Source of the DNA: a virus
Strand: one strand, 5' to 3'
Length of the DNA: 39,427 bases
Virus record (IMG/VR): IMGVR_UViG_3300036790_000526
Coordinates: 1 to 39,427 of that record
Shown here: positions 1-39,427 of the stretch, piece by piece
Layout: each line of letters begins with the position of its first letter
How positions within the stretch are numbered: the stretch's first letter is position 1
The notes under the pieces: model-generated
Databases searched by the model: none
What the model was told of the DNA's origin: nothing
What the model saw: only the letters and a program-made list of their open reading frames with translations
Made by a program: the position numbers and the translations under genes

Positions 1-127
1 CCCTTTCAAACTTTACTTCATAATTCCTATCTGAAAACTCATATAAGAAAGTAGTCATTACAGTTGAAAAACCATCACTAAAGTATTTTAACTTACACAT
101 TATTGAAATTATGTCATCCCTGCTCAT
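1..127. repeat. Terminal direct repeat, left copy
   Basis: These 127 bases are identical to 39301-39427. On the minus strand they hold the first 42 codons of the 63-aa ORF that is complete at 39236-39427. An exact 127-base overlap equals a common maximum assembly k-mer, so it most likely marks a circular molecule (or circularly permuted ends) and not a biological repeat. The ERF gene ends at 127 and shares its TAA with this ORF's ATG (TAATG), so the joint reads naturally. Confidence 0.95.
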
Positions 128-831
128 TATGCTACCGCCATTGCTTTTTCTTGGTCTTTTAGATATTTAATTTTAGCATGTAAAGAAGCCATACACTTCT
201 CGAAGCAAGCTTTAGGAATGTCTTGAATGGATTCAGCATTAAAGGCCTTCTTAATCCAACTACGAAAGGATTTACTGCTTTCCTCGTCAAGAATGTTCAT
301 CAAGGTTGTTAATGCAATTATCTCAGCCTTTCCCATACGTTCAGGTTCTGGTTGTTTTTCTTGTGCAGGAGGTGGTGCATTATTCTCTTTTTGTGCCTGT
401 TTTTCATATTTCCCTCTTCCTGATGCTGTTTCTCCATCATCATCTTCGGCATTTAGACCTAGCATAGAGTTAATTGAATACCTGCGCATATAAGTAAGTG
501 AGGCTCCAATTCCTTGACTATCGGCCTTGGGATTGCATAGAGGTAAGTAAGACTTAATCCACTGTCCAGACTCTGGATGATGTAAAGTGGCTACCAGCAT
601 GTGTTGATTATTTATCATATTAGGATTGTGAAGCATTAACAATCCATGCTTAGCTAATACCGCTTCACTCAACTCTAAGTGAGCTCCTAGTGAAGCGTAT
701 TTTGATTTGTGAAAAGGATTTGCTGCGTCCTTTTTTACACTACTTCCCATTTCAGACTTTGCTTTCATAAGTTGAGTCAAGATAACATCAGATTTTTCGC
801 TGATTTCTGGCAGTAAATTCAAATTTTCCAT
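127..831 (-). CDS. erf: ERF-family single-strand annealing protein
   Basis: 234 aa. ERF proteins anneal complementary single strands in phage recombination and often work with a 5'-3' exonuclease. The family signature is visible: the NPFHKSKYASL stretch at about 38-48, the SQGIGASLTYMRRYS stretch at 105-119, and an acidic DDDG at 130-133. The middle (about 140-165) is rich in K, Q, E and P and looks like a linker, and the C-terminal 65 residues form a helical tail. A good ribosome site (GGAAGGAAAT) precedes the ATG. Its stop overlaps the start of the 63-aa ORF that runs through the contig joint toward the YqaJ exonuclease, so annealase, small protein and exonuclease form one leftward operon. 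Confidence 0.9.
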   Translation of the reverse strand: MENLNLLPEISEKSDVILTQLMKAKSEMGSSVKKDAANPFHKSKYASLGAHLELSEAVLAKHGLLMLHNPNMINNQHMLVATLHHPESGQWIKSYLPLCNPKADSQGIGASLTYMRRYSINSMLGLNAEDDDGETASGRGKYEKQAQKENNAPPPAQEKQPEPERMGKAEIIALTTLMNILDEESSKSFRSWIKKAFNAESIQDIPKACFEKCMASLHAKIKYLKDQEKAMAVA

Positions 832-902
832 AATTTCCTTCCATTAAATTTTTGTTTTGATGATATTGGCGTTTTAAACAGTCTACGGTTTTTTCATGAA
901 AT

Positions 903-920
903 GGGGGAGGCAGCTCCCCC
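903..920 (-). terminator. Strong hairpin between leftward genes
   Basis: A perfect 7-bp stem, GGGGGAG/CTCCCCC, has a 4-base loop. It lies between the 61-aa ORF and erf on the leftward transcript. The downstream T-run on the minus strand is weak (ATTTC), so it may be an attenuator or mRNA-end stabiliser and not a full terminator. Confidence 0.5.
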
Positions 921-929
921 GCTCCTTTT

Positions 930-1115
930 CTACATAAAGTCTCTCCAAGAAAGACCCAAGCAATCCATACACCCCGAACAGCAATGCTCTTCTTCAGGCT
1001 CTTCACTATCACTTTGACAATCATCTTGATCGACATCCTGATAGTCATCTATTTCTATGCCATGCATACTCATTATTTCAGCATGACTCCATTGTGCCCA
1101 ATATGCGGATGTCAT
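930..1115 (-). CDS. Small acidic Cys-containing protein, unknown
   Basis: 61 aa, not recognised. The middle is strongly acidic (D/E run at about 22-43), followed by a cysteine cluster of form CCxxCxxC at about 45-51 that could bind metal. The start lies 2 bases past the stop of the upstream leftward ORF, with a GGGGTG ribosome site. Its position in the leftward early operon supports it; size and composition do not reveal a function. Confidence 0.5.
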   Translation of the reverse strand: MTSAYWAQWSHAEIMSMHGIEIDDYQDVDQDDCQSDSEEPEEEHCCSGCMDCLGLSWRDFM

Positions 1116-1117
1116 AG

Positions 1118-1309
1118 TTACACCCCATAACGATAGCTTATTTCTCTTAAGTCGTTAGCTTGCTTATGAAGCTCCCAACACATGTGCTCTAGTAAATGAG
1201 ATGCATAAGAATTGTAATTCTTTGGGTCATTACAATATTTCTCTAAAGCTTCTGATGTAGCAGCGATATTGGCGATTGCTTTCTCTACTACGTTGGCGTC
1301 GTTACTCAT
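1118..1309 (-). CDS. First gene of the leftward early operon, unknown
   Basis: 63 aa, probably all helical, not recognised. A strong ribosome site (CAGGAGAC) precedes the ATG. It is the first gene behind the leftward promoter at 1368-1396. Its leader shares GAGACTAGATAT with the non-coding stretch near 1934. Likely an early accessory protein; no function is inferred. Confidence 0.65.
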   Translation of the reverse strand: MSNDANVVEKAIANIAATSEALEKYCNDPKNYNSYASHLLEHMCWELHKQANDLREISYRYGV

Positions 1310-1367
1310 ATCTAGTCTCCTGGGTTTCGAGGAAGTTGGCGCTTCCTTTTGTTTTACATAAGTTCAT

Positions 1368-1396
1368 ATTGTTACATAATGTGCAATGTAAGTCAA
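1368..1396 (-). promoter_or_regulatory. Leftward early promoter with embedded operator
   Basis: On the minus strand a -35 TTGACT (1391-1396) and a -10 AACAAT (1368-1373) are separated by exactly 17 bases. The spacer coincides with the palindrome at 1372-1391, so a bound repressor would block the promoter. It reads into the recombination operon. Confidence 0.65.
1372..1391. promoter_or_regulatory. Operator-like palindrome
   Basis: TTACATAATGTGCAATGTAA is an inverted repeat with 6-bp outer arms (TTACAT/ATGTAA) and a TGTGCA centre. A half-site copy, TTACAT, occurs at 1354-1359. It sits between divergent promoters, next to a small HTH regulator, as expected for a phage genetic switch. That the 1512 product binds here is inference. 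Confidence 0.6.
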
Positions 1397-1422
1397 CTCT
1401 TTATCGTTATATCAGAAAAGTA

Positions 1423-1451
1423 TTGTTTTTCCCATCTCTTCTTGATATACT
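1423..1451 (+). promoter_or_regulatory. Probable promoter of the regulator gene
   Basis: A TTGTTT -35 (weak) lies 17 bases from a TATACT -10 (1446-1451), about 60 bases before the GTG start of the HTH regulator. It is divergent from the leftward promoter, and the operator lies between them. Confidence 0.4.
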
Positions 1452-1511
1452 GACCAATGTATCGCAATACCGGATTTTTGTCCATAAAAACAAATAAAAA
1501 AAGAGGATAAG

Positions 1512-1757
1512 GTGAATAAATTCGCAGAATGGATGAAAATAAATGATAAGAAACAGCGCGGTGTAGCAGAGAAGCTCTGCATTAGTACATCCACACTTCA
1601 CGATATACTTCGGAAAGGACAAATGCCAAGCTTGCGCCTCGCTTATGAAATAGAGCAGTACACCAAAGGCGCTATCACTGTCTATGATTGGGTTGATCAA
1701 CCCGAGAAGCAAACCAAGGCTATCAAAAAAACTATAGCTAAAAAGACCAATAAGTGA
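1512..1757 (+). CDS. Cro/CI-like HTH transcriptional regulator
   Basis: 81 aa with a GTG start behind GAGGATAAGG. Residues about 12-45 fit a helix-turn-helix of the Cro/CI class (GVAEKLCISTSTLHDILRKG, then PSLRLAYEIEQYT). The C-terminal tail is Lys-rich. It lacks the peptidase/dimerisation domain of lambda CI, so it is Cro-sized. It probably binds the operator at 1372-1391 and controls the leftward recombination operon and its own gene. A possible small hydrophobic ORF lies antisense to its 3' end. Confidence 0.75.
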   Translation: MNKFAEWMKINDKKQRGVAEKLCISTSTLHDILRKGQMPSLRLAYEIEQYTKGAITVYDWVDQPEKQTKAIKKTIAKKTNK

Positions 1758-1810
1758 AAACCAGGTAAGGTTTTTAACCCTTCCCAGATTTCTTGCCAAA
1801 CTTCCTTCAT
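1697..1810 (-). CDS. Candidate 37-aa membrane peptide, antisense to the regulator
   Basis: The reading frame encodes an amphipathic start (MKEVWQEIWEGLKTLPG) followed by about 18 hydrophobic residues forming one membrane span. A strong ribosome site (GAGGGAG, 6 bases from ATG) precedes it. That site overlaps the 3' arm of a perfect 8-bp hairpin (1820-1845), so the leader could hide it. This resembles type I toxin peptides or a tiny holin, but it overlaps the coding end of the regulator, so it may be chance. Confidence 0.35.
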   Translation of the reverse strand: MKEVWQEIWEGLKTLPGFHLLVFLAIVFLIALVCFSG

Positions 1811-2079
1811 ACATAACTCCCTCAAGGTCTGTAAATCCCTTGAGGTGAAGCTACTTAATAATAAAAGAACTTGCAAATTATTTTTAGTAAATATTATTAG
1901 AAATGGTGCAGATAACGCCAATTACCTGCACCGCGAGACTAGATATCAACAAAACGCCAACTTACCAGGAGGTAGTGGAACTCTTTTTTCGTGAAAGCTC
2001 ACATATTCGAGGGGAGCGGACATTTATGCGGATTATCGTATGTTCTCCTCAATAAAAAAACAATAATTATTAGAGGATT
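1758..2079. other. Non-coding spacer with several hairpins
   Basis: No convincing gene. It holds a hairpin CCTCAAGG/CCTTGAGG (1820-1845), a second GGTGCAG/CTGCACC (1905-1932), two AACGCCAA copies (1914-1921 and 1953-1960), the word GAGACTAGATAT also found in the leader of the 1118-1309 gene, and a possible short frame from GTG 1975 or ATG 2027 to the TAA ending near 2055. It separates the regulator from the replication genes and may be their leader or a regulatory RNA. Confidence 0.5.
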
Positions 2080-2355
2080 ATGCCGGATTATAATGAATTC
2101 CCCCCAGTAAAATACTTTACAAGAGTATTAAAAACTTGTCCCAAGTCAGCATTTTTATACATACAACTTTGGAAAAATAAAAATAGACATATGCATCTTG
2201 CACCCGCAAAAAATGCGGTTCGCAAAGAGTATCTCATCTCACCTACTATGTTTCGGAATCTACTTGCTCCCTTGATGTTTCTGAATCTGATCCACTTCAT
2301 CGAAAGTGAAGAACAATTTCAGATTGACATCATAGGGTCGCAAACAGATGACTAA
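2080..2355 (+). CDS. Small winged-helix-like protein upstream of the initiator
   Basis: 91 aa. The helical middle (CPKSAFLYIQLWKNK, then VRKEYLISPTMFRNLLAPL and a short strand-like end) has the pattern of a winged-helix DNA-binding domain, but I do not recognise a family with certainty. AGAGGA precedes the ATG. It is the first gene of the rightward replication block, so a role in replication or its control is a reasonable inference. Confidence 0.6.
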   Translation: MPDYNEFPPVKYFTRVLKTCPKSAFLYIQLWKNKNRHMHLAPAKNAVRKEYLISPTMFRNLLAPLMFLNLIHFIESEEQFQIDIIGSQTDD

Positions 2356-2536
2356 TATAAAACTTTATTGCAGTACATGTCACGAATGTGATACTTTCAG
2401 AAATGAAAAAGCCCCGATTGGTAGTCGAGGCTTATTCCGCGGGTCATGGAGACGCGCCGATAGAGAAACGGTTTATGCCTCTATCCTAACATTCCATGTA
2501 AAAGCACGCAATACTTTTATGGAATGGTATGTCTGA
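2348..2536 (+). CDS. Doubtful 62-aa ORF through a structured region
   Basis: The frame starts inside the end of the 2080 gene, contains CxxCxxC near its start and overlaps the initiator start. Most of it lies on DNA that folds into consecutive hairpins (2409-2526), which explains the bases better than coding does. Kept as a low-confidence gene because the spacing fits an overlapping operon. Confidence 0.25.
   Translation: MTNIKLYCSTCHECDTFRNEKAPIGSRGLFRGSWRRADRETVYASILTFHVKARNTFMEWYV
2409..2526 (+). promoter_or_regulatory. Array of stem-loops before the initiator gene
   Basis: Three clear stems follow one another: AAGCC-C-CGA/TCG-A-GGCTT (2409-2433, one mismatch); GATAGAG/CTCTATC (2459-2485); and CATTCCA with TAAAAG against CTTTTA with TGGAATG (2490-2526, 13 pairs and a 2-base bulge). 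A weak CGCG/CGCG pairing (2438-2456) lies between the first two. The last stem ends 2 bases before the initiator ATG and covers its ribosome site. It could be a translational control RNA, an attenuator or part of an origin. Confidence 0.55.
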
Positions 2537-3338
2537 AAAATTTCTACAGCTAAATATTGAAAACGAATTACATCATCCAGGTGACTGGCTAGCTATCAAC
2601 CATCCAAATGCTTTCATTTTATTGTATTTTATTGCGCGAAGAGCTCGTCGAGTTACAGGTTTAATCGATGGTCTTGAAATCGGAATGGCTCAAATTGGAG
2701 ATTGGGAAAAGATTGGTTTAAGTCGCCAAAATTATCGAACAGCTTTGAAGGTTTTAACAGCTAACAAATTCATTAAAATCATAGAAACAAACCGAACTCG
2801 CAAAAAAGCAACCACTGGCTTAACCACTGAAGGTACACTTGTAAGAATCTTAGATACAAGGATTTGGGATATAAATCCTAAATCACCTAACCACCGATCC
2901 AACCACTGCCTAACCACTGACCAACCACTGCCTAACCACGAAGAAGAAAGTAAAGAAGATATATCTAAAGATATATCTAAAGAAGAATTGTCTCAGTCTG
3001 CTGCGCAGCTTCGCTCAAAAGATAATTTGTCATTCGATTTCGAAAAATGGGAGTTCATCGGAATTTCCGAAAAGGACATTTCGGACTGGAAAATCATGTA
3101 TACCCACATCGACCTTCAAATCGAAACCACTAAAGCTATCCAATGGCTGAAAAATAACCCTACAAGAAACCGCAAGAAACTATGGAGAAAGTTCCTAACA
3201 GGATGGTATGGACGATCTAACGACTCAATCGAAAACAAAAAAGCTTACCGATCTGCTGCCGGAAGCGCTTCAACAGATAAGCGAACAAAGAACATGGACG
3301 GAACCCCAATCAAGAGCCGAGCCGAGGAATTGTTCTAA
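2529..3338 (+). CDS. Replication initiator-like protein with origin iterons in its gene
   Basis: 269 aa. The N-terminal 110 residues look like a winged-helix domain of phage initiators (DWEKIGLSRQNYRTALKVL, then FIKIIETNRTRKKATTGL). A hydrophilic linker follows (about 120-160, rich in S, K and E), then a helical C-terminal region ending in basic residues. This N-DNA-binding, linker, C-loader-contact plan matches lambda O-type initiators. The gene sits just before a DnaC-like loader, with which it should work. The linker DNA carries tandem AACCAC repeats. The ribosome site is weak and lies under a hairpin. Confidence 0.7.
   Translation: MSEKFLQLNIENELHHPGDWLAINHPNAFILLYFIARRARRVTGLIDGLEIGMAQIGDWEKIGLSRQNYRTALKVLTANKFIKIIETNRTRKKATTGLTTEGTLVRILDTRIWDINPKSPNHRSNHCLTTDQPLPNHEEESKEDISKDISKEELSQSAAQLRSKDNLSFDFEKWEFIGISEKDISDWKIMYTHIDLQIETTKAIQWLKNNPTRNRKKLWRKFLTGWYGRSNDSIENKKAYRSAAGSASTDKRTKNMDGTPIKSRAEELF
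2810..2939. repeat. AACCAC iterons, probable replication origin
   Basis: Seven copies of AACCAC (five read AACCAC followed by T or TG) begin at 2810, 2822, 2889, 2901, 2912, 2923 and 2934. Steps of 11-12 bases equal about one helical turn and are mostly not multiples of three, so the protein does not repeat: the DNA is what is conserved. Iterons inside an initiator gene resemble the lambda origin inside gene O. Confidence 0.65.
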
Positions 3339-3858
3339 AATGCCTAAAATAAGTGAATTAGATCAAAAGACTCCCGAGCAAATGGAAAAAATCATGCAGT
3401 TTTCTCGGAATCCTAAAGGTTTTTTACTGCTCGCTGGAGCCAATGGAACAGGAAAGAGTTTTGTCGCTGAGGCTATTTATGAAATACATTCTACATTCAA
3501 ACTGCCTTGTTATGACCTGGATGAAGCTTTTTTCATCAACCAAGCTGATTTAAATGAACGATGGTTGCATGCGAAACACGAGAACAGCTCACTTGAACTC
3601 TTATCAAGATTAAAAAATACAAAGCTTCTAGTTTTGGATGATTTAGGTACAAAAACCCCTTCAGATACATTTGGAGACTTTTTATATGCTATAATTGACT
3701 ATCGTTGGAACCAAAGGAGTACACTAGGAACCATAATCACAACAAATATGACAGGAAAAATTACCCGTGAACGATTTGGAGATGCTATTCTAAGTAGAAT
3801 TGCTTCAGGAATCCAAATTCGTTTTGATGGAGAGGATCGCAGAATTATTGATTTTTAG
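3208..3858 (+). CDS. DnaC/IstB-like AAA+ helicase loader
   Basis: 216 aa from ATG 3208, or 172 aa from ATG 3340. An AAA+ core is clear: Walker A GANGTGKS (about 77-84), Walker B LLVLDDLG (140-147), a sensor TIITTN and an SRIASG arginine-finger region near the end. DnaC-type loaders place the replicative helicase at the origin; none is encoded here, so it should recruit the host enzyme. The longer start overlaps the initiator by 131 bases and has AGGA before it; the shorter one follows the initiator stop with GAGGAA 10 bases upstream. The start is not settled. Confidence 0.85.
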   Translation: MDDLTTQSKTKKLTDLLPEALQQISEQRTWTEPQSRAEPRNCSKMPKISELDQKTPEQMEKIMQFSRNPKGFLLLAGANGTGKSFVAEAIYEIHSTFKLPCYDLDEAFFINQADLNERWLHAKHENSSLELLSRLKNTKLLVLDDLGTKTPSDTFGDFLYAIIDYRWNQRSTLGTIITTNMTGKITRERFGDAILSRIASGIQIRFDGEDRRIIDF

Positions 3859-3907
3859 TTGAATAAAGTAAATTTTATCGCTTAGAAATAAAAAACAGGA
3901 GAAAACT

Positions 3908-4222
3908 ATGAGCGCATTTGATTTTGTATATCACGAAAGTTACCCAGAAGACGAATACATCGCAGAATCTGTGACTTTGTGCTTCGAGAATAAGTTTAGA
4001 GTGACATATGTTCGAAAAAAAGCAAAGAATGGCGGCATGTTTTGGGCAGAGATAAGCGCCGCTGTTACGAAGAATGGTGAAAAGAAATATTTGAAATCTT
4101 TTTCTCAAGATAGCCAATTCTTGGCCGAAGATATAAAAGCTTTTCTGGAAGGTCGTCAATGGGGTAATCAGGGAGGTAGTGTTGCGCAAAAAAGGAAAAG
4201 CGAAGATGACTTGCCGTTTTGA
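3908..4222 (+). CDS. SSB-like single-stranded DNA-binding protein
   Basis: 104 aa. The body alternates strands with aromatic and basic residues, compatible with a small OB-like fold, and the protein ends in EDDLPF, very close to the DDDIPF tip by which bacterial SSB recruits repair and replication partners. It lies between a helicase loader and a RusA resolvase. A good AGGAG precedes the ATG. The sequence is otherwise divergent from classical SSB, so the call rests on the tail and context. Confidence 0.55.
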   Translation: MSAFDFVYHESYPEDEYIAESVTLCFENKFRVTYVRKKAKNGGMFWAEISAAVTKNGEKKYLKSFSQDSQFLAEDIKAFLEGRQWGNQGGSVAQKRKSEDDLPF

Positions 4223-4727
4223 TTCCATAATCCATAATCAGGATGGCTCTATTTCGATCAGAAAGGCCACTAGAATCGTCGATCGGGGAGCGGGTAAGGC
4301 AAAGACACCAACTAAGCGTAAAAAACGCCCAGTGGCCAAGATAACCATGAAATCGGAGTTTAGTGATGAAAGGGTAATAATTGATCTTCCGATTCAGACG
4401 GTGAGCGAAGCAAATTGTTTTGAACCTTGGCAAGTGAAACATGGAAGGCACAAAGCCCAACAGCGAGTTGTTGCTTTAGGGCTAAATCCTTTGAGGAATA
4501 AAATAAAATTGCCATGCAGGATTATGCTTACGAGATTTGCACCTGATGAGCTAGATACATTTGACAATCTGCCCATGAGCTTCAAATACATTGTGGATGC
4601 GGTATGCGCTATCATCACAGGTGAATACCGCGCTGGAAAAGCGGATAGCGACAAGCGGATAAGTATTGCTTGCGGTCAGGTGAAAAGCAATGAGTATGGA
4701 GTCAGGATTGAAGTGACATGGGACTAG
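4206..4727 (+). CDS. rusA: RusA-like Holliday junction resolvase
   Basis: 173 aa. RusA dimers cut four-way junctions. The C-terminal half has the family core: DTFDNLPMSFKYIVDAV (about 117-133) with acidic residues D117, D120 and D131 and the lysine K127, then a DSDKRI segment (148-152). The N-terminal 60 residues are basic and poorly conserved in appearance, longer than in E. coli RusA (120 aa). ATG 4206 was preferred over TTG 4179 because AAAGGA lies a suitable distance upstream. It overlaps the SSB-like gene by 17 bases, suggesting coupled translation. Confidence 0.8.
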   Translation: MTCRFDSIIHNQDGSISIRKATRIVDRGAGKAKTPTKRKKRPVAKITMKSEFSDERVIIDLPIQTVSEANCFEPWQVKHGRHKAQQRVVALGLNPLRNKIKLPCRIMLTRFAPDELDTFDNLPMSFKYIVDAVCAIITGEYRAGKADSDKRISIACGQVKSNEYGVRIEVTWD

Positions 4728-4923
4728 ATTGACCTGTGCAAATATATCTTTCGAGGATTTGCATGCGATCATTCAGATCGATGTATTTTCGTTTCAATTC
4801 GCCATGACTTGCAAACATGCTTTTACGCACTTTGTCATTGCTTTCTTTGAAATCTTTCACATCTTCGCGAAGGCAATCAACTTCTGTCTTTTGTTCAGTA
4901 AAAAAGTCTAATTGGCATACCAT
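4702..4923 (-). CDS. Leftward single-gene island, coiled-coil protein
   Basis: 73 aa, not recognised. Heptad-like helices (about 10-60) rich in K, E, D and L suggest a coiled coil. ATG 4923 was chosen because GAGGGG stands 9 bases upstream and a near-consensus promoter lies at 4951-4979. It runs against the replication operon and overlaps the 3' end of rusA by 26 bases. An independently expressed accessory gene (moron) is likely; function is unknown. Confidence 0.65.
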   Translation of the reverse strand: MVCQLDFFTEQKTEVDCLREDVKDFKESNDKVRKSMFASHGELKRKYIDLNDRMQILERYICTGQSSPMSLQS

Positions 4924-4950
4924 AAGAAAAAACCCCTCTTTTTTGCAGAG

Positions 4951-4979
4951 ATTATATTTCCTCTTGCATTTATTTGCAA
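4951..4979 (-). promoter_or_regulatory. Sigma70 promoter of the leftward island
   Basis: On the minus strand TTGCAA (4974-4979) and a perfect TATAAT (4951-4956) are separated by 17 bases. It stands 28 bases before the start codon of the 73-aa gene. Confidence 0.7.
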
Positions 4980-5027
4980 TATCAAGATATTTATTCACAA
5001 AAGCGAGTCAAACAGGAGACTAGAATA

Positions 5028-5267
5028 ATGTTAACGCCAGTTGCCAAAAGAATCTTAATTCAACCAGTAGAAGTCAAACACGGCACTCTACTTCTCACGA
5101 ATCAAAAGCCATCTCAATTCAAAGTGATTGCTATCGGTGATGAGGTTACAAAAGTAAAGCCAGATAATATTATCTATCTCGAAAAGCATTACGGCGTAGA
5201 GATTGAGCATGAATCGGTAAAGTACTTTGTAATCGATGAATCTTCCATATTAGCAAAGCTTGACTAA
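5028..5267 (+). CDS. GroES-like co-chaperonin (Cpn10)
   Basis: 79 aa. Cpn10 caps the GroEL folding chamber; phage versions such as T4 gp31 help fold the coat protein. Visible features are the N-terminal VAKRILIQPVE strand, a short mobile loop with GTLLLTN (matching the GGIVL contact of GroES), the FKVIAIGDEV turn, IIYLEKHYGVEIE and the terminal ESSILAKL matching GroES DILA. It is shorter than GroES (97 aa), mainly by a shorter mobile loop and lost roof hairpin. AGGAG precedes the ATG. No GroEL is present, so it would act with the host one. Confidence 0.75.
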   Translation: MLTPVAKRILIQPVEVKHGTLLLTNQKPSQFKVIAIGDEVTKVKPDNIIYLEKHYGVEIEHESVKYFVIDESSILAKLD

Positions 5268-5296
5268 ATACTTTTTTATTACTTACGTTCAATTTT

Positions 5297-5482
5297 ATGA
5301 GTGAACTTACCGTAATATTAAAAGATTCCGATCGTACCTATAGGCAGAAGTTTCTGATCTATGAGAAATTTACATTGTATCAAGATGATCCTGTGATACT
5401 GATGTGCATTGATGAAGCCAAGAAAAACTTTGAAGGGGAGCCGGAATTTGTCCAGATAAAAATTCATTTGGAGATTCAATAG
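5297..5482 (+). CDS. Small protein before the terminase genes, unknown
   Basis: 61 aa, beta-rich and acidic, not recognised. No clear ribosome site is seen. Its stop directly abuts the ATG of the next gene, supporting translation. It could be a small packaging accessory factor, which is a guess from position only. Confidence 0.55.
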   Translation: MSELTVILKDSDRTYRQKFLIYEKFTLYQDDPVILMCIDEAKKNFEGEPEFVQIKIHLEIQ

Positions 5483-5911
5483 ATGGCCAGACCAAGAGTA
5501 TTTTCTTTTTCAGAAGACAAGATGATTGAGTTGGGCCAGGAAATGGTTGAATATGTTAAAAAAAACAAGAAAACCATCTTACACTTATGTGAGTGGTATA
5601 CAATTGAAAAAGGATTCACCTACAATGAGTGGAAGAACTTCATTGCTAAAGCTGAATTCTTTCCCTATTATGAGCAAGCACTTAAAATTGTAGGACTAAA
5701 GTATGTCGATAAAAACTCCAATGTTAGGGATGGCATCTCCCAAAGATGGCAAAGGGTCTACTTCGGTGACCTCAAAGAACAAGAAGACACAGACGCCGAC
5801 AATAACGAGCTTCGCAAAGCTTCCGCCCTTAAAGGGGAGGCTAGAGCCATTGAGCAAGCCAAGCAAGAAGTTTTAGAAGAAGTCAACAGAAGCAAAAGGA
5901 TTCCGAAATGA
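5483..5911 (+). CDS. terS: Putative small terminase subunit
   Basis: 142 aa. The plan suits a small terminase: a basic start, a helical DNA-binding-like part (about 20-75, with the pattern TILHLCEWYTIEKGFTYNEW) and a long charged C-terminal helix (about 100-142). Small terminases recognise the packaging site and form a ring that feeds the large subunit. It lies three genes before the large subunit. I do not see a diagnostic motif, so the call depends on context and size. Confidence 0.6.
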   Translation: MARPRVFSFSEDKMIELGQEMVEYVKKNKKTILHLCEWYTIEKGFTYNEWKNFIAKAEFFPYYEQALKIVGLKYVDKNSNVRDGISQRWQRVYFGDLKEQEDTDADNNELRKASALKGEARAIEQAKQEVLEEVNRSKRIPK

Positions 5912-6228
5912 CAACATTTAAAAATGAAATGCCTGGTGATATGGTAACTCTTGAAATGCGCATAAAAGAAGATGTAAGACATGTTTTGAGAGCAATGTTT
6001 ATTTCTTCTGATGATAAAAAGAAGATGCTTGAAGATGCACTCGAATCGGCTATTAGTTCTGGAAACATTTTGAATGTTGTTGAAAAACATGCACATCAGG
6101 CTATCAATGAAGCTGTTCAAGAATATTTTAGTTATGGTGAAGGCGGAAAAGCTTTAAGAAAGGCTATTAATGAAGTTCTTTCTGAAATTATTCCACAGAT
6201 TTTAAATAAGGACTATGACAATGGCTAA
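5908..6228 (+). CDS. Helical protein in the packaging operon, unknown
   Basis: 106 aa, predicted mostly helical, with no family recognised. It overlaps the putative small terminase by an ATGA-type junction (4 bases) and the next gene by 8 bases, so all three should be co-translated. Confidence 0.6.
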   Translation: MTTFKNEMPGDMVTLEMRIKEDVRHVLRAMFISSDDKKKMLEDALESAISSGNILNVVEKHAHQAINEAVQEYFSYGEGGKALRKAINEVLSEIIPQILNKDYDNG

Positions 6229-6403
6229 AGAGAAATGGATTCAAGGAGCTATCAAGCATCCAGGTGCATTGAGAGAAACTCTCGGTGTGAAGAAAGGTGA
6301 GAAGATTCCAGCAGCGAAACTTAAGAAAGCTGAGCATAGTAAGAATCCAAAAACTGCTAAGAGAGCACGTCTTGCTGAAACTCTCAAGAAGATGCATAAA
6401 TAA
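6221..6403 (+). CDS. Small basic phage protein
   Basis: 60 aa, strongly basic, with the pattern KWIQGAIKHPGAL near the start and KKGEKIP in the middle. Small proteins of this pattern occur in many phage structural regions; the role is unknown and nucleic-acid binding is plausible from charge. ATG 6221 is preferred over 6215 because AAGGA is then 8 bases away. Confidence 0.65.
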   Translation: MAKEKWIQGAIKHPGALRETLGVKKGEKIPAAKLKKAEHSKNPKTAKRARLAETLKKMHK

Positions 6404-6449
6404 TCTATATAAAGTATAAACAATTTGATCGGTTACGGGGTGACTCGTC

Positions 6450-7988
6450 GTGGCTGGAACCCTTGTTATAAATCAACAAATGCTAAATGAATACATTCCG
6501 ACTCAAGAACAGTTGAATGATAAACTCTGGCGTTTAACTAATCTTTATTATATCACAAACAAGAAAGGTGAACAGATTCTTTTTAACCTTAATTGGGCTC
6601 AAAAAGAACTGTTTTACAGGGAATGGCATCAAATGCTTGTGCTTAAGGCTAGGCAATTGGGTGTCACTACCTATTTCTCAATTAATTTCTTAGATGATTG
6701 TTTCTGGCATTGTAATACTAACGCAGGGATTATCGCTCATAGAAAGGAAGATGCTGAAGACATCTTCAAAAAGAAGGTTAAGTACGCATATGACAGAATG
6801 CCCCAATGGACGAGAACGTTTAACTCCGCAACAAACGATCGATCTGGAGAGCTCGCTTTTGAAAATGGAAGCTCTTACAGAGTCTCTACTGGATTTCGCT
6901 CAGGAACATATCAACGCCTATTGGTATCAGAGTTTGGAAAGATCTGCGCTAAATCCCCAGACGTTGCAAAGGAAATCGTTACAGGAAGTCTCAACACAGT
7001 TAGCTCAGATCAAGTTATTGCTATCGAGTCTACTGCCGAAGGACGAGAAGGATACTTCTATGAGTTCGCTAGAACAGCTGAATCACTTACCAATGCCGAA
7101 AATCTTTCAGCAATGCAACAAAGATTTTTTTTCTTTCCATGGTTTGACGAACCAGACTACCGAGAAGTAAGTAAGGAAATCATTGTGAGTAAAGATACTA
7201 ATGAATATCTCGATCGAATAGAGATAGAGAGACAGCGTAAGATTGATGAAGAACAAAGACGCTGGTATGACATGAAGCTTCGGATGCTTGGCGATGCTAT
7301 GAAGCAGGAATATCCATCTACGCCACAGGAGGCATTCGAAAGTGCGAATGAAGGACTTTATTATGGTACGCAATTGTCTAAACTTCGTGCTGGAGGCGCT
7401 GTATGTCGTGTACCTTATGACGATGCTTATCCTGTTCATACCGCTTGGGATATTGGCCTGGATGATTTTACTTCCATATTTTGCTTTCAAGTGGGTCGCG
7501 GGGGACAAGTTTCAATAATTAATTACTATGAGAACTGGGATGAAGGAGCGGCACATTACTGCGATTGGCTTAACAAACAAAAGTATAGACTTGGCCGTCA
7601 CATCTTCCCTCATGATGCGAGAAAGAGAGAGGCAGGCGCTAAAACACAATATCTGGATTACGTTATTCCTTTATTGGAGGGCAAATTTGTTGTTTTGGAG
7701 ATCAAAGAATGTGACAAGCTTGAAGGCATTCAAACAGTACGGAGTATGTTATCAAGATGTATATTCGACGAGGAGAAAACCGCGAAAGGTTATAAACATC
7801 TCGAGGCGTACAAAAAAGTATGGGACGATAGGCTGGGTTGCTATAAGAACACACCTTTACATGATGAGCATTCGCACGCTGCGGATGCCTTTCGGTATTT
7901 GGCGGTAGGGCTTAAAGGAATTGAGCGCAAAGACAATAGTAGTGCTGACAATGATTTAAAAGCAGTAAACAGATATTACGGAGTTTAA
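6450..7988 (+). CDS. terL: Terminase large subunit
   Basis: 512 aa, GTG start. It is the ATP-driven packaging motor and nuclease. The N-terminal ATPase has a variant Walker A KARQLGVTT (66-74), Walker B RLLVSE (156-161) and a coupling motif AIESTAEG (191-198). The C-terminal RNase H-like nuclease has AWDIG (D334), an IFPHD segment (H388, D389) and a late HSHAADAFRYLA motif. Length is normal. Domain order and context leave little doubt; the packaging mode (headful or other) cannot be read here. Confidence 0.93.
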   Translation: MAGTLVINQQMLNEYIPTQEQLNDKLWRLTNLYYITNKKGEQILFNLNWAQKELFYREWHQMLVLKARQLGVTTYFSINFLDDCFWHCNTNAGIIAHRKEDAEDIFKKKVKYAYDRMPQWTRTFNSATNDRSGELAFENGSSYRVSTGFRSGTYQRLLVSEFGKICAKSPDVAKEIVTGSLNTVSSDQVIAIESTAEGREGYFYEFARTAESLTNAENLSAMQQRFFFFPWFDEPDYREVSKEIIVSKDTNEYLDRIEIERQRKIDEEQRRWYDMKLRMLGDAMKQEYPSTPQEAFESANEGLYYGTQLSKLRAGGAVCRVPYDDAYPVHTAWDIGLDDFTSIFCFQVGRGGQVSIINYYENWDEGAAHYCDWLNKQKYRLGRHIFPHDARKREAGAKTQYLDYVIPLLEGKFVVLEIKECDKLEGIQTVRSMLSRCIFDEEKTAKGYKHLEAYKKVWDDRLGCYKNTPLHDEHSHAADAFRYLAVGLKGIERKDNSSADNDLKAVNRYYGV

Positions 7989-7989
7989 T

Positions 7990-8244
7990 ATGATAGATGA
8001 CATACAACTTGACATTGGTGGTTTATTGAGACAGGCAAAGCCCCCAGCCCAAGACCATCTTTATAACGCATACGATATTCTTGAAAAAGGGGATTACGAA
8101 GGATGGACGGTATCTGACGCGATAGAACTTGCCAAAGTGCTTGCTCAAGACTTTCACACGTCTATGATGGGTCTAAAAATGCAAGAGATAAGAGACGCCG
8201 TTTACCTTATTGCCAATAATATCGAGCAGGGATTGGATCAATGA
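7990..8244 (+). CDS. Small accessory protein, unknown
   Basis: 84 aa, acidic and helical, not recognised. It starts 1 base after terL ends and overlaps the next ORF by 4 bases (ATGA). First of a train of tiny genes between terminase and portal. Confidence 0.6.
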   Translation: MIDDIQLDIGGLLRQAKPPAQDHLYNAYDILEKGDYEGWTVSDAIELAKVLAQDFHTSMMGLKMQEIRDAVYLIANNIEQGLDQ

Positions 8245-8471
8245 CAACACCACAAAATCAACTGTATAACTTAGCTGATAGAGTAAAACGTTTGAGTGAC
8301 ATGTTTGAAGCTGATGAGAATGGCGCTACCTTTATTGACAGCATTAAGCAAATAGAACTGCAAATGGTGGATATCCTGGCATCGCAGAAACGACAAGAAG
8401 ATTTAATGAATTTAATTGTGAAACTATTAGGTAAAGATGAAAAAGCCACAAAAAAGACGATCGCAAGCTGA
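8241..8471 (+). CDS. Small helical protein, unknown
   Basis: 76 aa, with long amphipathic helices that may form a coiled coil. It joins the preceding ORF by an ATGA overlap and overlaps the next by 35 bases. No family recognised. Confidence 0.6.
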   Translation: MTTPQNQLYNLADRVKRLSDMFEADENGATFIDSIKQIELQMVDILASQKRQEDLMNLIVKLLGKDEKATKKTIAS

Positions 8472-8673
8472 TGACCAAGACAAATCAGATGAAGCTTATC
8501 TTTTGATAAAAGAACTTATTATACTCAACGACCATATTGATATGAATCAGTTTGCCAGTGCTTGCTTTAGTATATGGGTCAACAGATTCCATGAATCCGA
8601 TATATCTTATGAAGATTTTAGAGAAGAAAATATTAGAGCGATAGATTTTGCAAGACATTGGTTGGAGGAATAG
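8437..8673 (+). CDS. Small protein, unknown
   Basis: 78 aa: a basic first 12 residues, then an acidic helical body ending in ARHWLEE. It starts within the end of the previous ORF. No family recognised. Confidence 0.55.
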   Translation: MKKPQKRRSQADDQDKSDEAYLLIKELIILNDHIDMNQFASACFSIWVNRFHESDISYEDFREENIRAIDFARHWLEE

Positions 8674-8676
8674 TGC

Positions 8677-9162
8677 ATGTCATTAAAACCTTGTATTGAA
8701 TGCGGAAAAGAATGCGAAATTCTTCCTGTCCAACTAGGAGATTTGTTTACGCTTTGCTTGTTGTGTGTGTGTAGTGGGGAATGTATGTTTCTCATAGCCT
8801 ATGAATTCATGCGTGACAATTGCCAGCATAAGCAGTTTAGAGGCAAACTTTATGACTTGCAGAACGAAGAAGATAAGAAAGAAAGAGATGATTGGGTTAA
8901 GGAAGTAACTGATGAATCTCTCAAAATGATGAGAGAGCATCTAGAGATTAATCCCAATATCTTATCGCATCCTGTTCCTACAACTATATCAGAGATGTTT
9001 GCAAGTCGTCCGGAAATTCCCTATAGCTGTAGTACAACCATGACATTCACAAGACCATGCATAGAGGATAGAATCAAATGGGCTAAGGAACGAGTTGAAG
9101 GAATGAAGAAGGAATTAAGAGAAGCTTTAAATGACTTAGACAAATTGGAAAAACAGGGATGA
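8677..9162 (+). CDS. Cys-rich putative zinc-binding protein
   Basis: 161 aa. The N-terminus has CxxCxxxC (about 6-13) and a second CLLCxCxxxC cluster (about 28-37), which suggests a zinc ribbon-like unit. The C-terminal third is a charged coiled-coil helix. GGAGGAA precedes the ATG. It could be a small regulatory or host-targeting protein; this is not established. Confidence 0.6.
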   Translation: MSLKPCIECGKECEILPVQLGDLFTLCLLCVCSGECMFLIAYEFMRDNCQHKQFRGKLYDLQNEEDKKERDDWVKEVTDESLKMMREHLEINPNILSHPVPTTISEMFASRPEIPYSCSTTMTFTRPCIEDRIKWAKERVEGMKKELREALNDLDKLEKQG

Positions 9163-9347
9163 ATATGCATTATTCAAATTTAGATGGTGATAAGATTTTA
9201 GACTGGATAAATCTAATAACCAGTACACATAATAATATCCTAGAAGGGAAAATGTTTTCTGCGGGATTCAATTTAGCCTGCCTTCAGCAATGCATGATTG
9301 AAGTGCTAAGAGAATTAGAAAAGAGAGACAAGGAATTTAAACGATGA
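9159..9347 (+). CDS. Small protein, unknown
   Basis: 62 aa, helical, joined to the preceding gene by ATGA overlap and to the following 32-aa ORF likewise. No family recognised. Confidence 0.5.
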   Translation: MNMHYSNLDGDKILDWINLITSTHNNILEGKMFSAGFNLACLQQCMIEVLRELEKRDKEFKR

Positions 9348-9442
9348 GTGAAGATAGCGGAGTACGTTTCTTATTGGATGATGACAAAAAAGCAACAAAC
9401 TTTATCTATCGGCCAACAAATGTGGGATCTCCTCAAGCATAG
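9344..9442 (+). CDS. 32-aa ORF in the accessory train
   Basis: The frame begins at an ATGA overlap with the stop of the preceding ORF and encodes an acidic then neutral peptide (MSEDSGVRFLLDDDKK at the start). The coupled start is the main support; the peptide is too short for recognition. Confidence 0.4.
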   Translation: MSEDSGVRFLLDDDKKATNFIYRPTNVGSPQA

Positions 9443-9457
9443 AATGCCACGTTAGGT

Positions 9458-9784
9458 GTGAAATTCGCACAAGGAATACACATACTCGATCCGTGGGGAT
9501 TTGCGCTTAAGTTCCGTACACGAAAGCAGCGCATAGTATTTAGACTTCAGCATCCTATCGTTTACTCAAAGAGAGGAATTCTGTGTCTTTATCGCAAAGT
9601 TAAACGCTTTTTCTTTGGAGATCCTCCAGCGATTCTTTGCAGACAATGGAAAGATAAGAAAGATTTATTAAAACAATACCCAGAGGAACAAAACAATGGA
9701 AATAGTACAAGATGCAAAGCCGGAATCAGGTCTAATAAAAAGCAAAAGAACTCTACACAGCAGGATAAAGGAATGCATCGATGA
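9458..9784 (+). CDS. Basic protein with a long 3' overlap, uncertain
   Basis: Up to 108 aa from GTG 9458, very basic, with the pattern ILDPWGFALKFRTRKQR early and aromatic residues in the middle. The last 29 codons overlap the next ORF in another frame and read as low-complexity Lys/Asn/Gln, so the C-terminus may be non-functional. No family recognised. Confidence 0.45.
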   Translation: MKFAQGIHILDPWGFALKFRTRKQRIVFRLQHPIVYSKRGILCLYRKVKRFFFGDPPAILCRQWKDKKDLLKQYPEEQNNGNSTRCKAGIRSNKKQKNSTQQDKGMHR

Positions 9785-9929
9785 CTTGCAAAGCGTAGAT
9801 ATGCACTTTCCCTTTTCAATGACCTTTCAAGAAACTATGAGTAGTCCTCTCTTTACAATCACAATTGAAAAGAAAGAATCTGATTTCTTTGTTGATGAGA
9901 AAGGGCAAAAGTGGGTAAAGGCTTTATGA
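9696..9929 (+). CDS. Small protein, unknown
   Basis: 77 aa. A helical first half is followed by a strand-rich second half (PLFTITIEKKESDFFVDEKG). AGAGGAA precedes the ATG. It overlaps the preceding ORF by 89 bases and the next by ATGA. Confidence 0.5.
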   Translation: MEIVQDAKPESGLIKSKRTLHSRIKECIDDLQSVDMHFPFSMTFQETMSSPLFTITIEKKESDFFVDEKGQKWVKAL

Positions 9930-10096
9930 AAGAGCCCAAATATAGCATCTGCGTCTATGAAGACCATGCAATAATTAGAGGATGGTTGCCAAGTGATGTA
10001 TTGATTCTTCTGCTTCGATTATGCAAAAAGGAAGGATTTACGTTAATAACTCGCCCCGATGATGGTATTCCAGGATTTAAATTGGTGAAGAAATGA
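9926..10096 (+). CDS. Small protein, unknown
   Basis: 56 aa from ATG 9926, chosen for its ATGA overlap with the previous stop over an in-frame GTG at 9911. Strand-helix pattern (YSICVYEDHAIIRGW, then a leucine-rich helix). Not recognised. Confidence 0.5.
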   Translation: MKEPKYSICVYEDHAIIRGWLPSDVLILLLRLCKKEGFTLITRPDDGIPGFKLVKK

Positions 10097-10293
10097 AATC
10101 CTATTGTAACTATTGCGATCCAAAGATTTTTACTGTTTATGGATTCTGCAAAAACTGCAAACGAAGATGCGAACCTCCTCTTTATGAACCTAAGAGCAAA
10201 ATGAGTCTTAATGATTATGAAGACTATAAAGCTCGGTGGAATCAAGAGCATCCAGATTTAGTCCTGGACGCTATGCGAAGAGGTGAAAGATGA
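10093..10293 (+). CDS. Small zinc-ribbon-like protein
   Basis: 66 aa. The N-terminal half has CxxC (residues 5-8) and CxxCxxxC (about 19-26), arranged as a zinc ribbon; the rest is a charged helix with NDYEDYKARW. ATGA overlaps on both sides. The partner is unknown. Confidence 0.55.
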   Translation: MKSYCNYCDPKIFTVYGFCKNCKRRCEPPLYEPKSKMSLNDYEDYKARWNQEHPDLVLDAMRRGER

Positions 10294-10673
10294 CAGACTG
10301 GGATCTACTCAGACAAATGTGCCCCAAACTTTATAAAGAAGGCATTTACTTTGAATGTGGTCCTGGTTGGTATAATATTCTGCGTGAACTCTCGATTAAA
10401 ATCGAGGAAAAGATAAAGGAACATGCGGAAAAGTACCAAGATGTAGAAGGCGAAGAAAATGAATATTGTGAAATGTATGCTGTACAAGTAAAAGAAAAAT
10501 ATGGCACATTGAGTTTTTATATGTCATGTGCAACAGAAGGCATCTCAAACCTGATCGACGAGTATGAAGCCATATCTGCAAAGACATGTGAGAACTGTGG
10601 TGGTCCCGCTAAAATCCGTGGTAAATCCTGGATCGAAGTAAAATGTGATAAATGTTACGAGGAGAAAAAATGA
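10290..10673 (+). CDS. Protein with C-terminal zinc ribbon, unknown
   Basis: 127 aa. The acidic N-terminal part has a pattern seen in small phage proteins (ECGPGWYNILRELS, then VQVKEKYGTLSFYM after an acidic stretch). A CENCGG and CDKC pair near the end forms a zinc ribbon. I have a weak memory of phage hypothetical proteins with this plan, but no function. Confidence 0.6.
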   Translation: MTDWDLLRQMCPKLYKEGIYFECGPGWYNILRELSIKIEEKIKEHAEKYQDVEGEENEYCEMYAVQVKEKYGTLSFYMSCATEGISNLIDEYEAISAKTCENCGGPAKIRGKSWIEVKCDKCYEEKK

Positions 10674-10954
10674 CTAATGAAACGACAAATGAAATATGTA
10701 CAATTGAAGCATCACCACAGGCGCTTGAATGTGCGCCAAAACCTAAAATCAAATCCAAAAGAGATATCTTTCGTTTTGCAGGTGAAAAACCTACCGCCAT
10801 CAATCTGGAGCACGTTACTCAAATGGGTGTGGAAGGGAAAAGGATCACGTTCCAATTCTATTCAACAGCCATGTTCATTGACTTGGCAGACGAAGCTTCC
10901 GCCTTATCTGTATTCGAAGTTCTTCTCAATGTCTGGGCAGGAGAAGCGCAGTAA
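10670..10954 (+). CDS. Small protein, unknown
   Basis: 94 aa from the ATG that overlaps the previous stop (ATGA); an in-frame ATG at 10652 is less likely. A flexible first third is followed by strands (AINLEHVTQMGVEGKRITFQ) and a C-terminal helix. Not recognised. Confidence 0.55.
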   Translation: MTNETTNEICTIEASPQALECAPKPKIKSKRDIFRFAGEKPTAINLEHVTQMGVEGKRITFQFYSTAMFIDLADEASALSVFEVLLNVWAGEAQ

Positions 10955-11310
10955 TGTTCTGGAATGACATTAAGGAAATGAAAGAGTGGATGGTCACTAT
11001 TGCTTCTCGTTTGACTGATTTGCAAATGAAAATGGATGGGATCATTCAAGAGCAGGAAGATCGGGATTCTATTGACCAATTAGCTGCAAAGACTATAGAT
11101 AAATGTCAAGACTACATGAAGAATGTAGAGAAGCTAAATAGCATGATCAATGAACTTAAGGGCTGTGTTGCATTGGCTAGATCCGCCCTTGAAGAACGCA
11201 AAAATATAGAGAAAATTGTAGCTATTTGTCAAAAAGAAGAGAAAAAGTCTCCTAAAAAGCGAAAAACAGTTAAGAAGAAGGGGTTTTCTGTGGCCCCTGA
11301 ATCCGAATAG
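10954..11310 (+). CDS. Coiled-coil protein with basic tail, unknown
   Basis: 118 aa, almost all helical with heptad-like leucine and isoleucine, ending in a Lys-rich tail. It starts at a TAATG overlap with the previous gene and overlaps a leftward gene by 41 bases at its end. Not recognised. Confidence 0.55.
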   Translation: MFWNDIKEMKEWMVTIASRLTDLQMKMDGIIQEQEDRDSIDQLAAKTIDKCQDYMKNVEKLNSMINELKGCVALARSALEERKNIEKIVAICQKEEKKSPKKRKTVKKKGFSVAPESE

Positions 11311-11536
11311 TTCTAATCGAATTATCTAATATTTGCACAAATAGATTTCTATAAAACATCACCTCAGTGAGCGTACTGCATTGCGATAGCATGCAGTTTA
11401 TACATGCACTCATGAGCGCTGACAAAGCAAGATTACCATCATTATCCTTAAGAACATGATTAACATATGACTCTATTTTGTTAGTCATTTCCATGACGTC
11501 CATTAAGTCATCATGTGGAATCTGTGGTCTATCCAT
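11270..11536 (-). CDS. Leftward single-gene island, helical protein
   Basis: 88 aa, helical, with an M-rich, C-containing middle (SALMSACINCMLSQC). AAGGAT precedes the ATG. It runs against the surrounding late genes and overlaps the 3' end of the rightward neighbour by 41 bases. It resembles the other leftward single-gene islands in arrangement. Function unknown. Confidence 0.6.
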   Translation of the reverse strand: MDRPQIPHDDLMDVMEMTNKIESYVNHVLKDNDGNLALSALMSACINCMLSQCSTLTEVMFYRNLFVQILDNSIRTIRIQGPQKTPSS

Positions 11537-11603
11537 GATTAGATCCTTGCCTATAATAAATTTTATCGTACAGGATAAAGTTAATTAATATCTATGGTGA
11601 AAA

Positions 11604-13619
11604 ATGCGTAATCACGATCCAATTTTCTGGCCAGAAGACTCATTAAACTTATCTTTACGCCAGGGTATGGAGAAGAACTACTCTGATAGCATTAACATCT
11701 TGCAAGCACAATGGTATCAAGCAGATTTAAATCAAAGATTCACAATTAATGACCAAGAGGTGTGGGGCCTAATATTCCCAGGAGTCGCAACTTATCGAAG
11801 GAAGATATGGAATTTCAATATAATGAATCCGATAAGCGAGGCTATCAGCGGTCAGCAAAGACAGACAAGAAAAAGCTCAGCAGTAATTCCCATTCACAAC
11901 GGACTACAAAAAACAGCCGACCAATTCACAAAGTGTTTATACCACAATCACAAAAATGGTTTCCATCAAACTTTTTCTGATTGCTTCCAACTAGGTGCAA
12001 TTATTCAGGGACTTGGTTTCATGTATATGTATGGAGACAGTACAAAAGATCCTGTGAGTCCAGACCCTCGCTGGCGATATGTGGATATGAAATCATGTCT
12101 CTTTGATCCCTATTTCCGTAAGAAAGACATGAGTGATGCAAGATTCTGGTGGGTAAGAACTTTCTTCGATGCACAAGAAGCTGCCCTTATGTATCCCCAG
12201 TTTGGGGATGAAATCTTATCTCTTCCTAAAGGAACTTATCGAGATGACAAATTCTACTACATGCCAGAAGTCTACCAAATCCAATTCCCGAATCTCATTG
12301 CATTCGATGAGTATTGGTATCTTACTAGCCGTGAAGCTACTTTCCTTGTCGATAAAAAAACCGAAGAATGTCAAGAGTTCCAAGGAACTCCCGAACAACT
12401 GAAGGAAATCATGCAGGCTTTCAAAGGAAAGCTAGCAGTGATGAAAAAACAAGTTCCAACAGTAAGAAGAAGTATTATCCTAAACGATCGAGTGATTGTT
12501 GATGAGCCTAATCCTTACGGCATGGATAGATACCCCGTAGTGCCATTGCTCGCTTTTTTCACAGCAGATACCCCGTATTATGCGTACAAGTTCAATAGTC
12601 CAATGACCATGCTTCGTGATTGTCAATACCTTCTAAACAGACTAAAAGTCTCTAACTTAGAAATTCTTGATGCTCAACAACAGGGATTGAAGGTTAAGAA
12701 AGGCGCCCTTGTAACACCAGAAGATGCGCTTAATCAAGGTCATGGTCGAGTGCTTTCTATCGATCCAGATTTCCAAATGGATGACGTTCAGGCAATGCCA
12801 ATTGTTCCTCCTTCACCTGTTATGTTACAGATGGAAGAGATGCTTAAAGGAATATTCTTCAACATAGCTGGTATCGATCCAAATGCCATGGGCATGGATA
12901 TTGATGATAAGGCTGGTATCATAACCATGATGAGACAAGCGGCTACTGCTAGAAACCTTCAGCGATTATTCGACCAAGCTGATGAATCACAAAGGCTATG
13001 CGCCGAGATTGAAGTCGAATATATGCAAAAGAATTGGACTTATGGAAAAGTTCGCCAAGTCATTGGAGAAGAACCCACAGCAGAATTCGATAACAAAATC
13101 TTCTTCAAGTATGGCTGTAAAGTAGTGCAAGCAGCACTTACAGAGACACAGCAACAATTAGAATTAGCTCAGCTTCTTCACTTCCAGTCACTTTATCCAG
13201 ATTTAACCCCACCAGATGAAATCCTTGAATGCTTAACGATCCAAAATAAAGATCGCATCATGGAAAAGGTTATGGCTAAACAAAAAGCAGTGGCCGAACA
13301 ACAGCAGAAGATGGAAGAGCTACAGATGCAGCAAATGCAAATCGACAACATGACGAAAGTGGCTTACGCTCATAGTCAAGAGGGGCTAGCCAAAGAGCGT
13401 GTGGCTAAAATCCAAACGGATTCGGCTGTTGCTCAAGACAAGTTACGCCGTGCTCATCAAGAGGATACAGCGAGCTTGCTGAATATTGTCAAAGCGCTTA
13501 AAGAATTAAAAGGTATGGACTTAGATCACCTCATGCAACAAGTCGAAATCTTAAATACTTTAAGTCCTGCTGCAAATCCAGAAAAAGAAGTAGTTGCAAG
13601 TAATCAAAATGTTGCATGA
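11604..13619 (+). CDS. P22-like portal protein
   Basis: 671 aa. The portal is the dodecameric ring at one capsid vertex, through which DNA is packaged and ejected, and the docking site for terminase and tail. Size, the start (DSLNLSLRQGMEKNYSDSIN), the crown-region string of Gln-rich coiled-coil residues (about 540-600) and a body of alternating strands and helices fit P22 gp1-type portals (725 aa). Its position separated from terL by accessory genes but upstream of scaffold and coat is usual. Confidence 0.82.
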   Translation: MRNHDPIFWPEDSLNLSLRQGMEKNYSDSINILQAQWYQADLNQRFTINDQEVWGLIFPGVATYRRKIWNFNIMNPISEAISGQQRQTRKSSAVIPIHNGLQKTADQFTKCLYHNHKNGFHQTFSDCFQLGAIIQGLGFMYMYGDSTKDPVSPDPRWRYVDMKSCLFDPYFRKKDMSDARFWWVRTFFDAQEAALMYPQFGDEILSLPKGTYRDDKFYYMPEVYQIQFPNLIAFDEYWYLTSREATFLVDKKTEECQEFQGTPEQLKEIMQAFKGKLAVMKKQVPTVRRSIILNDRVIVDEPNPYGMDRYPVVPLLAFFTADTPYYAYKFNSPMTMLRDCQYLLNRLKVSNLEILDAQQQGLKVKKGALVTPEDALNQGHGRVLSIDPDFQMDDVQAMPIVPPSPVMLQMEEMLKGIFFNIAGIDPNAMGMDIDDKAGIITMMRQAATARNLQRLFDQADESQRLCAEIEVEYMQKNWTYGKVRQVIGEEPTAEFDNKIFFKYGCKVVQAALTETQQQLELAQLLHFQSLYPDLTPPDEILECLTIQNKDRIMEKVMAKQKAVAEQQQKMEELQMQQMQIDNMTKVAYAHSQEGLAKERVAKIQTDSAVAQDKLRRAHQEDTASLLNIVKALKELKGMDLDHLMQQVEILNTLSPAANPEKEVVASNQNVA

Positions 13620-13657
13620 AAATAAAATTAAAGATGCTTGAATAAAGGAGCGTATCT

Positions 13658-13951
13658 ATGGCTAAGAATTATGGTGGCCGTTCTGAAAAAGGTCAGGGTG
13701 GTTACAAAAGTCCTGGTGAAAAAGGGACTTCAGGTTCAAGAAATGGTGGAATGCCTAATGGAGACATGGCTATGGCTGGTCTTAATCAAGGTGATATGTC
13801 CCCAAGAATTAAAGACTATCAAAAACCTAGCAAAGACTTTTCTCAAGAAGGATTTAGCAAGACTTTGGATTATATCGATCGTCAAGATAGATTCCAAGCT
13901 GAAGAATCTTCAACTGTCGAGAAGCAAGCTTATCGTGGGAGATATTCCTAA
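13658..13951 (+). CDS. Small Gly-rich protein, unknown
   Basis: 97 aa, basic and glycine-rich in the first half (KNYGGRSEKGQGGYKS), then a helical polar end. AAAGGAG precedes the ATG, so expression is probably strong. It lies between portal and coat, so a minor virion or assembly role is possible but unproven. Confidence 0.6.
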   Translation: MAKNYGGRSEKGQGGYKSPGEKGTSGSRNGGMPNGDMAMAGLNQGDMSPRIKDYQKPSKDFSQEGFSKTLDYIDRQDRFQAEESSTVEKQAYRGRYS

Positions 13952-14136
13952 TGGCTAAGTCATCATCTTCAAAAGATAGACCAGATAGGATAGAAATCCA
14001 GAAAGGTCCTATCAGCATGGATGAGCAATATTCTTTAGCGTTTCCAAGAGAACCTCAAAGAACGCGCGAAGATATGCAAAATCTAGAAGATAGACGAGCT
14101 GGAATGACTCTTACTAAGCATGAGCCTAAAAGATAG
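13951..14136 (+). CDS. Small charged protein, unknown
   Basis: 61 aa, hydrophilic and rich in R, K, D and E. It starts on the last base of the previous stop (TAATG) and is the last gene before a terminator. Not recognised. Confidence 0.55.
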   Translation: MAKSSSSKDRPDRIEIQKGPISMDEQYSLAFPREPQRTREDMQNLEDRRAGMTLTKHEPKR

Positions 14137-14144
14137 TCGGTTTG

Positions 14145-14175
14145 GCTACTGAACCATCAAAACCAGTAGCATTTT
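14145..14175 (+). terminator. Rho-independent terminator
   Basis: A perfect 7-bp stem GCTACTG/CAGTAGC with a 12-base loop is followed by ATTTTATTT. It closes the portal operon just before the tRNA-like gene. Confidence 0.7.
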
Positions 14176-14184
14176 ATTTCTTCT

Positions 14185-14266
14185 GGCATGTTAGCTCAGT
14201 AACAGAGCGCATCTGGTTCCTGAAAAGAACTGGGTGAGGTCGATAGTGTAAGTCTATCACGTGCCC
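14185..14266 (+). tRNA. tRNA-like gene with a 10-bp anticodon arm
   Basis: Cloverleaf elements are in order: acceptor stem 14185-14191 with 14259-14265 (7 pairs), D stem GCTC/GAGC, T stem GATAG/CTATC, and variable loop AGGTC. The anticodon arm has ten pairs in place of five: CATCTGGTTC with GAACTGGGTG around the loop CTGAAAA, which would place anticodon GAA (Phe). Three of the ten pairs are wobble. The D loop lacks the GG pair and the T loop reads TGTAAGT, so the usual loop contacts are absent. No CCA is encoded and base 73 is C. A T6 run follows. Whether it is charged is unknown. Confidence 0.6.
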
Positions 14267-14310
14267 TTTTTTCCTAAAATATATTTGTTCTATATATTCC
14301 TCTTATGTAT

Positions 14311-14331
14311 GTTATATATTCGATATATAAC
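14311..14331. promoter_or_regulatory. AT-rich palindrome before parA (centromere or operator)
   Basis: Nine-base arms GTTATATAT and ATATATAAC flank TCG. The inner 17 bases TATATATTCGATATATA recur in inverted form at 25500-25516. It stands 18 bases before parA, where type Ib partition loci carry their centromere/operator. Confidence 0.55.
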
Positions 14332-14348
14332 AACCATATAGAATACGT

Positions 14349-14984
14349 ATGATCATTGTAGTAGGCGGCATCAAAGGCGGCAGCGGGAAAACCACGATAG
14401 CGACCAATCTTGCGGTGTTGCATTCAATAGATAAAAAAGTTTTATTAGTTGATGCTGACGAACAAAAAAGCGCATGGGATTGGTCTCAACAAAGAGATGC
14501 AGTTCGACCTCCTGGACAAAGAGGAGTTTTCTCGACTGTTTGTATGTCAGGTAAGACAGTCTTTTCAAATCTGATCCGAATGAAAGAGGACTACGATACT
14601 ATAATCGTAGATACTGGTGGAAGAGACACTACATCTCAACGCTCTGCTTTATGCGTGGCAGATAAACTCATCCTTCCTTTTAAACCAAGCTCGATAGACA
14701 TATGGACCATGAGTCCTATCAAAGTCATTCTATCTGAATGCGTCAATGAACTACTAAAATCTTATGCAGTTATCAGTCAAGCTGATCCTATAGGAAAGGA
14801 TAATCAAGAGGCTATCGAAATTCTTAAGGAATTCCCTGAAATTCAAACCTTAGACTGTACCATTGGAAACAGGAAAGCATTTAGAAATGCAGCTGCTGAA
14901 GGTCTTGGAGTATGCGAAATGTATCCCATGGATAAAAAAGCATGTCAGGAAATGCAAACCATTTACGAGTTAATATATACCTGA
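14349..14984 (+). CDS. parA: ParA-type partition ATPase
   Basis: 211 aa. A deviant Walker A KGGSGKTT (residues 9-16, signature lysine K9 and K14), the Walker A' VDADEQ (about D35) and a Walker B with DTIIVDTGGRD (D88) identify the ParA/MinD family. It lacks the N-terminal HTH of larger ParA proteins, so it is type Ib (ParF-like). Such proteins segregate low-copy plasmids on the nucleoid with a small DNA-binding partner, here the ribbon-helix-helix ORF 47 bases downstream. This indicates plasmid-like maintenance of the phage. Confidence 0.9.
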   Translation: MIIVVGGIKGGSGKTTIATNLAVLHSIDKKVLLVDADEQKSAWDWSQQRDAVRPPGQRGVFSTVCMSGKTVFSNLIRMKEDYDTIIVDTGGRDTTSQRSALCVADKLILPFKPSSIDIWTMSPIKVILSECVNELLKSYAVISQADPIGKDNQEAIEILKEFPEIQTLDCTIGNRKAFRNAAAEGLGVCEMYPMDKKACQEMQTIYELIYT

Positions 14985-15031
14985 TATATACGAGATGTAT
15001 AGAATTTATATAAAAAACATATGGAGATTAT

Positions 15032-15253
15032 ATGGCTGTTAAGAGAAAAGCTTCCCCAGCTGTGAGTAGTTTTATTGACAAAGGCGCAGATGTGAAGACA
15101 ACAAAGGATAAAGAGTTTAAAAACATTTTAATCCGCATGCCAATCAGCGTATTAAGTGAATTAGATGCATGGGTTGAGAAAAAACCCTGGATTAACCGTA
15201 CACAATGGATTGTGGAAGCTATACATGAAAAATTAACCAATGAGTGGATATAA
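15032..15253 (+). CDS. Ribbon-helix-helix centromere-binding protein (ParG-like)
   Basis: 73 aa. The C-terminal half has the RHH pattern: a strand FKNILIRMP, helix SVLSELDAWVEKK, then NRTQWIVEAIHEKL. The N-terminal 30 residues are basic and flexible, as in ParG, where this part contacts ParF. It follows parA, so it should bind the TATATA sites and pair with ParA. Specific binding is inferred. Confidence 0.75.
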   Translation: MAVKRKASPAVSSFIDKGADVKTTKDKEFKNILIRMPISVLSELDAWVEKKPWINRTQWIVEAIHEKLTNEWI

Positions 15254-15254
15254 A

Positions 15255-15500
15255 ATGGATATTAAAAATTTACCGCCTTCACTGCAATTCATTTTTATGG
15301 CGATGATGAAGTCAGCAATAATTGTTAAAGAAATTGGAAAAGACAAGAGCTTTTTTATTGATTTTGCAGAAGAGATATGGAACTCAATGGAAATGTCTGA
15401 TTTCAACACATTGAAGGAAATAATTGAAGGAAAAATGAAAGACGACATTGAACCATATGTCGAGAAGTATATCAAATCTAGGAAGAGTAATGTCAGGTGA
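15255..15500 (+). CDS. Small protein after the partition pair, unknown
   Basis: 81 aa from ATG 15255 (or 86 aa from ATG 15240, which overlaps the RHH gene by 14 bases). Helical, with mixed charge; a methionine-rich hydrophobic stretch near the start (FIFMAMMKSAIIV) is borderline for membrane contact. Not recognised. Confidence 0.5.
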   Translation: MDIKNLPPSLQFIFMAMMKSAIIVKEIGKDKSFFIDFAEEIWNSMEMSDFNTLKEIIEGKMKDDIEPYVEKYIKSRKSNVR

Positions 15501-15837
15501 ATGTGATAAATGCGGTGAGCATACACTTGATTGTAGATGCGCAGGTAAGTGCTATAGCATATACTTACTTGCGCGTACGTGCGGTTCTGGATGTCCTTGC
15601 CGGTTTAATAAATACTACACTCATTTAAACCTATTGAGAAATAAGATGAAAAAAGATCTATTCGGTGGCATAGACCCTCCCGCAGAAATACCAGAGACAA
15701 AATATATTAATGTACGTGGACGTGAAGAACACGAGGCTATCATCAAAGATGCAGCCTGGTGCGAAGAACTAGGCTTAGATCAAGTGTACGAAACTCTCGT
15801 ATACTTGAAACGATGGGGAGAATGGTTAAGCAATTAA
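15490..15837 (+). CDS. Cys-rich putative zinc-binding protein
   Basis: 115 aa from the ATG inside the end of the previous ORF. The first 37 residues hold eight cysteines (CDKCGEHTLDCRCAGKC, then CGSGCPC), likely binding zinc. The rest is mixed. It overlaps the leftward island by 12 bases. Not recognised. Confidence 0.55.
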   Translation: MSGECDKCGEHTLDCRCAGKCYSIYLLARTCGSGCPCRFNKYYTHLNLLRNKMKKDLFGGIDPPAEIPETKYINVRGREEHEAIIKDAAWCEELGLDQVYETLVYLKRWGEWLSN

Positions 15838-16380
15838 GATTTTAGTTCCAGGCTTCTCCTTTTCTGGAGAACCTAGCAAATAATCACCACAATACACTTC
15901 ATTTTCTATCCAATTGCCAATATCATCCTTTTTGAAACCAAAATACTCAAGCTGTAGGTTTTCCCATCGCTTAATGTTTTGAACTTGTTCTGGGTTATAA
16001 AGACCTGGATTCATCAAAATATTCATCATTTGCGATCTGTGTGGTAATTCCCAACAGAAGTATACAGTCCCACCTGGATAGACATGGAAAACCATGCTAT
16101 CTTGCTCGGGATAAGGTCGGTACTTGGTGATTTTTCTAATGCGCACGAGTCCTCTCTTGAGCATCATGTCATATTTCTCATATATGGCTAGGTAGAAAGG
16201 CTTACCTGCCATTTCTTTTTCTCCCGCTTCGATTGCTTCGTTTATGTCTTTGACTAAATCTTTTTTGATTTCGTTACTAACATCCCCTATAACTACTCCA
16301 CGCTCACCATTTATCTGAGCATCTCTATAAATAGCACCAGCAGTTTTTCTTGTTGGGTCTATCAATGATTGATTGTCCAT
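15826..16380 (-). CDS. Leftward-island protein, unknown
   Basis: 184 aa, soluble, mixed alpha/beta, with RKITKYRPYPEQD and YPGGTVYFCWELPH strand regions and a helical middle. No signal or membrane segment is seen. It is second in a two-gene leftward operon, after the Cys-rich 91-aa gene. Not recognised. Confidence 0.6.
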   Translation of the reverse strand: MDNQSLIDPTRKTAGAIYRDAQINGERGVVIGDVSNEIKKDLVKDINEAIEAGEKEMAGKPFYLAIYEKYDMMLKRGLVRIRKITKYRPYPEQDSMVFHVYPGGTVYFCWELPHRSQMMNILMNPGLYNPEQVQNIKRWENLQLEYFGFKKDDIGNWIENEVYCGDYLLGSPEKEKPGTKILIA

Positions 16381-16397
16381 TATTTTTTCTCCCCTTT

Positions 16398-16673
16398 TTA
16401 ACCTACTTGTCTAGTCCAATGATTGTTTAACTGATGCTTGTGTCCCTTTTCCGCACATTCGCATGAGCAAAACACTGTTCGTTGGCGTTTTTTTAGGTTT
16501 TTTTTGTTGATGATTTCATTTCCGCAGGTCCGGCAATGGGTAGGATTTGACGTTCGCTTTTCAATCGTTTTTTCAATCTTTTGGCGATACATACACTTGT
16601 AACAAATATTTTCGCTTTTTATAAAATCTGTAACTAACATATCGATTTTACAACTATAGCAAATCAAATTCAC
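16398..16673 (-). CDS. Double zinc-ribbon protein, unknown
   Basis: About 91 aa. The start is uncertain: GTG 16673 has SD-like bases immediately next to it, and TTG 16667 has GAGG at better spacing. Two CxxC pairs occur near the start (CYSCK, then CYKC) and a second unit reads CRTCG, then FCSCECAEKGHKHQ, like the zinc ribbons of HNH-type proteins but without a catalytic core. First gene after a near-consensus promoter. Confidence 0.6.
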   Translation of the reverse strand: MNLICYSCKIDMLVTDFIKSENICYKCMYRQKIEKTIEKRTSNPTHCRTCGNEIINKKNLKKRQRTVFCSCECAEKGHKHQLNNHWTRQVG

Positions 16674-16688
16674 CTCACTTTTATTTGA

Positions 16689-16717
16689 CTTATATTATTT
16701 TTATTTTACAAAGTCAA
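16689..16717 (-). promoter_or_regulatory. Sigma70 promoter of the 16.7-15.8 kb leftward island
   Basis: On the minus strand TTGACT (16712-16717) and TATAAG (16689-16694) are 17 bases apart, each 5/6 consensus. It sits between two divergent blocks, just before the Cys-rich gene. Confidence 0.75.
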
Positions 16718-16800
16718 TTATAAGGCGTAGTGAAGATGGATAAGCCAACCATCACGGCGTAAATGTGGGTCTAGCCGACCACCAAACAAAGAGGAAATTC

Positions 16801-17565
16801 ATGACTGAGATTGATAACCAAAACAGCGCAATTCAAGAGGTAGCACCTCAGGTTGAAGACCAAGTCAATGAAGTGAAAGAGACACAACAAGTTCAAGAGC
16901 CGGTTACAAATCAGCACTTGAAGGCGATGCGTCTTAAGAATGCCGAGCTCGAAAGAGAACTGAAACAACTACGAGAGAATCAGATGCAAATTATGCAAGC
17001 GCAACTTGCAAATTCAGCATCTGTTCGTCAAGAGGTTGATGAGTTTGATAAAATCGGAGCAGAAGAGTTCATTCCTTTTGGTAAGGTGAAGGAACTAACT
17101 GAGAAGAATTCTCGGAAGGTCCTCAAAAATGCCGAAGAACTTGTAGATAAGGCTGTCGAAAGACGTCTTAAAAAAATGCAAGATGATCAATTTCTAGACC
17201 GCTTGAATCGTCAGTACTCAGATTTCTCCGAGATTGTCACTCCAGAAACTTTATCAATTTTGGAAGAAAAGGAACCTGAGTTAGCGGCGACGATTGCGGA
17301 CTTAAAAGACCCGTATAAAATCGGAGTTCAAAGCTATAAATACATTAAAGCGATGGGACTTTTTCAATCAGCAAAAGAGGTTAGGAGAGAGAAGGAAATA
17401 GACAAAGCAATTGCAAAGCAAGAGAAGGCGGTAACGTCTCCAATGGCTTTCGATAAGCGGCCTATTGCCCAAGCCTTCCAACTTACTGATGCTATGAAGA
17501 AAGACCTTTATCGTGAAATGCATGGATATGCCTCATTAGCTAGCTCGGTTCCCGAAATGACTTAA
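16801..17565 (+). CDS. Capsid scaffold protein (probable)
   Basis: 254 aa from ATG 16801, chosen because AGAGGAA lies before it. The protein is acidic at the start, then almost all coiled coil (about 45-85 LKAMRLKNAELERELKQL pattern and again 100-150), as in scaffolds that guide coat assembly and then leave. It directly precedes the coat gene, the usual place. A scaffold is preferred over a tail tape measure because of its size and position. Confidence 0.75.
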   Translation: MTEIDNQNSAIQEVAPQVEDQVNEVKETQQVQEPVTNQHLKAMRLKNAELERELKQLRENQMQIMQAQLANSASVRQEVDEFDKIGAEEFIPFGKVKELTEKNSRKVLKNAEELVDKAVERRLKKMQDDQFLDRLNRQYSDFSEIVTPETLSILEEKEPELAATIADLKDPYKIGVQSYKYIKAMGLFQSAKEVRREKEIDKAIAKQEKAVTSPMAFDKRPIAQAFQLTDAMKKDLYREMHGYASLASSVPEMT

Positions 17566-17586
17566 TAAGTCAAAGGGAACAACAAT

Positions 17587-18534
17587 ATGACAGTATCAAT
17601 CGCATCGTTGCCACCGCAAATTCAACAGCGGTACAACGCAAAATTGCTGTCAACTCCAGAGCACAACTTGATTCACCAGTTGTTTGCTACGCCAGTTGAG
17701 TTGCCAGACAATCAAGGGTTTATTGATCGTCAGTCACGTTATGACAGGTTAGACCTGTTTGAAGTGCCTCTCGATGATGGACAAAACAATCCTCCACCAC
17801 AACAGCTTAATCGCGTTGATGTCGATTGCCGTGTACGTGTCTATGCGACTTATATCGTATTGACTCGTCAGGTCACAATCACCAACGAAGATCCTATCCT
17901 CAATAGTGCTGCGGCCCGTTTAGGACAAAGTTTGAGAGAAACTCAGGACGCCCTCCAAAGAGACAATTTGGAAAGTTCTGCAAGTTTAATCAACTGCGTA
18001 GGGGGTTCTAATGGTGATATTCCTACTGAGATGACTATCTCAGACGTAGATGACGTATTCACAGTGCTCCAGAACAACTCTGGCGAGTATATTACTAACA
18101 TCGTGGAAGCGGAATTGCGTTTTGGAACATCACCGATTGGTGACGCCTACGGATGCATGTTGACCACTAGAATGATTCCAGTGCTTTACAACATGACCGG
18201 ATTCATCAAGAAATTCCAATATCCGAACATCTCGCAAACGTTGAGCGTCGAGATCGGTGGAGCAAACAACGTACGCTTCTTTGCTTCTGAGCAAGGTTCT
18301 GTCACTCCAAATGCTTCTATGCTTGGAAACGACATTGCTAACTGCTTCGTTGCAGCTAAAGAGGCTTACAAAGTTGTGTGGCAAGCAGGTGGTAAAGCTC
18401 GCTTTATTTATCTGCCTCCTGGTTATAACAACGACCCATGTATGCTCCGTCATACAGCAGGTTGCTCGTTCTACCAAGGGCAATGCATCACTAATGACCT
18501 CTGGATCCAAAATTTACGTTCAACAGGTATTTAA
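17587..18534 (+). CDS. Major capsid protein, N4-gp56 family type
   Basis: 315 aa. The sequence follows the HK97-fold coat family typified by N4 gp56: an N-terminal arm, the RQVTITNEDPILNSAAARLGQSLRE region (about 93-117) before a long helix, and strands in the C-terminal half. It follows the scaffold and has AAGGGA before its ATG. The GroES-like protein may help its folding. It is shorter than N4 gp56 (about 400 aa). Confidence 0.8.
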   Translation: MTVSIASLPPQIQQRYNAKLLSTPEHNLIHQLFATPVELPDNQGFIDRQSRYDRLDLFEVPLDDGQNNPPPQQLNRVDVDCRVRVYATYIVLTRQVTITNEDPILNSAAARLGQSLRETQDALQRDNLESSASLINCVGGSNGDIPTEMTISDVDDVFTVLQNNSGEYITNIVEAELRFGTSPIGDAYGCMLTTRMIPVLYNMTGFIKKFQYPNISQTLSVEIGGANNVRFFASEQGSVTPNASMLGNDIANCFVAAKEAYKVVWQAGGKARFIYLPPGYNNDPCMLRHTAGCSFYQGQCITNDLWIQNLRSTGI

Positions 18535-18545
18535 GGAGGTCTTAT

Positions 18546-19634
18546 ATGTTGCCATTTTCTTTTATTGGGTCTTGGACCTACACAAACGCAGCTACTCCAG
18601 TAGCTCAGAATATTCCTATGACTGCAAAACCTGATTGGGTTTTCGTTAAGGATTTGACCAACTGGGGAGCACAAACCACAGCAGCCAATCCTGTCTATTC
18701 CGAATGGTTTAGCTCGATGGCTCAAGGTTCCTACTTGGCTATGGGGCAACCAAGCTCCACTGGTTCAGGTGTCGCTCTTTATGCTTCTCAAGGCACATCT
18801 GGCGGCTTTACTTTCATTGACCAAGCTAATCCTCCAACTTTCACAAGAGTTGCTGTGACTACCGTCAATGGAACTACTTTTGTTGTAGCCACTGCAAACA
18901 CAGCTGGTCTATCTGTAGGCGATCTTGTTCGTTTGATCAATATCACCGGCGGACAACAAATTAGTGGTTCAAACCTTTATCAAATCACAGCTATTACAAC
19001 TAACACAAGCATCACGCTTGGTTATGCTGCATCAGCTGCGAGTGCGGGTCTTGTTGTAGCTAACGCCACAACTGGGTTCTATCAAAAGGTTTATCCAAGC
19101 CAGTTTCTGCCTAACACATTGCCAGTTGCCTACATTACTCAAGCAACTCAAGCGGTCGTGTACTTCTTCAGACAGAATCCATACACACCAGGAGAACTTG
19201 TAGATTTCCAAATCCCAACGCCTTACGGAATGACTCAATTGAGCAATCTGACAGGTAAATCGGGAAGCGGTCCATTTACAAACAATCCAGCTGGTGCGGC
19301 TAGGGTGTTGAGTGTCACTAACTCCGCAACTGTTTCTTCTATCACCATAGATGTAGACACAACCGGATTTACTGCATTCCAATTCCCAACATCTGCGGCT
19401 TTCGCAGGTGGGCCATCTCCAGCAATTTGTATGCCGGCTGGTTCAGGTGTTGTTCCTCTTAACGGAAGTGCAACAATTCCTGCATCACCTCCAGGAACAA
19501 ACCTAGCTGATGCATTCGACAATAGATCGCAATACATCATGAATATAGGTCTTTCTGCTGTAGGGGTAGCGAGCGCCAACATGCAAGTGTTTGCGTTTAA
19601 AGCTGATTTCGTCAACGGAATCACTAATGCGTAA
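18546..19634 (+). CDS. Virion protein with FCCH-like and PAGSG/DAFDNR modules
   Basis: 362 aa, beta-rich, with a perfect AAGGAGG ribosome site, so probably abundant. Placement directly after the coat suggests a decoration or cement protein. Residues about 90-170 (VNGTTFVVATANTAGLSVG, then NLYQITAITTNTSITLG) form an FCCH-like module. The C-terminal third (IPTPYGMTQLSNLTG, then CMPAGSGVVP and DAFDNRSQY) is paralogous to the 20051 ORF. Function is inferred from position. Confidence 0.65.
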   Translation: MLPFSFIGSWTYTNAATPVAQNIPMTAKPDWVFVKDLTNWGAQTTAANPVYSEWFSSMAQGSYLAMGQPSSTGSGVALYASQGTSGGFTFIDQANPPTFTRVAVTTVNGTTFVVATANTAGLSVGDLVRLINITGGQQISGSNLYQITAITTNTSITLGYAASAASAGLVVANATTGFYQKVYPSQFLPNTLPVAYITQATQAVVYFFRQNPYTPGELVDFQIPTPYGMTQLSNLTGKSGSGPFTNNPAGAARVLSVTNSATVSSITIDVDTTGFTAFQFPTSAAFAGGPSPAICMPAGSGVVPLNGSATIPASPPGTNLADAFDNRSQYIMNIGLSAVGVASANMQVFAFKADFVNGITNA

Positions 19635-19640
19635 CCAAAT

Positions 19641-19668
19641 GGAGGGGGAATTTTTGTCCCCCTCCTTT
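19641..19668 (+). terminator. Terminator after the coat operon
   Basis: An 8-bp perfect GC-rich stem GGAGGGGG/CCCCCTCC with a 9-base loop is followed by TTTAATT. It lies just after the 362-aa virion protein and would limit read-through into the tail genes. Confidence 0.75.
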
Positions 19669-19688
19669 AATTAAAGGATTAACTATTT

Positions 19689-20051
19689 ATGGAAGTTAGA
19701 GAATTAAATAAGAAGTCACAGAAGACGATGCCTGCTCAGGAGAGAGACGAACTCGTGAAAAAGATGCGCAGAGAAGATGATAAGATTGTCTCTGGCATGT
19801 TTGAGTTTTTGGATGCTCAAGGCGGATGGTTTGAGTTTGCCTATAGAAAGTATCCAGGTGAACCCATTCAAATGATTAAGATGATTCACGGAGAGATTTG
19901 CGATCTTCCCATGGGACTTATTAAGCATTTGAATAATACAAAGAAAAAAGTCAGACGCTATTCGATGGAATTGCCAGCAGGTGGGCAACGACCACCTCGC
20001 AGTTATGAGACTATTTCAAGATTGAGATTTACCCCAACGAATGTATTGTAA
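19689..20051 (+). CDS. Conserved-looking small virion-region protein
   Basis: 120 aa, basic, with a helical N-terminus (KMRREDDKIVSGMFEFLDAQG) and an aromatic-rich middle containing AYRKYPGEPI. No family recognised with certainty; the place between coat and adaptor suggests a head-completion or connector accessory protein. Overlaps the next gene by one base. Confidence 0.55.
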   Translation: MEVRELNKKSQKTMPAQERDELVKKMRREDDKIVSGMFEFLDAQGGWFEFAYRKYPGEPIQMIKMIHGEICDLPMGLIKHLNNTKKKVRRYSMELPAGGQRPPRSYETISRLRFTPTNVL

Positions 20052-20455
20052 TGTCGAATTCCAGTCCAAATGTTGTACCAGGCGGGGCCAGTAATTATGG
20101 ACCTCCTTTTGGGGCAGATTTTATCCCGAATTTGCAATACATCACGAATATTACTCAGTCTTTTCCAGCTATTGTTACTTTCGAAAGCGATCATAATTTT
20201 ACAGTTGCGGAATGGATCAGCTTTAGGGTTCCCCCTCCTAATGGCATGATTCAACTTAATAATCAAAAAGCAAAAATAATCTCCATTACGCCGACGACTG
20301 TAACAATAGCACTAGACACAACTAATTTTTATCCGTTTATATCTATAGAAGACCCACAAATTCCTTGCGTAGCAGTTCCGGCAGGTTCGGGAATCATACA
20401 GGGAACAACGACGGTCACTTTAGAAGATGCTTTTGATAATAGGCCGGTGACTTAG
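20051..20455 (+). CDS. Paralog of the C-terminal module of the 362-aa protein
   Basis: 134 aa, beta-rich. Shared steps are FRVPPPNGMIQLNN (vs IPTPYGMTQLSN), IALDTTNF (vs IDVDTTGF), VPAGSGII (vs MPAGSGVV) and LEDAFDNR (vs LADAFDNR) in the same order. It probably adopts the same fold and a virion role. No good ribosome site is visible; the start shares a base with the previous stop. Confidence 0.65.
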   Translation: MSNSSPNVVPGGASNYGPPFGADFIPNLQYITNITQSFPAIVTFESDHNFTVAEWISFRVPPPNGMIQLNNQKAKIISITPTTVTIALDTTNFYPFISIEDPQIPCVAVPAGSGIIQGTTTVTLEDAFDNRPVT

Positions 20456-21823
20456 ATGACTACTTTTGTACCCACATATCCTTTATATCCAACTCTTGCA
20501 AACGCCGTCACTAAAACGCGAAAACTCACGGGCTCCAGCAATTCCTTTCAGGTAACGGATTCTTATATTGTGCAGCAAATGCATAGTTTTTATTCTTATG
20601 ATTTGCCAGCAAAATTTAGATCTTTAAAATTAAAAGACATTTATACTTTTACTACTAATATTGGACAAGATGTTTATCCATTTAATAGTGAATTATATAT
20701 TACAGTTAACCAACCTTGTTTTTGTGCTAAAAGAGAGATTAAACTATTTAATAATCCTTGGAGCTTTTATGCAGCAAATTTCAACTGGCAACAATTTACT
20801 ATTTTCGCTACAGGCGATGGAACAACAGGTTCTCGAACTGAGGCCATATCAAATATCACGAATGCGACTAATGCTGTTGTAACATCTGCAAATCACGGAC
20901 TTATCTCTGGCATCACCGTTATCATCAATAATGTTGGTGGAATGACTGAAGTCAATGGAAATTCCTACATAATTACGGTCATAGATGCCAATAGCTTCTT
21001 TTTAAACGTTAATTCGACTGCCTTCGGCTTTTACACATCAGGAGGCTCTTGGTATTCCTCACCATACAATGGCTTCACCACGGCCTTCCCATTCATTGCA
21101 AGTGTCAACAATGACCCTGGAACTCTTTCCAATCGCAATCTTTTCTTTCCTCAAAGTAGAGTTCAAAACATTCTTATCACAGCGAATGTTGTGGGTGCTA
21201 ATGGAATAGGTCAGACTCAGAACGTTACAGATGACGGTCAAGGAAATCTCATTCAAATCTTCCAGACTTCCAATAATGGGAATCAAGAATATGGATGGAC
21301 TTACTATAGACAGTATGCGTCTTCAACTCCTACACAACCAGGAAATGCCACAATTAATTATCAAACTGGAGAGATCACAGGATTGACATTTGCCGAATCT
21401 ATTCCTGCCGGTACTCCAATTCAAATTCAATACAATCCTAAACAATTCTCTATTCCTCTCGCAATCATGTTTTTTCAGAACCAGTTCACGCTTTGCCCAA
21501 CGCCTGATGCAGGTTACACTATAGAGCTCACATGTTATCGTCAGCCAATACAGGCATTATTAGCATCAGATATGTCTGGTAACCCAGAGCTTTCGGAATG
21601 GTGGGAGATTTTATCTGTAGGAGCCGCTAAGAAGATTTTTGAAGAAAGGCTAGATTCTGATGGGGTTATATTTATCGATAAGATGCTTAAAGAGAGATAC
21701 GACATCATTGAGACAAGAACCTATGCCCAGATAGGACAAGAAAGAATTGCAACGATTTATACCGATCAACTCACAGAAAATTACGGAAATAATGGTCAAA
21801 TGTCAAGTTTTGGGTCTTTATGA
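20456..21823 (+). CDS. Head-tail adaptor-like protein with an inserted FCCH module
   Basis: 455 aa. The start (LANAVTKTRKLTGSSNSFQVTD, then VQQMHSFYSYDLPAKF) and the helical end (SEWWEILSVGAAKKIFEERLD) have the plan of podovirus portal-to-tail adaptors (P22 gp4, T7 gp11 classes). The middle is expanded by an FCCH-like module at about 135-205 (HGLISGITVIINNVGGMTEV, then TVIDANSFFLNV). This is longer than usual adaptors. Identity is moderate because primary sequence is divergent. Confidence 0.6.
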   Translation: MTTFVPTYPLYPTLANAVTKTRKLTGSSNSFQVTDSYIVQQMHSFYSYDLPAKFRSLKLKDIYTFTTNIGQDVYPFNSELYITVNQPCFCAKREIKLFNNPWSFYAANFNWQQFTIFATGDGTTGSRTEAISNITNATNAVVTSANHGLISGITVIINNVGGMTEVNGNSYIITVIDANSFFLNVNSTAFGFYTSGGSWYSSPYNGFTTAFPFIASVNNDPGTLSNRNLFFPQSRVQNILITANVVGANGIGQTQNVTDDGQGNLIQIFQTSNNGNQEYGWTYYRQYASSTPTQPGNATINYQTGEITGLTFAESIPAGTPIQIQYNPKQFSIPLAIMFFQNQFTLCPTPDAGYTIELTCYRQPIQALLASDMSGNPELSEWWEILSVGAAKKIFEERLDSDGVIFIDKMLKERYDIIETRTYAQIGQERIATIYTDQLTENYGNNGQMSSFGSL

Positions 21824-21954
21824 AGAACAAGAAACAAGAGAGTAAATCTCAAAAGCTTCCCGAGATTAATAAAAAAAAGAAGCTTAAATCTTTGCCAAAT
21901 AAACCTATTCCTATGGGTGGTGGTCCATTTGTGGGAAGACATACTACAGGATAA
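21820..21954 (+). CDS. 44-aa basic peptide gene
   Basis: Begins at an ATGA overlap with the adaptor gene. Very Lys-rich for 27 residues, then a Gly-rich end (PMGGGPFVGRHTTG). Too short for standard gene calling. Similar short basic ORFs at 21960 and 37333 hint at a class of small basic proteins, role unknown. Confidence 0.5.
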   Translation: MKNKKQESKSQKLPEINKKKKLKSLPNKPIPMGGGPFVGRHTTG

Positions 21955-21959
21955 TTGAT

Positions 21960-22097
21960 ATGGCCGTCATTAAGGGAAAAGAAAAGAAATTAAACAAACC
22001 TCTTTCTCCAGCGAATGCAAAGTTGAGTAAAGAGTCCAAGAAGAAGCTCCGCAGACCTCAAGATTGTCAACCCATTCCAACCGTTTGTGTAAGTTAA
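21960..22097 (+). CDS. 45-aa basic peptide gene
   Basis: The frame starts 5 bases after the previous stop and ends 15 bases before the fibre gene, filling the gap exactly. Lys-rich with a Cys-containing, Pro-rich end (QPIPTVCVS). No ribosome site stands out. Role unknown. Confidence 0.45.
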   Translation: MAVIKGKEKKLNKPLSPANAKLSKESKKKLRRPQDCQPIPTVCVS

Positions 22098-22112
22098 GGG
22101 AGAATGAAATAA

Positions 22113-22724
22113 ATGCCTATTCCAACATACACCCAAGGATATCCACCGGATGGTTCTTCTCTTGGTCAGACAAAGTCTACGATACGAAACAATCTTGATG
22201 GGACTTTTCAGACACTCAATGTCGACCATGTGAATAACAACGGTCAACCAGGATCTCAGCCTCCTGGATATCATACCATCATCCATCAAGTTCCTCAATC
22301 TTCGGTTTCAACGGTTGCTAATTACAATCAAGTGTTTTCAGGTGTTCCTGGAACTTTGATCGTTAATGGAGTTACAACGCCTACTATTCCACCAGGTGGT
22401 GATCAACAACTCTATTCCTTAACTGGTGCTGGTAGTTTGTCTCAATTGACGGGGCGTCTGGCAAGTGCCAATGGCTATTGTTGGTGTGGAGGAATGCTAT
22501 TTCAATGGGGAGTTACTACGGCTTCTACAGGAAATATCAACGTCGTCTTTCCCGTTGCATTTCCTAATAATGTCTTCAATGTTCAAGCCACACCTTTAAG
22601 AACTTTGGGAACCTTTACTACTAACTTTTCAGTGACCAGCTTAGTGAATTCTGGATTTACAATTAATAATGCCAACAGTTCAACCACTTCATTGGCTTAC
22701 TACTGGTTTGCCATAGGTAATTAG
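22113..22724 (+). CDS. Fibre-like protein with gp53-type C-terminal domain
   Basis: 203 aa. The N-terminal part (YPPDGSSLGQTKSTIRNNLDGTFQ pattern in part) matches a short N-terminal anchor common in phage fibres and the C-terminal 100 residues fit the gp53-like fibre end domain: GGMLFQWGV, INVVFPVAFPNNVFNVQ, then GFTINN and YYWFAIGN. That domain caps trimeric fibres that touch the host. The size makes it a short fibre or needle rather than a full tailspike. Trimerisation is inferred. Confidence 0.65.
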   Translation: MPIPTYTQGYPPDGSSLGQTKSTIRNNLDGTFQTLNVDHVNNNGQPGSQPPGYHTIIHQVPQSSVSTVANYNQVFSGVPGTLIVNGVTTPTIPPGGDQQLYSLTGAGSLSQLTGRLASANGYCWCGGMLFQWGVTTASTGNINVVFPVAFPNNVFNVQATPLRTLGTFTTNFSVTSLVNSGFTINNANSSTTSLAYYWFAIGN

Positions 22725-25490
22725 ATGACGAATGGGATGCAAAACGTATTAATTGGTGGCTATCCTACAGGTGGTCTTACTCAAGATAGGAAGCCTGCAC
22801 TCCTCGCCAATGAAGCATTTTCCGAGCTGCAAAACGCCTATGTCTATCGCGAAAGAACCAAGAAAAGAGATGGCGAAGTTCCCATGGGACGCCTCACACG
22901 TATTTTCACCAATATAGATATAGGACTCACTCCAGGCGGGACAGCAAGTGGCAATTTGCTTGTAATTACTGGATTTATTTCTAATGTATCAACATCTGCA
23001 AATGCTGTCGTAACAACAACTGCTCCTCATAATTTGATTACAGGTACATCAGTGATTATCACTGGGACTCTGGGCACAACAAATGTTAATGATATTCATA
23101 TAATTGTCACTGTTCTAACTCCAACAACTTTTTCAACTGGAGTTGATACAACAGGACAAGTATATGCTGGCGATGGTTTCTTTTTATCCAATCAGACACT
23201 TTTAACACCTGCATTAGAACCTTATGCGAGTATAGTCCCTGGTTCAGTCGTTTTTATTTATCAAACAATGCCTCCTATTGTTTTAACAGATAATGGAAAT
23301 GGACTTTTAACCTCACCAACTCCTGGAAATAGCGGAACAATAAACTATGTGACCGGTGTGGAAACAGTTACTACAACTGCTCCTCCAGGTACATTAGTCA
23401 TAGGTGGATTCAGTTATTATCCCGATCTTCCTGTCATGGGTATCCTAAAAAGGGATGTGGCTACAATAGGAATTGATTCGACTGTTTTCTTCGATACAAG
23501 ATATGCCTATCAGTTTATTAATGGTTTTCAGGAATTAGTCCCTGGAACCGTATGGTCAGGAACAAATACAGATTTCTTCTGGGCTGCCAATTATCAGGGA
23601 GCAACCCCTGATTTAAGGTATTTTTTCGTCACTAATGGAAATATCGACATAGCTAATACTCTTTATGATCCCATACGTTATTACAACAGCACCACATGGA
23701 CAGATTTACAACCCCTCTTGACTGCATCAATCACCCTTTGGCAGTCTTTAATCTTAATTCCCTACTATGGAAGATTACTCGCATTAAACACTTGGGAAGG
23801 GCCTACGGGCTCTACCTATACAGGGGCTGTCAATTTCTTTGCTAGATGCCGATTTAGCCAGATTGGAGATCCAACAGACCAAACAAATGGATGGCGATCT
23901 GATATCTTTGGAAGAGGCGGATTTATTGATGCTCCTACGAATGAAGCAATAGTCAGTGCAGCCTTCTTTAGAAATACTTTAATCGTCTTCTTTGAATACT
24001 CTACCTGGCAACTGCGCTACATCGGAGAATATGGACTTCCTTTCATCTGGGAACGTATCTCTTCAGATTTTGGAGCTGTATGCACATATAGCTCTATCGT
24101 TTTTGATCAAGGAGTCATGGGAGTCAGTGACCGTGGAATTATTCAAGCAGCTGCAAATGGTGTCACTCGATTAGACGATCAAATCCCTGAACAAGTCTTT
24201 AGCTTTGAAATTCAAAACGAAGCCCCTAATTTTGTTCATGGGATAAGGCATTTTGAAAGAGAACTTGTTTATTGGAACTATTTAGACACTTCGAACGCCT
24301 CCACTACTCAGAGTTATCCAAATACTGTCCTTGTCTTCAACTATCGAAATAATTCATGGGCAAAATTCAGAGACACAATTACATGCTTTGGCACTTCTCA
24401 ATTCCAATTCGGTATCACTTGGGATAGCTTGACTACTTTCTGGGAAAGCAACGTTTCCTGGGATAACGTAGATGATCAGCAATATGTGGATTATGTGACT
24501 CTGGGTACTCAGCATGGATTCATAAACATTTATCAAAATCCAGATGCAGAGACTCCTCAACCAGTGACCACATTGTATGCGCCGACTCTTTTCATCACTG
24601 CTGTCAATTTCGCTACTCATCCTACTCAAGTCACCATTCCTAGTCATAATCTTCAGAATGGAGAAATAATCTACATTCAAAATACTCTTTGGAGTGGCAT
24701 AGACCCAGGACTCAATAATATCATCTATAACGTAACCGTCGTTGATGCTAATACTATCACACTAGGCATTTGGGACTTTTCTTCTCAGAGTTATGATGCC
24801 GTCGACATAACTTCAAGCGCCACTTACATCGGAGGGGGAATTGTAACTCTCTTCCCTAAAATGAACATTCAAGGAAAAGATTTTAATCCATTTCAAGGAG
24901 CCGGCAAGCAATTCAAACTTTCATATATTGACTTCCAAATGGATGCAAATATCGCATCTCCTGCTATTGCTGCCACGACTATCCAGCTCTTTGTGAACTC
25001 TTATCTTGGAGAGCAAGCCAATTTGCTCAGTACTAACCAAGAACTGATCAATTCCTCGCAAGCTTGCGGCTTTATCACTGGTGCTACCCAAGCCAATCCC
25101 TGCCTAATTACAAGTCCTGGGCATAGTTTAATTACCGGCACATTGGTCTACATGGCCAACGTTCAAGGCATGACACAGTTGAACTCTGCCATTTATCAAA
25201 TTACTGTCGTCGATGCAAATCATTTTACGCTGAACAATACGGATTCCACTGGGTTCAGCGCGTATACTAAGGGTGGCATTTGGAATACAACACCCATTAA
25301 CGGTCAAACATACATCCCAGGTTCCGAATATGCATGGTATCGCTTCTATAGCACTCAATTTGGCCAATATTTACGCATAGGGATGACATATGATGATGAC
25401 TTGATGAATCAGCTTGCTACCCATCAAACTCCCATGGAATTGAATGCTATGAATATTTGGTTTAGAGAAGGTGGAAGGTTGATTAACTGA
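22725..25490 (+). CDS. Tail nozzle/hub-like protein with three FCCH-like modules
   Basis: 921 aa. The start (NVLIGGYPTGGLTQDRKPA, LQNAYVYRERTKKRDGEVP) and the middle with SQIGDPTDQTNGWRSD and beta-propeller-like strands match stabilisation/nozzle proteins of podoviruses (P22 gp10 plan). FCCH-like modules are seen near 85-145 (SANAVVTTTAPHNLITG), 630-700 (FATHPTQVTIPSHNL) and 785-850 (HSLITGTLVYMANVQGMTQL). They make it about twice P22 gp10 (472 aa). It starts directly after the fibre gene stop. Confidence 0.7.
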   Translation: MTNGMQNVLIGGYPTGGLTQDRKPALLANEAFSELQNAYVYRERTKKRDGEVPMGRLTRIFTNIDIGLTPGGTASGNLLVITGFISNVSTSANAVVTTTAPHNLITGTSVIITGTLGTTNVNDIHIIVTVLTPTTFSTGVDTTGQVYAGDGFFLSNQTLLTPALEPYASIVPGSVVFIYQTMPPIVLTDNGNGLLTSPTPGNSGTINYVTGVETVTTTAPPGTLVIGGFSYYPDLPVMGILKRDVATIGIDSTVFFDTRYAYQFINGFQELVPGTVWSGTNTDFFWAANYQGATPDLRYFFVTNGNIDIANTLYDPIRYYNSTTWTDLQPLLTASITLWQSLILIPYYGRLLALNTWEGPTGSTYTGAVNFFARCRFSQIGDPTDQTNGWRSDIFGRGGFIDAPTNEAIVSAAFFRNTLIVFFEYSTWQLRYIGEYGLPFIWERISSDFGAVCTYSSIVFDQGVMGVSDRGIIQAAANGVTRLDDQIPEQVFSFEIQNEAPNFVHGIRHFERELVYWNYLDTSNASTTQSYPNTVLVFNYRNNSWAKFRDTITCFGTSQFQFGITWDSLTTFWESNVSWDNVDDQQYVDYVTLGTQHGFINIYQNPDAETPQPVTTLYAPTLFITAVNFATHPTQVTIPSHNLQNGEIIYIQNTLWSGIDPGLNNIIYNVTVVDANTITLGIWDFSSQSYDAVDITSSATYIGGGIVTLFPKMNIQGKDFNPFQGAGKQFKLSYIDFQMDANIASPAIAATTIQLFVNSYLGEQANLLSTNQELINSSQACGFITGATQANPCLITSPGHSLITGTLVYMANVQGMTQLNSAIYQITVVDANHFTLNNTDSTGFSAYTKGGIWNTTPINGQTYIPGSEYAWYRFYSTQFGQYLRIGMTYDDDLMNQLATHQTPMELNAMNIWFREGGRLIN

Positions 25491-25499
25491 TATATATTA

Positions 25500-25516
25500 T
25501 ATATATCGAATATATA
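25500..25516. promoter_or_regulatory. Second AT-rich palindrome, inverted copy of the parA-upstream site
   Basis: TATATATCGAATATATA is the exact reverse complement of 14313-14329. It lies in the 39-base gap between the nozzle gene and the next gene, followed by TATAGAAT (25524-25531). A second binding site for the partition protein, or an operator, is likely. Confidence 0.55.
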
Positions 25517-25529
25517 GGAAATATATAGA

Positions 25530-26033
25530 ATGACATTCTCCAGCAATATACCTCTAGACACAAACCAATTACCTATTTCTTTGGATGTCAATCCCGACGA
25601 TAACGATTTTGAAAATATTTTATTGCTATATCTTCGCAGAGTAGCAAATGCCGTCAATACAAAAGAAAGTGCATTATTTCTTCTTCAAGAGAACGCGAGT
25701 TTTGAGCAATGGTTTCAGAATGGAAATCCTCAGCAGAATAGAAATGGCTACAGACTTACCGCTGATTTAGTAGCTTTAAATGGCGGTAATATTCCAGCGG
25801 GTTCCACTTCCTTAGTATTAACCTCCTCTACTCAACCAAGAAATATCATGGGATATCTTTATCCTGTGCAAGGATTTGGAGGAGCTCTAGATACAACAGG
25901 CCTTTCTTATTTCTTAAACGATCCTGACATTTACGTCCGATATAATAGCTCGACAAATACAATTATTATTCAAAATAATTCGGGTAATGATCTGACATGG
26001 TGCGTCTGGGTTATGGAGTACTTAAAAAATTAG
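25530..26033 (+). CDS. Tail-region protein, unknown
   Basis: 167 aa. A helical middle (DFENILLLYLRRVANAVN) is followed by strands (GSTSLVLTSSTQPRN, then IIIQNNSGNDLTWCVWVMEYL). It resembles small trimeric virion parts in composition, but no family is certain. Placed between nozzle and ejection genes; its ATG lies inside the AT-rich motif cluster. Confidence 0.55.
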   Translation: MTFSSNIPLDTNQLPISLDVNPDDNDFENILLLYLRRVANAVNTKESALFLLQENASFEQWFQNGNPQQNRNGYRLTADLVALNGGNIPAGSTSLVLTSSTQPRNIMGYLYPVQGFGGALDTTGLSYFLNDPDIYVRYNSSTNTIIIQNNSGNDLTWCVWVMEYLKN

Positions 26034-26043
26034 GTGATTAATT

Positions 26044-26625
26044 ATGCCAAGCTTTAGCGACTGGCTCTTTGGGAGCCCAGACAAATTAGAAAAAGTTCCA
26101 ACAGGAACAAAAGAGCAACAGCAATTTGGGGGGCATGATCTTATAAGCATGCTTCAACAAATGATGCAGCAAGGAGGAGGATTAAACCTTGCCAATCAAT
26201 ATGACAAAGGCTTATTGGGTCAAGGTCAAGAAGCATTCGATCAATTTTCATCTCCGTATCTACAGCAGTTTCAAGAAAAATTGCTTCCTCAAATAGCCGA
26301 ACGATTTGCGAGTGCTGGGGCACTTTCTTCAAGTGGTTTTGGTCAAGCATTGGGAGGTGCTGCATCTGATCTTCAATCGCAACTTGCACAGTTATTTTCC
26401 AGTTTACAAGGACAAGCTGCTCAAAGACAACAAGGTCAATTTCAGAATCTCTCTCAATTAGGACTTAACTATCAGCCTTTTCAATATGTTCAAAAACAAG
26501 GTTATTCAGGTTTCTTGAATAATCTTTTGGGAGGTGTAGGAAATTCTCTAGGTCCTAATATTGGAAATGCTCTTGGAGGAGGAATCAGCAGCCTATTTAA
26601 AGGTTCGCAAGGGGGCATTTCATAA
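26044..26625 (+). CDS. Gly/Gln-rich ejection-type protein
   Basis: 193 aa, rich in G, Q, S and A, with a start MPSFSDWLFGSPDKLEKVP and helices MLQQMMQQGGG. Such proteins are common in podovirus internal or ejected sets (P22 gp7 class), delivered through the cell envelope with DNA. The C-terminal Gly-rich helices (GGVGNSLGPNIGNALGGG) could contact membranes. Function is inferred from composition and order. Confidence 0.6.
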   Translation: MPSFSDWLFGSPDKLEKVPTGTKEQQQFGGHDLISMLQQMMQQGGGLNLANQYDKGLLGQGQEAFDQFSSPYLQQFQEKLLPQIAERFASAGALSSSGFGQALGGAASDLQSQLAQLFSSLQGQAAQRQQGQFQNLSQLGLNYQPFQYVQKQGYSGFLNNLLGGVGNSLGPNIGNALGGGISSLFKGSQGGIS

Positions 26626-27917
26626 TGGTTGGAGTAATCGCAAAATTAGAAAATCCTCAAAGTAAGCTATCTGACATGCTGGGTATGAGTTTAGGACAGG
26701 GGATTGGAAGTGGTCTAAATACCTTCTTTGCCAATAGAAGTCTAGAAAGCGTGTTGCATGATAAGGCTCTTGAAAGAGCTCCTCAATCCAAGAAGATGGA
26801 AGCGCTTCAATCTGCGTTGAGTCCATATGGAGAAAAAGGACAAGAAATCCTTCAACAAAGAATGCTTATTGATAAACAGGAAAGAGAAGAAAAAGAGCTT
26901 GCTAAAACAGAAGATGAAAAAGAGGTGTTAGGTCGTATTCTTGCTGGAGAGAAAGTTTCCAACAAAGATATGGCTAAAGTTAAACCTGAGAATCAATTAA
27001 AGCTTAAAGAGATTCAGCAAAAAACCCAATTTGGAAAGAATGTCTATCAAAATCTTATTGATGCGGGATATCCTGAATCTACAGCTAAACTTTGGCAAAG
27101 TCAGATAGAAAATTCTACGATTGGTGGCTTATCTGACACAATTAAGGAAGTTAATAAGCTTCTTTCTCGTTCTGGTCCAGGTCGAGGTGTTAACGGTGAA
27201 AATGCACCAACTAACCAATTAAAACCAAGTATAGACATACCAGGCACCAATTTAGGAGCGCTTGAATTAGATTTTCCTGAGCTACCCGAACCAGTTGGAT
27301 TAAATTCCGCTGACGTCGTGAAAATGGGAACAGAACACAGGAAAACTAATACACCTCTTTATAACGATACTGTTGATAGATTGAATGCTCTTGATGATGA
27401 ATATAGAGAAGTTAAACACTTACAGGAATTGAATGAAATCCCAGGTGCTTTGCCTACTGGCGCGGAAAAGTGGAATGTGGATTGGGATACAGGAGATTTA
27501 CGAGTCAAAGCTTTAGCAACTCCTGAAGCTCAAGACTATGTAAAGACTATTGCTCGTATGGCAAGAAGAGCGAAAGACTTCTTCCCTGGCAGGGTCACTA
27601 ACTTTGACTTAGATCAGTTCAAGCAAGGTTTTCCTACCTTGGCTAATAGTCCTGAAGGTCGAAGACTCATTGCTGAACAGCTTTCTTTAGGTAACAGAAT
27701 TGCTTATCTCAAGGACGAAACCTTCAAGGCTGCCATGGATCATTATGGCTCAGGAGCTGATCCAGTATTAGTCAAAAAGTATGCAACTGAGAATTACAGG
27801 AAGCTAAAATCACAACTAGAAGAACAGCTAAAGCAAACCAATGCACGAGCTAGACAAATGGTTGATAAAGAGTCTAGCAAAAAAGGTAGACCTTCTTTAG
27901 ATGAGATTTTTCAATGA
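26625..27917 (+). CDS. Ejection-type internal virion protein
   Basis: 430 aa, long charged helices with a coiled-coil part (about 55-125) and an N-terminal Gly-rich start (GMSLGQGIGSGLNTFFANRS). Placement between two other ejection-type genes and before a 601-aa one suits the three ejected proteins of P22-type phages. Overlaps its neighbours by 1 and 4 bases. No enzymatic motif seen. Confidence 0.6.
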   Translation: MVGVIAKLENPQSKLSDMLGMSLGQGIGSGLNTFFANRSLESVLHDKALERAPQSKKMEALQSALSPYGEKGQEILQQRMLIDKQEREEKELAKTEDEKEVLGRILAGEKVSNKDMAKVKPENQLKLKEIQQKTQFGKNVYQNLIDAGYPESTAKLWQSQIENSTIGGLSDTIKEVNKLLSRSGPGRGVNGENAPTNQLKPSIDIPGTNLGALELDFPELPEPVGLNSADVVKMGTEHRKTNTPLYNDTVDRLNALDDEYREVKHLQELNEIPGALPTGAEKWNVDWDTGDLRVKALATPEAQDYVKTIARMARRAKDFFPGRVTNFDLDQFKQGFPTLANSPEGRRLIAEQLSLGNRIAYLKDETFKAAMDHYGSGADPVLVKKYATENYRKLKSQLEEQLKQTNARARQMVDKESSKKGRPSLDEIFQ

Positions 27918-29719
27918 CCACTCAAGAAAAATATCACAAGGCAAGAGAGGCTGGGTATTCCGATGAAGAGATCATGGAATTTATGGCTAAAAAAGACCCC
28001 TCTTTTGAACAGAAAATGGTTAAAGCACAAGATGCTGGCTATTCTCCTCAGGAAGTACTTGGTTATTTCAATTCTCCTGCTCAGCAAAAAGAACCGACTT
28101 TTGGTAAATACCAACCTTATGCAGATGTAGCAGCCGAATATGGTTCGGACATTGGTAAACAGGCAGCTCAAGGTTTTGGTATTGGAGCTCTTGGAACCTA
28201 TGGAGATATTCTTGATTTATTTGGACTACAGTCTAAAGAAGTTCTTCCTGGAGAAAAGGCTAAATATGGTCGTGAATCTGATATCTTAGATAAGATACAA
28301 GGAGGTGCAGTCCCATCCCTTGGTGAGTTCATGGAGTTATCAGGAGATGATGACATTCTTCCTCGTTATTCAAGGCTTCCTTCCTCTTCACAAGTAGAGT
28401 CTTTTGGTAAAGAATTAGGTCTAGTCTCAGAACCTAAAACAGCAGCTGGAAGATACGCAAGAAGAATTGGCAAACTCGGGGGTGGTGGTGCATCTTTGGG
28501 TGGTGGAGGTATTTTATCTCCTATCATTGCAGGGAGTGCTGGACAAACACTTGAAGAAATGGGAGCACCTCCTTGGGCTCAAGCCGCTGCTGAGATTGTT
28601 GCCTCTTTAAAATATGCCCCAAAATCTAACATCCCTATCACTTCGAAAAGTAAAGAAGTTGAAAATGTCATAAAAGATTTGAGAAAAGCTGGATATTCAG
28701 AGAAAGATATCACTTTGGCAAAGAGTGCTCTAGAAGATAGAAAGATTTTGAAAAAGTATGCAACACTCACTCCAGAGGCAGAAAACGCTATTCAACAAGG
28801 AGTAAAAAACAGTGAACAACTCTTCAAAGAACAAATCAAAAAAGGTCTCCCAGGATACGCCGAAGGGGGTATTCCATATCTTGAAAAACAAGCTTCTAGC
28901 CTTTATGGAGCTATGGAAGAATTGGCCTCCAGCATCGCCGTAACAAACAAAGAGCCAGTCAAAAAATCAATCCAAAAAGCTATTGATTATCTGGAAAAAT
29001 ATCCACTTCTAGATGAGCAAAAGAAATTCATAGAATTCATGAAAGATGGTCTTGCTAAGGTAGATAAATCCGATACCGCTGAATTTCTAACAGGATTCTA
29101 TCGAAATCTTGGAAAAGCTGGTAACTGGGGAGATCCTAAACAAAAAGAACATTTACTTGGTTTAGTGAAGCAAGGAATTAAAGACTCGTTTGCTCAATCA
29201 GGGCCAGATGCTGCCAAATTCGGAAAGTATTTTGAAGCTACCAATGAGGGATGGAAGAAGTGGCTAAACGCCCGTGATCTCATGGAAACCATTGAGAAAA
29301 CACAAAATGTCGATGGCATGAACTTCAAGAAACTCGCAAATGTTCTTAATGATCCAAAGAATCATGACCTTGCCAAGAAAGTTTTAGGAAATGAACAAGT
29401 AGATGGGATCAAAACGATAATTAAAGGCGCTGATGCTATTGAATCTCTTCTAAAACAAATCCCCAAAGCTGATAAAACTTCTGCTGCTATTAAAACTCTC
29501 GAAGGGGTTCGCTCCCTTATTACTGGTGATTTCCGAACCTTAGGCGCCATCATTGGTATTGAAGCTGCTAAAAAACTATCTACGAAACTTCTCATTGATC
29601 CGAAGAAACAAAATATCATGAAGAAGCTTATCATTGCTGCCAGAAACAATTCTCCTCAGCAGGCAATGATATTGGCTCAAGAGCTAGTTGAAGACGTTTC
29701 TCTCGAGCCAGAGAAGTAA
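27914..29719 (+). CDS. Large ejection-type protein with AGYS repeats
   Basis: 601 aa. The start carries short helical repeats: AREAGYSDEEIMEFM and AQDAGYSPQEVLGYF, and a third (LRKAGYSEKDI) near residue 260. A Gly-rich hydrophobic helix follows (about 185-210, GGGGASLGGGGILSPIIAG), which could insert into a membrane. The rest is helical. It looks like the largest ejected protein. No transglycosylase motif was found. It ends 35 bases before the convergent nuclease gene. Confidence 0.6.
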   Translation: MTTQEKYHKAREAGYSDEEIMEFMAKKDPSFEQKMVKAQDAGYSPQEVLGYFNSPAQQKEPTFGKYQPYADVAAEYGSDIGKQAAQGFGIGALGTYGDILDLFGLQSKEVLPGEKAKYGRESDILDKIQGGAVPSLGEFMELSGDDDILPRYSRLPSSSQVESFGKELGLVSEPKTAAGRYARRIGKLGGGGASLGGGGILSPIIAGSAGQTLEEMGAPPWAQAAAEIVASLKYAPKSNIPITSKSKEVENVIKDLRKAGYSEKDITLAKSALEDRKILKKYATLTPEAENAIQQGVKNSEQLFKEQIKKGLPGYAEGGIPYLEKQASSLYGAMEELASSIAVTNKEPVKKSIQKAIDYLEKYPLLDEQKKFIEFMKDGLAKVDKSDTAEFLTGFYRNLGKAGNWGDPKQKEHLLGLVKQGIKDSFAQSGPDAAKFGKYFEATNEGWKKWLNARDLMETIEKTQNVDGMNFKKLANVLNDPKNHDLAKKVLGNEQVDGIKTIIKGADAIESLLKQIPKADKTSAAIKTLEGVRSLITGDFRTLGAIIGIEAAKKLSTKLLIDPKKQNIMKKLIIAARNNSPQQAMILAQELVEDVSLEPEK

Positions 29720-29754
29720 GATAATTCCTGCAATAATCTGTATAATAATCATTT

Positions 29755-30231
29755 TTAATCCTTTAAATATTCTATTGCTCTTTTAAAGATCTCTATATCG
29801 TCATTCCATTTACCCAGTGTTAAATTACAATCACTGCACAGTAAGCCTCTTATTTTATTGGTATTATGGCAATGATCAACCGATAGATTTCTTCCATTTT
29901 TTTGTGGTTTAAGGCAAATTTTGCATTTCCGGTTTTGAAATTCATACATTTTAACATATTCATAAACATCTATTTTATAATTTGATCTTAAACAAATATT
30001 AAAATGTTTTAGTTTTGCAAGACATGTTCCTTTAGGAAAGACATGTAAACATTCATGTAGTCTTTTACAAGAGATAGAGTGTCGTGCTAGATTAGGTTTT
30101 GCTATGCCAATTTTACAATGTTCACATTCAACTCTCACGTTAAAACCTCCAGGTCTTTTTCCTTTCATGGCATACCTAATTTTATCTTTAGATTCCTGAG
30201 TATGCGGTCCTTTAAATCCTAATCTTTCCAT
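29755..30231 (-). CDS. HNH/endonuclease VII-type nuclease with NUMOD3-like start
   Basis: 158 aa. Residues 100-135 match the endonuclease VII fold: CKIC, then VDHCH and CSDC, where D119, H120 and the four cysteines form the metal and catalytic centre. The start GPHTQESKDKIRYAMKGKRPG matches NUMOD3, a DNA-binding module of homing nucleases, and a CxxC-H-C finger (36-55) lies between. It overlaps the end of rtcB by 13 bases. A free-standing homing nuclease is likelier than a packaging resolvase. Confidence 0.75.
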   Translation of the reverse strand: MERLGFKGPHTQESKDKIRYAMKGKRPGGFNVRVECEHCKIGIAKPNLARHSISCKRLHECLHVFPKGTCLAKLKHFNICLRSNYKIDVYEYVKMYEFQNRKCKICLKPQKNGRNLSVDHCHNTNKIRGLLCSDCNLTLGKWNDDIEIFKRAIEYLKD

Positions 30232-31397
30232 GGATCGTACTCATTTGGAGCCGCCATACATACACCAATAGGCGTTAGAGTGTGCAGAATTTTTATTGTC
30301 CCTTGATGCGCCTTAAGGACTTCTTCAATTCTTTTGTAAGAGTAGGGTGATTCGTCAAGATCTCCTCCGCGCACTTCGACGCCAACTCGTTTAATCCAGG
30401 CATCGTGTTCATCTCTTTTGATGATTCCTTCTGTGAGCATTTTGCCTGTTTTTCGGCATCGTTTTCCTTTTGCTTGATTTCTTCCGAGGAGACGTCCTGT
30501 TCCATGCACTGTCGAATTAAGAGCCTGTGTACTCTCAGGTGATTCGATTCCCTCAAGTATGACGGAAACATCCCCCATAGAACCTCCCACAAACCCTCTC
30601 TGACCATGGAAAGCAGGTGTGGCTCCTTTTCGGACAACCCACAAATCTTTATCAAAATGCCTCTCTTTCCATGCAAAGTTATGGTGATTGTGGCACTCAT
30701 CAACAATCCCTGCTCTAAGTATTTTGGCAACACGGTCGCATACCCAATCTCTGCCAGCGTAAGCATACTTACCAGCGAGTTCCATGCATTTAAGATATTG
30801 GGCTCCGAGGTCTGAATTTTCATCAAGAATAACCGGCTCTGCGTGGACTCCATCTTTTCCTCCTGCTGCTTTTATGAAATGAGTCGCGATACAATGTCCC
30901 AAACCGCGGCTCCCAAAATGAACGCCAACCCAAACCCTATTAAGCTCATCCGTAAAGATATCCACGTAGTGGTTACCTGAACCAACGGTACCAAGCTGAC
31001 TTGCTGCTTTATCTTTAAGATTTCTGAGAATTTCCAGTTCGTCCCACACATGGTCATCGAAGATGCTATGCTCCACCTTCTCGCTATTCTTTCTACCGAC
31101 GCCAAAGGAAATATGTTTTTGAACTTCATTCATTGTCCTATAAATGTTTGATTTAACAATATCGGCGCTAACATCAAGAAGAACAGCTTTATTACCACAA
31201 GCGATATCAAAACCAACACCGTTAACGCAGATTTTTCCTTCATAAGCGATAACACCGCCAACTGGCACAGAATATCCAATATGATGATCAGCCATAAGAG
31301 CCCCATATACAGCTTCATATTTCATAGCCTCCTTCATTTGGCTTACTGCCTCTGGTAATGCCTCACCCCATACAGGAATTTGATCTATCAGTTGCAT
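30219..31397 (-). CDS. rtcB: RtcB-type RNA ligase
   Basis: 392 aa. RtcB seals RNA with 2',3'-cyclic phosphate or 3'-phosphate ends to 5'-OH ends, using GTP and Mn. Metal and GMP motifs are intact: GVGFDIACG (D64, C67), VGSGNHYVDI (N142, H143), HFGSRG (H160), CHNHHN (236-240), GGSMGD (271-276) and VHGTGR with the guanylated histidine H298. The end GVCMA then DPWKD differs from the VKG end of E. coli RtcB, as in a bacterial RtcB subgroup. No archease is seen. It is in the leftward SPFH operon (TAATG overlap with the gene before it). Confidence 0.92.
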   Translation of the reverse strand: MQLIDQIPVWGEALPEAVSQMKEAMKYEAVYGALMADHHIGYSVPVGGVIAYEGKICVNGVGFDIACGNKAVLLDVSADIVKSNIYRTMNEVQKHISFGVGRKNSEKVEHSIFDDHVWDELEILRNLKDKAASQLGTVGSGNHYVDIFTDELNRVWVGVHFGSRGLGHCIATHFIKAAGGKDGVHAEPVILDENSDLGAQYLKCMELAGKYAYAGRDWVCDRVAKILRAGIVDECHNHHNFAWKERHFDKDLWVVRKGATPAFHGQRGFVGGSMGDVSVILEGIESPESTQALNSTVHGTGRLLGRNQAKGKRCRKTGKMLTEGIIKRDEHDAWIKRVGVEVRGGDLDESPYSYKRIEEVLKAHQGTIKILHTLTPIGVCMAAPNEYDPWKD

Positions 31398-31801
31398 TAG
31401 AAATCCTCATAAATGGGTTTTACTTCGCAAGCAAGACGATCAACTTTATCTAGTGATCCTCCATAATATCCGTTGCTTGCATTACGCATTTCAAGTTCAC
31501 AAACTCCTTGGCTCGTAAACATTTTAAAAGAATAAACTTTCTCTACTTCTTGTTTTCCCGAAAATCCTTCTTGACCTTCATGGATTTCAGGCATATCAAT
31601 TTGTTCTGTTTTTAAAACTTTTTGACCAATAAGTGCTTGAAGTCCAGAAATATGATTTATCCAGCTTTCTGAGCAACAGTCTCCCTCTGTAATATAGGAA
31701 AAAACACCTTGATCAGTTTCAAATTGAATACAAGTATTGGTGAGTTCCATACGTACTTCTTTTATAGTTTTGTCTACTAAATCTTCTAATTTCTCATACA
31801 T
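31397..31801 (-). CDS. DUF7448-like protein between SPFH and RtcB genes
   Basis: 134 aa from ATG 31801, chosen for the TAATG overlap with the SPFH stop (a longer start would overlap far into that gene). The pattern fits a conserved phage/bacterial protein of unknown function: an N-terminal LEDLVDKTIKEV, a CCSESW site (about 42-47), and a C-terminal MRNASNGYYGG. Mixed alpha/beta. The function is unknown; the conserved position between an SPFH and an RtcB gene suggests it belongs to the same process. Confidence 0.65.
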   Translation of the reverse strand: MYEKLEDLVDKTIKEVRMELTNTCIQFETDQGVFSYITEGDCCSESWINHISGLQALIGQKVLKTEQIDMPEIHEGQEGFSGKQEVEKVYSFKMFTSQGVCELEMRNASNGYYGGSLDKVDRLACEVKPIYEDF

Positions 31802-32640
31802 TACTTCACCTGTATAAAAGGAGTTACTCCACTTGTTACTGAAAGAAGTTTTCCATCCCATTTCTGAACAGCTTGCCATTGGATCAATTCTGCCGTCACT
31901 GATTTTGATAGGAGATTGTTGGCTTTCGCTTCAGATTCCGCTTGAACGACAGCGCAACGTGCTTGTCCATCTGCCTTAGCAATCTGTTTCTTAGCCTCTG
32001 CTTCTGCTTCTCTAAGTTCATTTTCTCTTTGCTGGGCTCTTTGATTAGCCTCAATTTTCGAATTCAAAGCTGCAATAACGTTGGGAGGGAAATGAAACCT
32101 TCCGATGAGATAGATTCTAGTTATTTCAATTCCAATTGGACTAAGATCTTCTCTAACATGTCTTTCGACATCTTCAAAGAATGTAGCTTTTCCACTATAT
32201 AGCTCTTCAATATGTGTTCTAGAAGCGGCTTTATTAATAGCATCGCGGATATAGTTCCTAATAAAAGTATGAGTAATTTCGTCCATTCCCCTTCGGTATT
32301 TCTGAAAAACCATAGGTATGCATTCAGAGCGAAGATGATATGTGATGCCCATATCAGCAGATACAGCCATACCTTCGGCTGTTTGAAAATGGAAACCTTC
32401 ACGATCGCCCTCCCAGGTGTCATTTTGTTCAAATATAGGGAATTGATAAACGGTTTTCCAAGGAGAAATCCAATGCATCCCCACATGCATTTCTTTGGCC
32501 TCAACCCCTTTATTATCTCCCAATAAGTCTACAACCACACCTACATAATCAGGTGAGATCATTTTAAAACAGAATACCCATGCGGTAAAAAATATAATTG
32601 CGAAAACGATCGATAAAGGTTTCCAATTTCTCTTCAGCAT
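31801..32640 (-). CDS. SPFH/Band-7 membrane protein (prohibitin/HflK-like)
   Basis: 279 aa. A single N-terminal membrane span (about 9-26) is followed by the Band-7 domain (DYVGVVVDLLGDNKGVEAKEM, then HVGMHWISPW, IGIEITRIYLIGRF) and a charged helical tail rich in Ala, Glu, Lys and Gln (about 205-250), typical of oligomeric scaffolds at membranes. SPFH proteins assemble rings that organise membranes and control proteases. The start is preceded by AAGGAATAGG. Membrane topology and oligomerisation are inferred from the family. Confidence 0.88.
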   Translation of the reverse strand: MLKRNWKPLSIVFAIIFFTAWVFCFKMISPDYVGVVVDLLGDNKGVEAKEMHVGMHWISPWKTVYQFPIFEQNDTWEGDREGFHFQTAEGMAVSADMGITYHLRSECIPMVFQKYRRGMDEITHTFIRNYIRDAINKAASRTHIEELYSGKATFFEDVERHVREDLSPIGIEITRIYLIGRFHFPPNVIAALNSKIEANQRAQQRENELREAEAEAKKQIAKADGQARCAVVQAESEAKANNLLSKSVTAELIQWQAVQKWDGKLLSVTSGVTPFIQVK

Positions 32641-32642
32641 TC

Positions 32643-32819
32643 CTATTCCTTGGTTTGTTGAGCCAGTTCTATTGGCATAATGTTCTTCATGATTAAGACA
32701 GTTTTTACAATAGTCATTTCCTTATCTAATTCATTGAATCTAGTATTCATCCAAAGAACAGCCGATCCAAAAGCAGTTAGAATAATGACGGTATCTACGT
32801 GTTTTTTGAACCAATCCAT
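32643..32819 (-). CDS. Small single-span membrane protein
   Basis: 58 aa from ATG 32819, chosen for AAAGGAG upstream (an in-frame ATG at 32855 is less likely). A short basic N-terminus, a membrane span of about 15-18 residues (VIILTAFGSAVLW) and a charged helical tail. It could partner the SPFH protein or be a holin-type protein. It ends 2 bases before the SPFH start. Confidence 0.6.
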   Translation of the reverse strand: MDWFKKHVDTVIILTAFGSAVLWMNTRFNELDKEMTIVKTVLIMKNIMPIELAQQTKE

Positions 32820-32823
32820 GTGA

Positions 32824-33033
32824 TTAGTCTCCTTTTTTATTCTTTGGATTTTCACACATTCCCTTTAATTGCAATCTTTCTAGTTCGGATTCAGCAATTC
32901 TAAAAGGTGCTTTTACTCCCATGCTTGGTCTAGTAGCATAAATCTTTCCTTCTCTAATCGCCCTTCTAATACTACCTGGATGCATTTTAACGCATTTAGC
33001 GAATTCTTCTACTGTAAGAAAGTTAATACTCAT
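32824..33033 (-). CDS. Excisionase/MerR-like HTH protein, first gene of the leftward cassette
   Basis: 69 aa. Residues 5-52 fit a helix-turn-helix of the excisionase/MerR type (FLTVEEFAKCVKMHPGSIRRAIREGKIYATRPS, beginning with TVEEFA). AAAGGAG precedes the ATG. It is first behind the promoter at 33063-33091, so it may control the cassette it heads. Binding to DNA is expected from the fold; the site is unknown. Confidence 0.7.
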   Translation of the reverse strand: MSINFLTVEEFAKCVKMHPGSIRRAIREGKIYATRPSMGVKAPFRIAESELERLQLKGMCENPKNKKGD

Positions 33034-33062
33034 AATTGCTCCTTTGTAACACAGATATCCTC

Positions 33063-33091
33063 ATTGTCACATATTTAATATTAAACGTCAA
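33063..33091 (-). promoter_or_regulatory. Sigma70-like promoter of the SPFH-RtcB cassette
   Basis: On the minus strand TTGACG (33086-33091, 5/6) and GACAAT (33063-33068, 4/6) are 17 bases apart, 30 bases before the HTH gene. Its own host-type promoter means the cassette can be expressed independently of late phage genes. Confidence 0.65.
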
Positions 33092-33179
33092 CCTTCTGTG
33101 ATTCAATGAATATTTATATTGACCTCCATGAATTTTATGCAGCAGTTTTAAATTTTAAACCTTCAACAGGAGTATCTAT

Positions 33180-33851
33180 ATGGCTAAGATGTTTCAAGTT
33201 TATGGAATTGGACAGGCATTGATCCCTGTACTTCCACCACCTCTTCCTTTCCAAAATCCACCTACGGTTAACCAAACCAATTATGAGATTGGTCAGGTGG
33301 TTTATACCCCTGCTCATGCTCCCACAGCCTTCTACATATATGCAGGTGGAGGAAATTGGTCTCTATTTGCTAGTGGTTCTGGAGATGTGGTTTCCGTACT
33401 TGGAACAGCTAACCAAATCACCGTGACTACAGTCGCAGGCGTTGCAACGATTTCCCTTCCAGCAGCTATCATCACTCCTGGTTCCTTGACCACAACTACA
33501 AGTTTATCCGCTGGTACGACAGTAACAGCTGGCACCTCTATTACAGCTACTCTAGGAAATATCACAGCAACGAATGGTAACTTAGTCTTAACTGCTCCAG
33601 GTAATAAGCTTGTTATTGCTGCCGCTGCTCCAACGACTGACTCTGTAGGAACTACAGCAGCAATGATCGGAGGTGCCGTGACAATTACAAGTTCCGCTAT
33701 CACAGCATCAAGCAAGATTATTTATTCCAGACGTCTTCTAGGAACTCTTGCAGGAAATGTTTCAATCACTGCTCAAGCAGGGGGTTCTGCCACTTTGACT
33801 TCGGATGCAGCAACCGAAACTAGCACATTTGATTATCTAATAATCAACTAA
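33180..33851 (+). CDS. Fibre-like beta-structured protein
   Basis: 223 aa, rich in Ala, Gly, Thr and Val. The N-terminus (FQVYGIGQALIPVLPPPLPFQNPP) may anchor to the tail; the body is repetitive strands (TSLSAGTTVTAGTSITATLGNITATNGNLVLTA in part). This is typical of trimeric phage fibres or collar proteins. A CAGGAG lies upstream. No receptor-binding domain is visible, so the exact part is unknown. Confidence 0.6.
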   Translation: MAKMFQVYGIGQALIPVLPPPLPFQNPPTVNQTNYEIGQVVYTPAHAPTAFYIYAGGGNWSLFASGSGDVVSVLGTANQITVTTVAGVATISLPAAIITPGSLTTTTSLSAGTTVTAGTSITATLGNITATNGNLVLTAPGNKLVIAAAAPTTDSVGTTAAMIGGAVTITSSAITASSKIIYSRRLLGTLAGNVSITAQAGGSATLTSDAATETSTFDYLIIN

Positions 33852-33862
33852 TTGGAGGATAT

Positions 33863-34207
33863 ATGGGCTTTACTACTCAAGCAAGGGTCGACACTTTAAG
33901 GACATTAGCTTTTGGTGCTATAGGAGCCACATTTGTACCTGTAGGACCACCTCTAGCCTTTCCAGCAAGAATCATTTGTTTTACGAATACAGCCAATACA
34001 GATGTAATCTTCAGCATGGATGGGACGACCGATCAAGTGCTTGTTCCAGCAGGCAGCTTTAAATTATTCGATATTACAACTAATCATAGACCGGTAAATC
34101 AGGATGATTTCTGTTTTGCAAATGGAACGCAGTGGTCGGTAAGGTATGCAGCTGCGCCAGCATCAGGAGCGGTATACATTGAAGTCGTCTATGCGCAACC
34201 ATCCTAA
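33863..34207 (+). CDS. Small beta-rich virion-type protein
   Basis: 114 aa, beta-rich: SMDGTTDQVLVPAGSFKLFDITTNHRPV with a jelly-roll-like pattern, ending VYIEVVYAQ. TTGGAGG precedes the ATG. A fibre-associated or capsid-surface role is plausible. It overlaps the next gene by 17 bases. Confidence 0.55.
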   Translation: MGFTTQARVDTLRTLAFGAIGATFVPVGPPLAFPARIICFTNTANTDVIFSMDGTTDQVLVPAGSFKLFDITTNHRPVNQDDFCFANGTQWSVRYAAAPASGAVYIEVVYAQPS

Positions 34208-34874
34208 TATTCCTGCTAATAATATAGCGGATAAAAGATTTGAAGCGCTTGTGAAGAAGGAAATGATAGAGCATCAGCATATCATTTCTTCTCATCATAA
34301 GGAAATGCAAGGCTTAAGGGAAACTTTGAGTCTTTCTATGGAAAAAGCCATATCTCTATCCGAACGTAATGAAATGGAATTGCAGGAATTTACGAACGAA
34401 ACCACGAATCAAATCACTCGTTTAAAAGAAAGATTAAAAGCTGATGAAGCATTGATTCTAGAACAAAGAAAAATGATAGAAGATATGCATCAACAATTGC
34501 TTGGATTATACATTTTACTGGCTAGCAAAAGCGATGTGGAAAAATTAAAAAAGGAAATAGAAGTAAAGATAGATTACGGCACTATGAATCACTTGAATTC
34601 TTTGCAGAATTTCCAGTCAGAGATAAAGATTTTGGTTCAATCTTTGAAAAATGATCAGGTAAAATTCAATTTAGAAATAGAGAGTAAATTATCTGGTCTA
34701 TCGGAGATAGGAGAAAACAATTTTTCATGCTCACAGATAGATAAAGAAGGTGTTTTAAGAGAAATTAGAACTTACAAAAAGGACATGTTTTATATCGAGA
34801 AGAAGATAGAAAATATCTATACCCTAATAGAAAGACTAAACAAGAGAGTTGAAATATGTCCCAAGCCGGTATAA
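34191..34874 (+). CDS. Long coiled-coil protein
   Basis: 227 aa from ATG 34191 (inside the end of the previous gene); a longer frame from 34146 is less likely. Nearly all residues fall into long heptad-like helices (about 20-225, rich in L, I, E, K). It could be a fibre stem or an assembly chaperone for the following beta-rich fibre. It overlaps the next start by 19 bases. Confidence 0.55.
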   Translation: MRNHPNIPANNIADKRFEALVKKEMIEHQHIISSHHKEMQGLRETLSLSMEKAISLSERNEMELQEFTNETTNQITRLKERLKADEALILEQRKMIEDMHQQLLGLYILLASKSDVEKLKKEIEVKIDYGTMNHLNSLQNFQSEIKILVQSLKNDQVKFNLEIESKLSGLSEIGENNFSCSQIDKEGVLREIRTYKKDMFYIEKKIENIYTLIERLNKRVEICPKPV

Positions 34875-36145
34875 TTGATTTTATCGGGACCAATCCGCAA
34901 ATTCCCACTGTATTTGTTGCCAATGTGGGAGCGGCCGTTCCGATAGCCAATACTCTTGAAATTTTAGGAGATGTAGTTGCCGCTCATGGTGTTCCTCTAC
35001 AAACTACAGCCTCAGGAAACACAGTTAATATCAATGTTCAGTATGCATCTGCTGCTGGCACTTCAATTCCAGGCAATGCTGGGGTTGCTTCCTTCGATTC
35101 AGCTTCTTTCGTCGTAGATGCCAATGGGTTCGTATCTTTGACTGCAATAGCCGGAGCTACACAAATGGGTGTAGATGCTTCTACTCCTCCTGGAACAAAT
35201 CCAGTAATGCCCAACGGTTCAGGGGTTATTAATGTCACAGGAGGTCAAGTCGCGGCAGGAACTACGACTAATGTCATTCAAACGAATTCTCTATCAGCCA
35301 ACACTTATACAATCCAAATTCAACGAAGTTCTGCCCAAGCTTCTTCAACTATAGGGGCAAATGGAGTATCACATTTCAATAGCGCCTTTTTCTCTGTAGA
35401 TGCCAACGGATTCGTGTCTATCGTCGGCACAGCACTTGGACAAACAATCACAGGAAACACGGGTGGTGCTCTATCTCCAACAGCTGGTAACTGGAATATA
35501 TTCGGAGCAGCTGTAGCAGCCGGAACCACACCAGTAGCAACTGCAGGCGCAGGAAGCACTCTTACTGTCAATGTTCAAAGATCGCAAGCCATAGCGTCTA
35601 CAAATGCGTCCAATGTGGGATTAGCAGCCTTCGATTCAGCAGCCTTCGATGTGGATGCAAATGGATTTGTTTCGATTGCAGTTCAGTTCACAGGAAATAC
35701 TGGAACGGCGGTTTTCTCTGCTGGTAACTTAAATATCCTTGGGGCCAATGGAGTAACAACAGCTGCTTCCGGAAGCACAGTCACAATTAATGGCACTACA
35801 AATGTTCAGACCTTCGTAGCCACAAGTAATAACTATACATTTACTTGGACAGCTCCAGCAGAAAGAACTTTATACGATGTGCAATTCGCCGTGGCTTCTA
35901 GTGGTGTTGCGGGTGGTAGCACATATGCCGAGTTTGGTTTATTTACAAAAGTCATGACGCTTTATATGTTTCCTGCCACTGTTTCCGTTACTCCTATCAC
36001 TATAGTCGCTCAACAAGCTGATTCAAATGGTTATTCATGTCCTATAACAGCTGTAGGAGCATTAAATAGCGGAATCACAGTTAACGTACAAAATGCCAAT
36101 ACATTTACCGTGGTTGTCACAGCAGTAAAAATAGGATCTTATTAA
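34856..36145 (+). CDS. Tail fibre protein with VDANGFVS repeats
   Basis: 429 aa, G/A/T/S-rich and beta-structured. Three repeats read GVASFDSASFVVDANGFVSL, GVSHFNSAFFSVDANGFVSI and GLAAFDSAAFDVDANGFVSI at about 75, 165 and 265, spaced about 95 residues apart, separated by strand-rich linkers. The C-terminal 110 residues form a distinct beta domain (TYAEFGLFTKVMTLYMFPA). This suits a trimeric fibre with a repeated shaft and a terminal knob. Confidence 0.7.
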   Translation: MSQAGIIDFIGTNPQIPTVFVANVGAAVPIANTLEILGDVVAAHGVPLQTTASGNTVNINVQYASAAGTSIPGNAGVASFDSASFVVDANGFVSLTAIAGATQMGVDASTPPGTNPVMPNGSGVINVTGGQVAAGTTTNVIQTNSLSANTYTIQIQRSSAQASSTIGANGVSHFNSAFFSVDANGFVSIVGTALGQTITGNTGGALSPTAGNWNIFGAAVAAGTTPVATAGAGSTLTVNVQRSQAIASTNASNVGLAAFDSAAFDVDANGFVSIAVQFTGNTGTAVFSAGNLNILGANGVTTAASGSTVTINGTTNVQTFVATSNNYTFTWTAPAERTLYDVQFAVASSGVAGGSTYAEFGLFTKVMTLYMFPATVSVTPITIVAQQADSNGYSCPITAVGALNSGITVNVQNANTFTVVVTAVKIGSY

Positions 36146-36146
36146 T

Positions 36147-36647
36147 ATGGTATCAACAGAAATATTAGGCACTTTATCTAATAGTCAAAATGTTTATGCA
36201 AGTGCAATAACATTTGATGGAGCAAACTTTTTATCTGTATATAATGATTTCACTGCTTGGAATCCCCAATTAGCTTTTGGAGGAGTGACCACAGGAATCA
36301 CTTATGCATTGCAGACAAGTTCATATGTTAAAATTGGACGTGTAGTTTTTGTCACTATACAATTGGTTTTGACTAGCAAAGGTGCAGCTGCTGGGAATGC
36401 TTCTATTTTAGGACTTCCTTTTACTGTTATCAATTCAGTGATCAATAATACAGTTATTGCTGGAGTTTTAGGAACCGTCACACTCGGAGCCGGCTATACA
36501 ACAGCATGGCTAAATTGTGTTGCAAATACTACGACGGCAGATGTAGGAGCAGGTGGAACAGCAGTCGCTTTGAAAAATTTGACCAATGCTGATTTTGCCA
36601 ATAACTCATCTCTATATTTTACAGGTTTTTATTTTGCTTCAACTTAA
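36147..36647 (+). CDS. Fibre-end-like beta protein
   Basis: 166 aa, beta-rich. The plan (ITYALQTSSYVKIGRVVFVTIQLVLTSKG, then ILGLPF and a terminal SLYFTGFYFAS) resembles C-terminal fibre knob domains with Tyr/Phe-rich strands. It starts 1 base after the previous fibre gene and could form its tip or a separate short fibre. Family not certain. Confidence 0.55.
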   Translation: MVSTEILGTLSNSQNVYASAITFDGANFLSVYNDFTAWNPQLAFGGVTTGITYALQTSSYVKIGRVVFVTIQLVLTSKGAAAGNASILGLPFTVINSVINNTVIAGVLGTVTLGAGYTTAWLNCVANTTTADVGAGGTAVALKNLTNADFANNSSLYFTGFYFAST

Positions 36648-36659
36648 GGAAAAATTTTT

Positions 36660-36899
36660 ATGACTACACCAGTAATTGTAACACAATATACAAGTGCAAT
36701 AGAATTTGATTTTGATATGAATGGGAATGTGATAGCTGTTTTGGCTAACACAAAAACTGTCGTTCAAGATCCAGATACAATGCAAGTAATTGCTAGCAGT
36801 TTGATGAGATCAAATATGCCACTAGATGAAGCAAAGCAAATTATAGCTAATGCTCAACAAGCTCCTGCATCTGATGTTCAATTTCCGTTGATAAATTAA
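36660..36899 (+). CDS. Small protein, unknown
   Basis: 79 aa, strands first (VIVTQYTSAIEFDFDMNG), then a helix (LDEAKQIIANAQQ). Not recognised. The gap after it (36900-36960) holds no gene. Confidence 0.5.
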   Translation: MTTPVIVTQYTSAIEFDFDMNGNVIAVLANTKTVVQDPDTMQVIASSLMRSNMPLDEAKQIIANAQQAPASDVQFPLIN

Positions 36900-36960
36900 A
36901 TTATAAAATGTACACGTAGGTGTGTAAACGAAAACCCATAAAAAATAAGGAAATCACTTC

Positions 36961-37188
36961 ATGTTAGATCAACTCAAAGCACTATTCAAAGAAGGCTTAG
37001 AATACACACATACTGCAGGACTTTTACAACAAATTGCTAATCTTACAAACATCGTACATGAACAGTATATGAAAGATGAAAATGGAAAAAATACTGCCAT
37101 AGATACAATATGCGAAATTTTACAAACTCATAAAACTAAACCTGTTGTTGCAGAAGCTCCGAAGGAAGTGTCAAATGCCGTTAGTTAA
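36961..37188 (+). CDS. Small helical protein, unknown
   Basis: 75 aa, helical, with AAGGAAAT upstream. Ends in an acidic/proline-containing tail. It overlaps the next small gene by 14 bases. Not recognised. Confidence 0.55.
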   Translation: MLDQLKALFKEGLEYTHTAGLLQQIANLTNIVHEQYMKDENGKNTAIDTICEILQTHKTKPVVAEAPKEVSNAVS

Positions 37189-37330
37189 AGGAAAAAGCCA
37201 AAAAGATATCAAACAAAATATAGAAACTGAAATGAAAGTCGGTGGCAAACCCCAAAAACAAGCAGTTGCTATCGCTTTAAATGAAGCCAGAAAATCGGGA
37301 GCAAAAATTCCTCGAAAAGGTAAGAAATAA
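37175..37330 (+). CDS. DUF6496-like small basic protein
   Basis: 51 aa from ATG 37175, chosen because the pattern starts MPLVKGKSQKDIKQNI; a longer frame begins at 37145. The signature GGKPQKQAVAIALNEARKSG is typical of a short phage protein family of unknown role seen in many phage genomes. Strongly basic. Confidence 0.7.
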   Translation: MPLVKGKSQKDIKQNIETEMKVGGKPQKQAVAIALNEARKSGAKIPRKGKK

Positions 37331-37332
37331 CT

Positions 37333-37467
37333 ATGGACAAAGCAATCAAAAAAGAAAAAAAGAAAATGGACAAGGGCATGGAAAAGCTAGAGACCATGGA
37401 CAAAAAGAACGACAAGAAGCACGAAAAGATGGGTATGAAAAAAGCCATGAAGAAAAAAGGCTGCTAA
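37333..37467 (+). CDS. 44-aa Lys-rich peptide gene
   Basis: The frame begins 2 bases after the previous stop. About half of the residues are lysine, with Met, Asp and Glu, ending KKKGC. It is too short for standard calling. Probably helical and nucleic-acid binding from charge. No family recognised. Confidence 0.5.
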   Translation: MDKAIKKEKKKMDKGMEKLETMDKKNDKKHEKMGMKKAMKKKGC

Positions 37468-37486
37468 ATATATGCAGCATATATAG

Positions 37487-37520
37487 AATCCCTATAGTAT
37501 TTATATATCATAGGGATTTT
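37487..37520 (+). terminator. Hairpin after the fibre operon
   Basis: A perfect 9-bp stem AATCCCTAT/ATAGGGATT with a 14-base loop is followed by TTG. It could end the fibre operon; its 3' arm also contains AGGGA, which is the likely ribosome site of the phosphoesterase gene, so it may control that start. Confidence 0.55.
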
Positions 37521-37522
37521 GT

Positions 37523-38191
37523 ATGATCATTGATTGAATAGGCTGCCTTCATGGAGCTCGTCCTAAGCTACAAGGAGGAGACCTTCTCATTGTTACAGGT
37601 GATTTGACGGCAAGAGATACACAGAAAGAGATAGATGAATTTGATTCTTGGTTAGAACACTTACCCTATAGAAAAAAAATATTCATAGCAGGCAATCATG
37701 ACAATTTGCTCGTAGATGAAATACCAAGAAAATATTTATTAATCATTAGGTCGAAACGAACTGAAAGATTGGAATACCTTTGTGATTCTGGGACAGAGTT
37801 CGAAGGACTGAAAATCTGGGGCTCTCCCTGGTCATCTCAATTTCCTGGTATCAATCCTAAATGTTGTGCTTTTACTTATCCCTTCATGGATTCTATTCAA
37901 GATAAATGGGATTTGATTCCCGATGATACCGATATTCTTGTTACTCATACGCCTCCTTTTGGATTCTTTGACAAGATAAAGACAGAGCATGATGCTCATG
38001 TTGGAGATATGAATTTAAGGGATCAAGTCATAGGAAGAATTAAGCCGAAACTTCATGCCTTTAGCCATATCCATGAATGCGGAGGAAGTAAAATAGATAC
38101 CAATGTGACTCAGTTCGTCAATTGCAGCATTATGAATGAAAAATACAGGCCTGTAAACAAGCCTGTGAGAATCATATTACCGGAATCTTAG
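37523..38191 (+). pseudogene. Metallophosphoesterase with an in-frame TGA at codon 5
   Basis: Calcineurin-like family. The core is intact: GGDLLIVTGDL (first metal loop), IAGNHDN, a LVTHTPP segment and FSHIHE near the end. The natural ATG 37523 (AGGGA upstream) reads MIID, then TGA, then IGCLHGARPKLQGGD in the same frame, so the family N-terminus is there but is interrupted. A GNHD-type protein can only be made whole by read-through or recoding; the open part begins at TTG 37604, without the first motif. The usual Asp of motif I (D-x-H) is Cys here. Confidence 0.7.
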
Positions 38192-38336
38192 GAATAGAAA
38201 TTGTCGGGCTAACTGAAGTTGAAGGTGTTTGTTGTTCATCAACGACATCAGAAGCAGTCCCATCTGTATGCACCTGAGTGATTGAGTAAGTGCAAGATGA
38301 CAATAAGAGAAGAAATGATACTAGAACATGTTTCAT
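38172..38336 (-). CDS. Small lipoprotein (spanin-like candidate)
   Basis: 54 aa. A lipoprotein signal is clear: MKHV, a leucine-rich core, and the lipobox LSSC (C15). The mature part of about 40 residues is polar, with Pro near the end (SPTISIPKIPVI). AAGGAG lies upstream of the ATG. Size, lipid anchor and Pro-rich end resemble Rz1-type outer-membrane spanins, but no inner-membrane partner was found. It overlaps the 3' end of the metallophosphoesterase by 20 bases. Confidence 0.7.
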   Translation of the reverse strand: MKHVLVSFLLLLSSCTYSITQVHTDGTASDVVDEQQTPSTSVSPTISIPKIPVI

Positions 38337-38382
38337 AAAACACTCCTTTTTTTATTGTCATCCTAATGTATAACCATTTTTT

Positions 38383-39249
38383 CTATGCAACCATTATTTT
38401 CCAGCTAGAGGTGGAATTCTTTCGGTATTTATCTACATCAATTCCTTGAAGCTCAGGAATGGCATCATAGTCCACTCTGCCTCGCATTGTAGTCTTCATA
38501 ACCCTTAATCCTTCCCCTGAACAGTTCTGATCACCACAGAGCTTTAATAGTTCTTTTCGATAGCTTTCCTTAATCTCCTCCAGATTTTTAATCTGATCAT
38601 TGAGTTTTCTATATTCTCTTGCATATCCTTTCCATGCTGGTTCATCAGACATGTTTTTATAGTCCGAATCTTGCAATGCTGGCGGCTCATTGAAAGCGAT
38701 ACATTTCAAGAAAGCTCGTGCCACAGGGATAAAGTTTTTGGCGAAATCAGCTTGAGGATATACATCAATGATAATATCTTTGGTTTCATCTTCACTACCC
38801 ACTTGATAGAAGCACTTCTCAGCTCCTGTGACTAACAACTGATGTTGCATTTGGTCTAGATAGTATTGGGGTACAACACCATCTTTAGCCATTTGGTATA
38901 GTTTGTGGCCTCCTGTTTTTATCTCCAAGATGTATTTTCCACAGTCCGAGAGTCCATCCAAAGATGCTCCTAAGAATTCATATTCTGAACTCTCTACGAC
39001 TATAGGAGTCATATTGATTCCGAATTTCTTTATGAATCTATCTCTGATAAAAGGCTCAAGCCTTTTACCTCTTTCCATGGCATCATTAGTTTTTTGCTCT
39101 GGAATCAAATCAAGCTTCTTTTGCCAGCACTTATATGCTGTTGACCAAGGAGAAGAGCCCAGAATAGCTGGGCAATCCGTTGCTGTTATGACCGTCTTTC
39201 TCCAAGACAGCCATTCTTGCGATCCTTGCTCTAATTTAATTACCTTCAT
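38383..39249 (-). CDS. YqaJ-type exonuclease
   Basis: 288 aa. YqaJ nucleases (lambda Red alpha type) resect double-stranded DNA 5'-3' for the annealing protein. Visible sites: an N-terminal GSQEWLSWRKTVITATD, RLEP (E65), GASLDGL (D98), LEIKTG (E109, K111) and YYLDQMQHQL (about 129-138), the usual motif order of the PD-(D/E)XK fold. GAGGTGAT precedes the ATG. It is downstream of ERF and a 63-aa ORF in the same operon, which supports the exonuclease/annealase pair. Confidence 0.9.
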   Translation of the reverse strand: MKVIKLEQGSQEWLSWRKTVITATDCPAILGSSPWSTAYKCWQKKLDLIPEQKTNDAMERGKRLEPFIRDRFIKKFGINMTPIVVESSEYEFLGASLDGLSDCGKYILEIKTGGHKLYQMAKDGVVPQYYLDQMQHQLLVTGAEKCFYQVGSEDETKDIIIDVYPQADFAKNFIPVARAFLKCIAFNEPPALQDSDYKNMSDEPAWKGYAREYRKLNDQIKNLEEIKESYRKELLKLCGDQNCSGEGLRVMKTTMRGRVDYDAIPELQGIDVDKYRKNSTSSWKIMVA

Positions 39250-39427
39250 GTATCACCTCACCTTTATCAATTACATGAAAGCTTACAATTCTTCCGGCAT
39301 CCCTTTCAAACTTTACTTCATAATTCCTATCTGAAAACTCATATAAGAAAGTAGTCATTACAGTTGAAAAACCATCACTAAAGTATTTTAACTTACACAT
39401 TATTGAAATTATGTCATCCCTGCTCAT
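39236..39427 (-). CDS. 63-aa protein between ERF and YqaJ genes, unknown
   Basis: The complete gene lies here; its 5' part repeats at 1-127. Mixed strand/helix, with a central aromatic-rich segment (TTFLYEFSDRNYEVKFERD). Its start shares TAATG with the erf stop across the joint and it overlaps the YqaJ gene by 14 bases, so the three are coupled. Function unknown; a recombination accessory role is a guess from position. Confidence 0.65.
   Translation of the reverse strand: MSRDDIISIMCKLKYFSDGFSTVMTTFLYEFSDRNYEVKFERDAGRIVSFHVIDKGEVIHEGN
39301..39427. repeat. Terminal direct repeat, right copy
   Basis: Identical to bases 1-127. Joining the ends with one copy removed gives a circle of about 39,300 bp. 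Confidence 0.95.

What the first reader, a model, noticed from the sequence alone, without database searches (positions are those of the whole stretch)
29755..33091. Leftward cassette: HTH, small membrane protein, SPFH membrane protein, DUF7448-like protein, RtcB and HNH nuclease
Six genes read against the surrounding virion genes, share overlapping stops/starts (TAATG twice) and have their own sigma70-like promoter. RtcB repairs broken RNA such as tRNAs cut by anticodon nucleases. Linking it to a membrane SPFH scaffold and a DUF7448-like protein in a phage suggests a compact, membrane-linked RNA repair or anti-defence unit. I do not know a described system with this exact gene set.
Basis: partly seen in the sequence, partly recalled or inferred. 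Interest (0 to 1): 0.85.

Follow-up and report, generated by a model that had tools for sequence, protein, structure and literature searches.

The report
Swappable phage island with RNA ligase
A small soil virus of bacteria carries, beside its tail genes, an exchangeable set of helper genes including an intact enzyme for rejoining broken RNA and a membrane-ring protein; these two also sit together in unrelated phages and in some bacterial RNA-repair operons, which makes a shared role in surviving host attack plausible but unproven.

Summary
Six genes read leftward against virion genes: HTH, small membrane protein, SPFH, DUF7448, RtcB and an endonuclease VII-type HNH enzyme. The fixed six-gene 'unit' does not hold. 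The cassette is an exchangeable island behind a conserved HTH gene and promoter. In 17 related islands found through a flanking gene, HTH is always present, intact RtcB in 4, intact SPFH in 4, both in 2, and DUF7448 in none. The closest relative lacks SPFH through endonuclease and keeps an SPFH deletion scar. RtcB is probably a working 3'-phosphate/5'-OH RNA ligase: every metal ligand and the guanylylated histidine are kept, and selection is purifying. It belongs to a subfamily with K480 changed to M and E206 to D. SPFH-to-RtcB order does recur: in other positions in this lineage, in unrelated phiCbK-like phages, and (published) in bacterial rtc loci. Predicted topology puts the phage SPFH domain in the periplasm, away from cytosolic RtcB, so a docking scaffold is unlikely. 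Best reading: an accessory counter-defence island, with RtcB repairing RNA cut by host ribonucleases, a separate membrane module, and a probably homing nuclease. New variant of known kinds; function untested.

The parts
33063..33091 (-). promoter of the cassette (TTGACG-17-GACAAT)
   Evidence: TTGAC kept upstream of HTH in nearly all of 19 related islands
32824..33033 (-). HTH_17/excisionase-like DNA-binding protein, leader gene of the island, probable regulator
   Evidence: Pfam 1.8e-7; present in every related island with both ends of the cassette held
32643..32819 (-). 58-aa probable single-pass membrane protein with amphipathic tail (VLIMKNIMP motif)
   Evidence: hydropathy just under the cut-off; selection on it
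31801..32640 (-). SPFH/Band 7 protein, one N-terminal TM helix, SPFH domain predicted periplasmic
   Evidence: Pfam 6.7e-29, phrog_200 3e-66; topology; dN/dS about 0.05
31397..31801 (-). DUF7448 protein, all-beta, invariant CC and NGYY
   Evidence: Pfam 4e-15; 67-row alignment; model pLDDT 95.5
30219..31397 (-). RtcB RNA ligase, subfamily with K480 to M and E206 to D
   Evidence: Pfam 6.9e-65; active-site columns; dN/dS about 0.11-0.16
29755..30231 (-). endonuclease VII-type HNH nuclease, probably free-standing homing endonuclease
   Evidence: PF02945 6.8e-25; PDB Hpy99I and T4 endo VII hits; patchy presence beside RtcB
29684..29752 (-). 22-aa hydrophobic ORF at the end of the cassette
   Evidence: Read; kept in the closest relative L192
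33119..33142 (+). conserved element upstream of the rightward tail gene (TTGACCTCCATGAATTTTATGCAG)
   Evidence: Conserved block; once in window, 0.01 expected with up to 3 mismatches

Best explanation
An exchangeable accessory island of a P22-portal-type podovirus, lying antisense between the genes in the place of ejection proteins and a tail gene, the place where P22 keeps sieA. A conserved promoter and HTH leader gene drive it (sequence shown; regulation inferred). Cargo is gained and lost by recombination (shown by comparison). In this virus RtcB most likely seals tRNA or rRNA that host ribonucleases cut to 2',3'-cyclic phosphate (or 3'-phosphate)/5'-OH ends, keeping translation alive (inferred from intact chemistry). 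The small membrane protein and SPFH form a separate membrane module with the SPFH domain in the periplasm, acting on membrane quality control or on entry of other phages (inferred, weak). DUF7448 is an unknown soluble accessory. The endonuclease is a mobile homing-type gene. SPFH and RtcB are probably selected together loosely, not as a physical complex.
For: 17 distinct flank-gene-selected islands: HTH always, intact RtcB 4, intact SPFH 4, both 2, plus one with both broken. Nearest relative L192 lacks SPFH-to-endonuclease and keeps both ends of SPFH as a scar. Minimal island L218 is HTH plus one 72-aa membrane protein. RtcB: all ligands and His404 kept in every relative that covers the site (about 89 viral and 80 chromosomal rows), purifying selection. 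Same subfamily on chromosomes sits beside 2H cyclic phosphodiesterases (CPDase in 8 of 71 adjacent genes). SPFH usually pairs with a small membrane protein, not with RtcB. Topology. P22 sieA between genes 16 and 9 (PMC10883804).
Against: No experiment. Host unknown, so no target ribonuclease named. RtcB lacks K480, which is close to GMP in P. horikoshii (from memory). The 27914-29719 gene was not recognised as an ejection protein. Repeated SPFH-to-RtcB order in unrelated phages argues for a closer link than 'loose'.
Confidence: 0.5

Rival explanations
1. SPFH and RtcB are a true functional pair without touching: one membrane event, such as entry of an injected or membrane-bound tRNase or damage to the inner membrane, needs both a periplasmic ring or cage and cytosolic RNA repair.
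For: Same order SPFH then RtcB in several positions of this lineage (L090 1-nt overlap, L095, L096), in phiCbK-like phages and Bajun with 25-30% identical SPFH; stomatin-like gene with rtcA and rtcB in Pelobacter (PMC3543383), PaFlo8 in the P. aeruginosa rtc locus (PMC13086221), slipin and rtcB under one repressor in Anabaena (PMC10272220). In the 7 lineage records with both (one broken), they are always within about 2 kb on one strand.
Against: Both genes mostly occur apart (0 of 56 further SPFH loci with RtcB nearby; 2 of 34 SPFH records with any RtcB, not adjacent; 1 of 24 other RtcB viruses with SPFH, in reverse order). Co-occurrence in the surveyed islands is not significant (p 0.12, or 0.06 counting the broken pair and the window). 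In three named phages with both, the genes are 18-96 kb apart.
Confidence: 0.28
2. Integrated membrane-linked RNA-repair machine: SPFH scaffold recruits RtcB, DUF7448 and others.
For: Tight overlapping operon in the window; DUF7448 within 2 kb of RtcB, same strand, in L046, L074, L249, L263, L304.
Against: Periplasmic topology of SPFH, lipoprotein-like signal in the phiCbK and Bajun SPFH; no co-inheritance; modules come and go separately.
Confidence: 0.1
3. Chance neighbours only: unrelated morons that share a landing site and a promoter.
For: Highly variable cargo including methyltransferase, DUF29, sigma-r4-like and GIY-YIG genes in the same slot.
Against: SPFH-RtcB order in unrelated phages and bacterial operons.
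Confidence: 0.12

Closest known systems
Bacterial rtc RNA-repair loci with an SPFH gene (Pelobacter Pcar_2837-rtcA-rtcB; P. aeruginosa PaFlo8)
   Same: SPFH gene next to rtcB
   Different: No RtcA and no RtcR here; different regulator (HTH_17), phage-borne, divergent RtcB subfamily
phiCbK-like Caulobacter phages and Brevundimonas phage Bajun
   Same: Membrane gene, SPFH, then RtcB on one strand
   Different: SPFH has a lipoprotein-like signal; RtcB only about 30% identical; no HTH leader and no DUF7448 seen at that locus; jumbo siphoviruses
P22 sieA/mnt/arc/ant region
   Same: Accessory genes with their own promoter beside the tail gene, membrane protein plus small regulator
   Different: No SieA homologue found; ejection-protein identity of the left neighbour is by position only
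Phage RtcB of mycobacteriophages (cluster K1) and jumbo phages
   Same: Phage RtcB, tRNA protection proposed
   Different: No SPFH linkage reported there; no tRNA genes in this window

Membership tests
RtcB RNA ligase superfamily (PF01139) | Profile match over curated cut-off | tested here: met
   220 bits against 27
RtcB RNA ligase superfamily (PF01139) | Metal ligands D95, C98, H203, H234, H329 and guanylylated H404 | tested here: met
   D64, C67, H143, H160, H239, H298
RtcB RNA ligase superfamily (PF01139) | GTP-dependent joining of 3'-phosphate and 5'-OH RNA ends | not testable with these tools
   Needs biochemistry
Canonical archaeal-type RtcB | C-terminal K480 and E206 | tested here: not met
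   M381 and D146, invariant in viral and chromosomal relatives: a separate subfamily
Rtc operon (rtcR-rtcB-rtcA) | RtcA cyclase and RtcR regulator beside RtcB | tested here: not met
   Neither among the cassette genes
SPFH/Band 7 | Band_7 domain with N-terminal membrane anchor | tested here: met
SPFH/Band 7 | Ring or cage oligomer | not testable with these tools
   Not modelled
DUF7448 (PF24240) | Profile match over cut-off, CC and NGYY | tested here: met
Endonuclease VII HNH | Profile match, zinc CxxC pairs, DHCH motif | tested here: met
   CKIC...VDHCH...CSDC
Homing endonuclease | Cuts the homing-minus allele and copies itself | not tested
   Patchy presence and weak NUMOD3 (E 0.15) only
P22 sieA-type locus | Between ejection gene 16 and tailspike gene 9 homologues | tested here: inconclusive
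   Right flank has a tail-type domain; left flank has no match to a known ejection protein

The most novel reading that the evidence does not exclude
Unrelated phages, and some bacteria, pair a membrane-anchored SPFH protein (periplasmic in the phages) with cytosolic RtcB as a two-compartment answer to RNA-cutting attack coupled to the membrane, and this window carries a version with DUF7448 as a third partner.
Probability: 0.2. Interest if true: 0.75.

Novelty: new variant of a known kind. Interest (0 to 1): 0.48.

Why it matters
It ties a poorly understood phage membrane protein family (SPFH, 369 of 50,697 named phage records) to RNA repair in a way that can be tested in a culturable phage (phiCbK on Caulobacter), and shows where a lineage of soil podoviruses keeps its exchangeable, possibly counter-defence, genes.

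Tried and rejected
DUF7448 fold: confident model, but no Foldseek match under E 0.001 and best VIA Z 6.1 (immunity protein PIM7, 8owu), too weak to assign. P22 ejection homology of 26625 and 27914: no PDB match beyond noise. Rfam and tRNA search: nothing. PADLOC: no strong defence match; weak REase_II on the HNH end and marginal DrmD and mad1. Co-inheritance of SPFH and RtcB: no sign of it. A terminator and the promoter by consensus alone: not above chance. Burroughs and Aravind 2016 could not be read. SPFH next to chromosomal RtcB of this subfamily: not among the 25 commonest families of adjacent genes (the rest of that table was not shown).

Full report
What is there. The window is an IMG/VR virus record of 39,427 bases with a P22-type portal. 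On the minus strand, 33033 to 29755 holds HTH, a 58-aa probable membrane protein, SPFH, DUF7448, RtcB and an endonuclease VII-type nuclease. TAATG junctions join SPFH to DUF7448 and DUF7448 to RtcB; RtcB and the nuclease overlap by 13 nt. The genes on both sides read the other way.

An island, not a fixed unit. I searched by RtcB, SPFH and DUF7448 and then, without choosing for cargo, by the flanking gene 26625-27917. Counting near-identical records once, 17 islands besides the window hold the HTH leader; intact RtcB is in four, intact SPFH in four, both in two, and one more island has both genes broken. DUF7448 is in none of the 17. Other cargo in the same slot includes a methyltransferase, DUF29, a sigma-region-4 protein, a GIY-YIG enzyme and small membrane proteins with an FHxRLC motif. 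The smallest island (L218) is HTH plus one 72-aa membrane protein. The closest relative, L192, lacks everything from SPFH to the nuclease and keeps the first 10 and about the last 30 bases of SPFH as a scar; its stretch over the small membrane gene is 98.6% identical to the window while the flanks are 85-90%, so pieces are exchanged by recombination. Upstream of HTH, TTGAC is kept in nearly all of 19 islands, most with an AT-rich -10 about 17 nt on; the strict pattern as scanned was met in six. This is what makes the promoter credible, since consensus matching alone is at chance.

The site. The island lies between genes in the position of ejection proteins and a gene with a K1-lyase C-terminal domain. 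In P22 and its relatives sieA lies between genes 16 and 9 (PMC10883804). The left flank could not be confirmed as an ejection protein, so this is a parallel, not a homology.

RtcB. Alignment to P. horikoshii RtcB and to 90 viral and 84 chromosomal rows shows D65, D95, C98, N202, H203, H234, R238, H329 and the guanylylated H404 all kept. E206 is D and K480 is M in every relative that covers the site, viral and chromosomal. This is a separate RtcB subfamily, about 60% identical to genes of Acidobacteriota, Bacteroidota, Chloroflexota and other phyla. The podovirus copies form one clade with two MAG contigs, of which L112 carries other genes of this phage and is a phage contig. dN/dS is about 0.11-0.16 against close relatives. 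On chromosomes the commonest same-strand neighbour is a 2H cyclic phosphodiesterase (8 of 71), consistent with work on RNA ends.

SPFH and RtcB together. In this lineage 7 of 22 SPFH records have RtcB (one broken), always downstream on the same strand within about 2 kb, four in this island and three elsewhere in the genome. But 0 of 56 further SPFH loci have RtcB nearby, only 2 of 34 SPFH records have RtcB anywhere, and 1 of 24 other RtcB viruses has SPFH, downstream of RtcB instead of upstream. Pairwise identities of the two proteins are uncorrelated over seven genomes (r 0.16, permutation p 0.28), and co-occurrence among the surveyed islands is not significant (p 0.12). Against this, unrelated phiCbK-like phages (26 records) and Brevundimonas phage Bajun carry SPFH then RtcB, 128 to about 540 bp apart, with a multi-pass membrane gene just before SPFH in the two I read (RBC11, Bajun). 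Five of eleven named RtcB phages tested by profile have SPFH, adjacent in these two. Published rtc loci in Pelobacter (PMC3543383) and P. aeruginosa (PMC13086221) hold an SPFH gene, and in Anabaena one repressor controls rtcB and a slipin (PMC10272220). Recurrence in separate lineages is real; how far it exceeds chance over all phages was not measured, and the eleven named phages were picked by hand from the hit lists.

Mechanism. Residues before the single SPFH helix are basic and those after are acidic (3 K/R and 0 D/E before, 0 K/R and 3 D/E after), so the SPFH domain should face the periplasm; the phiCbK-like (RBC11) and Bajun SPFH carry a lipobox-like signal, also periplasmic. RtcB is cytosolic. 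A docking scaffold is therefore unlikely. The best-supported reading is RNA repair by RtcB (inferred) beside a separate membrane module (inferred). In distant phages SPFH is usually preceded by a coupled small membrane gene, which fits a membrane pair independent of RtcB.

DUF7448. It occurs widely in phages (97 named records; 83 viral loci). It lies within 2 kb of RtcB on the same strand in three of those 83, and in L046 and L074, which were found through RtcB. The model is confident (pLDDT 95.5) but no fold match is strong.

Literature. Phage RtcB has been proposed to guard tRNAs (PMC3203893; PMC7824862). I found no paper that links phage SPFH to RtcB in the open library; most subscription papers are not held.

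Noticed in passing
14349-14984 (+): ParA-like partition ATPase (phrog_164, 2.8e-39); with ERF (127-831) and YqaJ (38383-39249) recombinases, the virus may be a phage-plasmid.
   Followed up: partly
L330-L363 upstream of SPFH: In distant phages SPFH is usually preceded, often with a 4 or 8 nt overlap, by a 55-85 aa two-helix membrane protein with a PxLIS..T..LV..G motif: a likely partner.
   Followed up: partly
L106:1769-2636, L045:3599-5779: SPFH interrupted by a GIY-YIG-like ORF in L106; RtcB of 726 aa in L045 looks like an intein insertion. Homing elements seem to target both genes.
   Followed up: no
RBC11, Ccr phages (e.g. PV231355.1 141567-142397): SPFH protein annotated 'putative serine protease' in many Caulobacter phage records; profile says SPFH.
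   Followed up: yes
L165 and other Verrucomicrobia loci: Chromosomal RtcB of this subfamily sits directly after a 2H cyclic phosphodiesterase gene.
   Followed up: partly
L229: Tunturiibacter phage Tunturi_5 has RtcB next to a RimK-like S6 modification enzyme; Anabaena TrcR also co-controls rtcB and rimK.
   Followed up: no
33119-33142 (+): Element TTGACCTCCATGAATTTTATGCAG conserved before the rightward tail gene across the lineage, single in the window; possible late promoter or operator.
   Followed up: partly
L112: Phage contig of this lineage binned in a Myxococcota (Deltaproteobacteria) bog MAG: a weak host hint.
   Followed up: no
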